42,481 nt of DNA, from the NCBI GenBank assembly GCA_903821365.1, contig CAIJKY010000001.1, positions 1-42,481 on the forward strand, in the 5' to 3' direction. This DNA is from an uncultured bacterium. GTDB lineage: Bacteria; Patescibacteriota; Saccharimonadia; Saccharimonadales; Saccharimonadaceae. Of the stretch, positions 1-42,481 are shown in pieces; position 1 is the stretch's first letter, and each line of letters starts with the position of its first letter. The notes under the pieces are model-generated. The model was given only the letters and a program-made list of their open reading frames with translations, was not told where the DNA came from and did not search any database. The position numbers and the translations under genes were made by a program.

Positions 1-41
1 GGACTGTCCGATTTATTACTTTTTTCGTATACTTATAAGCA

Positions 42-836
42 ATGAATATTCTCGACGCTCTTATTCTCGGCCTTGTCCAAGGCTTGACCGAGTTTGTGCC
101 AATTTCTAGCTCCGGTCATCTTATTTTGGCGCAAAAACTGCTTGGCCTGCAGCCTGATCATTTATTTTTAGAATGGATTAATCTTGGCACTGTATTAGCA
201 CTGATCATTTATTTTTGGCCACGTATCATGGAAATTGCTCGTGAAATACTGCGTGAAAAGCGCTGGACGCTGCTCCGCAACATTATTATTACTGCTATTC
301 CAGCCGGTGTGGCTGGTTTTACACTCGCAAATGTTATTGAAACAAACAGTTTTTTCAACAGCATCTGGGTTGTCGTGTTTACGCTAGCAGCGGTAGGGGT
401 GGTGATGGTGCTTCTGCCAAAGCTACCGAAAGCCTCGCCAGTTTTCAACGCTGAAGATTTATCAGCCAAACGTGCCCTAGGCATTGGCTTGGCGCAGACA
501 TTGGCGCTTATCCCTGGCACATCCCGTTCAGGCTCGACAATTGTTGCAGGCCGGTTGCTTGGTCTTAAGGCTGCGGCGGCTGCTGAATATAGTTTTCTTG
601 TCTCAATCCCAATTATGCTTGGAGTAACGGCAAAATTACTTGCGAAATCAAGTGACCGCGCTTATTTTGTCCACAATTTGACCCCCATGATTGTGGGAAA
701 CGTTGCAGCGCTTATTTCCGGTCTTCTTGCTGTCGGCTTTTTGATGCGCTACCTCAGCCGCCATGATCTGACAGTGTTCGGCTGGTATCGAATCGCTGTC
801 GCCGTCCTGCTAGCAGTGGTTCTTATGATACAATAG
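42..836 (+). CDS. uppP: Undecaprenyl-diphosphatase UppP (BacA)
   Basis: This 264-aa integral membrane enzyme dephosphorylates undecaprenyl pyrophosphate, recycling the lipid carrier for peptidoglycan and other wall polymers. Family signatures are visible: LTEFVPISSSGHL near residues 15-27 and PGTSRSGSTI near residue 158, both part of the BacA active site, on a hydrophobic multi-helix background of usual family length. The ATG follows a TATACT/TATAAG box by about 10 nt with no SD, so the transcript is probably leaderless. It fits with alr elsewhere in the window as retained wall metabolism. Confidence 0.95.
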   Translation: MNILDALILGLVQGLTEFVPISSSGHLILAQKLLGLQPDHLFLEWINLGTVLALIIYFWPRIMEIAREILREKRWTLLRNIIITAIPAGVAGFTLANVIETNSFFNSIWVVVFTLAAVGVVMVLLPKLPKASPVFNAEDLSAKRALGIGLAQTLALIPGTSRSGSTIVAGRLLGLKAAAAAEYSFLVSIPIMLGVTAKLLAKSSDRAYFVHNLTPMIVGNVAALISGLLAVGFLMRYLSRHDLTVFGWYRIAVAVLLAVVLMIQ

Positions 837-872
837 CCCTAAATAAGCAATAGAACCAAAGGAGTAATACTT

Positions 873-1397
873 ATGACTGAAATTCAGCGCACATTAGTCG
901 TGTTAAAACCAGATACCGTTCAACGAGGTATTACCGGTGAGATTATTTCTCGTTTCGAAAAAGCCGGTCTCAAGATTGTCGCTATGAAAATGGTACAACC
1001 TGACGAAGAGCATTTCCACAAGCACTACGAAGGTATCAGTAAACTTGTCAGTCGTTGGGGTGAAGAAATCTACAACATCACTCTGAGCCAGCTGACCGAA
1101 GGCCCAGTAATTGCCATGGTGCTTGAAGGCATCGAATCAGTCGAGCACGTTCGCAAGATGGTTGGCACAACTGATCCAAAAGAATCACTCCCTGGCACTA
1201 TTCGTGGCGATTACACGCATATCACTCGCGCCTACACCAACCCGCGTGGTAGCACGTTGCCAAACATTCTCCACGCCAGTGGCGATGAAAGCGAAGCACA
1301 GCAAGAAATCGCGCTGTGGTTTAACGCCGATGAGCTCTACGATTATCGTACCGCCACCGAGGCTGTTATCCACGGCAACGTTCCAGCCGCAAAGTAA
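873..1397 (+). CDS. ndk: Nucleoside diphosphate kinase with insertion
   Basis: It transfers the gamma phosphate of ATP to other NDPs through a phosphohistidine. The family core is clear: TLVVLKPDTVQRG at the N-terminus, PGTIRGDY, and the active-site region NILHASGDESEA, ending in EIALWF. At 174 aa it is longer than the usual ~140-150 aa. An extra segment of about 15 residues (THITRAYTNPRGS) lies between the PGTIRGD motif and the catalytic His, and there is a short C-terminal tail. A strong SD (AAAGGAG) sits before the ATG. It is 36 bp downstream of uppP on the same strand. Confidence 0.94.
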   Translation: MTEIQRTLVVLKPDTVQRGITGEIISRFEKAGLKIVAMKMVQPDEEHFHKHYEGISKLVSRWGEEIYNITLSQLTEGPVIAMVLEGIESVEHVRKMVGTTDPKESLPGTIRGDYTHITRAYTNPRGSTLPNILHASGDESEAQQEIALWFNADELYDYRTATEAVIHGNVPAAK

Positions 1398-1405
1398 GTT
1401 ATACA

Positions 1406-1436
1406 GATAATGGCCAGCAATTGCATGGCCATTATC
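1406..1436 (+). terminator. Hairpin after ndk
   Basis: An 11-bp perfect stem (GATAATGGCCA / TGGCCATTATC) with a 9-nt loop lies between ndk and tRNA-Arg. There is no clear T-run, so it is a terminator or processing hairpin. Confidence 0.5.
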
Positions 1437-1440
1437 ATAT

Positions 1441-1517
1441 GCCTCGGTAGCTCAACTGGATAGAGCAGATCCGTCCTAAGGATAAGGTTGTAGGTTCGAC
1501 TCCTGCCCGGGGTACCA
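1441..1517 (+). tRNA. tRNA-Arg (CCT anticodon)
   Basis: A complete cloverleaf: acceptor GCCTCGG pairs with CCGGGGT, D-arm GCTC/GAGC, anticodon loop GTCCTAA with CCT at positions 34-36 (reads AGG), T-arm GTAGG/CCTGC with TTCGACT loop, and genomically encoded CCA. Confidence 0.95.
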
Positions 1518-1566
1518 GATTTGTTCATCATTACCGTCGATATTTGCTATACTAAGCGTAAGAACT

Positions 1567-2250
1567 ATGGATCCTCAGCCCTACGCGCCATCGCCATTCA
1601 CAACACCTCCGCCTCCAGCGGGGAAAAAGAAACCGTTTACGGCAATTATTATAGTGTTCGTTGTCATTATCGCACTGGCGCTTGTTGGTGGCGGAACATA
1701 CGCGCTTGTTAGCAGCACGGCCGCGACCGAGAAAGCTGCTCTAGAGGCTAAAATCACCAAGCTACAGGCTGATCTCAAAAAGGTGACCGACGACAACACC
1801 AAAAATAGCGCCGCCGCTCAAACTGTTGCTGGCCAAACCATAATGACTGTCTCCGAAATGGATTTGAAGCTTAAATACCAGGATACGCTCAAAGGTCTGA
1901 CCTACGTCTACGGCACCCAAAAAACCGACCAGGGTGATCTGAGCGTTGTGCAGTTTTCAAGCCAGGCAATTTTGGCAGCATTATATGCAGTACCTGATGG
2001 CGGTGGCCAAAAATGGTACATCGGCAACTTGCTCTCGGCCTATTTTGTCGATAACCGCGCTGATGCGCCGACTGAGTACGAAAAGGCCCATCTCATTAAA
2101 GACTTTGGCGATAAGCGCCTGATCGAGCTTGTACCAGCGACGGGTCCGTATGCCGAAAAGGGTTTCGAAACATATAACACCACCTATAATACACAGCACG
2201 CTCTCTTGCTAGACGTACTCAAAAAAGCCGAATTAATCAAAAGTAAATAA
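1567..2250 (+). CDS. Membrane-anchored protein with Pro-rich N-tail and coiled coil
   Basis: I do not recognise a family. The 227-aa protein has a short proline-rich cytoplasmic tail (MDPQPYAPSPFTTPPPP), a basic stretch (GKKK), and one strong transmembrane helix at about residues 23-48. Then comes a short predicted coiled coil (EKAALEAKITKLQADLKKV, residues ~56-74) and an outside domain of about 150 residues without Cys pairs. The topology suggests a surface-anchored, possibly oligomeric protein. A TATACT box lies about 13 nt before the ATG and no SD is seen. It leads a run of three envelope genes. Confidence 0.8.
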   Translation: MDPQPYAPSPFTTPPPPAGKKKPFTAIIIVFVVIIALALVGGGTYALVSSTAATEKAALEAKITKLQADLKKVTDDNTKNSAAAQTVAGQTIMTVSEMDLKLKYQDTLKGLTYVYGTQKTDQGDLSVVQFSSQAILAALYAVPDGGGQKWYIGNLLSAYFVDNRADAPTEYEKAHLIKDFGDKRLIELVPATGPYAEKGFETYNTTYNTQHALLLDVLKKAELIKSK

Positions 2251-2270
2251 CCTGCAGATATACTACTAGT

Positions 2271-2783
2271 ATGCAAAATTTTCATGGACAGCACGAAGGC
2301 GAGACAGTATTGATGGTCTTTCGTCGTCACCCGGTCGCGATGCGTAAAGGTTTTTACGTTATGTTGATTCCATTTTTGCTTGCTTCGATCCCAACGCTTA
2401 TCTGGCCCGATAATCTTAATCTGCTTTGGGTAGCATTTGGCGGGCTCGGTGTTGGCCTGATCGGCTTCTTTTACTTTTGGATGGGCTGGTTTTTTAGCAT
2501 CTTCATTGTGACTGATCAGCGCATTCGCCAGATATCGCAGCGTGGCTTTTTCAATCGTAGCGTTATCGACCTAGGTCTATCTAAAATCCAGAACATGACG
2601 GTTGATGTACCAGGCTTTTCGGCAGCCATTTTTGGATTTGGTACAATAATAGTGCAGACATATGTTGGCGACCTTGTACTCGACCGACTTCATCACCCTG
2701 AGAAGCTGTATGATGAACTTCTGAAGATCGTCAACGACCACACTAAAGAAACGGATACGACTATTTATGAAGAAACAACTTAA
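2271..2783 (+). CDS. Membrane protein with bacterial PH (bPH2/YdbS-like) domain
   Basis: The 170-aa protein has two hydrophobic helices (around residues 28-46 and 51-75). A bacterial pleckstrin-like region follows: IVTDQRIRQISQRGFF, then LGLSKIQNMTVDVPG, then GFGTIIVQT. This is the strand pattern and 'VTDQRI' signature of bPH2/YdbS-YdbT proteins, whose molecular role is poorly known. The TATACT box at 2257-2262 leaves only about 8 nt before the ATG, so it is probably leaderless. Its 3' end overlaps the start of the PpiC-like gene by 17 bp, implying translational coupling. Confidence 0.8.
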   Translation: MQNFHGQHEGETVLMVFRRHPVAMRKGFYVMLIPFLLASIPTLIWPDNLNLLWVAFGGLGVGLIGFFYFWMGWFFSIFIVTDQRIRQISQRGFFNRSVIDLGLSKIQNMTVDVPGFSAAIFGFGTIIVQTYVGDLVLDRLHHPEKLYDELLKIVNDHTKETDTTIYEETT

Positions 2784-3816
2784 AAGCCTTGGCGGCCGTT
2801 TGCGTCGCAATAAAGGTGCCGCGCCAAAAGCCGTTCCACGCATTACTAACGACACGCTTGCCGAGCACCGCGAAGCGGTTATCGCAAAGGGCAAACGCTA
2901 TAAATACCCAATGCAGCAGACCAAGCACCGCACCGTAGCGGTGTCAGTGGTTATTGTTGTGTTGCTTGTTGCTTCACTCGCGGTTCTGACATGGTTTCGG
3001 CTGTACAAAGCGCAAGATACTTCGAGTTTCTTTTATCGTGTGACGCAAATTTTGCCGCTATCCGTTGCGACTATTGATGGCGAACAAGTGCCATACAAGG
3101 ATTATTTGCTAGAACTCCGCAGCTCCATGCATTACCTGACGACAAAAGAGGCCGTCAATTTTGCATCAGACGATGGCAAGCGCCAGTTAGAGTATCAAAA
3201 GCGCCAAGCGCTCGACAAAGTTGTCGAACAAACGCTTATCCGAAAGCTCGCAAAAGAGAACAACATTACAGTGAGCCAAGGTGAAGTCGATGACTTTATC
3301 AAAAATCAGATCAATGCCAACCAACTCGGCGCGAGCGAAGACGACTACAAAGCAGTTATCAAAGATTATTACGATTGGACATTTGACGAGTACCAGCACT
3401 CCATCGAAAATCAGCTTCTACGCCGCAAAGTTGTCTTTGCTATCGATGCTGTCGCAAAAGGCAAAGCCGACCAAATTTACCAGCAGCTCCAATCTGGTGC
3501 CGACTTTGCCAAACTTGCCAGTGACCAATCTGATGATATTGCAACGAAAGCAGGCGGTGGCGATGTCGGATTCTTAGCGCCAAACAGCGAAGATCCCGAC
3601 AATATTTACAAAGCTGTCAAAGACTTGCAAATAGGCCAAGTATCGGTTGTCTCAAAAGGGGCAAACAACTTTTACGTCGCACGCCTCATCGAACGTCGTG
3701 GCAATGAAGTCCATGCCGCACACATCACCGTATCGCTCAAAGCATTTAGCGACAAACTAAAAACCCTCCGCGACGAGGGCAAGGTTAAAGAATTTATAAC
3801 GGTTGATAAGCAGTAG
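2767..3816 (+). CDS. Membrane-anchored PpiC/PrsA-type peptidyl-prolyl isomerase
   Basis: This probable extracytoplasmic foldase is 349 aa. It has a long basic cytoplasmic N-terminus (~55 residues), one transmembrane helix (about 57-80) and a helical SurA_N-like region (LEYQKRQALDKVVEQTLIRKLA, split here only by description). A parvulin/rotamase domain starts near residue 235: GADFAKLASDQSDD, GGGDVGFLAP, LQIGQVSVV, NNFYVARLIE. These match the PpiC pattern. It overlaps the PH-domain gene by 17 bp. The order anchor protein, PH protein, foldase suggests an envelope module. Confidence 0.85.
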   Translation: MKKQLKSLGGRLRRNKGAAPKAVPRITNDTLAEHREAVIAKGKRYKYPMQQTKHRTVAVSVVIVVLLVASLAVLTWFRLYKAQDTSSFFYRVTQILPLSVATIDGEQVPYKDYLLELRSSMHYLTTKEAVNFASDDGKRQLEYQKRQALDKVVEQTLIRKLAKENNITVSQGEVDDFIKNQINANQLGASEDDYKAVIKDYYDWTFDEYQHSIENQLLRRKVVFAIDAVAKGKADQIYQQLQSGADFAKLASDQSDDIATKAGGGDVGFLAPNSEDPDNIYKAVKDLQIGQVSVVSKGANNFYVARLIERRGNEVHAAHITVSLKAFSDKLKTLRDEGKVKEFITVDKQ

Positions 3817-3840
3817 TTGAAAAATAGAACAAGGTAGGTG

Positions 3841-3871
3841 GGGAGGACGGGCCTGCTGGCCGCGCCCTCCC
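3841..3871 (-). terminator. GC-rich terminator of the 3879-4322 gene
   Basis: Read on the minus strand, GGGAGGGCGCGGCC-AGCA-GGCCCGTCCTCCC forms a near-perfect long stem, followed about 20 nt later by a T-rich stretch before the end of the convergent PpiC gene. Confidence 0.65.
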
Positions 3872-3878
3872 GTTGTAC

Positions 3879-4322
3879 CTAGTCGTCGAAGAGGCCACCT
3901 GACGGCGGGACATGCACGATGAAGACGTTCATCCCCCTCAGGGGATCGTAGTTCCGCACGATTGGACGCTCCGCCGAGCTGTTGACCTTCATGTCGAGCA
4001 CCGGTACGTAGGTCACTTTGGTCACCTGCCAGCGCTCGATCTTCAGCATGGCATCGATCTGATATTGCACATCGAATTGCAGGGGGCATCCGCCACCCGC
4101 ATGGCACATGATTTGAGCCGTCAGGATCTGATCCGGTATGACCGAATCAGAGGTGCCCAGCGGGTAGCCGTAGTCCCATGTGTTCGAGTATCGCTCGAAC
4201 CACGTGAAGTTGGCCCACTGAACCTGTACGTCGATCAGGCCTTCCAGCTCTCCCCTCAGGAACTTCATGGCCAACACTGTGGTCAGCTGGTCGATTGGGG
4301 CAAACGTCATGTCGCGCTTCAT
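3879..4322 (-). CDS. Small GC-rich protein of unknown function
   Basis: I do not recognise this 147-aa protein. It has no transmembrane segment or signal peptide. It is rich in aromatic residues and has two cysteines close together (MCHAGGGCPL). Secondary structure looks mixed alpha/beta with several strands in the second half. It is a single-gene unit: a TTGACT box on the far side, a short leader with a perfect hairpin CGGTAC-CTA-GTACCG (4338-4352), and a long GC hairpin just after the stop. Its codon choice is GC-richer than the neighbouring foldase gene. No clear SD is seen before the ATG. Confidence 0.6.
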   Translation of the reverse strand: MKRDMTFAPIDQLTTVLAMKFLRGELEGLIDVQVQWANFTWFERYSNTWDYGYPLGTSDSVIPDQILTAQIMCHAGGGCPLQFDVQYQIDAMLKIERWQVTKVTYVPVLDMKVNSSAERPIVRNYDPLRGMNVFIVHVPPSGGLFDD

Positions 4323-4379
4323 CTGCCGCTCTTTTCTCGGTACTAGGTACCGTCTCCGTAGTGTACGATGACGCTAACA

Positions 4380-4408
4380 ATAAGAACACGTTGCGATAAA
4401 AAAGTCAA
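4380..4408 (-). promoter_or_regulatory. Promoter of the 3879-4322 gene
   Basis: The minus strand has TTGACT (4403-4408), a 17-bp T-rich spacer and a weak -10 TCTTAT (4380-4385). It directly abuts the tRNA terminator upstream. Confidence 0.5.
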
Positions 4409-4410
4409 TT

Positions 4411-4432
4411 AAAAAACCACCATTCAAGGTGG
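4411..4432 (-). terminator. Terminator of the tRNA-Thr/tRNA-Gly unit
   Basis: The minus strand reads CCACC-TTGAAT-GGTGG followed by TTTTTTAATT, a textbook intrinsic terminator just after tRNA-Gly. Confidence 0.8.
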
Positions 4433-4446
4433 GTCATAGTCTAAAC

Positions 4447-4521
4447 TGGTGCGGGTATAGAGAATCGAACTCTACGCTCGACCTTGGGAAGGTCGCATAT
4501 TAACCACTATACGATACCCGC
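4447..4521 (-). tRNA. tRNA-Gly (CCC anticodon)
   Basis: The minus strand folds with acceptor GCGGGTA pairing to TACCCGC, anticodon stem CGACC/GGTCG and loop TTCCCAA, giving CCC (reads GGG). CCA is encoded. It is co-oriented with tRNA-Thr, 14 bp apart, and shares its terminator. Confidence 0.95.
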
Positions 4522-4535
4522 AAGAAAACGAAATA

Positions 4536-4611
4536 TGGAGCCACCTGCCAGGATCGAACTGGCGACCTACGCGTTACGAATGCGTCGCTCTACCAACTGA
4601 GCTAAGGCGGC
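4536..4611 (-). tRNA. tRNA-Thr (CGT anticodon)
   Basis: Acceptor GCCGCCT pairs with AGGTGGC. The anticodon loop TTCGTAA gives CGT (reads ACG). The discriminator base is U, followed by encoded CCA. That U73 is complementary to the variable base of the T-box bulge upstream of thrS in this window. A promoter TTGCCG-18-TACAAT lies just upstream (about 4635-4664). Confidence 0.95.
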
Positions 4612-4684
4612 ATAACAGATAAGCAACTTTAGAGATTGTATCATCGCGCGCGTCACATCGGCAACTGTTAAAAAGTATCAAGAC

Positions 4685-4740
4685 ATGACGAAGCCCCGAA
4701 GGGCTTGCCAACCTTGCGGTTCAGCGCCTCCTTCGGGGCA
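4685..4740 (-). repeat. Terminator repeat copy A
   Basis: Imperfect palindrome of about 55 bp. On the minus strand the outer stem GCCCCGAAGG/CCTTCGGGGC encloses a small hairpin with GCAA tetraloop (AACC-GCAA-GGTT). It shares the plus-strand edge 'CATGACrAAGCCCC' with three other copies (5148, 5598, 6388). The stop codon of the 4721-5071 gene lies inside it. Confidence 0.75.
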
Positions 4741-5071
4741 GGATGGGGAGTCCGGCCCAGCGGCGAACATACGCCCATTCGATGGCCAACGTCATGATGA
4801 CGATGGTGACGCAGAAGGCGATGCGGTAGGGGTTGTCAACGCTCACCGCGTAGATGAACGCGATGGTCGCCAGGGTGTTGAAGCTCGTTGCCGCCAGCAG
4901 CCTGAGCAAGAAGTTGCCCAGGCTGAGGTTGTTCAAGAACACCCCGATGCGCTTGTACTTCGAACGCATCGAGAGGACACCGACGAACATCATCGTGAAT
5001 ATGTTGACTCCGAGGGCGAGTGCTACCCCCGCAATAATGGCGGGTGGGCCGCCATTGACGCTAGAAAACAC
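4721..5071 (-). CDS. Small three-helix membrane protein (unknown)
   Basis: The 116-aa protein is of unknown function. Three hydrophobic helices are visible: an N-terminal one (PAIIAGVALALGVNIFTMMF), a middle one (FLLRLLAATSFNTLATIAFI) and a C-terminal one (AFCVTIVIMTLAIEWAYV). The basic tail ends PILPRRRR, encoded inside the terminator repeat. The start is set at GTG 5071 because AAGGAG lies 5 nt upstream and any earlier in-frame start (5149) would lie upstream of the promoter. It is a monocistronic unit between terminator copies A and B, and one of five similar small 3-TM units in the window. Confidence 0.7.
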   Translation of the reverse strand: MFSSVNGGPPAIIAGVALALGVNIFTMMFVGVLSMRSKYKRIGVFLNNLSLGNFLLRLLAATSFNTLATIAFIYAVSVDNPYRIAFCVTIVIMTLAIEWAYVRRWAGLPILPRRRR

Positions 5072-5105
5072 GAGTACTCCTTCGCACGAGGAAACGGACG
5101 TATAG

Positions 5106-5134
5106 ATAATACAATAAAAATAATAAAAAGTCAA
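5106..5134 (-). promoter_or_regulatory. Promoter P1 (TTGACT-17-TATTAT)
   Basis: On the minus strand: -35 TTGACT at 5129-5134, spacer TTTTATTATTTTTATTG, -10 TATTAT at 5106-5111. It is a near-perfect sigma-70-type promoter for the 4721-5071 gene, and its spacer resembles those of P2-P5. Confidence 0.85.
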
Positions 5135-5147
5135 TACTGTTTTAGAC

Positions 5148-5201
5148 ATGACAAAGCCCCGTGGGGCCTGCCAAACAGTAGTTCAGCGCCTCCGACGGGG
5201 C
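5148..5201 (-). repeat. Terminator repeat copy B
   Basis: Same family as copy A: outer stem GCCCCGTCGG with compensating CCACGGGGC, and the shared internal GGAGGCGCTGAAC. It overlaps the last codons and stop of the 5183-5521 gene and ends 14 bp before the -35 of P1. Confidence 0.75.
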
Positions 5202-5521
5202 AAAATGGGGCGTCTCGTTGCGCGACAGAACACGTACCAGCAGATGCCGATCGTCACGATGCCGATGCCGATCTGTCCAGCCACGCCCCAGGGTGACGCC
5301 AGCAGAGCCAGCTGCAAGAAGAGGATGATGGCTGCTGCCAGGTAGGCGCCGAAGATGGTCGTGGCCAGCAAGAACACCAACGGGCGCACGCTGTACGCAC
5401 CACGGTCCATGCGCCGATACCACCTCCACGCTGCGATGCACCCAAGCACGAGCAGCGCCACCATGATGCCGCCAATGGCGTACACCAGCCTTGCATCAAA
5501 CCCAAACAGTTCTGCGGGCAT
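5183..5521 (-). CDS. Small three-helix membrane protein (unknown), second copy type
   Basis: The 112-aa protein is unrecognised. Helices: LVYAIGGIMVALLVLGCIAA, PLVFLLATTIFGAYLAAAII plus FLQLALLASPW, and GIGIVTIGICWYVFC. The tail RRPILPRRRR repeats that of the neighbouring 4721-5071 protein although the rest is not obviously homologous. The start is ATG 5521, with a purine-rich GAGAGG about 14 nt upstream; the longer frame to 5584 runs into the promoter. It is a single-gene unit with its own promoter P2 and terminator copy B. Confidence 0.7.
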   Translation of the reverse strand: MPAELFGFDARLVYAIGGIMVALLVLGCIAAWRWYRRMDRGAYSVRPLVFLLATTIFGAYLAAAIILFLQLALLASPWGVAGQIGIGIVTIGICWYVFCRATRRPILPRRRR

Positions 5522-5565
5522 GACTCTTGCACCACCTCTCTTGTAACGGTCGAGCGGACAATAAA

Positions 5566-5594
5566 ACCATATAATAAAAAACATAAAAAATCAA
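5566..5594 (-). promoter_or_regulatory. Promoter P2 (TTGATT-17-TATGGT)
   Basis: On the minus strand: -35 TTGATT (5589-5594), spacer TTTTATGTTTTTTATTA, -10 TATGGT (5566-5571). Only 3 bp separate it from terminator copy C, so terminator and next promoter form one junction. Confidence 0.7.
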
Positions 5595-5597
5595 TAC

Positions 5598-5656
5598 ATG
5601 ACAAAGCCCCGAAGGGCAATGCCGAGCGAAAGCTCATAGGCAGCCTTTCGGGGCGT
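5598..5656 (-). repeat. Terminator repeat copy C
   Basis: A 59-bp cruciform element: outer stem GCCCCGAAAGG/CCCTTCGGGGC, inner hairpin GAGC-TTTC-GCTC. It is identical to copy D (6388-6445) except for the inner loop (GCGAAAGCTC versus GCAGAGCTC). It terminates the 5681-6025 gene. Confidence 0.85.
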
Positions 5657-5680
5657 GAGCAAGGATGGAGATGGCAGGCG

Positions 5681-6025
5681 TCACTCGTCGTGCGTGCCGC
5701 GCGTAACCCAAAAGGCGACCGCACCAGAGCCAAGCGTCAGAATGAAGAAGCTGACACCTTGAGCGATCCCTGTCGACAGCTTGCCGTTGTAGGCGCCCTG
5801 GACGATGGGGTAGGTCGTTGTGAATGCCAGTGCCGTCAGCACCAGCGTTTCGATCCAACGGGGTCGCAGCGACGATTGTTTGTGCGGCAGTCGTCGCTTG
5901 TTGATCCGTTTGAACTGCGACCAGGCCACGCTTCTAGCGATGAGCAGGATAATGCTGATGCACGTTCCCCAGATCAACCATTGGCTGATTGGTTCGGGCA
6001 CGCCGGGAATGGTCGGTTGATCCAT
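5681..6025 (-). CDS. Small three-helix membrane protein (unknown)
   Basis: The 114-aa protein is unrecognised. Helices: WLIWGTCISIILLIARSV, WIETLVLTALAFTTTYPIV and GVSFFILTLGSGAVAFWV, separated by a basic loop (FKRINKRRLPHK). The start is ATG 6025, preceded by GGAAGGGAG; the frame upstream reads into promoter P3. The leader carries a small hairpin CAGGTACTTACCTG (6050-6063). Same unit design and size as the 4721, 5183, 6463 and 9235 genes. Confidence 0.7.
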   Translation of the reverse strand: MDQPTIPGVPEPISQWLIWGTCISIILLIARSVAWSQFKRINKRRLPHKQSSLRPRWIETLVLTALAFTTTYPIVQGAYNGKLSTGIAQGVSFFILTLGSGAVAFWVTRGTHDE

Positions 6026-6074
6026 GTATCTCCCTTCCTCGAAGGTGCACAGGTAAGTACCTGAGTATAAACAT

Positions 6075-6103
6075 AAAATATAATAAAAATTATAATAAGT
6101 CAA
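6075..6103 (-). promoter_or_regulatory. Promoter P3 (TTGACT-17-TATTTT)
   Basis: On the minus strand: TTGACT (6098-6103), spacer TATTATAATTTTTATTA, -10 TATTTT (6075-6080). A TATACT at 6064-6069 is an alternative -10 but at poor spacing. Confidence 0.65.
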
Positions 6104-6129
6104 GTTAAAGACAAAATGAACGCCAGGTG

Positions 6130-6142
6130 TATACTATATAAT
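6130..6142 (+). promoter_or_regulatory. -10 region of the 6184-6324 gene
   Basis: Overlapping TATACT and TATAAT boxes. The leader that follows has a stem CAACGC/GCGTTG (6145-6162) before the SD AAAGAG. Confidence 0.6.
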
Positions 6143-6183
6143 CGCAACGCACCCCGGCGTTGTATAAGAAAGAGATGATCACC

Positions 6184-6324
6184 ATGCACACGATGTTCGA
6201 ACGTGCACGCACCCAGCTGGCGATGCGGTTCGCGAACTTCATCCGAATGGCCGACCAGTGCACCTGCACCTGCCTCGATTGCAGAGATGGGAAGCACGGC
6301 GGCTGTCAGTACGGCTGCAAGTAG
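6184..6324 (+). CDS. 46-aa cysteine-rich small protein
   Basis: A short gene below usual ORF cut-offs. The 46-aa product has an amphipathic N-terminal helix (FERARTQLAMRFANFIRMA) and then a cysteine cluster CTCTCLDC, continuing to GGCQYGCK: six Cys in 20 residues. This could bind a metal or form disulfides; no known family is assigned. ATG 6184 is chosen because AAAGAG lies 9 nt upstream (an in-frame ATG at 6175 is too close to it). It is supported by its own promoter, a 5' leader hairpin and a perfect 12-bp terminator. It is convergent with the 6463-6822 gene. Confidence 0.65.
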   Translation: MHTMFERARTQLAMRFANFIRMADQCTCTCLDCRDGKHGGCQYGCK

Positions 6325-6332
6325 ACGCTCTT

Positions 6333-6366
6333 GTGCCGTCCGCGCCTCACCAAGCGCGGACGGCAC
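6333..6366 (+). terminator. Terminator of the Cys-rich gene
   Basis: A perfect 12-bp stem GTGCCGTCCGCG/CGCGGACGGCAC with 10-nt loop, followed by TCTAATTTTTA. Confidence 0.85.
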
Positions 6367-6387
6367 GTCTAATTTTTACGTATGAAT

Positions 6388-6445
6388 ATGACAAAGCCCC
6401 GAAGGGCAATGCCGAGCAGAGCTCATAGGCAGCCTTTCGGGGCGT
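6388..6445 (-). repeat. Terminator repeat copy D
   Basis: A 58-bp near-identical copy of the element at 5598-5656, placed after the stop of the 6463-6822 gene on the minus strand. Confidence 0.85.
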
Positions 6446-6462
6446 AGGGTTGGGGAGGCGCC

Positions 6463-6822
6463 TCAGGGGTTGAGGCGCGGAGAGTTGGGTTGGATGATCA
6501 CCGAGATCACCATCAGCACGAACGGCAGGGTGGCCGGCCACACCGAGGGGCCGTACGCCTGCACGTAGGCGAAGATGATCGCGCTGAAGAACGTGGCGAC
6601 GTAGAACATCCCCTTGAGCTGCTCCGCCGAGGCGAAGTACTCGCCAATCAGCTCCAGCAGCAAGCGCATCTTGAGCCCGTGCATGAGGATCGCGACCGCG
6701 AGCATGCCGACGCCGACGTAGATCACAGCCATCGACATCCACTCGGGGACGTCAGAACTCAGCGGGACGTAGTTGAGCACCTTTGCCAGCACTTGATTCT
6801 CCCATGTTCGTGCCAGAGACAT
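6463..6822 (-). CDS. Small three-helix membrane protein (unknown)
   Basis: About 119 aa, unrecognised. The soluble N-terminal third is followed by three helices: MAVIYVGVGMLAVAILMHGL, MFYVATFFSAIIFAYVQAYG and LPFVLMVISVIIQP. ATG 6822 follows promoter P4 by about 16 nt but has no SD. GTG 6792 in the same frame has GGGAGA 5-6 nt upstream and is a good alternative start (109 aa). It fits the small 3-TM unit series. Confidence 0.65.
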   Translation of the reverse strand: MSLARTWENQVLAKVLNYVPLSSDVPEWMSMAVIYVGVGMLAVAILMHGLKMRLLLELIGEYFASAEQLKGMFYVATFFSAIIFAYVQAYGPSVWPATLPFVLMVISVIIQPNSPRLNP

Positions 6823-6844
6823 ATTGTATCTGACGACTATCACT

Positions 6845-6873
6845 ATATTAGCATAAAAACCATAAAAAGTCAA
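6845..6873 (-). promoter_or_regulatory. Promoter P4 (TTGACT-17-TAATAT)
   Basis: On the minus strand: TTGACT (6868-6873), spacer TTTTATGGTTTTTATGC, -10 TAATAT (6845-6850). The spacer matches P1 at 13 of 17 positions. Confidence 0.8.
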
Positions 6874-6918
6874 TAAATAGCGAATAGATTTCATGCTTAC
6901 AGTATCGATACTCAACAG

Positions 6919-6947
6919 TTGCCAAACAGAGGCCGATCTGCTATTCT
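6919..6947 (+). promoter_or_regulatory. Promoter of tRNA-Asp
   Basis: TTGCCA (6919-6924), 17-bp spacer, TATTCT (6942-6947), about 30 nt before the mature 5' end. Confidence 0.55.
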
Positions 6948-6978
6948 TTGATAGTCTTGGCGGCCAAGTGTCCTATGT

Positions 6979-7056
6979 GGGCTCGTAGTGAAGTTGGCCC
7001 ATCACGCCTCCCTGTCACGGAGGAGATCGCCGGTTCGAATCCGGTCGGGCCCGCCA
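6979..7056 (+). tRNA. tRNA-Asp (GTC anticodon)
   Basis: Acceptor GGGCTCG pairs with CGGGCCC. Anticodon stem CCTCC/GGAGG with loop CTGTCAC gives GTC. The T-arm has a TTCGAAT loop, the discriminator is G, and CCA is encoded. An AT-rich island begins directly downstream. Confidence 0.95.
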
Positions 7057-7281
7057 GATCAGAATATCAGCACGACGAGATAAGTTTAGTAGATGTTTCA
7101 ATATTGGTTGAATTATTTACTGGTTTTGCCGCCAATGCCTATAGATCTTAAAATGCTTCCTTTTTATTCGATATTTAAACTATTTAATTAGTGATTGATC
7201 CAGTTAGATGAACTGGCAATTTCAAAGTAGACTAGTTGTAATTTTAATTACTGTAATTATAAATATTACAAATAAAATTTA

Positions 7282-7569
7282 ATGATTAAACTCAAAATAA
7301 TATTTTCTGACCACAATTTTTCACGCTTGCGAGTCTTCGTAACAGTGCACGCGCATGAAACGACGGAAAAACTAGAAGCGCTACTAACGAATACCATTGC
7401 GCCTAAATTTAGTGAAATTATGGGGTTAGGATTGGTACTTAAAGCGATATCAGTTTTTGAATATATTGATGATTGGCTGAATCTTCTTGAGGTTAAACGT
7501 ATGCCTATCACTATTCATGAAGATCTAAATACCCTCAGTGCGCTCGACAAGAGTCTAGGGACGCCATGA
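7282..7569 (+). CDS. Small AT-rich hypothetical protein next to HNH gene
   Basis: The 95-aa protein is unrecognised. Mixed strand/helix pattern (MIKLKIIFSDHNF.. then a long helical middle), no transmembrane segment, no Cys. Base composition is clearly AT-richer than the flanking genes and no SD is evident. It lies 40 bp upstream of the HNH gene on the same strand, so it may be its partner (for example an immunity or specificity subunit), but that is only a guess from position. Confidence 0.55.
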   Translation: MIKLKIIFSDHNFSRLRVFVTVHAHETTEKLEALLTNTIAPKFSEIMGLGLVLKAISVFEYIDDWLNLLEVKRMPITIHEDLNTLSALDKSLGTP

Positions 7570-7609
7570 AACTGGTTAACATTTAAAAGTAAAATTGTAG
7601 AAAGTTAAG

Positions 7610-8455
7610 ATGATGAAAAGCGATCGCCCAATAATACCAGCAGGAATCAAAAGAGAAGTCAGGAAACGTTGCGGTTTTGGATGTGTACTGTGTGGAAAAC
7701 CCTTGTACGATTATGACCACATTGTAGATTGGAGCAAAGTTAAAGAACATAAAGCAGACAATATAACATTACTCTGCCGTCTTCACCATAATGAAAAAAC
7801 TGCTAAACTGTTGCCTATCGAGAGAGTAATAAAAGCAAACAAATACCCCATTAATCTAAAACGCGGCAAGTCTACACCCCATCTACTTCACTATGATGGC
7901 GAGAATTGCGCAGCTGTGCTAGGGCCCATGGAATTTACTTTTGAATTGAAGCTAGAGAATGATTTTATGATACCTCTGATAATTGATAATGTTCCAATTA
8001 TCCAATTTCGTAGGGTAGATGATCAGCTCCTATTATCTTTGCAAATATTTGATAATGACAATAACTTATCAGTACAAGTAATAGATAATGAAATTTGGTA
8101 TCTGGCAGAGCTATGGGACGTAGATCTTGTAGGCAGGGAACTGACCGTAAGATATCAATTGAAAGATTTACTTTTAAGAATGAGAATAGAAGTTCCTAAT
8201 AAGATCTCTATAGACAGAGCGAATTTTTGTAGAAATGGCATTAAAGTAGATATTAATGATAAAGTTTTTTTCTTATCAAACAATAACACGGGGTTTAGCG
8301 ATATAACATACACGAACTGTTTAGTTGGACTAGCTTTAGGTGATATCCCTGATGCATTACCTTATGCGTTAAGTTTAGGAGCCGAGCGAAGGCCGTACAT
8401 TAGACATTCAAAGACGGAGGAAGCTACTTATTCGCTTGTAAGGAAGGAGGAGTAG
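7610..8455 (+). CDS. HNH endonuclease domain protein
   Basis: 281 aa. The N-terminal ~70 residues form an HNH/McrA-like nuclease: paired cysteines CGFGCVLCGKPL, the first His in YDHIVDW, the Asn in DNITLLC and the last His in RLHHNEKT. The CxxC and C-xx-H pairs fit a structural zinc site. The remaining ~200 residues are strand-rich and unrecognised, a possible target-recognition or beta-sandwich domain. AT-rich composition and placement downstream of tRNA-Asp suggest horizontal acquisition, possibly a defence or self-propagating nuclease. No partner methylase is present. Confidence 0.8.
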   Translation: MMKSDRPIIPAGIKREVRKRCGFGCVLCGKPLYDYDHIVDWSKVKEHKADNITLLCRLHHNEKTAKLLPIERVIKANKYPINLKRGKSTPHLLHYDGENCAAVLGPMEFTFELKLENDFMIPLIIDNVPIIQFRRVDDQLLLSLQIFDNDNNLSVQVIDNEIWYLAELWDVDLVGRELTVRYQLKDLLLRMRIEVPNKISIDRANFCRNGIKVDINDKVFFLSNNNTGFSDITYTNCLVGLALGDIPDALPYALSLGAERRPYIRHSKTEEATYSLVRKEE

Positions 8456-8529
8456 TTGGATTCGGAGCCATTTTTTATGCAAGCAACCACATAATTGACA
8501 TATAATCACTATTATGCTAATGTTTTTAT

Positions 8530-9102
8530 ATGTCAGAACAGTCGCAAAAACCAAACACACAAGAAAATCACAGCACGGACATAGAGTTAGATTCAAGCCA
8601 GCATGTTTCGCAGGCTGACATCGACTCAGAAATAGAGCGGAGCACTGCGCCGCTTGAGGCGTACCAACGGGGCGTGATTGGCGAAGAGAACCGTCGAAAA
8701 GTTGGCGAACACATTATGAAAATCGCTACGATTGTTAATGATAACCCTGAACGTGTCGCCGTAGATATTGAAAAACACCCAACACTGCGAACAGAGCACG
8801 ACCCTGAGCGTGCCCACCTGATCGCTTTGGCAATCGATAAAAACATGGCACGATTGGCTATTGATGAACGCCATAGCAACACCAGTAATCCTGTACGCAA
8901 AGCGTGGAATATGGTTACTGCACCACGACATAATCGAGATTTGATCGGCGCTGCGATGGGCGCCAAGATAGCTGCGGAAGCATACAATGAAGATCCCCTC
9001 CGTGCCGGTCCACATGTAGTCGTTGCTCGGCGACAGGCTTCCATTGATGCTGGTCACAAGACGTATAAGTACATTAAGGGGGCAAAGTTGCCTCGTTTGT
9101 AA
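8530..9102 (+). CDS. Hypothetical soluble protein
   Basis: The 190-aa protein is of unknown function. The first ~45 residues are polar and probably disordered. The rest is mostly helical and charged (IMKIATIVNDNPERVAVDIE, ERAHLIALAIDKNMARLAID) with a basic C-terminus ending KGAKLPRL. No transmembrane helix. Composition resembles the core genes. TATTATG lies about 15 nt before the ATG and no SD is seen, so it has a short leader or none. Confidence 0.65.
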   Translation: MSEQSQKPNTQENHSTDIELDSSQHVSQADIDSEIERSTAPLEAYQRGVIGEENRRKVGEHIMKIATIVNDNPERVAVDIEKHPTLRTEHDPERAHLIALAIDKNMARLAIDERHSNTSNPVRKAWNMVTAPRHNRDLIGAAMGAKIAAEAYNEDPLRAGPHVVVARRQASIDAGHKTYKYIKGAKLPRL

Positions 9103-9125
9103 AAATTCGGACTAATGGGTCTGGG

Positions 9126-9155
9126 GCGCTGGTATATACCGGCGCTTATTTTTTG
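9126..9155 (+). terminator. Terminator of the 8530-9102 gene
   Basis: GCGCTGGT-ATAT-ACCGGCGC hairpin followed by TTATTTTTTG. Confidence 0.85.
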
Positions 9156-9200
9156 TTTGCTGCTTACGACTCCTAAATCAATTCATGAATGAACGAACTT

Positions 9201-9235
9201 GGGAGTCGCCCCGGCCTTGCAGCCGGGGAAGCTCC
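9201..9235 (-). terminator. Terminator of the 9235-9606 gene
   Basis: The GC-rich stem CCCCGGC/GCCGGGG with an outer GGAG/CTCC extension begins at the stop codon of the minus-strand gene. Confidence 0.6.
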
Positions 9236-9606
9236 TACTGCGAGATCGTGATCAGGCGAGCGAGCTCGTGGCTCACGACAACGGCGACGATGAAGAACGT
9301 GAGCGCCCATCGTCCCGCCGTAGCACTGAAGCGCCCGTTCGGGTCTTCTCGCGCGCTGAGGTGCATGATCAGTACCGCGCCCATGACGCCCAGGGCGCCG
9401 ACAATGAGCACGATATTGAAGGCACGTTCGGCACCTCCGGCGGCTGTACCGCCAAGGTAGGCAAAGTAGCTCTTGAACGTCGTTATGCGCCAAATCAATA
9501 GCGCACCACCCAGCACCTGAAAGAAGATCGGCAGCCACAGATGCCCCCAGGTGGTGGGGTCGTTGCTGGCTGCGCCCTTGGGGCGGGAGTTGAGGATGTT
9601 GCGCAT
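9235..9606 (-). CDS. Small three-helix membrane protein (unknown)
   Basis: 123 aa, unrecognised. Polar N-terminus (~22 residues), then helices WLPIFFQVLGGALLIWRI, FNIVLIVGALGVMGAVLIM and WALTFFIVAVVVSHELARL. AAGGAG lies 6 nt before ATG 9606. The unit has promoter P5, a leader with stem GCTC-(GA)-CAAC/GTTGAGC and its own terminator. Fifth member of the small 3-TM class 2 series, about 2.4 kb from the main cluster. Confidence 0.7.
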   Translation of the reverse strand: MRNILNSRPKGAASNDPTTWGHLWLPIFFQVLGGALLIWRITTFKSYFAYLGGTAAGGAERAFNIVLIVGALGVMGAVLIMHLSAREDPNGRFSATAGRWALTFFIVAVVVSHELARLITISQ

Positions 9607-9691
9607 GATGGTCTCCTTGTTCGGGGGTCGCGTACAACAGGCACTAATCGCAAATAGTAGGAGCGCTCAACAGGGTTGTCGAGCTATTAGT

Positions 9692-9720
9692 ATAATAACA
9701 TAAAAAAACAAAATAGTCAA
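9692..9720 (-). promoter_or_regulatory. Promoter P5 (TTGACT-17-TATTAT)
   Basis: On the minus strand: TTGACT (9715-9720), spacer ATTTTGTTTTTTTATGT, -10 TATTAT (9692-9697). It stands back-to-back with the plus-strand promoter at 9741. Confidence 0.8.
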
Positions 9721-9740
9721 TTTACAGTGCATCTATATGA

Positions 9741-9769
9741 TTGACCAAAAATATATAATATGTTATAGT
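9741..9769 (+). promoter_or_regulatory. Promoter of the 9820-10167 gene
   Basis: TTGACC (9741-9746), 17-bp spacer AAAAATATATAATATGT, TATAGT (9764-9769). The leader has an AGCCC/GGGCT hairpin before GAGGAG. Confidence 0.75.
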
Positions 9770-9819
9770 AAATTGTCTTTTCCAAAAAGCCCGTCAAGGG
9801 CTGGCCATGAGGAGTAGTT

Positions 9820-10167
9820 ATGTTCGAAACGTACAGGCGCAACAAGGCCGCAGAGCATCTACTGTCAAATGTCGAGCAGGCCACTACGGCCTACTTCAAC
9901 AGTCTCCCCATGTGGGACGAGGTGGTACAGCGGAACGCCGTTCGTACGTGCTCGACGCAGGTCTGCGAGGACATGCGTCGAGTGCGCGTCGGCTGCACGG
10001 TTCGGCTCCACACGGGCAGCCCCATCACTACGCCCAGTGTCTACGACGCCGTGTGGACCGAGGGACTGCTGAACGAGCTCATCGGCGTGTTCCAGCGCCA
10101 GTCGCTGCACGTCGAGCGGATCGAGGTTGATGGCACGCTCATCAACCTCGACATCACCCGGCCGTAA
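9820..10167 (+). CDS. Small soluble GC-rich protein (unknown)
   Basis: 115 aa, unrecognised. An N-terminal helical part (YRRNKAAEHLLSNVEQATTA) is followed by a mixed region with two Cys (CSTQVCEDM) and a strand-like C-terminus (HVERIEVDGTLINLDI). No membrane helix. GAGGAG lies 5 nt before the ATG. Single-gene unit with its own promoter and terminator, GC-rich codons. Confidence 0.65.
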   Translation: MFETYRRNKAAEHLLSNVEQATTAYFNSLPMWDEVVQRNAVRTCSTQVCEDMRRVRVGCTVRLHTGSPITTPSVYDAVWTEGLLNELIGVFQRQSLHVERIEVDGTLINLDITRP

Positions 10168-10183
10168 CCCACGGCCTCAAGGC

Positions 10184-10210
10184 GCCGGAGAGCAACGATG
10201 ACTCTCCGGC
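10184..10210 (+). terminator. Terminator of the 9820-10167 gene
   Basis: GCCGGAGAG/CTCTCCGGC, a perfect 9-bp stem with 9-nt loop, no long T-run. Confidence 0.65.
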
Positions 10211-10278
10211 AAAAGACGACAGAACCTGAACGCACGGCGACGTGCAAGTAGGGTTCTTTTGCTTGGTATACTTAGTGC

Positions 10279-10782
10279 ATGAAGCATTTTATATATCTCC
10301 GTGGCAATCCTGGCGTGGGCAAAATAACGGTTGCCCGGATACTCGAAAAAGAGCTTGGCTGGAAGGTTCTGTGGTTCCATGATCTTAAAAATGCGGTGTA
10401 CAACATCGTCAAAGAGCATCGCATACCGCGCTTGATGGACCAGGTGACGCAGCCGGTTATTAAACATTTGCTGGATCAAGGCGAAAATATCATATACACC
10501 CGTTGCTCACCCGATAAAGAAACGGTCGAGGGCGTCAAGAAAACGATTGATAGTGCCAAGGATTATGTGTTCCATCCAATTTTATTGACTGCTTCATATG
10601 AAACGCTGCTTGAAAGAGTCTCGCAGCGTGATGACCCATATCGAATCGGCTCTAAAAAAGACCTTGATGACTACGTGAATAATCGCACGACGGCGCCTGT
10701 TGAGGGCGAATTAATTATTGAAACAGATGGACTTTCGGCGGAGCAAGTGGCGGCAAAGATTCTTGCATTGCTTGACAAATAA
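10279..10782 (+). CDS. P-loop kinase/ATPase (AAA_33-like)
   Basis: A 167-aa single-domain P-loop protein: Walker A GNPGVGK at residues ~9-15 after an initial beta strand (FIYLR), a likely lid region with DDPYRIGSKKDLDDYV, and a strand-Asp segment ELIIETDG near the C-terminus. This is the layout of small nucleotide/sugar kinases, and the substrate cannot be told. TATACT at 10267-10272 is 6 nt before the ATG with no SD, so it is probably leaderless. Core-like composition. Confidence 0.75.
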   Translation: MKHFIYLRGNPGVGKITVARILEKELGWKVLWFHDLKNAVYNIVKEHRIPRLMDQVTQPVIKHLLDQGENIIYTRCSPDKETVEGVKKTIDSAKDYVFHPILLTASYETLLERVSQRDDPYRIGSKKDLDDYVNNRTTAPVEGELIIETDGLSAEQVAAKILALLDK

Positions 10783-10799
10783 GTATAAAGTGATAAAAT
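10772..10799 (+). promoter_or_regulatory. Probable promoter of the 10960-11364 gene
   Basis: TTGACA (10772-10777) inside the end of the kinase gene, 16-bp spacer, TAAAAT (10794-10799). The following ~155-nt leader holds the 9-mer CCACCAACC twice (about 10814 and 10919) and an 11-codon mini-ORF at 10842. Confidence 0.5.
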
Positions 10800-10959
10800 T
10801 GTAATCCTACGCCCACCAACCACCCGAAAGGCGGTGATTCAGATGCGTCGCGACATGACCAGCTTGGTTTTGTCTTAGTATAAAGTAGCCATGCGCATGC
10901 GGATTAAAATTGGTACCCACCAACCTCAACTCCAGCCACCCGGCGAACAGAGGAATCCC

Positions 10960-11364
10960 ATGAGCTTCAACTCCGAGCAGCTTGCGCGTCTTCAGCAGAT
11001 CGGCCAGCAGCTGTCGACCAATGACGATGAACCTACTCTGGCGCAAATCCAGGAGGCTCACCGCGCAGAGGAAGCGGCAGCAGCCGAACGAGCCGAAGAG
11101 CGCAAGCGATGGATCGGCAAGATCCGTACTACGTTGGTCGTGATTAATCAGCTTCGTGCTGACATGTACGGTCAACGCGGGAGGGCGGACGCCTTCTTCG
11201 ATTACATCGATGACGAGGTTGATGCCTGTGCGCTGAGATTAGCGCGCGGTGCCGACCCGCAGTCGTTGTACAACGAAGTGCTCGCCGAGGCCGAAGAGCT
11301 TCGGCAGGAACGCTCGCAGCAGCGCGAGTACGGCTATAGGCGGCACGGCAGGCGCAGCTACTAG
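10960..11364 (+). CDS. Charged helical GC-rich protein (unknown)
   Basis: 134 aa, unrecognised, almost entirely helical and strongly charged. It has an acidic Ala/Glu-rich stretch (AHRAEEAAAAERAEERKR) likely to form a coiled coil, and an Arg/Gln-rich tail (QERSQQREYGYRRHGRR). The start is ATG 10960 with GAGGA 5-6 nt upstream; the upstream in-frame ATG (10891) lacks an SD. A long structured terminator follows. Confidence 0.65.
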   Translation: MSFNSEQLARLQQIGQQLSTNDDEPTLAQIQEAHRAEEAAAAERAEERKRWIGKIRTTLVVINQLRADMYGQRGRADAFFDYIDDEVDACALRLARGADPQSLYNEVLAEAEELRQERSQQREYGYRRHGRRSY

Positions 11365-11368
11365 GCCC

Positions 11369-11424
11369 TGAAGAGGTTGTCGAATTCAGCGAAAGCTGGT
11401 TCGCGCCCTTCGGGGCCCTCTTCA
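11369..11424 (+). terminator. Structured terminator of the 10960-11364 gene
   Basis: Outer stem TGAAGAGG/CCTCTTCA encloses a GNRA hairpin (CAGC-GAAA-GCTG) and a C-rich segment CGCCCTTCGGGGC. Confidence 0.6.
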
Positions 11425-11437
11425 TGTCACGTGTTAA

Positions 11438-11466
11438 TTGACTTTAGCTGTAATTTATGTTTAAAT
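11438..11466 (+). promoter_or_regulatory. Promoter of the 11506-11976 gene
   Basis: TTGACT (11438-11443), 17-bp spacer TTAGCTGTAATTTATGT, -10 TTAAAT (11461-11466). Confidence 0.6.
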
Positions 11467-11505
11467 ATTGATGTAACTCTTTGGCTCACGAACAAGGGAG
11501 GCGCT

Positions 11506-11976
11506 ATGAAGCGCACGGTGATTGTGGTCGCCGGTGTGGTGTGCGCGGCGGCTTCGGTATATGGTTTCTGGCATTTCGGCATCGCGCCGAACTACAGAGA
11601 AACCAACATGCTGTTGGCTCTCGGCTTGCTGCTCGGTTTTGGACTCGCAGCGGTCGCATTCTTCGCATGGGCGAGCAGTGACAACATCTACAATGTCCAG
11701 GATGGGGAGGTGATTGCGCACGAGTTCACCGCGGCATACACGATACCGCCAACTGTCGTACAGCCGGTATACACGCCGCCGACGCAGGGAATCGGTGGTA
11801 TGCCCGGTACCCCGATGCAGTACACACCTGGGTACACCATTCCAGAGCAGCACGTCCCAGACGACTGGGCAATCCAGCTGCGTGACAGGCGTGGCCGGAC
11901 CGGCTGGCTGCACTTCAGCAGAGATGTGTTCGGCCACTACCCGGTCGGTTCGTACTACACACGCCGTCCCCGGTAA
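11506..11976 (+). CDS. Two-helix membrane protein with Pro/Tyr-rich linker (unknown)
   Basis: 156 aa, unrecognised. Helix 1 (TVIVVAGVVCAAASVYGFW) and helix 2 (LLALGLLLGFGLAAVAFFAW) are followed by a Pro/Tyr/Thr-rich linker (YTIPPTVVQPVYTPPTQG) and a compact C-terminal piece of about 35 residues (WAIQLRDRRGRTGWLHFSRD). The start ATG 11506 is preceded by AAGGGAGG. The linker suggests a flexible stalk carrying the C-terminal module. Confidence 0.7.
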   Translation: MKRTVIVVAGVVCAAASVYGFWHFGIAPNYRETNMLLALGLLLGFGLAAVAFFAWASSDNIYNVQDGEVIAHEFTAAYTIPPTVVQPVYTPPTQGIGGMPGTPMQYTPGYTIPEQHVPDDWAIQLRDRRGRTGWLHFSRDVFGHYPVGSYYTRRPR

Positions 11977-11992
11977 GATACGCACCAAAGAG

Positions 11993-12031
11993 GCCCCGAA
12001 GCAATCGGCGACTGCCGCTCTTGCTTCGGGG
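11993..12031 (+). terminator. Terminator of the 11506-11976 gene
   Basis: CCCCGAAGCAA/TTGCTTCGGGG, an 11-bp stem with an inner CGGCGACTGCCG hairpin. Same cruciform style as copies A-D on the other strand. Confidence 0.7.
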
Positions 12032-12033
12032 AA

Positions 12034-12104
12034 AGGACCCAGGCCATACGTTGTAGCTCCGGCTGCAATCTTCGCTTCGAGCGATTAAGTATGGTCAGGG
12101 TCCT
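12034..12104 (+). ncRNA. 71-nt three-way-junction RNA element (unassigned)
   Basis: AGGACCCAGGCCATAC pairs with GTATGGTCAGGGTCCT (14 of 16 positions). The enclosed 39 nt hold two hairpins: TTGTAGC-TCC-GGCTGCAA and CGCT-TCG-AGCG. A T-rich tail (GTTTTGATTT) follows. It may be a second terminator or a small RNA; the strand is uncertain because a stem reads similarly on both. Confidence 0.45.
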
Positions 12105-12182
12105 GTTTTGATTTGGCATCATACTCTGCTACAATCCGAGCACAGATAAGCAAAGTAACGTACTTCTGATGAAAGGGTATCC

Positions 12183-12662
12183 ATGAGAGGTTTTGTTATT
12201 TTCTCCTTTGGTCTACGTGCGGCCGAACAAGAGCCGGGTCCATGCAATGAGCGACTTGGTCATGAAGCGCTACGACTTATTAAACATGTTGGTGATGAAG
12301 CGGTGATTGTGGCGCAGTGGGAAGTGGCGCGCGGGCTTAAAGCGCTTGGCGTTGGTTCTGATTTGGTTGTTGAACCGAGTGGTGGCGGCTACCTTGATAG
12401 CAGAGGTGTTTGGGAAGAGGCGAAACAGTTGTTTGCGGCTCGTGGCGTCACCGAGGTCGTCCCCGTGGCACATCCATTTTTACATCTTAATGCGGTCAAA
12501 AAAATGATTCGCAGAGATGGCTTTAGGGTGATCGATCATAAAATCGGCAAAATCGGCTACGACCCCGACCCGCGCAATACGCAGCCGTGGACGCGGAGCG
12601 CACCGGCGCTGTTGAAATATGCGATTCGGATTAAGTTCGGTGGGTCACATGGGCGTTGCTAG
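12183..12662 (+). CDS. Hypothetical protein, weak resemblance to YdcF/DUF218
   Basis: 159 aa with core-like composition. Strand-helix repeats (FVIFSFG; AVIVAQWEVARGLKALGV; EVVPVAHPFLHLNAVKKMI followed by GFRVI) recall the Rossmann-like fold of YdcF/SanA-type proteins, including an early acidic/Asn region (GPCNERL). The match is weak and no function is claimed. TACAAT at 12130-12135 and AAAGGG before the ATG give a normal leader. Confidence 0.5.
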   Translation: MRGFVIFSFGLRAAEQEPGPCNERLGHEALRLIKHVGDEAVIVAQWEVARGLKALGVGSDLVVEPSGGGYLDSRGVWEEAKQLFAARGVTEVVPVAHPFLHLNAVKKMIRRDGFRVIDHKIGKIGYDPDPRNTQPWTRSAPALLKYAIRIKFGGSHGRC

Positions 12663-12674
12663 CTACGGTGTGGC

Positions 12675-12703
12675 TTGACTTTTAATTAATAATGTTGTAA
12701 TTA
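12675..12703 (+). promoter_or_regulatory. Promoter of the 12739-13227 gene
   Basis: TTGACT (12675-12680), 17-bp spacer TTTAATTAATAATGTTG, -10 TAATTA (12698-12703). Confidence 0.6.
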
Positions 12704-12738
12704 TAGTATGTCAGATTGTTCAACCGAGAGGTGAGACC

Positions 12739-13227
12739 ATGGACTGGGACACGGTAACCGTACCCAAGAACACCGCTGACTTCAAGGTGTGGTTGGGGTT
12801 TGCGGTATTCGAAGGGCATCGAATGTCAGTGTTCGGTGACAACGCAGCCGATGCTCTCGAGATGAGGGACGTAGCCGACCACATGCTCTCGAAGCGGCGT
12901 TCGATGCAGGAGATCGCCGACCCATGGATGGCGCTCCGACGCGACGCGTTCATGGAGCTGCGGGCATTGGCGTTGGAAGTCCTCGAGATCATCGAGCGAG
13001 AGGGCAACGAGCTTCACAGTCAAGCAGATCACGAGCGCGCGCTCATGTTGATTCTCGTCGACCTGCAGACGCGGTGTCGCGTTGCCGACCGGCTCTTGCA
13101 GGACTCACCGATGCACTACCTCGAGCGAATGATGAAGTGCTGCACTCGCGACCGCGAGGGGCTGCGCCGACTTATGCGCATCTACGTCGAGCTGACCGAG
13201 CCGAAGGGTGACGCTGCTCGCGCCTGA
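12739..13227 (+). CDS. Helical GC-rich protein (unknown)
   Basis: 162 aa, unrecognised, no membrane helix. After a short strand-like start (TVTVPKNTADFKVWLGFAVF) it is almost all helical with many Arg, Met and Leu (RDAFMELRALALEVLEII, ALMLILVDLQTRCRVADRLL). GAGGTGAG lies before ATG 12739. The stop is TGA. Class 2 unit with TTGACT promoter. Confidence 0.65.
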   Translation: MDWDTVTVPKNTADFKVWLGFAVFEGHRMSVFGDNAADALEMRDVADHMLSKRRSMQEIADPWMALRRDAFMELRALALEVLEIIEREGNELHSQADHERALMLILVDLQTRCRVADRLLQDSPMHYLERMMKCCTRDREGLRRLMRIYVELTEPKGDAARA

Positions 13228-13275
13228 GCTTGACCAATCACACCACACGCCTCCTTGGCGCGCCCACTTAATTGT

Positions 13276-13299
13276 AGAGGCGCCGCGAAGGGGGCGTCT
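13276..13299 (+). terminator. Imperfect terminator of the 12739-13227 gene
   Basis: AGA..CGCC and GGCG-TCT pair with a 2-nt bulge around a GCGAAGG loop. Weaker than the other terminators. Confidence 0.4.
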
Positions 13300-13345
13300 T
13301 ACATTTTGGCTGACGGCGAGTGGTGCGATTTGGTATGATGAGCAT

Positions 13346-14074
13346 ATGACTCCTATTGAACACACCGTGCAGGCGATTCAGCAGGGCACAAGTGAGTGTC
13401 TGCAAACGGCCGGCACCCAGACGATGAATTTTTATGACAGTTCGATTGCGCTTGATGATGTGCTCGCGAATGTGCCGGTGTATGTCAATGACGCTGGAGA
13501 AAAGATCGGTACTTCAACGGGGCATTTTGCGGCGTATATGGTGAGTCTTGGTTTTTCGGTAGTTACGTATGTATTTGATACTGAGTTTTTTGATAGAAGT
13601 TGGCAGGGATTCGCCGCGCAGCAAGTAGTGGCGAACTTAGAAGAACGCCAGCCGCACATTCCGGCGAATTCGTGGCTGACGGGCAACAGCGAGATTTTGA
13701 TTGATGGTTGGAGGCGGTATGCCGAGGCTGGTGGGCAATTTGCGTTCGACAACGTAAGCGTCAAATTGTTGCGAGACTTGTTAGATGACGGCCCGTACAT
13801 GGTTATAGTGAATTCGAATTATTTGAACGGCAGCGCAAAATGGCAATACGACAAAACCACTGATACGTTTGTTGCTTCGGCAACTGCAGGGCGATCGCTG
13901 ACGCACGCTATGACCTGCGCCGGGTACAAGAATGGGCAATTTTTAATAGTCGATCCCGACCCACCGCGCGGTGTCGATCATCACCGCTGGATAGCGCAAG
14001 ACCACCTGATCGCCTCGATTATGAGCGCGCAGACGGAATCGGATAATATGGTGATTGTGGGGCGGAAGGGGTGA
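13346..14074 (+). CDS. Peptidase C39-like (papain-fold) protein
   Basis: 242 aa. Likely cysteine-peptidase fold: GTSECLQTAGTQTMNFY near residue 16 occupies the place of the C39 'xxCGPAS' helix with Cys as nucleophile. LTHAMTCAGY and FLIVDPDP near residues 190-210 supply the His and Asp of the triad. The protein has no leader peptide, so it would act in the cytoplasm or be exported by another route. TATGAT at 13334-13339 is 6 nt before ATG 13346, so it is probably leaderless. The longer frame from 13208 runs through the preceding gene's terminator and is rejected. Confidence 0.65.
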   Translation: MTPIEHTVQAIQQGTSECLQTAGTQTMNFYDSSIALDDVLANVPVYVNDAGEKIGTSTGHFAAYMVSLGFSVVTYVFDTEFFDRSWQGFAAQQVVANLEERQPHIPANSWLTGNSEILIDGWRRYAEAGGQFAFDNVSVKLLRDLLDDGPYMVIVNSNYLNGSAKWQYDKTTDTFVASATAGRSLTHAMTCAGYKNGQFLIVDPDPPRGVDHHRWIAQDHLIASIMSAQTESDNMVIVGRKG

Positions 14075-14116
14075 AGCTTGGATTGCGGGCCACTGTAGCG
14101 CTCATGAGTAAATGCC

Positions 14117-14566
14117 TCACCTGCGCTTACTAGTTTTCTTTATCCTAAGATTGTAACAATAAATTATTAGCACGATGAACATCAACGAACTAATAACCAT
14201 AGGCGGAATCCATGAGTCACTTTGTTCATAGCCTTTGGCGCAATAACGTTCTGCTCCTGTGCCTTTGCAGCGGTCGGCACCCCATACACGCGCATTGAGT
14301 CCTACTAGTTCAGCTTCGGCTGGAGTGCAGTAAAAATCGTTTGGTCGTGTTAAGAAATTTGGAGCAGTGTATAGTCGGTCGCCTGGAATGGTGTAGCTTC
14401 CACCAAAACCGTTAGCTATAACAGGCATGCCCCCACATTTTACAGAGAAAAAAGAATAGCTTGCATATGGTTGGATAAGGAGGACGCAAACTATAATAAC
14501 CACAAAACCAAGTGAGTATGCAAGCAGGTGATTGATTCGTTGAAATTCGTTATGTTTTGACCGCAT
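14117..14566 (-). CDS. Two-helix membrane protein, 'CGxxPVIA' family, long form
   Basis: 149 aa, unrecognised but clearly paralogous to the next two small genes. N-terminal helix (LAYSLGFVVIIVCVLLI), then the shared motif block: KCGGMPVIANGF, YTIPGD, FYCTPAEAELVG. A Cys-containing insert (CKGTGAERYCAKG) and a second helix (ISSLMFIVLIIYCY) follow. Start ATG 14566 follows TACGAT by 8 nt (leaderless); the upstream in-frame start at 14602 is a TTG. The motif block is predicted outside the cell, between the helices. Confidence 0.7.
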   Translation of the reverse strand: MRSKHNEFQRINHLLAYSLGFVVIIVCVLLIQPYASYSFFSVKCGGMPVIANGFGGSYTIPGDRLYTAPNFLTRPNDFYCTPAEAELVGLNARVWGADRCKGTGAERYCAKGYEQSDSWIPPMVISSLMFIVLIIYCYNLRIKKTSKRR

Positions 14567-14605
14567 ATTACTATCGTACACATATATGAGAAAAATAGAC
14601 AAAAT

Positions 14606-14911
14606 TTATTTTGTCAGAGACCGCTGGAAGCCTGCTGCCCGAGCTTCTTGCTCGGTGCAGTAATAATCATCTGGGTGCGTGAGAATATTTGGGCCGTAAC
14701 CTGAGTCGTTTGACTTGTAGTAAGTGTTTGAAGTGGCAAAGTTATTTGCAATCACTGGCCGCTTTCCACAATGCAAATATGCAATAGGGTAGTAGGCTAT
14801 ACCATTGCCGACGGATGAAACAAGAAGAATGAAGTAACTGGCGACTACAGCTAGGACGGATATGATGATCCATTTTTTGACTTGTTTGTTCTTTTGTTTT
14901 GCTACAGACAT
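14606..14911 (-). CDS. Single-helix membrane protein, 'CGxxPVIA' family
   Basis: 101 aa. A basic start (KQKNKQVKK), one helix (WIIISVLAVVASYFILLVSSV) and the shared block: HCGKRPVIANNF, then NILTHPDDYYCTEQEARAAGF. It lacks the C-terminal helix of its neighbour. TATAAC about 9 nt before the ATG suggests a leaderless mRNA. It is co-oriented with the 14117-14566 gene. Confidence 0.7.
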   Translation of the reverse strand: MSVAKQKNKQVKKWIIISVLAVVASYFILLVSSVGNGIAYYPIAYLHCGKRPVIANNFATSNTYYKSNDSGYGPNILTHPDDYYCTEQEARAAGFQRSLTK

Positions 14912-15045
14912 GCAGATGTTATACCCGTCTAATTTCTAAAATGCTAACTAGAGCCATCTTATGGAAGGTATTATCGCTTAGGCCGAAGGCATACATGCTG
15001 TATTAGCAAAGTGTTATTAAGAAAGCCTTATAGTATAATCGCTCC

Positions 15046-15342
15046 ATGGATAAAAAACTTTTCATCAGAAGATTCAGGTTAAGCGACTGGAAATTTGTCA
15101 TGCTTTACATTATTGCAGTGTATACGCTTTCATTATTCGTCCCATACATATCGCCGTTTACAAGATACCCATTATATATAGCAAGGTGTGGAGGACTTCC
15201 AATTGTCGCCTCTAATTTTGCTGCAGGGTACGACTATCAGTTACCCTCGGATTCTAACTATCAAGTAAATCCATTTACTAACGCTTACTTTTGCACGGAG
15301 CGTGACGCGAAAGCTGCTAATTATCATCATTTTGCACAATAA
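15046..15342 (+). CDS. Single-helix membrane protein, 'CGxxPVIA' family
   Basis: 98 aa. One helix (FVMLYIIAVYTLSLFVPYI) and the shared block: RCGGLPIVASNF, YQLPSDSNY, YFCTERDAKAANY. The two conserved cysteines (CGxxP and [FY]C-T) may form a disulfide. TATAAT lies 6-7 nt before ATG 15046 (leaderless). Divergent from its two paralogues and convergent with the SGNH gene. Confidence 0.7.
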   Translation: MDKKLFIRRFRLSDWKFVMLYIIAVYTLSLFVPYISPFTRYPLYIARCGGLPIVASNFAAGYDYQLPSDSNYQVNPFTNAYFCTERDAKAANYHHFAQ

Positions 15343-15347
15343 AGAAA

Positions 15348-15373
15348 CGCCCTCTCCTAGTTAGGAGAGGGCG
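15348..15373. terminator. Bidirectional terminator between 15342 and 15396
   Basis: CGCCCTCTCCTA/TAGGAGAGGGCG, a near-perfect palindrome between two convergent genes. Confidence 0.7.
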
Positions 15374-15395
15374 CCCTTCGGTCGCCACTGATTTT

Positions 15396-16862
15396 TTACG
15401 GGTTCATTGCAGCCCTCAATTCTTCGCCATAAGCACCCTGTCCATCCGCATTTGGATGAAATGAGTACTCACTCTGTGGATACTCTACATTCGTGAAGTA
15501 GGGCGCTTGTGTACAAAGGCCGTGACCTACGAATGCAGAGTTAGTTCGCGTGAACGCTGGGACTGCGGAGATGCGACTGCCGGGGTTCTCCGCTTTGACC
15601 GCTAGCACTGCGGAGCCAATTGCTGAATTGAGCTTTGATATGACGTCATGCACGGCATCAACTTCCGAGTCGGCTGGCACTTGCAGATTGGAGTTGTCAA
15701 ACGGCGCGCAGGTTGGCTGAGAGGGAGGGCCATACACACCTACAACAGCCGGATATTCCATCACATACAAATGAGCGTTGGGCGCTCTGTCTAGAACTTG
15801 CAGATACAAATTATAGAGCTTTGTAACTAGTCCGTTCTCGATGTTGTAAGTGATGTCCGAATATGCTGGTGATGCCTTGTTGCAGCCATTTACGACATTG
15901 ACTACACACTCTGTCGCAAATTGCTTGAAGCCTACATCGTTGCCTCCAGCTGACAGTGTAACGACATCTGTCAATGTCGAAAGGGCATTGAGCTGTCGCA
16001 CCTCGACCCCGTCAGTAGTCATGTCTCCAGTTTTAGCTCCTGAGCAGGCTACGAACGCCTGCAGGTTCAGCATAGCTGGAGTCATTTCGGATACTAGCTT
16101 GGGGTAAGCCAGCCCACTCCTATGGCACCCGTTTGTATCGCTGGGTGCGATGAACGGAGGCACGCCTTCTCCCGCCGAAAACGAATCCCCCATGGCCACA
16201 TAGTTCAACTTGTGTGGCGCCGCGGCGAACACGGCCGACTTCGGGTAGGCGTACTGCACGTCGGCGTAAATACGGACAAGCCGTATCTGATCACCGTTGT
16301 TGCAATACGTCAGGTAGGGTGTCGGCCCACACACTGCAAGGTAAACACCGCCGTTTGTCAGCTCCACGGTGGAGCCGCCAAACTTGTCGATGTCGCCATT
16401 GCTCTCGGTGGTGTTGGTTGCGGTCGTATACAAAATCGTGCGAGCACCGCTCGCGCCGATCTTGCTGACGATCACGTTGCGATCTTGCGTTCCACTTTGC
16501 GTGCCGATCGCCATGACAACGGTATTGCCATCTGCATCGACGACCGGGGCGAACGTCCTCAGGTTGGAATATCCTGCGACCTGGTTGAGGTCGACCCCGC
16601 CATTGGGGTAGGTTTGTGCGCCAGAGCCATCGAAATGAAGCAGCGAGTCGTCGTAGGCGTTCGAGCTACCGCCAAGGCCTCCGATCAAAGTAACGCCGCC
16701 ATCGGGCGACGCTGCCATGCCGTTGGTCTTGAACGTGCAGTCATCGATCGGCAGTCTGCGCAGATTGACGAGGTCGTCTTGCGTGACAATCTCGCTTTCG
16801 CCCGTGCAGGTCTGGCCGTTGGTGGTGGACGGTGCACTGTCCGGCACCAACTGAGCGTACAC
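15396..16862 (-). CDS. SGNH/GDSL hydrolase part of a TGA-interrupted secreted protein
   Basis: 488 codons, continuing the frame of the 16863-17699 reading frame after one TGA. The first ~210 residues look like further beta-propeller-type repeats (GVTLIGGLGGSSNAYDD, VVDADGNTVVMAIGT). The rest is an SGNH hydrolase: block I VAMGDSFSAGEG with the catalytic Ser, the block III-like SAGGNDVGF, and C-terminal SFHPNADGQG with the His. Such enzymes are secreted esterases or lipases, and six or more Cys suit an extracellular location. It begins GTG with no SD, so independent initiation is unlikely. It may depend on readthrough or be a remnant. Confidence 0.75.
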   Translation of the reverse strand: MYAQLVPDSAPSTTNGQTCTGESEIVTQDDLVNLRRLPIDDCTFKTNGMAASPDGGVTLIGGLGGSSNAYDDSLLHFDGSGAQTYPNGGVDLNQVAGYSNLRTFAPVVDADGNTVVMAIGTQSGTQDRNVIVSKIGASGARTILYTTATNTTESNGDIDKFGGSTVELTNGGVYLAVCGPTPYLTYCNNGDQIRLVRIYADVQYAYPKSAVFAAAPHKLNYVAMGDSFSAGEGVPPFIAPSDTNGCHRSGLAYPKLVSEMTPAMLNLQAFVACSGAKTGDMTTDGVEVRQLNALSTLTDVVTLSAGGNDVGFKQFATECVVNVVNGCNKASPAYSDITYNIENGLVTKLYNLYLQVLDRAPNAHLYVMEYPAVVGVYGPPSQPTCAPFDNSNLQVPADSEVDAVHDVISKLNSAIGSAVLAVKAENPGSRISAVPAFTRTNSAFVGHGLCTQAPYFTNVEYPQSEYSFHPNADGQGAYGEELRAAMNP

Positions 16863-17699
16863 TCATCCGGTGGACGTGCCTACAGCATTGATGATCTGCT
16901 GCGGCTGGCCACCTGTGACAGTGCTCAGATTGTGTGTCTTGCTCGCCACCAGTGTGCCACTGTTGTCGGCAAACTTTACCGTCGTTCCGTCGAGAACAGC
17001 GACACCGTCGACTGCGGGGAAAATGTGCGCGTACTGCACGCCTTGACCAGCTTGTGGTGCGTCAAGGCGTGTGTAGTGTTTCTCCGCGCCCGTTGCGGTG
17101 TTGATTGCAACCAGCCTTCGGTATGGCGTACCGCACTGAGCTGGCTCGGTGGCGACGACGTACAGCGTGTTGTCGTAGCCGAGGGTAGGGTAATAGATCT
17201 CCCCATCACCTTGACCCGACCCGTCGACAGCGGGTTCGTAGGTGATTGTACTTTCACACCCTGAAACCCGCTTGATCCACAGACGCTCGCCGTTCTTGAA
17301 CGCTGCGAGCTGCGTGCTGATACTCGATCCACCGTTGGTGAACTGATGCAGCACGGCGTACAAAGTGCCATCGGTTCCTGTTGTCATGCTCGCCAAATCG
17401 CAGGTGGCAGGAAACAGGTCACCGTAGTTCTGGCGCTTTGCTGCACCGGCAATGTAGCCGTTCGACAACATCGTCTGTGCATAGGTGCTTGTGTTCGCCG
17501 TGGAATCGCAATACGATCCGGTAACACTGCCGTCGCCGTTGGCATGCAGATACTGCGGCAAGAATGTGCCAATTGATGACACGATTGGTTGTTGTACGGG
17601 TGGATCTGCCAGTGCAGGTGTTGCGGTCGGCAGGGCCAGCAGTGAGGCGCTGAGTCCTGTAGCTGCTGCGACGAGCAACAGCTTTTTGTGTAGTCTCAC
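16863..17699 (-). CDS. Secreted beta-propeller-like N-terminal part of the SGNH protein
   Basis: 278 aa ending at an in-frame TGA. A classical signal peptide is visible: basic RLHKK, hydrophobic LLLVAAATGLSASLLALP, cleavage near ALA-DPP. PQQ/propeller-like repeats follow (TDGTLYAVLHQF, YDNTLYVVATEP, RRLVAINTATGAEKHY). Start GTG 17699 has GGGAG about 5 nt upstream. The leader contains a CTCGCC/GGCGAG hairpin. GC-rich class 2 composition. Joined across the TGA, the whole would be about 767 residues. Confidence 0.75.
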   Translation of the reverse strand: MRLHKKLLLVAAATGLSASLLALPTATPALADPPVQQPIVSSIGTFLPQYLHANGDGSVTGSYCDSTANTSTYAQTMLSNGYIAGAAKRQNYGDLFPATCDLASMTTGTDGTLYAVLHQFTNGGSSISTQLAAFKNGERLWIKRVSGCESTITYEPAVDGSGQGDGEIYYPTLGYDNTLYVVATEPAQCGTPYRRLVAINTATGAEKHYTRLDAPQAGQGVQYAHIFPAVDGVAVLDGTTVKFADNSGTLVASKTHNLSTVTGGQPQQIINAVGTSTG

Positions 17700-17878
17700 G
17701 ATTCTCCCAGGTAGGGTGGCGTACTCAATTGTTAACGTGCGCCTCGCCGTGAAGGCGAGACCAGTTGCTCAAGCGTGCGACCGAAGAGCTTTTTTACTAT
17801 AGCATTTGAGCTTTGAGAGGCGTGCAATTATCACCCATTGAATTAATATTTAGTTAATTTTTGATATAGACTAATCCT

Positions 17879-19039
17879 ATGCGTTTCTTCCACCCATTCG
17901 CCACCAAGCTAAAATCTTTAGAAAAAGATTTTGCCGTATTCAACACCATTTCGTTGTCGCGTGCGGCGATGTTGCATAATTTCGACTTTTTTAGCGGCCT
18001 GCTGCCATCTGGCAATGTTATCCCAGTGCTTAAATCAAACGCCTATGGCCATGGCATCGAGCAAATCGCCACAATTTTAAAAGATAGGCGGCCACCGTAT
18101 ATCGCCGTCGATGGTTACTACGAGGCGCTGCGCGTGCGGCGCGTATCAAAGCAGCCGGTTTTGATAATGGGGGCTATCGATCCGACTAATTTTGCGCGTA
18201 TCCATCTGCAAAATTATGCTTTTGTCGTGCACGATCTTGCGACTATTGCTGCTATGGCGGCTAGTGGCAAGCAGTATGTCGTACATATTGAGATTGAGAC
18301 GGGTATGCATCGTCACGGTGTTGGTCGCCAAGAATTGCCGGCTTTTTTGGAACAGTTAAAGCTGTATAAAAATGTCGAGGTTGAAGGGGTAATGACCCAT
18401 CTTGCCGATGCCGATAACCCTGCATCGACTGCCCATGTCGAACTGCAAACTCAGCGCTTTGATGACGCCGTTGAACTTGTCCGACGGCATGGTTTTGCAC
18501 CGCGCTACATCCATATCGCGCAATCTGCTGGCAGTGTTAAGGTGCATTCACGGTATGCTAATACGCTGCGCGTTGGTATTGCTCTGTATGGCGTGTCGCC
18601 GCTTGAACCACAGGATGGCGCCGCATCGCAGTTGCAAACTCTTCGGCCAGTTCTAACCCTCACGAGTACTATAACGAAAATCATGACTGTCTCCGCTGGC
18701 GAAAGCGTTAGCTACGGGCGTACTTTTACGGCCACGCGCAATACGCAGATTGCTGTACTGCCACTTGGCTATTATGAAGGGCTGCCACGTAGTTTGAGCA
18801 ACAGCGGCCACGTAACAGTAAAAGATGCGCTTGCGCCAATTGCGGGTCGTGTTTGTATGAATCATACAATGATTGATGTCACCGATAGTGCCGTAGAAGT
18901 GGGTGATAGGGTGACGGTTATTAGTGCTGACACCACAAGTCTGCAAAGTGTTCAGCACATTTGCGAAACGAACAAATTATTTAATTACAGCTTGCTGGTT
19001 GGGCTGAACCAGAATATTCGTCGCCAAGTTGTTGATTAG
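17879..19039 (+). CDS. alr: Alanine racemase
   Basis: 386 aa, PLP-dependent L-Ala/D-Ala interconversion for peptidoglycan. The PLP lysine motif is VLKSNAYGHG near residue 49. The catalytic tyrosine motif is SVSYGRTF near residue 280, with GRVCMNHTMID in place of the usual GRVSMDQ. Length is typical. TAGACT lies 8 nt before the ATG and there is no SD, so it is probably leaderless. With uppP it implies that the cell builds or remodels its own wall. Confidence 0.93.
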   Translation: MRFFHPFATKLKSLEKDFAVFNTISLSRAAMLHNFDFFSGLLPSGNVIPVLKSNAYGHGIEQIATILKDRRPPYIAVDGYYEALRVRRVSKQPVLIMGAIDPTNFARIHLQNYAFVVHDLATIAAMAASGKQYVVHIEIETGMHRHGVGRQELPAFLEQLKLYKNVEVEGVMTHLADADNPASTAHVELQTQRFDDAVELVRRHGFAPRYIHIAQSAGSVKVHSRYANTLRVGIALYGVSPLEPQDGAASQLQTLRPVLTLTSTITKIMTVSAGESVSYGRTFTATRNTQIAVLPLGYYEGLPRSLSNSGHVTVKDALAPIAGRVCMNHTMIDVTDSAVEVGDRVTVISADTTSLQSVQHICETNKLFNYSLLVGLNQNIRRQVVD

Positions 19040-19067
19040 TTGCAAAAAACGGCAATAGTGATATGAT
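19040..19067 (+). promoter_or_regulatory. Promoter of the 19119-19697 gene
   Basis: TTGCAA (19040-19045), 16-bp spacer, TATGAT (19062-19067). The leader starts with hairpin CGCCGCAG/CTGCGGCG (19077-19097). Confidence 0.6.
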
Positions 19068-19118
19068 AGCCACACCCGCCGCAGAACTACTGCGGCGCTG
19101 ATCGTATCAGGGGTGAGA

Positions 19119-19697
19119 ATGACCAAGTTGTTGGATGTTTCCCTCTTGCCGTTCGAGCAGAAGTATGCGCTCAATGGCCAGACGCTGGGCCTGTCTCGGG
19201 TGATCGAGGCGGTGCAGTCTGCTGTCTGGCGGCTCAGTATCACCGAGCCACCATTGGTGGAGAAGAACATGAGCTTCGGCTTCGCCATGGGCGACCCGAA
19301 GTTCACCAAGCGGCAGCGCGCCAACGCTGCGGTTTGGGATGTCCCCGAGAATCTGGCTTGGCTGGTCGGCGGCTGGGGCGCTCAGCGCGATCGCTACGTC
19401 GCCAACGCCGTGCGTAAGCTGCGACCGGCCTGCCGGACGGGTAAGTCGACGCTCGACTTAAGCTTGAACGACCGAGAGTTGTTCTTGGACGAGGTTGAGT
19501 CCGAGTGCGAGCCTGGCCAGTACCCCTGGGGCGACTACCCTTGGGGTGGCGCAACTTGGGTTGACTTCTGGGGCAACCCCGTTCCGGTGGCAGTCGGCTG
19601 TCTGAGCGAAGAGGAAGGCCCGGCGCTGGCTGCTCTCATCGGCTCGCTGATCGCTTCCGAGCTGCACAAGGCGCGCAAGCACCTGATCCCAGGGTAG
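19119..19697 (+). CDS. GC-rich hypothetical protein with Trp/Gly repeats
   Basis: 192 aa, unrecognised, no clear membrane helix. An Arg-rich middle is followed by an aromatic Gly-rich stretch (YPWGDYPWGGATWVDFWG) and a hydrophobic C-terminal helix (ALAALIGSLIASELHKA). The start is ATG 19119 behind AGGGGTGAG; GTG 19113 is an alternative. The 5' leader hairpin, SD and 14-bp terminator mark it as class 2. Confidence 0.6.
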   Translation: MTKLLDVSLLPFEQKYALNGQTLGLSRVIEAVQSAVWRLSITEPPLVEKNMSFGFAMGDPKFTKRQRANAAVWDVPENLAWLVGGWGAQRDRYVANAVRKLRPACRTGKSTLDLSLNDRELFLDEVESECEPGQYPWGDYPWGGATWVDFWGNPVPVAVGCLSEEEGPALAALIGSLIASELHKARKHLIPG

Positions 19698-19715
19698 CCA
19701 AGCTCACCCCGACAG

Positions 19716-19775
19716 GCCGTCACCGGGCAAAGTGACGGCAACTCTGCCCGGCTCCATGTATGGGGCTGGGCAGAG
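19716..19775 (+). terminator. Double hairpin / possible pseudoknot terminator
   Basis: Hairpin 1 is GCCGTCAC/GTGACGGC with loop CGGGCAAA. Hairpin 2 is a 14-bp stem starting CTCTGCCCGG. The loop CGGGCA is complementary to TGCCCG (19745-19750) in hairpin 2, allowing a kissing or pseudoknot alternative. Confidence 0.6.
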
Positions 19776-19796
19776 ACTACCACTAGTACTTTCAAA

Positions 19797-19849
19797 CTGA
19801 CTCCGCAGGTGTGTGCCTGCGCTGATGAGCTGGAAACGGCGAAAGTCAG
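19797..19849 (+). ncRNA. Type III hammerhead ribozyme in the 5' leader of the 19873-20412 gene
   Basis: All catalytic parts of a hammerhead are present in order. Stem III strand CTGAC (19797-19801), cleavage triplet CUC with scission expected after C19803, stem I CGCAGG/CCTGCG (19804-19809 with 19816-19821) around loop TGTGTG. The core CTGATGA (19822-19828), stem II GCTG-GAAA-CGGC (19829-19840), the core GAAA (19841-19844), then GTCAG (19845-19849) closes stem III. A19844 pairs with T19802 as required. The open end is stem III, hence type III. It ends 12 nt before the SD GAGGAG. Confidence 0.85.
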
Positions 19850-19872
19850 AGTGCTCAACAGAGGAGTATGCC

Positions 19873-20412
19873 ATGACAACGTACACCTACAATGGGGTTG
19901 CCGTCCGAATCTTTCACGATTCGGACGTTGCGACTGACATGCGCACGCATGGGCGATACCATGAGCTCGTGCAGCAGGTCATCGACGAAGTCGAACCATG
20001 GGAGGGCAGCAAGGGTCACAGAAAGACCATTCGATTCCAGGGACTGGATATTCAGCCCGATGTGATACGTGTTCAGCCTGGTACGCAGTTGCTATGGGGA
20101 GTGCATATTGCTCACCGAGCCAATAATCCTGGGCTGTCGCCATTCACTCATCTGTCTGCGCATCCATCTGAAGTCGGCTACATTACGGTGCAGCTGGCAG
20201 GTCCATCCGACCGACCGTATTTGGCGCGTGCTCACGGGGGCGTGTACGTGTCCCCACTTCCCTGGATGGCGCGAAAGGCCAATGTAGAGCAAAGTTGCCG
20301 ATACTGGCGGACGCATGCCTATCGTTGCAAGCCTGGCGACTCTGGAGAGCCGAGTAACATGCAGCCGAATACATTAACTATGGAGCCGCCTGACTGGTTC
20401 ATCGTGCCGTGA
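19873..20412 (+). CDS. GC-rich hypothetical protein with hammerhead-processed leader
   Basis: 179 aa, unrecognised. A beta-rich soluble protein (TTYTYNGVAVRIFHDS, TIRFQGLDIQPDVIRVQPG, GYITVQLAG) with many His and Pro, no membrane helix. The start is ATG 19873 with GAGGAG 6 nt upstream; the longer frame from 19813 begins inside the hammerhead ribozyme. Self-cleavage would leave an mRNA that starts at 19804 with two stable hairpins and a short leader. It has its own GC-rich terminator. Confidence 0.65.
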   Translation: MTTYTYNGVAVRIFHDSDVATDMRTHGRYHELVQQVIDEVEPWEGSKGHRKTIRFQGLDIQPDVIRVQPGTQLLWGVHIAHRANNPGLSPFTHLSAHPSEVGYITVQLAGPSDRPYLARAHGGVYVSPLPWMARKANVEQSCRYWRTHAYRCKPGDSGEPSNMQPNTLTMEPPDWFIVP

Positions 20413-20447
20413 TGCACACACCCGCCAAACCGTCGCCAGCCGACGGC

Positions 20448-20478
20448 GCCCCGACCGAGCATAGATCTCGGTCGGGGC
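20448..20478 (+). terminator. Terminator of the 19873-20412 gene
   Basis: GCCCCGACCGAG/CTCGGTCGGGGC, a perfect 12-bp stem. A smaller hairpin CGTCG/CGACG precedes it. Confidence 0.75.
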
Positions 20479-20497
20479 AGAGAAGACTCTTCGATTA

Positions 20498-20526
20498 TTG
20501 ACTTATAACAAATATTATTGTACGGT
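20498..20526 (+). promoter_or_regulatory. Promoter of the 20706-21112 operon
   Basis: TTGACT (20498-20503), 17-bp spacer TATAACAAATATTATTG, -10 TACGGT (20521-20526). Confidence 0.6.
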
Positions 20527-20532
20527 GGCAAA

Positions 20533-20705
20533 GATCGTTTTTATGGCGTACTATGTATGCGAAACGAACACCTTACCAAGCAAACTTACATAGATATAGC
20601 TGCGCTACGTGCTGCTCGCTGAATACATATAGAGTGTACTGAGCGAGCATCATGTGGGAAACTTGGCACATTCGTGCTGAGCTCGTGATGAGAAGGCGGC
20701 AACTA
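20533..20705 (+). other. Long structured 5' leader of the 20706-21112 operon
   Basis: About 170 nt between promoter and start. It contains stem CTATGTA/TACATAG (about 20551-20593), stem TGCTCGCT/AGCGAGCA (20613-20620 with 20642-20649), and the left arm of a 15-bp inverted repeat (20576-20590). No known riboswitch is recognised. Confidence 0.45.
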
Positions 20706-20873
20706 ATGATTGTGTGCAATGGCGAATTCGAAGCCCTTGTCGGGCAGCTGACTTGCGAGGTCACGGCAGGTGACTGGGTGGAGCAGCTGCCCCAAGTGGA
20801 GGCTGACGCTCTGGCCTCGTTCGGCGACGCGTTCACGCTGTGCGGAGCAGTCAGTTCGACGACAGGGAGATGA
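20706..20873 (+). CDS. 55-aa hypothetical protein, first gene of a pair
   Basis: 55 aa, unrecognised. A compact acidic protein with three Cys (MIVCNGE, LTCEV, TLCGA). The start is set at ATG 20706 because AAGGCGG lies 6-7 nt upstream; ATG 20652 in the same frame abuts a hairpin and has no clear SD. It ends ATGA-overlapping the next gene, so the pair is translationally coupled. Confidence 0.5.
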   Translation: MIVCNGEFEALVGQLTCEVTAGDWVEQLPQVEADALASFGDAFTLCGAVSSTTGR

Positions 20874-21112
20874 GCGTTGAGCTGAGGCTCGATCTGACAG
20901 TCGGCATGGACGCTGGGGCAGCCTGGGGGATTCTTGACCAGTACGCGGGAGCCATCCATGGTCGCCTGGTGTCTACGTCTTTGAACGACGAAGAGAAGAT
21001 GACCCTGAGGATCGCCGAAGAAGAGGGCAAGCGACGAGCCAAGACGCTGTTCTTGACTCTCGGCGACCTTCACGGCCTGTTCCGGCCCGAAGGCCAAGAC
21101 CCGGTCGGCTGA
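20870..21112 (+). CDS. 80-aa hypothetical protein, second gene of the pair
   Basis: 80 aa, unrecognised. Alpha/beta with a helical centre (DAGAAWGILDQYAGAIHG) and a charged helix (EEKMTLRIAEEEGKRRAK). It starts within ATGA at the stop of the 20706 gene, with GGGAG directly upstream. Followed by an 11-bp terminator and by the right arm of the inverted repeat. Confidence 0.55.
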   Translation: MSVELRLDLTVGMDAGAAWGILDQYAGAIHGRLVSTSLNDEEKMTLRIAEEEGKRRAKTLFLTLGDLHGLFRPEGQDPVG

Positions 21113-21126
21113 CCGTTCATCTCTTC

Positions 21127-21160
21127 AGGGGCACACCGGCTGGTGAGCTGGTGTGCCCCT
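21127..21160 (+). terminator. Terminator of the 20706-21112 pair
   Basis: AGGGGCACACC/GGTGTGCCCCT, a perfect 11-bp stem. Confidence 0.75.
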
Positions 21161-21213
21161 CGGCCTTATCTCATGTGTAAGTTTGCTTGGGCATACATCG
21201 AACTAATATATGC

Positions 21214-21234
21214 ACAGCCATCACGGCTGTTTTT
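21214..21234 (+). terminator. Second, intrinsic terminator
   Basis: ACAGCC-ATCAC-GGCTGT followed by TTTT, directly overlapping the -35 of the next promoter. Confidence 0.7.
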
Positions 21235-21261
21235 GCTTTAACGATCTTTTTAGTATATGAT
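21233..21261 (+). promoter_or_regulatory. Promoter of the 21309-22277 gene
   Basis: TTGCTT (21233-21238), 17-bp spacer, TATGAT (21256-21261). The leader carries a TGCCGAA-C-TTCGGCA hairpin. Confidence 0.65.
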
Positions 21262-21308
21262 ACGCCCCATGCCGAACTTCGGCACGCACACAACACGAGG
21301 AGTATCAC

Positions 21309-22277
21309 ATGTCGCATGTGTACGACACACTGCCCGAAGATGTTCGCGAGCTGCTCACGCAGTGCACGTCGGCCCGCGACAACCACCCGTTGTTCGTATG
21401 GATCATGTCGGGTGGTATCGCTGCGCGCGAGACACCGCTGACGACGGTGCAGTTGAAGTTCTTGGCCGACAAGGTCAAAGACCTCTTTGAAGACCAAGTG
21501 CGACCCCGTCTTCAGCAGTCCCGTATGGGTCGATACGCAAAAGTACCCGAACTGATAAAGTTGATTGCTCGGGCGAAGGCCTGTGGCATCAGCCCGTCCA
21601 GTGCATTTGGGATCGATGCGGCCGAGGAAGCGCATCTGCACTACGTAAGCCGTGTCCTTGATCTGAACTACTCGGTGAAGGCTGCCGGGTACCCAAGTGG
21701 GCCTGAAAGGCAGGCTGCCCATCGGCGACTGGCGCTGAACCTGCTCGGTGAGCTTGATGGCTCGCCGCTCGAAGTCTGGGAGTATCACGATGGTTCGCCC
21801 GACCAGGTCATGCGGTATGCCAGGTACGGCATGCAGTGCGAGATGGTCGCAATCGTCGAAGCTTGCAAGAAGGGCGATCTCTCGGGCTTGCCACGATTGA
21901 TCCATGTGCATCGCGTGTTGGAGTACGACTGGGTAGCGCTCCACACCGACACAAACCAAGTGGCGCGCTGGCAGCGTGAGGCGGCTACGGCCGGGATCGT
22001 CATCGTGCTCCAGAAGTTGTTGCACGGCAACGTTGACTCCGAGCTGTTCAAGTTGGAGGTGCCGAACATGCTGCGTGCAATGATTGCACACGAGGTCACG
22101 CTTCAAGAAGCTGGTGTGACCATCGATCAATTCGCCGCCGTGCGAGCTGAGTTCGATAGCTGGCTCGAGGCTGCAACGCTCAAACCGTGCGACTATGCCA
22201 CGACCTCTGCTACCGTCAGAGCTGCCGCCGAAGTTCTGCCGCTGTTCGATCAGGTTATCGAACTGAGCGACGCGTAA
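21309..22277 (+). CDS. Large GC-rich hypothetical protein (unknown)
   Basis: 322 aa, the largest unrecognised class 2 protein. Soluble and nearly all helical: repeated amphipathic helices (LKFLADKVKDLFEDQV, VPELIKLIARAKACG, AAEEAHLHYVSRVLDL, IVIVLQKLLHG). His/Glu/Tyr clusters in the middle (EVWEYHDGSPDQVMRYARY) could hold a metal or active site, but no known motif is seen. GAGGAG lies 6 nt before the ATG. Followed by a cruciform terminator. Confidence 0.65.
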   Translation: MSHVYDTLPEDVRELLTQCTSARDNHPLFVWIMSGGIAARETPLTTVQLKFLADKVKDLFEDQVRPRLQQSRMGRYAKVPELIKLIARAKACGISPSSAFGIDAAEEAHLHYVSRVLDLNYSVKAAGYPSGPERQAAHRRLALNLLGELDGSPLEVWEYHDGSPDQVMRYARYGMQCEMVAIVEACKKGDLSGLPRLIHVHRVLEYDWVALHTDTNQVARWQREAATAGIVIVLQKLLHGNVDSELFKLEVPNMLRAMIAHEVTLQEAGVTIDQFAAVRAEFDSWLEAATLKPCDYATTSATVRAAAEVLPLFDQVIELSDA

Positions 22278-22317
22278 GCGGCCACGGCAATCGGTGTCGC
22301 TGCCGCCCAGCGAAAAC

Positions 22318-22365
22318 GCCCCCGAGAGGCGCTGCTACCAGCATGGTAGGGTGCTTCTCGGGGGC
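22318..22365 (+). terminator. Cruciform terminator of the 21309-22277 gene
   Basis: GCCCCCGAGA/TCTCGGGGGC outer stem with inner CTACC-AGCA-TGGTAG hairpin. Same design as copies A-D. Confidence 0.75.
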
Positions 22366-22402
22366 ATCTTACATATATAGATAATAAAAAACCTAGGCAG
22401 AA

Positions 22403-22438
22403 CCGTGGAAGAGGCGAACGTATCGACCTCTTCCACGG
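22403..22438 (-). terminator. Terminator of the desaturase gene
   Basis: CCGTGGAAGAGG/CCTCTTCCACGG, a perfect 12-bp stem followed on the minus strand by CTAGGTTTTTTATT. Confidence 0.85.
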
Positions 22439-22475
22439 GTCCTTGCTGCCGTGGCGTGGAAGGCGCGCAGATGGG

Positions 22476-23492
22476 CTACTTGTAGGTTGCCCACTGTTCG
22501 ACGCATCCCATGTAGCGCAGGCGGCTGACTTCATGTGGCCCGCGCCGCTCTTTCCTGAGGCGTAGTGTCTGCGCGAGAGGCCACTGGGCATCGCACGCCC
22601 AGCCCAACTTCTCGAACAGCCAGATCACCCGCGCCGAGATGTCGAACTGCCAGCGCAGCACGCCGTGACGGGCACTTGACGGCACGGCATGATGCATGTT
22701 GTGCCACGACTCGCCGCAAGACAGGATTGCCAGCCACCAGACATTGCCGGCATGGTCGCCCGACTTGAACGGATGCTTGCCACGCACGTGACAGATCGAG
22801 TTGATCGACCATGTCACGTGATGCAGCACGCAGATCCGCACCAGACCGCCCCACAGAAACCCTGTGAAGGCAGCCCACAGCGTGCCGCCGACGAGCCAGC
22901 CGATCAGGGTCGGCGCCAGCAGGCCGATGCCCACCCATACGGGAAACAGCGAGCTGAGCCGCATCAGTAGTCGATCGTTCAGCAGTTTGGGCGCGTATTT
23001 TTCGGGGTTGCTGAACTCACGCCCGAACAGCCAGCCGATGTGCGCGTGCCACAGTCCCTTCGTCAGGTTCCACACGCCCGAGCCGTACAGCCAGGGCGAA
23101 TGCGGATCGTCCTCCTTGTCGCTCGCGCTGTGATGACGCCGGTGGTCGGTCACCCAGTTGAGGAGTGACCCCTGTGTTGCCACCATGGCAGCGATCGCCA
23201 GCGCCACCTGCAGCCCTCGCTTGGCCTTGAAGGCGCCATGCGTGAAGTAGCGGTGAAAGCCGACCGTCACGCCGAGGCAGCTGATGAAGTAGAACGCCAC
23301 CAGCAACGCCAGGTCGGTCCAGCCGACTGCGAGCTGCCAAGCCAACCAGATCGCCGCGAACAACCCCACGAAAGGGACGCCCACGAACAGGTACAGAATG
23401 ACTTGATCGCGATTGCTGCGGCTCCCAGCCAGCATCGGTTTGACCCCAGCTGGAGTCGCCGGCGGTACGCCGGGTATTGCGTGAGTGCTCAC
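22476..23492 (-). CDS. Membrane acyl (delta-9-type) fatty acid desaturase
   Basis: 338 aa, di-iron membrane desaturase of the stearoyl-CoA/acyl-lipid family. The three histidine boxes are intact: HRYFTH, HRRHHS and HNMHHA (in GESWHNMHHA). Two pairs of hydrophobic segments have the usual arrangement (LFVGVPFVGLFAAIWLAW, DLALLVAFYFISCLGV). The start is GTG 23492 because AAGGGG lies 5 nt upstream; an ATG at 23537 would leave almost no leader after the TATGAT box (23553-23558). The leader has a CTGGC/GCCAG hairpin. GC-rich class 2 unit. It probably modifies scavenged or host-derived lipids. Confidence 0.92.
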   Translation of the reverse strand: MSTHAIPGVPPATPAGVKPMLAGSRSNRDQVILYLFVGVPFVGLFAAIWLAWQLAVGWTDLALLVAFYFISCLGVTVGFHRYFTHGAFKAKRGLQVALAIAAMVATQGSLLNWVTDHRRHHSASDKEDDPHSPWLYGSGVWNLTKGLWHAHIGWLFGREFSNPEKYAPKLLNDRLLMRLSSLFPVWVGIGLLAPTLIGWLVGGTLWAAFTGFLWGGLVRICVLHHVTWSINSICHVRGKHPFKSGDHAGNVWWLAILSCGESWHNMHHAVPSSARHGVLRWQFDISARVIWLFEKLGWACDAQWPLAQTLRLRKERRGPHEVSRLRYMGCVEQWATYK

Positions 23493-23672
23493 GTGAACCC
23501 CTTCGGTTTGTCGCGCGATAAAATGCCTCCTGGCCACGGAGCCAGAACACTTTTATCATAGCATCTTGCATGATTTGCTATACTAGTAACAGTAGAACGG
23601 TTCGACTGAACAATAAATGTTTTCGCGTGAAAAGTCGCGAGTACTATATGCACATTGAGGATGAATCACACC

Positions 23673-24059
23673 ATGCTATCACAGCAAGAGTTTAAGAAGT
23701 TTGCCAAAGACCGATCGGTCTTATTTTTAGCAGGTATATTTACGTTGGTGACGCTGATCGCTATCGGACTATTAATTACATGGTTACAGCCGAGTGATGT
23801 TCAAATTCCTATCCGTTACAATGGCTTTAATGTCGATTTTAGCAGCCGCCAAGGTAATCTATTTAACGACCAGTGGTACGAGCGTATATCATTTGTTATT
23901 TTTGCGGTGCTTCAGTTTGGCGCGCTTATCTGGCTTGCAATCAAAATGTTTGATGGCGGTTATCGAGTAATGGCAAAATTTTTGCTGGCTGGCGGCGTGT
24001 TGTCGCTCATTATTCTTTCACTGATTGGCTTCTTTATTAACCGGACTATTACGCTCTAG
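23673..24059 (+). CDS. Three-helix membrane protein upstream of the glycosyltransferase
   Basis: 128 aa, unrecognised. Helices at about residues 18-38 (FLAGIFTLVTLIAIGLLITW), 66-86 (FVIFAVLQFGALIWLAIKMF) and 98-118 (FLLAGGVLSLIILSLIGFF), with a short outer loop between 1 and 2. ATG 23673 has GAGG 11-12 nt upstream; ATG 23661 in frame is possible. It is 21 bp ahead of the GT2 gene, so probably co-transcribed and perhaps its partner. Confidence 0.65.
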   Translation: MLSQQEFKKFAKDRSVLFLAGIFTLVTLIAIGLLITWLQPSDVQIPIRYNGFNVDFSSRQGNLFNDQWYERISFVIFAVLQFGALIWLAIKMFDGGYRVMAKFLLAGGVLSLIILSLIGFFINRTITL

Positions 24060-24080
24060 CTTTTTGCTAGACCATATCTT

Positions 24081-25703
24081 ATGCAAGACCTCGAAATTCC
24101 TCTCGGTAAGCGTAAACCGCTCTATCGCTTCTTTGAAATACTGCCAGGTGTGCTTAGCCTAACGCTACTACTGTTGCCAATTGTGCTGGCTATCGTTAAC
24201 CCGCTGCTTGCAGCGGTCTTTATTATTGTCTACACGATCAGCTGGATTATTCGCGCGTTAGTACTGGCGGTGCGCACATTACAGGGGTACAGTACGATGC
24301 GTGATGCGGAAGCGATCGATTGGCAAGCACGTTTAGCCGACTGTGACCACCCCGAGAAGGCCGCTCAAGCTATGCGTCAGCGCAAGCTCATATGGCACGA
24401 AACAGCGCATTTTGCCAACTTACAGCGCATCGCAACGCTCGATTACCCCAAGCCGAGCGAAGTCATACAGGTCGTTATCATTGCGACGTACAACGAAACA
24501 TTTGAAACACTTGAGCCAACCGTGCAGTCAGTGCTCGACAGTAGTTTTCCGGGCAAGCAAACGATCCTCGTTATCGGCTATGAAGCACGCGGCCCCGAGG
24601 AAACGCACCGTGTAGCAAAGGCGCTCGTCGAGCAATATCAAGATAAATTTTATGCGGCCTTTGCCTTTGAGCACCCAAGCGATATTCCTGATGAGGTTAT
24701 TGGCAAGGGCGGTAATATCGTCTATGCCGCGCGACAACTGCAGCAATGGGTTGAGAAGCAAGGCATTGTTAAAGAGAATGTTATTATCACCACCCTCGAC
24801 GCCGACAACCGTCCGCACCCATCCTACCTCAGTTATTTGGCATACGAGTTTATCGTCACCGAGCGTCGCCACGAGTGTGCTTACCAACCAATCGCACTGT
24901 TCTTGAACAACATTTGGGATGTACCTGCACCGATGCGTGTTCTTGCAACGGGTAACTCATTTTGGAACATGGTGAATTCACTACGACCCCATATGCTCCG
25001 CAACTTTGCCGCCCATGCCCAGAGCTTAGTGAGCCTGGAGCGCACTAACTTTTGGAGCACACGCACGGTCGTTGAGGATGGTCATCAGTTCTGGCGTAGC
25101 TACTTTGCCTTCAAGGGTGAATATGAGGTGGTACCAATTTACGTGCCAATTTACCAAGATGCAGTACTCTCTAATACCTATATAAAGACGCTCAAAGCGC
25201 AGTTTGTGCAGCTGCGCCGTTGGGCGTATGGCGCCTCGGACGTACCATACGTTGCAACTCGTGTTTTCTCAAAGCACCGTACTGTGCCGTTTTGGCCAGG
25301 TTTTACGAAGTTTTTGCGATTACTCGATGGCCACGTCAGCTGGGCAACTTCATCGATTATCTTGGCATTCGGTGCCTGGGCACCATTATTGTTCGCTAAC
25401 GAATCAAACCGTAGTATCGTCGCACATGAACTTCCCGATTTAGTCAGCTACTTGCAGTGGCTCGGTTACGTCGGCCTGATACTGAGTATATTTTTATCAA
25501 TGAAGATGCTGCCACCACGACCAGCCCGCTATAAACGTCGCCGTAACGTCTTCATGGTTCTGCAGTGGGCGCTTATGCCAGTTACCTCGATCCTGTATGG
25601 GTCAAGCGCCGCAATTTACTCGCAGACGCGCTTATTGCTTGGCAAATACCTCGATAAATTCGATGTCACCGACAAAACAGTCGTTACCGATACGAAAGAC
25701 TAA
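24081..25703 (+). CDS. Membrane-embedded family 2 glycosyltransferase
   Basis: 540 aa. Two N-terminal helices (around residues 18-58), a cytosolic GT2 domain (VVIIATYNETFETLEPTV near 132; TTLDADNRPHPS with the DxD-type metal site near 238; TVVEDGHQF near 334), then QLRRWAYG, a QxxRW-like motif of processive synthases near 377. Four or so C-terminal helices follow. This layout resembles cellulose/hyaluronan-type synthases, so it probably extends a surface polysaccharide using a nucleotide sugar; substrate unknown. The upstream 3-TM gene may be a subunit. It overlaps the convergent NrdR-like gene by 20 bp. Confidence 0.85.
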   Translation: MQDLEIPLGKRKPLYRFFEILPGVLSLTLLLLPIVLAIVNPLLAAVFIIVYTISWIIRALVLAVRTLQGYSTMRDAEAIDWQARLADCDHPEKAAQAMRQRKLIWHETAHFANLQRIATLDYPKPSEVIQVVIIATYNETFETLEPTVQSVLDSSFPGKQTILVIGYEARGPEETHRVAKALVEQYQDKFYAAFAFEHPSDIPDEVIGKGGNIVYAARQLQQWVEKQGIVKENVIITTLDADNRPHPSYLSYLAYEFIVTERRHECAYQPIALFLNNIWDVPAPMRVLATGNSFWNMVNSLRPHMLRNFAAHAQSLVSLERTNFWSTRTVVEDGHQFWRSYFAFKGEYEVVPIYVPIYQDAVLSNTYIKTLKAQFVQLRRWAYGASDVPYVATRVFSKHRTVPFWPGFTKFLRLLDGHVSWATSSIILAFGAWAPLLFANESNRSIVAHELPDLVSYLQWLGYVGLILSIFLSMKMLPPRPARYKRRRNVFMVLQWALMPVTSILYGSSAAIYSQTRLLLGKYLDKFDVTDKTVVTDTKD

Positions 25704-26154
25704 GCCGAGCTTTATAGTTGGCGGCGAGGAGCGCGTCGTAGGCAGTAAGTGTATCGAGCACAAGCTGCTGGTACGCGGCATTATCAATGACGGGCACAGG
25801 CAGGCTCGTCTTTTTTGCTGACTTTTTATAGGTGCCAATACTTTCTGCGGCCGCTCGAAAGGCTTTGCTGGCAATCGTATCGGCGAGCCATATCAGTGCG
25901 TCTTGTTTTGGCATATGGCTACCAGCGAGAAATAAATCACGCAGCAGCTCGGCTTTATTAAACGGTATTTGATCTTTGCGATGCTTGCCGTTGCCAACCG
26001 TGAAGGCGCCGGTATAGTCGGGTAGCTCGTGAGTCGTGAAGATAAAACCGCAGTTTGTGCAGGCGCGCCTTCGCCAGACGCGTGGCTCGGTTGCATGCTT
26101 GCGCGAGTTAGTGATCTCTAGTTTTCCAGTAGTGCAGGCTAGGCAGCGCATCAT
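25684..26154 (-). CDS. NrdR-like zinc-ribbon protein
   Basis: 156 aa. The N-terminal ~45 residues follow the NrdR zinc ribbon: MRCLACTTGKLEITNSR, then WRRRACTNCGFIFTTHE, giving CxxC...CxxC with the typical RRR before the second pair. The rest is helical and only loosely like an ATP-cone (KDQIPFNKAELLRDLFLAG); Gly/Lys signatures are weak. NrdR represses ribonucleotide reductase genes, so a related regulator is likely, but the effector may differ. GGAG lies 4 nt before the ATG. Confidence 0.65.
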   Translation of the reverse strand: MMRCLACTTGKLEITNSRKHATEPRVWRRRACTNCGFIFTTHELPDYTGAFTVGNGKHRKDQIPFNKAELLRDLFLAGSHMPKQDALIWLADTIASKAFRAAAESIGTYKKSAKKTSLPVPVIDNAAYQQLVLDTLTAYDALLAANYKARLSLSYR

Positions 26155-26503
26155 TTACTCCATTACGATGTCTACATGTTGTCATATAGCTATTAATTTT
26201 GCTAGTGGATAAGCATATGAAATATGGGGGAAAGTGTGTTCACCCCTGTTAATTAGTAATGACTGCAAAGTACAGATGTTGAGTTGCTATACGGCTTTTG
26301 TTTTGAAACGCATCTGCGGGCGAGCAAGGCCAAACGTCGTTTATGATGATGTCTATGCGCTCCATGATATAACTGGACACTAGTTAATCGTCTTACTTTT
26401 CCCGTGAAAACATCACCACGCGTATAACTGATATGGTTTTGAGCCCTAATAGGGCGTGGAAAACAGCGAGGAAAAGTGGGAAACTCATGCGTACAAACAA
26501 AAG
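26155..26503. other. Gene-free interval with long-range dyads
   Basis: No convincing gene on either strand. It contains nested complementary segments: ACTTTTCC (26395-26402) with GGAAAAGT (26470-26477), CCACGC (26416-26421) with GCGTGG (26454-26459), and an overlapping GCCC-TAATA-GGGC hairpin. This could be an unassigned structured RNA. Confidence 0.4.
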
Positions 26504-26524
26504 GCCGCACCTAATGTGCGGCCA
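26504..26524 (-). terminator. Terminator of tRNA-Val
   Basis: The minus strand reads GGCCGCAC-ATTAG-GTGCGGCC followed by TTTTGTTTG. Confidence 0.85.
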
Positions 26525-26563
26525 ATGTCATCTATGCAGATAATTGAGAATCATATACAGAAC

Positions 26564-26640
26564 TGGTGGATCCGGCAGGATTCGAACCTGCCACCTCCGC
26601 AACGTCAATGCGGCGCTCTAGCCAAATGAGCTACGGATCC
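26564..26640 (-). tRNA. tRNA-Val (GAC anticodon)
   Basis: Acceptor GGATCCG pairs with CGGATCC. Anticodon stem CCGCA/TGCGG with loop TTGACGT gives GAC (reads GTC). T-loop TTCGAAT, discriminator A, encoded CCA. Confidence 0.95.
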
Positions 26641-26706
26641 ACATATTCTATAAATGAATCAAACTTATCAAATAGTAGCAAAAACAGGGGCGGGTGGCAA
26701 GATGGG

Positions 26707-26735
26707 TTGATATTTATAATATAATGTGTTATAAT
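26707..26735 (+). promoter_or_regulatory. Promoter of the 26773-27294 gene
   Basis: TTGATA (26707-26712), 17-bp spacer TTTATAATATAATGTGT, TATAAT (26730-26735). Confidence 0.75.
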
Positions 26736-26772
26736 CTAGTTTGCTTCTGACTCGACTGCGAAAGAGGTAGAA

Positions 26773-27294
26773 ATGGTTACCCAGACATGGCTTGACATCT
26801 CACTGCTCACGCTCTGCGTCATAACCATCGCCATCACCGCGGCCTACGCACGGCGCACCAAGTTCGAAATGCTTGCCGCATTTCACGTGGAGTGCATGTT
26901 TCTGGTGGGCGCAGTGAGCGTGGTTGTCTCCGGCTTGTTGCGGAGCAGCACCTCTATCATCTCGCCAGTGCTGTACGGCTTTGGTATGCCGCTGCGGAGT
27001 GCGAGCGCCCTGGTGGGCCTGCTCTTCATCGCCACGTACTACATGAGGAACGTCCGGTTCCTTCAGGTGGTGAAGTACGCGAACAAGGCGAGCATCTGGA
27101 TGCCGTTCCTGTACATGCTGACATACGCGTGCTACACGGGAGGGTTTTCCAAGACGCTTGCGTCTGGCGACGCCTCGCCATCATTGATCGAGAAGCTCTC
27201 GATCGGACTGTGGGCGGGGTTGATCGTTGCCAGTGTCGGCGCTGCGGTGGCATTCAGTGCTATCCAGCGCCGTGCACGGAGCGTCGCAGCCTGA
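26773..27294 (+). CDS. Multi-helix membrane protein (unknown)
   Basis: 173 aa, unrecognised, with four to five hydrophobic segments (LLTLCVITIAITAAYA, FLVGAVSVVVSGLL, ALVGLLFIATYYM, WMPFLYMLTYACY, LWAGLIVASVGAAVAFSAI). AAAGAGG lies before the ATG. GC-rich class 2 composition with TTGATA promoter and nested terminator. Similar design to the small 3-TM units but longer. Confidence 0.65.
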   Translation: MVTQTWLDISLLTLCVITIAITAAYARRTKFEMLAAFHVECMFLVGAVSVVVSGLLRSSTSIISPVLYGFGMPLRSASALVGLLFIATYYMRNVRFLQVVKYANKASIWMPFLYMLTYACYTGGFSKTLASGDASPSLIEKLSIGLWAGLIVASVGAAVAFSAIQRRARSVAA

Positions 27295-27306
27295 CCAGCA
27301 TCCCAT

Positions 27307-27368
27307 CCACCCGCGGGGCACCATGCCCCGCCTCGAGTTCAGAAGACAGCGGCTGCCCATCCGGGTGG
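27307..27368 (+). terminator. Nested terminator of the 26773-27294 gene
   Basis: Outer CCACCCG/CGGGTGG encloses GCGGGGC-ACCAT-GCCCCGC. Confidence 0.55.
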
Positions 27369-27424
27369 TCGCTTTCTTCGTTCTAGGGCTTGCTGCACGA
27401 AAAATAGGCTATGATATACTATAA

Positions 27425-27592
27425 ATAAGCAATGAAGCGGCCCAACCATCCGCCGAGCTTCGCCGGTGTGACGACGATGAGCGTATCAAATAGTCGTAAG
27501 AGTAAAGTCGAGGTGGAACCTCCTGAATCTAGTCAGGACCGAGACGCGCGGAATAATTATGCAAAACAGCATGATCTTCCGGGCGATTTTTA
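27425..27592 (+). promoter_or_regulatory. T-box riboswitch of thrS
   Basis: The antiterminator domain matches the T-box plan exactly. Helix A1 GUC-GA-GG (27507-27513) pairs with CC-GA-GAC (27539-27545) with tandem G-A. The 7-nt bulge UGGAACC (27514-27520) fits UGGNACC. Helix A2 is UCCUGA-AUCUAG-UCAGGA (27521-27538). UGGA would pair with the UCCA 3' end of tRNA-Thr, whose discriminator in this window is U. Stem I is short; an ACC triplet (27435-27437) followed by A is a candidate Thr specifier. A hairpin CGCGCGG/CCGGGCG (27545-27585) plus T-run is the likely terminator. Confidence 0.8.
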
Positions 27593-27628
27593 ATTTCTTA
27601 TCATAAACCTCAACAAAGGAGCACGGCA

Positions 27629-29452
27629 ATGAGCCACCCCAACAACGACCTACATCCAATGCGCCACAGTTTAGCGCACATTATGGCAACCGCCGTGACT
27701 ACATTATGGCCAGATGCCAAACTGGGCGTTGGTCCAGTTGTCGAAAACGGTTTTTATTACGATATTGATGTCCCAGGCGTTAAAATCTCCGAAGAAGACT
27801 TCAAAAAGATTGAAAACGTCATGCGAAACGTCATTAATAAGGACCAGCCTTTTGTGCATAGCGAAAAGCCAATCGACGAGGCAATTGCTTGGGCCGAAGC
27901 CGCAAAACAGCCGTACAAAGCTGAACTACTCAACGACTTGAAGCGCTCTGGCACCACCGTTGCCAACGAGCTCGACGGTGATGCCATGGGCACTATCGCC
28001 AGCGGGGACGCGGCGGTCGAGACGGCATCGTTCTACTCCAACGGCGATTTTACTGATCTATGTCGCGGGCCTCATGTTGCAAGTACCGGTAAGGTCGGAG
28101 CGTTTAAGCTTATGCGTATCGCCGGCGCGTATTGGCGTGGCAAAGAGACAAACCCGCAAATGCAACGTCTTTATGGAGTCGCATTTGCAACCAAAGAAGA
28201 GCTTAATCAACACCTCGCCATGCTTGAAGAAGCGAAAAAGCGTGATCATCGCGTGCTTGGCGAACAACTTCGGATCTTTACGACCAGCGAAGATGTTGGC
28301 AAAGGCTTGCCGTTGCTATTGCCGCGCGGCTCAACGATGAAGCATCTGCTAAGTCGTTACATGCGACAGCTTGAAGAAGCTGGTGGCTACCAATACGTCG
28401 ATACGCCAGTGCTTGCTCACGAGCGGCTGTATCAGCTTTCAGGACACGCCGAGTTTTACGCCGATGACATGTTTACGGTTATCGACTCCGAAGGCGAAAA
28501 GTTCTACGTATCACCGATGAACTGCCCGCATCACCACCAAATCTATGATCGTATGGTGCTCAGCTACAACGACCTTCCGCTGCGTCTCGCCGAGCACTCC
28601 GGACTGTACCGTCACGAACTTTCAGGAACATTAACGGGGCTTATCCGCGTGCGCGGGCCGATTACCCAAAACGATGCTCATATTTATGTCACCAAAGAGC
28701 AACTCAAGGCGGAATTCATTAAAGTGCTCGAACTGTTTAAGCATGTATATGACGCCTTTGGTATCGACGACTACTGGTATCGCTTATCACTACCAGACTT
28801 CAAGAAGGACAAATACGGTGGCGAAGAGGCAAATTGGCGCGAATCAGGCGACATTATCCGCGAAGCCATGCAAGAGCTTGGCGTAAAATTTGTCGAAGCC
28901 GAGGGCGAAGCCGCCTTTTACGGTCCTAAAATCGATGTCCAAACACGTAACGTTACCGGCAAAGAAGATACCATCGCTACCTCGCAGATCGACCTACTTG
29001 TCCCCAGCCGCATGAACCTTACATATGTCGATGCCGAGGGTCAAAAGCAGCACCCACTGGTGATTCACCGGGCTATTCTTGGCTCACTTGAGCGTTTTAT
29101 CGGTTTTTATATCGAAAAGACGGCCGGCTGGTTCCCATTTTGGCTTGCGCCAGAGCAGGTGCGCATCCTGACAATTAACGATACAGTCCTACCATACGTT
29201 GAACAGATTAAATCGGTGTTAAATGATGTCGTTTTAACTCAACCACTCAAGTATAATGAGCTTCGCTACAGCCTCGATGATCGCAACGAATCGCTCGGCA
29301 AAAAAATCCGTGAAGCTGCTGGTTTAAAAATCCCGGTACAACTCATCGTCGGGCCAAAAGACCAAGAGGCGGCAGAGGTAAGTGTTCGCACTAAGGACAA
29401 AGAAGAGAAGATAGCGCTGGCTGATCTTAAATCGTATCTACAGGCGCTGTAA
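27629..29452 (+). CDS. thrS: Threonyl-tRNA synthetase lacking the TGS domain
   Basis: 607 aa, class II synthetase charging tRNA-Thr. It begins directly with the editing (SAD) domain: HSLAHIM near residue 13, VGPVVENGFYYD. The catalytic core has MNCPHH, motif 2 (SGTLTGLIRVRGPITQNDAH) and LVIHRAILGSLERF, which supply the Cys, His and His zinc ligands. An anticodon-binding domain closes the protein (IPVQLIVGPKD). The usual ~60-residue N-terminal TGS domain is absent. AAAGGAG lies before ATG 27629. Expression is probably controlled by the T-box leader. Confidence 0.95.
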   Translation: MSHPNNDLHPMRHSLAHIMATAVTTLWPDAKLGVGPVVENGFYYDIDVPGVKISEEDFKKIENVMRNVINKDQPFVHSEKPIDEAIAWAEAAKQPYKAELLNDLKRSGTTVANELDGDAMGTIASGDAAVETASFYSNGDFTDLCRGPHVASTGKVGAFKLMRIAGAYWRGKETNPQMQRLYGVAFATKEELNQHLAMLEEAKKRDHRVLGEQLRIFTTSEDVGKGLPLLLPRGSTMKHLLSRYMRQLEEAGGYQYVDTPVLAHERLYQLSGHAEFYADDMFTVIDSEGEKFYVSPMNCPHHHQIYDRMVLSYNDLPLRLAEHSGLYRHELSGTLTGLIRVRGPITQNDAHIYVTKEQLKAEFIKVLELFKHVYDAFGIDDYWYRLSLPDFKKDKYGGEEANWRESGDIIREAMQELGVKFVEAEGEAAFYGPKIDVQTRNVTGKEDTIATSQIDLLVPSRMNLTYVDAEGQKQHPLVIHRAILGSLERFIGFYIEKTAGWFPFWLAPEQVRILTINDTVLPYVEQIKSVLNDVVLTQPLKYNELRYSLDDRNESLGKKIREAAGLKIPVQLIVGPKDQEAAEVSVRTKDKEEKIALADLKSYLQAL

Positions 29453-29458
29453 AGTACG

Positions 29459-30055
29459 ATGAAAACGATTGCTGTTGATATTGATGACGTTCTCGCGGCC
29501 AGCGCTCAGCATTTTGTCGACTTCAGCAACCAACACTGGGGCCACTCGTTCACATTGAGCGATTACGACGAACATTGGCAACGCATGTGGGGCTTAGAGC
29601 GTGATTTTACCCAAGCACGTGCCCGTGCTGACTTTTATCATGCCGCAAAGCCATACACACAGCTTCACGGTGTTAACGGTGCCAACGCCTCGCTGAAGCG
29701 CTTATCGCGCGATTTTCGGCTTGTCGTTGCCACCTCGCGCTTAAAGAAGAACGCTGATGAAACGCATGCTTGGCTCGATACGCACTATGGTGGTATCTTT
29801 AGCGATGTTCATTTCGCAGGCATTTGGGACGTTGTTGATGATACGACTCCATTTGCCACCAAAGCCGATCTTTGTCGCCGCATCGGTGCTGATTATCTGA
29901 TCGATGATCAACCCAAGCACTGTATTGGTATTGCTGAAGACGGCAAGGAGGCACTGTTATTTGGTGGTTATCAGTGGAACCAAGCTGCTACATTGCCAAA
30001 ATCAGTTACGCGCACCCCTGATTGGCAAGCGGTTGAGGCTTATTTTTATGCCTGA
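29459..30055 (+). CDS. HAD-family hydrolase, 5'-nucleotidase-like
   Basis: 198 aa. Haloacid dehalogenase motifs: I VDIDDVLAAS near residue 6 (nucleophile Asp in DxDDV), II VVATSR near 92, III Lys in ATKADLC, IV YLIDDQPKHC. The DIDDVL start and small cap resemble NT5C-type deoxyribonucleotidases. It begins 6 bp after thrS and overlaps the next gene by 8 bp, so it forms an operon with thrS, the alkyltransferase-like gene and miaA. Confidence 0.75.
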   Translation: MKTIAVDIDDVLAASAQHFVDFSNQHWGHSFTLSDYDEHWQRMWGLERDFTQARARADFYHAAKPYTQLHGVNGANASLKRLSRDFRLVVATSRLKKNADETHAWLDTHYGGIFSDVHFAGIWDVVDDTTPFATKADLCRRIGADYLIDDQPKHCIGIAEDGKEALLFGGYQWNQAATLPKSVTRTPDWQAVEAYFYA

Positions 30056-30449
30056 ATCGGTGCCGAACCCAGACGTGCCCGGCTCGGGTTTTAAAGAGCG
30101 CGTTTACGAGATTGTTGGGCAAATCCCTAAGGGGCGTCTTATGACTTATGGCGATGTAGCGGGTCTCGCCGGCAGCGCCTATGCTTCTCGCCAAGTTGGT
30201 CAAATTGCGCACTTTGGACCACCCGACTTGCCATGGCAGCGAGTGGTGAATCGCCATGGAGGCCTCGCCTCGGCCTATACGTTTGGTGGGCTCGACGGCC
30301 ATAAAGCATCACTCGAAGGCGACGGAGTGACAATCGGCGATGACTACGTCGTCATTGATTTCGCCCGTCGACGTTGGCGCCCAGGTCAGTCTGAAGAGCT
30401 GCCGCCAGAAACCACACCCACCGAAGATACGCAGGCAACCTTATTCTGA
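30048..30449 (+). CDS. Alkyltransferase-like (ATL) DNA-binding protein
   Basis: 133 aa. It matches the C-terminal DNA-binding domain of O6-alkylguanine alkyltransferase: GRLMTYGDVAGLAGS, RQVGQI, and LPWQRVVNRHGG. The catalytic Cys of PCHRV is replaced by Trp, the hallmark of ATL proteins, which flag alkylated bases for nucleotide excision repair rather than repairing them. ATG 30048 overlaps the HAD gene by 8 bp; the stop overlaps the miaA ATG by 1 bp (TGATG). Confidence 0.85.
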   Translation: MPESVPNPDVPGSGFKERVYEIVGQIPKGRLMTYGDVAGLAGSAYASRQVGQIAHFGPPDLPWQRVVNRHGGLASAYTFGGLDGHKASLEGDGVTIGDDYVVIDFARRRWRPGQSEELPPETTPTEDTQATLF

Positions 30450-31318
30450 TGCTATACTCACAACGAAACCAGCTTATTGAGACACTTGATGATTGCACGC
30501 TCCTTGCCATCGTCGGCCCGACCGCGAGCGGTAAAACCGAACTGGCGCTTCGAGTTGCTGCGGCTATTCCAGCGGAAATTATCTGCGCTGATTCCCGCAC
30601 CGTTTACAAAGGGCTCGACGTGGGGACCGCTAAGCCGAGTGCTTTCGAGCAGTCGCAGGTGCCGCATCATGGGCTTGATATCGTCACGCCCGACCAAACA
30701 TTTAGTGCAGCCGAATTTCAGCGGTACGCACAACAATGGATAGCCGACATTCGAAAACGTGACAAATTGCCAATTATCGTCGGCGGCACCGGCTTGTATG
30801 TCGAAGCATTGTTGTACGATTATCAATTTGGCCAGCCAATTGATCAAGAACGCCGAGAAGTGCTCGAAGGAATGACGCTTGAAGCGTTGCATAAATATTG
30901 TGTACTCAACAACATAGAACTGCCTGAGAACTACAAGAATCGACGATACGTCATACGAGCAATCGAACGTGCCGAAGCAGCAGCACCTCAAGGTCCCACA
31001 AAGAGCCAGCAGCTTCCGCCCCAGTCCCGGCTTATAGGGCTGAATCCAGGCAGTGACGCCTTGAGGGCACGCATCACAGCGCGTGCACAGGCTATATTCA
31101 ACGGTAACGTTATCGAAGAGGCTAAACGAGCGGCAAGTCAATATGGCTGGGGCGCACCAGGGCTTAGCGGTAATATCTACCCAATCATCAAGCAGCTCAT
31201 TAGGGGTGAGCTAACTCAAGAGCAGGCAATTGAACAATTCATCACCAGCGATTGGCGGCTCGCCAAGCGTCAACGTACCTGGTGGCGTCGGGACGAACAC
31301 ATTCAGTGGTACGAGTAA
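30449..31318 (+). CDS. miaA: tRNA dimethylallyltransferase
   Basis: 289 aa. Transfers a dimethylallyl group to A37 of tRNAs reading UNN codons. Walker A GPTASGKTELAL at residue ~22, ADSRTVYKGLDVGTAKP, PHHGLDIV, IVGGTGLYVEALLYD, and the C-terminal KRQRTWWRRD are all MiaA signatures. The start overlaps the ATL stop. The family is normally ~300 aa, so it is full length. Positioned with thrS, suggesting a translation-linked operon. Confidence 0.94.
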   Translation: MLYSQRNQLIETLDDCTLLAIVGPTASGKTELALRVAAAIPAEIICADSRTVYKGLDVGTAKPSAFEQSQVPHHGLDIVTPDQTFSAAEFQRYAQQWIADIRKRDKLPIIVGGTGLYVEALLYDYQFGQPIDQERREVLEGMTLEALHKYCVLNNIELPENYKNRRYVIRAIERAEAAAPQGPTKSQQLPPQSRLIGLNPGSDALRARITARAQAIFNGNVIEEAKRAASQYGWGAPGLSGNIYPIIKQLIRGELTQEQAIEQFITSDWRLAKRQRTWWRRDEHIQWYE

Positions 31319-31378
31319 GCGACTTCTAGAGGGGTACTATGCTACAATGAACAAGTAAACAGACGCCTATATACAGAC

Positions 31379-31996
31379 ATGATCGATACATTATTTGGTT
31401 CAAAAACCCGGGTCAAACTGCTGCATTTGTTCTTGAACAATCCCAGCCGCTCTTTTTATGTCCGCGAAATTACTCGTAAAATTGACGAACAAATCAACTC
31501 GGTCCGTCGCGAGTTGGCAAATCTTCAGGGCATCGGTATTGTCAAAAGTGACAGCTCAAACAATAATCGTCTCTACTATGAAGTCAACCAAGAATACGTT
31601 CATTTCAAGCCGCTCAAAGCCATCTTTGAAGACCAGTCAGTCACTAGGGAAGTGCCTGGCGCAAAAGTGGCGAACGACTGGCAAAAGCGCCTCAAACCAC
31701 TTGGCGATGTACGACTCGCCGTTTTTAGCGGTAAACTTGTTAAAGGTTCACCGTCAACAGCCGATGTATTGCTTGTTGGCAACATCAACAAAACGCAGGC
31801 GAAGCGCTTTATCAAAGAGCTCGAAGAAGAGGAGCGGTTGACACTCAATTACGCCGTGATGCCGTATGACGATTTTTATTACCGCTTCAGCATCAAAGAC
31901 CGATTTGTGGTCGAGTTGCTGGCTCGCTCAACAGTCATTCTCGACGAAGACAGCATCTTAGCTGCTACTGCCACCACTAACCATAAAGCGACATAG
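31379..31996 (+). CDS. Winged-helix regulator with degenerate nucleotidyltransferase-like part
   Basis: 205 aa. The N-terminal ~85 residues are a winged-helix DNA-binding domain (LFGSKTRVKLLHLFLNNP, YVREITRKI, NSVRRELANLQGIGIVKS). The rest (VRLAVFSGKLVKG, ADVLLVGNINKTQAKRFIKELE) resembles the MNT/nucleotidyltransferase segment that often follows such domains, with unclear catalytic residues. Probably a local regulator. It is 9 bp ahead of the MBL-fold gene, probably one operon. Confidence 0.65.
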   Translation: MIDTLFGSKTRVKLLHLFLNNPSRSFYVREITRKIDEQINSVRRELANLQGIGIVKSDSSNNNRLYYEVNQEYVHFKPLKAIFEDQSVTREVPGAKVANDWQKRLKPLGDVRLAVFSGKLVKGSPSTADVLLVGNINKTQAKRFIKELEEEERLTLNYAVMPYDDFYYRFSIKDRFVVELLARSTVILDEDSILAATATTNHKAT

Positions 31997-32005
31997 GAGA
32001 TACCC

Positions 32006-32635
32006 ATGACCGACATTACATACAAAGGTGCAAATTGCCTGATTATTCAAACCAAAGCGACCACAATTGTCACTGATCCAGTTACCACTGGTGTTAAGCT
32101 TCCGAAAGAAGTTGCAAAAGCTCGTGTTGTGCTTGCGACACAGCCACAATTTGGCGGTGAACCAGTCGGCAAAGAACAGCTTGTGCTTAATAGTCCTGGC
32201 GAATATGAAGTTGGTGACGTCTCGATTGTTGGCCACGACGCCGAAAGCCAGCTTGACCCAAGTCTTAAGACAACTGTTTTTCGTCTTGAAACTCCAGAGG
32301 CGCGCATGGCGGTGATTGGTCATATCAATCCTGATAAGATCGACGACACGCTAATCGAGAATCTTGGTGTCATCGACATCCTATTCGTCCCTGTCGGTGG
32401 TGCAGGGTACACTGTTGACGCTCATGGTGCCGCTAAGCTTGTTCGCCGTGTTGGACCAAAGGTTGTTATCCCGGTCCACTATAAAGAAGACGGGGTTGCT
32501 TATGAGGTGCCTCAGAACTCCGTTGAAGACTTTATCCGCGAACTTGGTATCCCCGTACAAGAAGAAGTAAGCTATAAGTTGAAGCAGGCAAGTCAGCTCC
32601 CAGAGACGCTCACCTTGATTCGCTTGACTGTTTAG
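32006..32635 (+). CDS. Metallo-beta-lactamase-fold protein without the HxHxDH motif
   Basis: 209 aa. The order of segments fits UlaG-like MBL proteins (ITYKGANCLIIQTK, IVTDPV, VVLATQPQFGG, SPGEYEVGDVSIVGH, DILFVPVGGAGYTVDA, PKVVIPVHY). Where active members have THxHxDH, this one has ATQPQFGG, so the principal metal ligands are missing while the later Asp/His positions remain. Likely a non-hydrolytic or structural member. It is coupled to the upstream winged-helix gene. Confidence 0.75.
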   Translation: MTDITYKGANCLIIQTKATTIVTDPVTTGVKLPKEVAKARVVLATQPQFGGEPVGKEQLVLNSPGEYEVGDVSIVGHDAESQLDPSLKTTVFRLETPEARMAVIGHINPDKIDDTLIENLGVIDILFVPVGGAGYTVDAHGAAKLVRRVGPKVVIPVHYKEDGVAYEVPQNSVEDFIRELGIPVQEEVSYKLKQASQLPETLTLIRLTV

Positions 32636-32730
32636 CCGAATTTCGATAAAATATAGTTTGATTAACCTCGGTGGCGTCAGTAATGACATTTCAATAGCCG
32701 TGCGATGGAAGTAATAAGGAACAATTAACT

Positions 32731-32940
32731 ATGGCAACTCGTTGCGAACTCACAGGTAAAGGCAAAATGTACGGCAATAACGTACCTTTTTCGATGCACA
32801 AAACGAAGCGCGTCTTCAAGCCAAACCTCCAAAAAAAGACCTTTGAATCAAACGGTCAAAAGATCACGCTTGTACTAAGTACACAAGCTATCCGTACTTT
32901 GAAGAAAAAAGGCTTATTGCGCCCAGTTGCCGCAAAGTAA
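32731..32940 (+). CDS. rpmB: 50S ribosomal protein L28
   Basis: 69 aa. CELTGKGKMYGNNVPFSMHK followed by a basic centre (TKRVFKPNLQKKTF) and STQAIRTLKKKGLL are L28 hallmarks. Normal length. AAGGAAC lies upstream of the ATG. Monocistronic with an intrinsic terminator. Confidence 0.94.
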   Translation: MATRCELTGKGKMYGNNVPFSMHKTKRVFKPNLQKKTFESNGQKITLVLSTQAIRTLKKKGLLRPVAAK

Positions 32941-32972
32941 ATTGCTTTCAATCTACGCGCCACTCCTTTAAA

Positions 32973-32995
32973 AACGCACTCCGGTGCGTTTTTTG
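32973..32995 (+). terminator. rpmB terminator
   Basis: AACGCAC-TCCG-GTGCGTT followed by TTTTG. Confidence 0.9.
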
Positions 32996-33008
32996 TTATC
33001 ATAGGGTT

Positions 33009-33212
33009 ATGAGCAAGAAACAACCAGAAATGCCTTCACGAGTCGCCATCATTGGCGCGATCCTTATCATTGGACTTATGATCGGCGCAGCCTTCTTTAC
33101 GACGCCACACGGCGGTAGCAAGGCAACTAAAATGGAAGCAGAAGGTGCCTCCGGCGGTAACGTCATTCAAGATGGCGATGCCTCTGGTGGCAAAGCTATT
33201 GAGTTTAAGTAA
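33009..33212 (+). CDS. 67-aa anchored protein with CBM-like 'EAE..ASGGKA' tail
   Basis: 67 aa. One helix (VAIIGAILIIGLMIGAAFF) and a short outer tail MEAEGASGGNVIQDG / DASGGKAIEF. The tail looks like the first strand of a CBM6/35-type carbohydrate module. The next gene carries the same fragment just after its helix, so this may be a minimal or decayed relative. Likely leaderless: TATCAT lies about 6 nt before the ATG. Confidence 0.6.
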   Translation: MSKKQPEMPSRVAIIGAILIIGLMIGAAFFTTPHGGSKATKMEAEGASGGNVIQDGDASGGKAIEFK

Positions 33213-33279
33213 ACGCTTGCTTCAACCGTAGTGCTTATGGTTAAATAAAACCATTACTATTATGAGCGAGATATAAACA

Positions 33280-34239
33280 ATGAAAAGTACGCCGAAAAGT
33301 TCAAAGACAAATACTGTTGTTTCGGTTGTCGTTGGCCTGAGTGTCGCTGTTGTTGGATATGCTTTGTTTGTAACGCTTGCTGCGACACCGACCAAGGTGA
33401 TCGAAGCTGAAGACGCTACAGGTGCTAAAATCATCGATGACACAACTGCCAGTCAAGCAAAGGCATTACTATTTGGCGACGCCGCTCCTTCTACAGGTGG
33501 TGGCACAGATACAGGTGGTGGAACCGGCACTGGTGGGGGCACCGGCGGAACATCAACCGATCTTAACGCAACAACTTGTACTGCGCCTACGCCACTCTCG
33601 GGCGCAACGGGCTATAAGCTTGTCGACTGTACCGACTTTGCAGGTTCAGACATACCAACCGGCTGGGACGCTTATGAAGGTGGTGGAGACGGTACTGTTG
33701 TTGGGGCAGGGCGCAAGCGCGTACAAGCAACCGTCGGTGGCGGTATTCTCACACTGACACAGCTCGCCGACGGTTCAACCGGCGCCATCTCATCGCAGTA
33801 CGAACAGAAATATGGATATTGGGAAGTTCGTATGCGCACCTACGCAACGGGCGGAAGCGGCTCTCCTGCCCACCCGGTACTACTCACGTGGCCAAACGAC
33901 GGCAGCAATCCATGGCCAGGTGGTGGTGAGAATGACTACGCAGAATCTGACATTGGAAGCGGCTCGGTTGGTGTATTCTTGCACTGTCCAACAAGCAGCG
34001 GTGGTAACTGTTATACCAACTCACTTGATATCGACCAATCAGAATGGCATGTCTATGGCTTTGAATGGACTTCAAGCTTCATGGCAGGTTACATTGACGG
34101 TAAAGAGTGGTTCCGTGACACTTCAGTCCAGCCTCCAGGACCACATCACCAGACCATCCAGCTCGACAACCTGAGCGGCAGCACACCAGTTGCGCCAGCC
34201 AAAATGGAAGCCGACTGGGTGCACGTTTACAGCAAGTAA
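33280..34239 (+). CDS. Anchored secreted GH16-type glycoside hydrolase
   Basis: 319 aa. N-terminal helix (VVSVVVGLSVAVVGYALFV), a CBM-like fragment (VIEAEDATGAKIIDD), a Gly/Thr-rich linker (~residues 68-90), then a concanavalin-like GH16 domain of about 220 residues. The catalytic ExDxxE signature is ENDYAE in GGGENDYAESDIG. KYGYWEVRMRTY and EWHVYGFEWT are typical strands. Family members cleave beta-1,3/1,4-glucans or galactans, so the target here is probably a host or community polysaccharide. Confidence 0.85.
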   Translation: MKSTPKSSKTNTVVSVVVGLSVAVVGYALFVTLAATPTKVIEAEDATGAKIIDDTTASQAKALLFGDAAPSTGGGTDTGGGTGTGGGTGGTSTDLNATTCTAPTPLSGATGYKLVDCTDFAGSDIPTGWDAYEGGGDGTVVGAGRKRVQATVGGGILTLTQLADGSTGAISSQYEQKYGYWEVRMRTYATGGSGSPAHPVLLTWPNDGSNPWPGGGENDYAESDIGSGSVGVFLHCPTSSGGNCYTNSLDIDQSEWHVYGFEWTSSFMAGYIDGKEWFRDTSVQPPGPHHQTIQLDNLSGSTPVAPAKMEADWVHVYSK

Positions 34240-34259
34240 ACAGTTTCCACGAATACTAT

Positions 34260-34288
34260 AGCCCTCTAATAAACGGAGGGCTATTTTT
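34260..34288 (+). terminator. GH16 gene terminator
   Basis: AGCCCTC/GAGGGCT stem followed by ATTTTTAT. Confidence 0.85.
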
Positions 34289-34320
34289 ATGCTACTATTA
34301 CTCCAGCGTTTAACGCACAT

Positions 34321-34396
34321 CGGGGTGTGGCGCAGTTGGTAGCGCGCACGGCTGGGGGCCGTGAGGTCGCAGGTTCAAGTCCTGTCACCCCGACCA
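34321..34396 (+). tRNA. tRNA-Pro (GGG anticodon)
   Basis: Acceptor CGGGGTG pairs with CACCCCG. Anticodon stem CACGG/CCGTG with loop CTGGGGG gives GGG (reads CCC). T-loop TTCAAGT, discriminator A, encoded CCA. Confidence 0.95.
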
Positions 34397-34417
34397 AATC
34401 TCTGCTATTATCGTCCA

Positions 34418-34912
34418 ATGGAACTCAGACTAATTATTACCGGCGGCACAATTGATAAAAAATATAACGAGCTGAATGGTGAGTTGGTGCATACTGCAAC
34501 ATTGTTGCCAGAAATGCTTAAGCAAGCTCGCTCATCAGTAAAAATCAACTATCGTCACCTGATGTTAGTTGATAGCTTGGTTATGACCGATGCGCAGCGT
34601 CAGGAAATTGCCCAAGATTGTATAGGCGCCGAAGAAGATAGGATCGTGATCACGCACGGCACCGATACCATGGTAGAAACTGCTCAGTTGCTTGGTAAAA
34701 CTATTACTGATAAAACAATCATTTTGACAGGCGCCATGATACCATATGCTTTCGATGGTTCTGATGCTTTATTCAATCTTGGCTCAGCGCTTATGGCGGC
34801 TCAGACAATGACAAGCGGTGTTTATATCGCGATGAACGGACAAATTTTTGAATATAATAACGTGATGAAAGACAAAGGATTGGGAGAGTTTAAGCTAAAA
34901 GTGGCAACATAA
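34418..34912 (+). CDS. Asparaginase-like N-terminal domain protein
   Basis: 164 aa, about half of a type I/II L-asparaginase. First catalytic Thr in IITGGTID near residue 7, second Thr-Asp in ITHGTDTMVE near residue 80, Lys replaced in the ILTGAMIP motif region. It ends soon after the first domain (EYNNVMKDKGLGEFKL), lacking the second domain that completes dimeric active sites. Start ATG 34418 follows TATTAT by 8-9 nt (leaderless); the longer frame overlaps tRNA-Pro. Substrate and activity are uncertain. Confidence 0.75.
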   Translation: MELRLIITGGTIDKKYNELNGELVHTATLLPEMLKQARSSVKINYRHLMLVDSLVMTDAQRQEIAQDCIGAEEDRIVITHGTDTMVETAQLLGKTITDKTIILTGAMIPYAFDGSDALFNLGSALMAAQTMTSGVYIAMNGQIFEYNNVMKDKGLGEFKLKVAT

Positions 34913-35063
34913 AGTCCCGCCACACACCGACGAACCACTTTTTACCTGCGTAAGAACCCAGGTGGGTGCTCGCAATCCATCTCCACGGAGATAGACAATT
35001 TGAGCTCCCAATAGAAAAGTGTTCAGGAAAAAATATATTCGTCGGTATGTGTAGGTGCGGGAC
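34913..35063 (-). ncRNA. ssrS: 6S-like RNA
   Basis: On the minus strand the ends pair over about 25 nt: GTCCCGC with GCGGGAC, and CATACCGACGAA with TTCGTCGGTGTG. The centre opens into an asymmetric bubble with a small hairpin ACCTG..CAGGT on the 3' side. A terminal stem follows (GCTC..GAGC with ATCTC-CGTG-GAGAT). This rod with a central bubble and ~151-nt length is the 6S RNA plan (RNA polymerase mimic). TATACT at 35070-35075 is placed correctly for a start near 35063. Confidence 0.6.
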
Positions 35064-35135
35064 ACTTATAGTATAGCACCACCCAGTCATGCCTGCCGAG
35101 ATATGATTTCATTTCTACTACGTTTCAACCGTTGC

Positions 35136-35780
35136 TCAAGAGAAACGGACGGCGCCACCGGTTAAGAAGTTCATGACGTTAATCATGACGACACTAAATG
35201 GTCTGCTAAGGAAACTGTAAAAGATAAATATAAACACAAGGATTGCGACAAAGCCTAGTGATTCGATTGATCGCATCACACCACGCACTGGCTCCGGCGC
35301 GACCGCGTAAAGGAGTCGTGAACCATCAAGCGGTGGGAAGGGGATCATATTGAATATAAAGAACCCGACGTTAACCTGCATAAACAATAGAAGTACCGTT
35401 TGCCAAAGGCCACTGGCGCCAAGCATGATGCCAACACCTGCAAGAGCCGCAAGGATAAGGTTTGATAATGGTCCAGCCAGGGCAACTGCCGCTGCGCCAA
35501 AATCACCACCGCGGAGACGCTCCGGGTTAAAGGGAACGGGCTTTGCTGCACCAAAGATGGGTGCGCCGATGATCGCGAGAAATACCGGTAGTGCGATCGT
35601 CGTCAGCAGGTCGATGTGTGCAAGCGGGTTGAAGGTAAGTCGACCCTCATGCTTGGCTGTGTTGTCGCCAAGCCAATAGCTGGTGAAGGCGTGCATCGCT
35701 TCATGAATAGTTAACGATACAAGCACCGACGCCAGTGCAATAACAATAGTGAGTAGTGGCAATTCCATCATAATTCTCAC
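35136..35780 (-). CDS. Site-2-protease family (M50) membrane metallopeptidase
   Basis: 214 aa. Zinc motif HEAMH in LTIHEAMHAF near residue 26 inside the first helix, and the second conserved motif NMIPFPPLDGSRLL near residue 143 supplying the Asp ligand. Hydrophobic segments match the minimal S2P core without a PDZ domain. Such proteases cleave membrane-bound regulators, and the substrate is unknown. GGAG is not evident before the ATG. Confidence 0.9.
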   Translation of the reverse strand: MRIMMELPLLTIVIALASVLVSLTIHEAMHAFTSYWLGDNTAKHEGRLTFNPLAHIDLLTTIALPVFLAIIGAPIFGAAKPVPFNPERLRGGDFGAAAVALAGPLSNLILAALAGVGIMLGASGLWQTVLLLFMQVNVGFFIFNMIPFPPLDGSRLLYAVAPEPVRGVMRSIESLGFVAILVFIFIFYSFLSRPFSVVMINVMNFLTGGAVRFS

Positions 35781-35811
35781 TTAGTATAACAGATTGTCGA
35801 CAGTGAATGGT

Positions 35812-36009
35812 CTATTGCGGTCGCGATAATGAGCTATGCGCGCCAGCGGCCGCAGGCAGTTGACTGTCCTTTGACGCTGCGAGCGACACGATCAAGGCGT
35901 AGCTGGCGATAGCAAGACCGGCAGCGACGACTAGACCGATCGATAGATTGGTGTGGTTGCCTAATTTAATGAATGTTGAAACTTTTTTAATCATAGATTG
36001 TGTGTGCAT
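35812..36009 (-). CDS. 65-aa single-helix membrane protein
   Basis: 65 aa, unrecognised. A short basic N-terminus (MIKKVSTFIKLGNH), one helix (IGLVVAAGLAIASYALIVSLAA) and a small polar tail. Similar architecture to the anchored leader of the GH16 protein but without the CBM-like fragment. No SD; an AT-rich box lies close to the ATG. It could alternatively start at ATG 35994. Confidence 0.5.
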   Translation of the reverse strand: MHTQSMIKKVSTFIKLGNHTNLSIGLVVAAGLAIASYALIVSLAASKDSQLPAAAGAHSSLSRPQ

Positions 36010-36132
36010 ATGTACTATGATTTAACCACAAGCATGTATAACGAGACAAGTCTATTCGCAGTTGTTTTCTATCGTCATTGGCACTATGATGGAATGAATA
36101 GGGGTATCTAAGGCAAGCGTCAAAGAACAAAT

Positions 36133-37011
36133 ATGAAACAAAAAGTATCAGTCTACGCGATTGTAAAGCACGACAATAAAGTGCTTTTGCTACGTCGAGC
36201 ACTCGGACGAGCGGACATTATTGGTAAGTATGAGCTGCCAGGCGGTGAGTTGCCATACGGGTTTTCACCACAACAGGCAATGACAAAGTTTATTACCGAG
36301 CAAACGGATGCCGATCCGCAGACGCTGCAACTCTATGATGTTCGCGCGTATCCAAGCGCCTATGATGATAAAACCACTCGTGTAGACGTTGTTTATCTCG
36401 CATCTATCCATCTACCGGCGCATCTCCATCTATCACCAAGGCATAGTAAATATATTTGGAGAATGATGCAAGATATACATCAAAACGATGTTACTGAAGC
36501 AACATATAATCTGTTAGGATTTGATAAAACGCCTGAGTATCTCAAAATGCTCGGGCTTAGTCAGTCAAATGATGATGATAAGAAAACATCAGATATTTTA
36601 GTGACAGCCTATACCGATGGCGGTTCGCGCGGCAATCCCGGCCCATCAGCTGCAGGCTTTGTGCTATACGATGAGCAAGGCCGGACCATTCAAGAAGGTG
36701 GCGCTTACTTGGGTATTACTCACAACAACCAAGCGGAATACGAAGCAGTATGTCTGGCGCTTACGGCAGCGGCGAAGCTTGGTTGCAAACGGATTCAATT
36801 TCGACTCGATAGCCAATTAGTGGTTAATCAAATGAATGGCTTATATCGCGTCAAGAACGAAGAGCTGCGCGCTGTTCATATGCAAGCGACACAGTTGGTA
36901 AAACAATTTGAGCACGTGACGTTTGGCCATATCCGTCGAGAGTTTAACCATGAAGCTGACGCGATTGTGAATCGAATTCTCGACGAGCAAGAGCTGCATG
37001 ATGCTGTATAG
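36133..37011 (+). CDS. Nudix-like / RNase HI fusion protein
   Basis: 292 aa, two domains. Residues 1-~125 have the Nudix fold (VYAIVKHDNKVLLLRR, KYELPGGELPYG) but the Nudix box is degenerate: the conserved REUxEE stretch reads KFITEQ. Residues ~155-292 are RNase HI with all four acidic residues: YTDGGSRGNPG, NNQAEYEA, LDSQLVVNQMNG, REFNHEADAIVN. It likely degrades RNA in RNA-DNA hybrids, and the first domain may bind nucleotides without hydrolysis. Confidence 0.88.
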   Translation: MKQKVSVYAIVKHDNKVLLLRRALGRADIIGKYELPGGELPYGFSPQQAMTKFITEQTDADPQTLQLYDVRAYPSAYDDKTTRVDVVYLASIHLPAHLHLSPRHSKYIWRMMQDIHQNDVTEATYNLLGFDKTPEYLKMLGLSQSNDDDKKTSDILVTAYTDGGSRGNPGPSAAGFVLYDEQGRTIQEGGAYLGITHNNQAEYEAVCLALTAAAKLGCKRIQFRLDSQLVVNQMNGLYRVKNEELRAVHMQATQLVKQFEHVTFGHIRREFNHEADAIVNRILDEQELHDAV

Positions 37012-37030
37012 GCGTTATGTTATAATGCCT

Positions 37031-37441
37031 AAGTCAGATAGCTGGATGATCGCTTCTTTTTAGAAGAGGAAAGTCCGGGCAGCAGAGAGCAAGACAGTTG
37101 CTAACGGCAACCGGGGGTAACCCTAGGGAAAGTGTCACAGAAACGAAACCGCCGACTTACGCGGCACGGGGCTTTTATTGCAGGTTAATGAAATCCGCGT
37201 GCTGCGTAAGGGTAAGGGTGAAACGAGTTGGGGTAAGAGCCCACAGCGCTGTACGGTGACGTGCAACGGAGGTAAACCCTGTCTGCTGCAAGGAGGTCTG
37301 CTCACCATTTTAAGTAATGGGAGTTGCTCGTTTGGCGGGCCGTTTATAATCCGCTAGAGCTGTCAGGTAACTGACAGCGTAGATAGATGATCATCCAGAT
37401 AATTTATTATTGGACAGAACCCGGCTTATAGGCTATCTGAC
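37031..37441 (+). ncRNA. rnpB: RNase P RNA (bacterial type A)
   Basis: Conserved blocks are present in order: AGAGGAAAGTCCGGGC (P4 5' region), GGTAAGAGCCCACAGCGC, the TGCAACGGAGGTAAACCC region, and GACAGAACCCGGCTTATAGG (P4 3' region). Ends pair (AGTCAGATAGC with GCTATCTGAC). TATAAT at 37021-37026 is the -10. It processes the 5' ends of tRNAs. Confidence 0.95.
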
Positions 37442-37450
37442 ACTAAAGAT

Positions 37451-37475
37451 GCATCCGTTACAGGATGCTTTTTTA
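37451..37475 (+). terminator. rnpB terminator
   Basis: GCATCC-GTTACA-GGATGC followed by TTTTTTAG. Confidence 0.9.
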
Positions 37476-37497
37476 GTTGTGATTTTAGCAGTGGCTA

Positions 37498-37623
37498 TCA
37501 ACAGAGTTATTTCTCAATTTCGTAAGGATAAAAGCGAAGTGCAGCCGGATACTCTCTTGTTTAAAAAACAAGAGAGTATACCGCGCGAAACGTCCTGAAG
37601 AAATTGAGAAATAACTCTGTTGA
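37498..37623. repeat. 24-bp inverted repeat enclosing a second palindrome
   Basis: The arm at 37498-37521 (TCAACAGAG...CAATTTC) is exactly repeated in inverse at 37600-37623. Inside, ATACTCTCTTGTTT and its complement form a perfect 14-bp palindrome (37549-37579). It lies between the convergent rnpB and rplT terminators. No coding capacity is supported. Confidence 0.85.
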
Positions 37624-37640
37624 GTAAAGGACTAAAAGTA

Positions 37641-37666
37641 CTAAAAAAGCACCCAGTAATGGATGC
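37641..37666 (-). terminator. rplT operon terminator
   Basis: The minus strand reads GCATCC-ATTACT-GGGTGC then TTTTTTAG. It is an inverted near-copy (3 differences in 26) of the rnpB terminator. Confidence 0.85.
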
Positions 37667-37697
37667 TCATTCAGCGTGTCAGCTATGGTCGTTCAAT

Positions 37698-38045
37698 CTA
37701 TTGCTTTGCAGCGAGATCAACAATTGCCTTGAAGGCAGCTGGCTCGGTTGCTGCAAGTTCAGCAAGACTCTTACGGTCAAGCTCAATGTTTGCAGCTTTG
37801 AGTTTACTCATAAAGACTGAGTAGCTCATGCCGTGTTCGCGGACGGCCGCATTGATGCGGGTGATCCAAAGACCACGTAGGTCGCGCTTGCGGTTACGAC
37901 GGTCGCGATATGCATATTGCAGCGCACGAATAACACCTTGTTTCGCAAGACGGAACGAGCGTGTGCGGTTGTGCTGCATGCCCTTGGCCATCTTCAGGAT
38001 TTTTTTATGGCGATTACGGGCAGTAACGCTTCGTTTGACGCGCAT
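37698..38045 (-). CDS. rplT: 50S ribosomal protein L20
   Basis: 115 aa, full length. [40 protein letters not shown] and the C-terminal [18 protein letters not shown] are family signatures. It starts at the last base of the rpmI stop (TAATG overlap). Third gene of the conserved infC-rpmI-rplT operon. L20 also represses this operon in other bacteria. Confidence 0.96.
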
Positions 38046-38320
38046 TATTTGGCTCCTTTCGTAGCTGGGCTAGCATTTGCACCGCTTTGGACGATACGTC
38101 GGCCACGGCTTTTCTTGTTATTCTTTACACCACCGAGTGCACGCTTTAAGTTAGCGGCGATAGAACCGGTGATGATGGCGGGTGTGTTGATGAAGCGTTT
38201 GCGAGAAGCACTCTTCTTTTGCAAGAAGTGGTGACCACTGGCGCGTCGGCGCATCAATTTACCGCCTGCTGAGATCTTAAGCCGCTTGACAGTCGAGCGG
38301 TGGGTTTTCAGCTTAGGCAT
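38045..38320 (-). CDS. rpmI: 50S ribosomal protein L35 with C-terminal extension
   Basis: 91 aa. [36 protein letters not shown] and [10 protein letters not shown] are L35. The usual length is ~65 aa; here a basic Ala/Ser/Lys tail (about 25 residues, [17 protein letters not shown]..) is added. Its SD AAGGAG lies within the end of infC, two bases before which the stop is placed. Confidence 0.95.
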
Positions 38321-38322
38321 TA

Positions 38323-38829
38323 TTACTTACTCCTTATGACTATACTCAGATTTCGTCCTGCCATCTGAGGTTTACCGTCAACAATAACGCTGTCACCAAG
38401 TGTTTCAACGACACTCTCCAAAAGCTTGTAACCAAGTTCTTGGTGAGCCATCTCGCGTCCACGGAAGAAGGCAGATATCTTCACTTTATGGCCATCTTCA
38501 AGGAATTCACGGACTTTTCGCAGCTTGATATCAAGGTCGCCCTTGCCAATTTTCAGGCCAAGACGAATCTGCTTAAGTTCGCTCACGCGGGCATTCTTTT
38601 TGTTCCGCTGCTGCTCTTTGGTCTTCTGATACTGGTATTTACCCCAGTCGATGATCTTGACAACAGGAGGAGATGCTCCGGGTGAAATTTCTACCAAATC
38701 GAGCTCGTGCTGCTCGGCCGCTTTGAGGGCGTCGCCTATCGAAAGGATCCCTAATTGGTCTCCCTCTGGGCCTATGACGCGGACCTGTGAGGCACGAATG
38801 CCTCCGTTAATGCGCACTGACGTATTGAT
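38323..38829 (-). CDS. infC: Translation initiation factor IF-3, probable AUC start
   Basis: 168 aa if begun at 38829. RINGGIRASQVRVIGPEGDQLG (split by description), WGKYQYQKTKEQQRNKK and GRNLSIVIRSK match IF3 N-domain, linker and C-domain. The first ATG/GTG option is GTG 38817, but the strong SD AAAAGGAG lies 19 nt from it. It is 7 nt from an in-frame ATC at 38827-38829. infC uses AUU or similar rare starts in many bacteria for autoregulation, so AUC is favoured (M-N-T-S-V-R-I-N). Confidence 0.9.
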   Translation of the reverse strand: MNTSVRINGGIRASQVRVIGPEGDQLGILSIGDALKAAEQHELDLVEISPGASPPVVKIIDWGKYQYQKTKEQQRNKKNARVSELKQIRLGLKIGKGDLDIKLRKVREFLEDGHKVKISAFFRGREMAHQELGYKLLESVVETLGDSVIVDGKPQMAGRNLSIVIRSK

Positions 38830-38911
38830 AAAAATACTCCTTTTGATTACAGAACGTTATATGTTGTTCGCAAAATATTGTAACAGATTGAAGTAAAGAC
38901 TTCAACAGGGA

Positions 38912-38959
38912 AACGGTATATTCCCCCACGCCATGACCAGCGCGAGGGAATATACCGTT
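38912..38959 (-). terminator. Inverted repeat after the 38988-39395 gene
   Basis: AACGGTATATTCCC (38912-38925) and GGGAATATACCGTT (38946-38959) form a perfect 14-bp stem with 20-nt GC-rich loop. Confidence 0.65.
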
Positions 38960-38987
38960 GCGGGGTGATGGCGTGAGGGCAGTTGTG

Positions 38988-39395
38988 CTATGCTCGCACG
39001 CCGCTTCGCTTGCAGTGGCTGATCCACCTGCCACGTTTTGTCCTTACCTCGACGTACAGTGCCGAAAGGGTTCCGCAGCAGCCAGGGCTTGCCTTGGTGC
39101 CGCGGCGCTCCTTCAGAAATTCCAGTAGTTCGAGGCCGAGCACTTCTGCGGGCACGTCACGAATCACCAGCGTGCTCGAGTAGTCATCGAGCATCATCTG
39201 CAGCGCCAGCCAGTTTATGAGTGTGGCGAGCAGCTTGATGTTGGCGTGCCGGGCCTGTGTAGCACCCCGGATCTCGTCTTCGGCTGCGTCCTCACTTGGA
39301 CGGTTGTCGCACATTGTGGCATGTGCCTGCATCGCCCCACGGAACAATGCAGGGGTCGGCATTACGCGTCGTCCGTCAATGAAAAGCGGCTGCAT
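38988..39395 (-). CDS. GC-rich hypothetical protein with SD in a hairpin loop
   Basis: 135 aa, unrecognised, soluble. An acidic start is followed by a long helical region (HANIKLLATLINWLALQMML), a segment VIRDVPAEVLGLELLEFLKE, and a basic C-terminus with several Cys (SPGCCGTL, SHCKR). ATG 39395 directly follows a hairpin GTAGTC-AGGA-GACTAC whose loop holds the SD. Class 2 design, wedged between infC and comM. Confidence 0.6.
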   Translation of the reverse strand: MQPLFIDGRRVMPTPALFRGAMQAHATMCDNRPSEDAAEDEIRGATQARHANIKLLATLINWLALQMMLDDYSSTLVIRDVPAEVLGLELLEFLKERRGTKASPGCCGTLSALYVEVRTKRGRWISHCKRSGVRA

Positions 39396-39455
39396 GTAGT
39401 CTCCTGACTACTCTGGTTTCGTGCTACGGTAGCACCAACTGTATCCGGCAGTGTA
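39396..39455 (-). promoter_or_regulatory. Structured leader of the 38988-39395 gene
   Basis: After the -10 TACACT come two perfect hairpins: GTGCTA-CCG-TAGCAC (39421-39435) and GTAGTC-AGGA-GACTAC (39396-39411). The second ends on the base before ATG and exposes AGGA in its loop. Confidence 0.6.
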
Positions 39456-39478
39456 AACGTCAAAGCCCCTTCGGTCAA
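39450..39478 (-). promoter_or_regulatory. Promoter of the 38988-39395 gene
   Basis: The minus strand has TTGACC (39473-39478), 17-bp spacer, TACACT (39450-39455), starting within a few bases of the comM stop. Confidence 0.6.
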
Positions 39479-39481
39479 CTC

Positions 39482-41002
39482 CTACCGTCGCCGATACTGC
39501 AGCGCCTCGCTGACATGTTCGCGCTCGACGCTGCGGCTTTGCTCGATGTCTGCAATCGTTCGCGCGACTTTCAGCGTCTTAAAATAGGCACGTACTGATA
39601 GCTGTAGCTTGTCGGCGGCGGTGCGCATAAAGGCCAATGATGATGTGCTAATTACCATAGATTCAGCAATCATTCTATTGCTCGCAGCAGCATTGAACAC
39701 ATTGTTTTGATAGCGTTTTTGCTGCGCCTCGTGCGCCAGTCTGACAATAGTAGCATAAGCATTTACATCTGTTATTTTGGTAGACTTTTTATCAACGTTG
39801 TTTTTATTGTAAATTATATCCCTTGGATCAACGCGGGCTACTTGGACGACTAGGTCGATGCGATCAAGCAACGGCCCAGACAATTTCCGCTGATACCGTT
39901 CAATGCTTGCGAGCGGACAAATACACGGCTTTTCCGGGTCGCCCAAGAAGCCGCAAGGGCAGGGGTTTTGGGTAGCGACAAGCATGAAGTTGGCAGGGAG
40001 GGTAATACGGTCGCGCGCTCGTGCGATGTGCACCTCACGATCTTCGAGGGGCTGGCGCAGGGCCTCAATGGTTGCTCTATTATATTCAGGCAGTTCATCC
40101 ATAAATAGCACGCCATGATGTGCAAGGCTAATCTCACCAGGTCGCACCGGCGTGCCGCCTCCTATGATGGCTGCTTGGCTTGCCGAATGGTGTGGCGTCC
40201 GGAATGGCCGCTGATGAGCGATATCGCGCGATGCCTCGTGAATCGACTGCAGCTTTGTTACTTCAATAATCTCTTGCTCGCTCAGTGGTGGCAGTATCGT
40301 TGCCATTGCTCGTGCTAGCATGGTCTTACCAGCCCCAGGCGGTCCGCTCAGTAATATATTATGACGACCAGCAGCGGCAATAAGGAGTGCCCGCTTGGCA
40401 TGCGCCTGACCATGTACCTCATAGAGACTGTGGGCCGGACGTGACCGTGCACTCGCTGCGACAACTACTTTACCGTGCGGGCGCACCATTTTCTGCCGTT
40501 TCAGTAACAAATATACGTCTTTTAATGTGCTGAGTCCGTACACTGCAATGCCACTAATGAGTCCAGCCTGGCGTGCGTTATCCATTGGCACGATGCAGTT
40601 TTTGGCATCAGCCGCCAACGTCGCCTCTGCAACATGCACTGCGCCCTTGATTGACCGCAGACCTCCATCAAGTGCCAGCTCCCCAGCAAAAAAGCTGTCA
40701 GCAACGTCGCTAACAAGCAATTGGCCGCTCATTACGAGTATTGCAATAGCAATTGGTAGGTCAAAGTGCGTGCCGTCTTTTGGTAGATCTGCCGGTGCGA
40801 GATTGATTGTTATGCGTTTTGCAGGCATGGTAAAGCCGCTGTTGCGTAGACTGGCTCGCACTCGCTCACGAGCCTCGTCGATCGCCTTATTGCCAAGCCC
40901 GACGATCTGCAAAGAAGGGAGCCCATTGGTGATGTCGCACTCGACATCAATTACTTTTCCATAAAAGCCATGTGGGGTAGCGGTTTTGATTGTTGCGGTC
41001 AT
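39482..41002 (-). CDS. comM: ComM/YifB family AAA+ helicase (Mg-chelatase-like)
   Basis: 506 aa, full length. Lon-protease-like N-domain (GFYGKVIDVECDITNGLPS), Walker A GPPGAGKTMLARAMA near residue 220, Mg-chelatase AAA+ core (FRTPHHSAS, GVLFMDELPEYNR for Walker B) and the Cys-rich insertion CPCGFLGDPEKPCICP. ComM promotes branch migration during natural transformation, consistent with DNA uptake known in Saccharibacteria. The ATG is close to a TATCGT box and may be leaderless. Confidence 0.95.
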   Translation of the reverse strand: MTATIKTATPHGFYGKVIDVECDITNGLPSLQIVGLGNKAIDEARERVRASLRNSGFTMPAKRITINLAPADLPKDGTHFDLPIAIAILVMSGQLLVSDVADSFFAGELALDGGLRSIKGAVHVAEATLAADAKNCIVPMDNARQAGLISGIAVYGLSTLKDVYLLLKRQKMVRPHGKVVVAASARSRPAHSLYEVHGQAHAKRALLIAAAGRHNILLSGPPGAGKTMLARAMATILPPLSEQEIIEVTKLQSIHEASRDIAHQRPFRTPHHSASQAAIIGGGTPVRPGEISLAHHGVLFMDELPEYNRATIEALRQPLEDREVHIARARDRITLPANFMLVATQNPCPCGFLGDPEKPCICPLASIERYQRKLSGPLLDRIDLVVQVARVDPRDIIYNKNNVDKKSTKITDVNAYATIVRLAHEAQQKRYQNNVFNAAASNRMIAESMVISTSSLAFMRTAADKLQLSVRAYFKTLKVARTIADIEQSRSVEREHVSEALQYRRR

Positions 41003-41055
41003 GACACATACGATACGCCAGGCCTGTTAAATAATTATGAAATATAGAATTATGT

Positions 41056-41061
41056 TATAAT
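41056..41061 (+). promoter_or_regulatory. -10 box of the 41068 ncRNA
   Basis: A perfect TATAAT, 6 bp before the proposed RNA start. The -35 region is weak (AATTAT). Confidence 0.6.
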
Positions 41062-41067
41062 ATGCAT

Positions 41068-41240
41068 GTGGGGTAAAGCGGCGTAAGATCGCCGCCCTGT
41101 ATCTATTATAAAAGTAAGTGCGCGCACTTGCCGGATGCAGATGAAAGTCTAAGGATAATCGGAAGAGCTTGAATGTCTCTTCGCAAAAAACGAGCCCTAG
41201 TCCGTCGGCATGGCTGGTGCAAGTCCAGCCCGCCCCGCAC
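41068..41240 (+). ncRNA. Structured ncRNA with tRNA-like 3' end (class unassigned)
   Basis: About 173 nt. Ends pair (GTGGGG with CCCCGCAC, one bulge). Hairpins in order: GCGGCG-TAAGAT-CGCCGC, CTGTATC..GGATGCAG enclosing AAGTG-CGCG-CACTT, GGAAGAG..CTCTTC, and a T-arm-like GGCTGG-TGCAAGT-CCAGCC whose 7-nt loop fits UNCRANY. The closing strand is followed by CCA. There is no long ORF. I cannot assign an Rfam class; raiA-type RNA and a degenerate cobalamin element were considered. A strong terminator follows. Confidence 0.6.
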
Positions 41241-41254
41241 CCAATAGTTTTATT

Positions 41255-41286
41255 ACGGCACCCATGCATCACTGCATGGGTGCCGT
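41255..41286 (+). terminator. Terminator of the 41068 ncRNA
   Basis: ACGGCACCCATGCA-TCAC-TGCATGGGTGCCGT, a perfect 14-bp stem, then TTTGT. Confidence 0.85.
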
Positions 41287-41316
41287 TTGTCACTTCGCGT
41301 CCTGAATCGAGCAAAC

Positions 41317-41344
41317 AAAAAAGACCTTCGATCACTCGAAAGTC
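41317..41344 (-). terminator. tmRNA terminator
   Basis: The minus strand reads GACTTTCGA-GTGA-TCGAAGGTC then TTTTTTG, 6 nt after the encoded CCA. Confidence 0.85.
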
Positions 41345-41349
41345 CCTTG

Positions 41350-41760
41350 TGGTGGAGCTGCGGGGAATCACACCCCGGTCCGTCTGGTATCCTACTATCC
41401 GTCTACAAGCATAGTTCGTCCCGGTAGCTTTACGAGCGATTCCACAAAAGGGAAGAACAAAGTAATGGCACCGCTCGCGCTGGGAATTTTCGTATTCTGA
41501 AACTCAGCAGGTCTCAGAAACTAGCACGATGGATATAACACTGAACGCGCACTACCGTGCATCATGCGGTCAATGGCGGCAGTAATTAAACTGCTGCTGG
41601 CGCAAAAGCAAACTGTGGTGCTTTGAATGCGTTAGCAATCGAAGCGACAGATGCTTTTACTTTAGAAAATGCTGTTGCATTTAGAAATACTGTAACGTGA
41701 GTAAGTCGGCTTGCAAGATAGTCTGATAAAGTCCTGACGTCGAAAGCTTAGGTCAGCCCC
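41350..41760 (-). ncRNA. ssrA: tmRNA (trans-translation RNA)
   Basis: 411 nt. The 5' GGGGCTGACC pairs with 3' CAGCTCC-ACCA, giving a G3-U70 pair, the identity element for alanylation. A tag reading frame runs to a TAA at 41586-41588, with the end reading APQFAFAPAAV. The resume codon is uncertain (a GCA near 41678 would give about 30 residues). The T-loop reads TGTGATT rather than TTCGAAT. CCA is encoded. Pseudoknot-like GC segments follow the tag. It rescues stalled ribosomes with SmpB. Confidence 0.92.
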
Positions 41761-42078
41761 ATGTCCTTTAATAGAGTATCATTTTTTGTTTATTTTGCAC
41801 TAGTTTTTGATGCATAAACAAGAAAACAACCACCTGCGAGTAGTGGTTGTTTTCATTTTGGTTCTTTTGTTTGTGTTTGGCTCATGAACACTTTATTTAT
41901 TCATGAACTACCCCTATATTAACGACGAAAGGGGCGGGTGTCAACAAGTTTTTTTGTAATGTGTATATAGTGTGGATAACCTATAAAGCTAGGCCATGCC
42001 GACACTGCATTTTGGGTCTGCAGGCAATGAGTGGACACTATGGCTTAAAAACGCGTCCGCGCAAGTAATGACTATGAT
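41761..42078. other. Intergenic stretch: tmRNA promoter, bidirectional terminator, DnaA-like box
   Basis: No gene is seen. It holds a TATTAA -10 for ssrA on the minus strand (about 41768-41773), a 12-bp perfect stem GAAAACAACCAC/GTGGTTGTTTTC (41822-41854) with T-runs on both sides, and one TGTGGATAA (41971-41979) matching a DnaA box. Confidence 0.55.
41822..41854. terminator. Bidirectional terminator
   Basis: A 12-bp perfect stem with 9-nt loop; both strands continue into T-rich sequence. It probably ends the partial minus-strand gene at the window edge. Confidence 0.8.
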
Positions 42079-42480
42079 TCAATCATGGTTATGCGCGTAT
42101 GTAATGCTTTTGCGCGTAATCTCACCAAACGCTAGCTTGATATCTTCGCCCAGCTGCTTAATAAAGGCATCGGTTATGTGTATTCTGTTGTCGGCTAATG
42201 CAGCGGGGGATAGAAACTCGTTAATTCGTGGCTCGTATATATTTCTAAGCTCGGTAATTTCATACGCCTGAGCTTTGCTATGTGTATGGACGACAATATG
42301 ACGTGTTTTTTGCGCTGAAACGATACGCTTTTTGGCGGCACTCAGTACAGAGCTATCAATGCCGATGTCTAGTCCGCAGAAAAACGCTAATATTTTCCTA
42401 AAATCTTGAAAGTTGATTTTGTCATTATTTTTAAAATGTTCGAGAACGATATGGCCACGTGGAACAGCCGACTCGTACTG
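42079..42480 (-). CDS. Partial gene, C-terminal 133 residues, possible HEPN-like
   Basis: Open from the window edge to TGA 42079-42081 on the minus strand; the 5' part lies outside. The fragment is helical and charged with a segment TRHIVVHTH that fits the Rx4-6H motif of HEPN ribonuclease-type domains, within long helices (DFRKILAFFCGLDIG; ITDAFIKQLGEDIKLAF). HEPN proteins often act in toxin or defence systems, but the assignment rests on one short motif. A shadow plus-strand frame at 41996-42271 is rejected. Confidence 0.55.
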   Translation of the reverse strand, partial: QYESAVPRGHIVLEHFKNNDKINFQDFRKILAFFCGLDIGIDSSVLSAAKKRIVSAQKTRHIVVHTHSKAQAYEITELRNIYEPRINEFLSPAALADNRIHITDAFIKQLGEDIKLAFGEITRKSITYAHNHD

Positions 42481-42481
42481 A

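Follow-up and report, generated by a model that had tools for sequence, protein, structure and literature searches.

A complete type III hammerhead ribozyme lies on the forward strand of the window, the 42,481-nucleotide stretch of DNA analysed here in full, and it probably belongs, as a conserved element, to the 5′ leader of the orphan gene that starts at 19873, cutting its own RNA after position 19803 once it has been made. The host, for which an earlier note had suggested a Patescibacteria-like genome, does belong to this group: it is a member of the Saccharibacteria with a tiny genome in which eight such hammerheads were found. The assignment to a leader, also proposed in the earlier note, is upheld by the comparison of homologous loci, since the ribozyme goes with the gene downstream of it, ahead of homologs of which it recurs.

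By its structure as read from the sequence, the motif qualifies as a genuine type III hammerhead, and every element previously named was recovered where it had been placed (Table 1). The conserved core (C3UGANGA9, G12AAA15.1, U16.1 and H17) is perfect, and of the three helices stem III forms the open end, stems I and II being closed by loops. Cleavage is predicted between 19803 and 19804. A structural finder requiring the core CTGANGA, GAAA, UH and three stems returned this one motif in the whole window. An order-1 Markov simulation of 36.5 Mb gave five matches when the finder was set most loosely, but no match had stems of equal length; together with the flank-shuffle test and the score of a held-out model, both described below, it excludes a chance match as the origin of the motif. 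The main caution on the predicted activity comes from nearest-neighbour folding, whose optimum is an inactive pairing of the core CUGAU with GUCAG (-22.4 versus -19.2 kcal/mol for the native fold), an advantage of 3.2 kcal/mol computed with energies that ignore tertiary contacts.

Table 1. Features of the window around the hammerhead (positions in the window).
Feature	Position	Strand	Remarks
Sigma-70-like promoter, TTGCAA-16-TATGAT	19040..19067	+	TG before the -10 element; ahead of the upstream gene
Upstream orphan gene	19113..19697	+	start GTG 19113 or ATG 19119
3′ hairpin 1, GCCGTCAC/GTGACGGC	19716..19739	+	
3′ hairpin 2, CTCTGCCCGGCTCCA/TGGGGCTGGGCAGAG	19742..19775	+	about 15 bp, without U-tract
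Type III hammerhead ribozyme	19797..19849	+	sequence reading, structural finder, held-out covariance model
Stem III, CTGAC/GTCAG	19797-19801 / 19845-19849	+	sequence
U16.1; H17 = C	19802; 19803	+	sequence; cleavage triplet CUC
Stem I, CGCAGG/CCTGCG	19804-19809 / 19816-19821 (19804..19821)	+	hexaloop TGTGTG (class consensus UGYGUR)
Core CTGATGA	19822-19828	+	sequence
Stem II, GCTG/CGGC	19829-19840	+	GAAA loop; sequence
Core GAAA	19841-19844	+	sequence; core 19822..19844 flanks stem II
Shine-Dalgarno AGAGGAG	19860..19866	+	
Downstream gene, 179-aa orphan family of Saccharibacteria	19873..20412	+	start ATG 19873
Double hairpin after the downstream gene	20430..20478	+	read by eye

The Rfam model RF00008, on which the earlier note had proposed to let the identification stand or fall, does not call the ribozyme. 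Its match spans model positions 8/9-47 and scores 19-20.7 bits, short of the gathering cut of 48.5 bits, which is a curation threshold and no structural or defining feature of hammerheads. With a covariance model built from 36 other cellular hammerheads (R2), from which the window copy and its leader relatives were left out to avoid circularity, the same sequence scores 62.4 bits (E 2.5e-17) with all 55 positions matched, and one leader relative (L320) exceeds the Rfam cut itself with 49.6 bits. These two results answer the objection raised by the Rfam score and rule out the reading that, for want of an Rfam call, the motif is not a hammerhead; judged by the scores, RF00008 under-scores the subfamily. 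The window copy shares with that model the core, the three-way junction, the open stem III and the NUH cleavage site, and differs from it in lying under the Rfam cut, in its CUC triplet and in its place in an mRNA leader on the chromosome of a Patescibacterium. Its short loops I and II are presumably like those of sTRSV-like type III ribozymes.

The same class of ribozyme is widespread among related genomes. At a loose E-value RF00008 matched in 74 of 200 relatives, three of them above the cut; a covariance model from 60 sequences (R1) found matches across the phylum in 45 of 380 genomes at E ≤ 1e-3, and R2 at E ≤ 1e-4 did so in 73 of the 394 sampled genomes of the window's family, covering 28 of 61 genera. 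Reading the loci of the relatives yielded 70 distinct complete type III hammerheads, and the reversed sequence, used as a control for such complete motifs, contained none. In this class loop I reads UGYGUR and loop II mostly NAAA, with compensating variation in stems I and III. Loop I begins with an invariant U (176 of 176 uniform copies) and the NAAA of loop II is strongly conserved; the conservation of both loops is as would be expected for the tertiary contact suggested by the earlier note. The covariation score of the class is 0.875, against 0.20 when shuffled, and is sharp against slid controls. Other genomes contain 131 exact matches to the core, of which 96 combine a stem I of at least 5 bp with a stem III of at least 4 bp, a combination seen in 5 of 2520 controls with shuffled flanks.

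With a core pattern of 22 fixed letters, which leaves stems I and III free, at least 118 stretches were matched in a search of 84,980 prokaryote species. Among the matches listed, about 88 titles by our own count name Patescibacteria or CPR lineages, about 27 say merely 'bacterium', and three name other groups (Phycisphaerales, Polynucleobacter and Smithella); the pattern is tuned on Saccharibacteria, and other clades may escape it. The three outlying matches, L191 (a Polynucleobacter MAG), L176 (a Phycisphaerales MAG) and L272 (Smithella), could reflect binning contamination, phage DNA or real occurrences.

The gene that follows the hammerhead encodes a protein of 179 aa without a match in Pfam, PHROGs or PDB sequences. 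Its AlphaFold model is poor (pLDDT 59), making a fold search from it meaningless, and short-peptide searches in collections of genome contigs and viral contigs found nothing. The ribosome-binding site and start codon indicated in the earlier note are in place, the latter 23 nt after the hammerhead. Homologs of the protein gave matches in 15 of 295 genomes of the family, with more distant ones in the order. Eleven close homologs were compared, one of them (G014) in part only. Six carry a leader hammerhead (the window, G051, G556, G135, G593 and G610), 7-26 nt ahead of the start codon in the homologs; the five copies outside the window score 42-68 bits with R1 and 30-49.6 bits with Rfam, and in G135 the first pair of stem II is broken. 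They are the conserved copies in related genomes that had been called for. The other five (G009, G014, G157, G168 and G001, the last of the same genus as the window) are without hammerhead, so the leader ribozyme is dispensable. In the protein tree, the carriers fall into four or more deep lineages, and the chance that four of eight independent lineages would carry a leader hammerhead is below 1e-6 at a generous background rate. On this tree, the deep branches of which are weak, the trait needs three changes, which would fit one gain followed by losses or several gains.

On the other side of the ribozyme, the upstream gene matches nothing in Pfam or PHROG, and none of its four homologous loci (L335-L338; G023, G001 twice and G110) has a hammerhead. 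As six homologs of the downstream gene carry one, the comparison ties the window hammerhead, at the level of sequence, to the downstream gene and not to the upstream one. The earlier note had also placed a terminator of the upstream gene before the ribozyme, and this part has to be abandoned: the two hairpins are strong and have no U-tract, the search upstream of the hammerhead gave zero terminator-like sites, and an intrinsic terminator is thereby ruled out. The same layout, a short hairpin followed by one of about 12-15 bp without U-tract, recurs in the double hairpin after the downstream gene. In the leader of the upstream gene itself (19079-19110), a hairpin CGCCGCAG/CTGCGGCG is directly followed by CTGAT and resembles stem I with the beginning of a hammerhead core, the rest being absent.

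In each of the five other leader copies, a predicted sigma-70-like promoter lies immediately ahead of the ribozyme, with scores of 9.2-13.8 and a probability of 0.002-0.015 each at random places; that of G610 reads TTGATT-17-TATAAT. The predicted transcription start in these relatives thus falls within or next to stem III. The window copy has no abutting promoter (score 0.4, no better than random places), and the only strong promoter upstream of it in this stretch is the one that precedes gene 19113. Of 162 cellular copies, only three showed a strong promoter abutting the ribozyme, all of the 179-aa gene family, a count that leaves out two more carriers too near a contig end.

From this arrangement, the leader hammerhead probably remakes the beginning of the downstream mRNA. 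Cleavage after 19803 would be rapid and constitutive, taking place as soon as RNA polymerase has made the ribozyme, and the downstream mRNA would then start with a 5′-OH, its first base already paired in stem I and no base left unpaired, so that this stem becomes a 5′-terminal hairpin. In the five relatives, where transcription is predicted to start at stem III, the cut would remove only about 5-10 nt and the triphosphate, and its main effect would be a 5′ end altered in chemistry and structure. In the window, gene 19873 is preceded by a further gene with its hairpins; provided that both genes are co-transcribed, the cut would divide their common transcript into an upstream mRNA, ending in a cyclic phosphate 28 nt beyond the strong hairpin, and a downstream mRNA with the ribozyme at its start. 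The role of a leader-trimming insulator advanced in the earlier note is plausible.

Such a cut may affect the life or translation of the mRNA, and the host genome encodes RNase J and PNPase. In Bacillus subtilis, self-cleavage of glmS leaves a 5′-OH product that RNase J1 breaks down (PMC3328962, PMC11780869), and for this reason cleavage could destabilise the message instead of protecting it; a paired 5′ end may in turn protect it. RtcB was not detected in the genome of the window or in 20 relatives, which disfavours the formation of circular RNA or religation. A hammerhead is, though, also able to ligate on its own. As a tentative proposal that we put forward with limited confidence, a hammerhead at +1 might act as a natural 5′-end converter, turning the triphosphate start of a bacterial mRNA into a hairpin-closed 5′-OH and thereby setting how long the message lives in a reduced bacterium that has RNase J; taken with the 3′-UTR copies considered below, ribozymes would then stand at both ends of the mRNAs of Saccharibacteria orphan genes.

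These other copies are the ground for a different reading, in which hairpin and hammerhead act together as a processing signal for the mRNA of gene 19113, leaving it with a defined 3′ end that carries a cyclic phosphate and is protected by the hairpin; the downstream gene would then be a bystander. Most cellular copies indeed appear from their surroundings to be 3′-UTR elements. Where both neighbours were called (n = 162), 147 have a same-strand gene upstream, at a median distance of 94 nt, and 113 one downstream, fractions that are approximate as the genes come from our own simple caller, which makes errors (for a locus present twice, one and the same site received two different calls). The upstream genes are small (median 143 aa), and those of the 3′-UTR copies that were scanned gave no Pfam match. 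Cellular hammerheads are often preceded directly by a strong hairpin that has no U-tract, and are followed in many cases by a convergent gene or by a new promoter; the 70 nt ahead of them fold at -21.7 kcal/mol, against -15.2 kcal/mol for control 3′ regions (p 7e-15). The window has the identical layout. The 3′-end reading fails, however, the homolog test described above, which favours the downstream gene, and the five leader copies with an abutting promoter have no need of an upstream gene. We consider a 3′-end function for the window copy unlikely and retain it as a rival to the leader element.

Two further readings set aside either the function or the constancy of the cut. The class is common between phage genes and could hitch-hike into genomes as a neutral relic of phage or mobile DNA: 86 IMG/VR contigs (L087-L172) carry the same core between co-directional phage genes, often several times per contig and some 20-30 nt from either neighbour; the distance to the preceding gene is mostly about 32 nt, and half of them lie 10-35 nt (often about 20 nt) before the next. 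Neutrality is nonetheless improbable for the window copy: the core is perfect, deep lineages show compensatory changes, and a position abutting a promoter recurs within a single gene family, all of which speaks for selection. Also improbable is a regulated switch, where cleavage or the CUGAU/GUCAG pairing would answer a ligand, a protein or the gene product and control decay through RNase J in the manner of glmS. The slightly greater nearest-neighbour stability of the alternative fold, the presence of RNase J and the glmS precedent (PMC3328962) are in its favour; yet no conserved aptamer-like extension accompanies the ribozyme, Hammerhead_3 is the only Rfam match in the leaders, which offer no ligand-binding domain, no sequence space for an aptamer and nothing else large enough, and the short fixed loops UGYGUR and NAAA fit constitutive fast hammerheads.

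A constitutive leader ribozyme of this kind has partial precedents. The glmS leader likewise places a self-cleaving ribozyme in a bacterial 5′ UTR, with a 5′-OH product that meets RNase J, but the fold in the window is unrelated and has no ligand domain, and the cut in its relatives is only about 5-10 nt from the predicted RNA start. Hammerheads of prophages and bacteria were described by Perreault et al. in 2011 as flanking single genes or short blocks and were proposed to cut long transcripts; one, in haloviruses HF1/HF2, lies 13 nt before a start codon, and a different one just before ardA (PMC3088659). A window cut separating two genes is close to their prophage-transcript proposal, from which the present case differs in being chromosomal across Saccharibacteria and linked with a single gene family and, in the relatives, with the predicted transcription start site. 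The hammerheads and twisters described beside genes of Mu-like phages (reviewed in PMC10085705) are another parallel, sharing the clusters of self-cleaving ribozymes near small genes; no phage context was seen around the window copy.

Known bacterial hammerheads are mostly phage-borne; here the placement itself, at a predicted transcription start, with one gene family and in deep lineages, suggests a function, and the 3′-UTR set presents hammerheads as a common mRNA-end element in a large phylum. In the open-access literature, subscription papers and preprints lying outside this scope, we found no report of a 'hammerhead ribozyme' in Saccharibacteria or Patescibacteria and none joining the hammerhead with the Candidate Phyla Radiation. 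As far as that literature shows, two findings are new: hammerheads are widespread in Saccharibacteria and further Patescibacteria, and a leader copy goes with one gene family and with a predicted transcription start.

Several copies outside the 179-aa family are arranged in series. In Candidatus Parcubacteria S40-23 (L186, JANLIU010000041.1, 2474-6528), eight complete hammerheads surround a gene for a 592-aa helicase-like protein, and an unnamed motif about 85 nt long recurs in the noncoding spacers; it contains three hairpins (GGTCGG..CCGAC, CTTAAGT..ATTTAAG and AGTGCTTTCGAAAGAGAGTGCT) and is followed by a hairpin and a hammerhead. Hammerhead_3 was the sole Rfam match here, and the locus is possibly an array of ribozyme-cut small RNAs. 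The genome of the window itself holds a tandem array (L027, G000:C13, 5947-8392) of four units, each of an orphan gene, a hairpin and a hammerhead, about 600 nt long; the genes encode 135-149 aa, at least some of the proteins are related, and a TATAAT-like promoter of the next gene follows three of the four ribozymes. Another genome of Saccharibacteria (G566; C2:139084-141003 and C4:309052-324775) has nine hammerheads; several of them follow one another on a single strand at intervals of about 1 kb, in the manner of a gene-cassette array.
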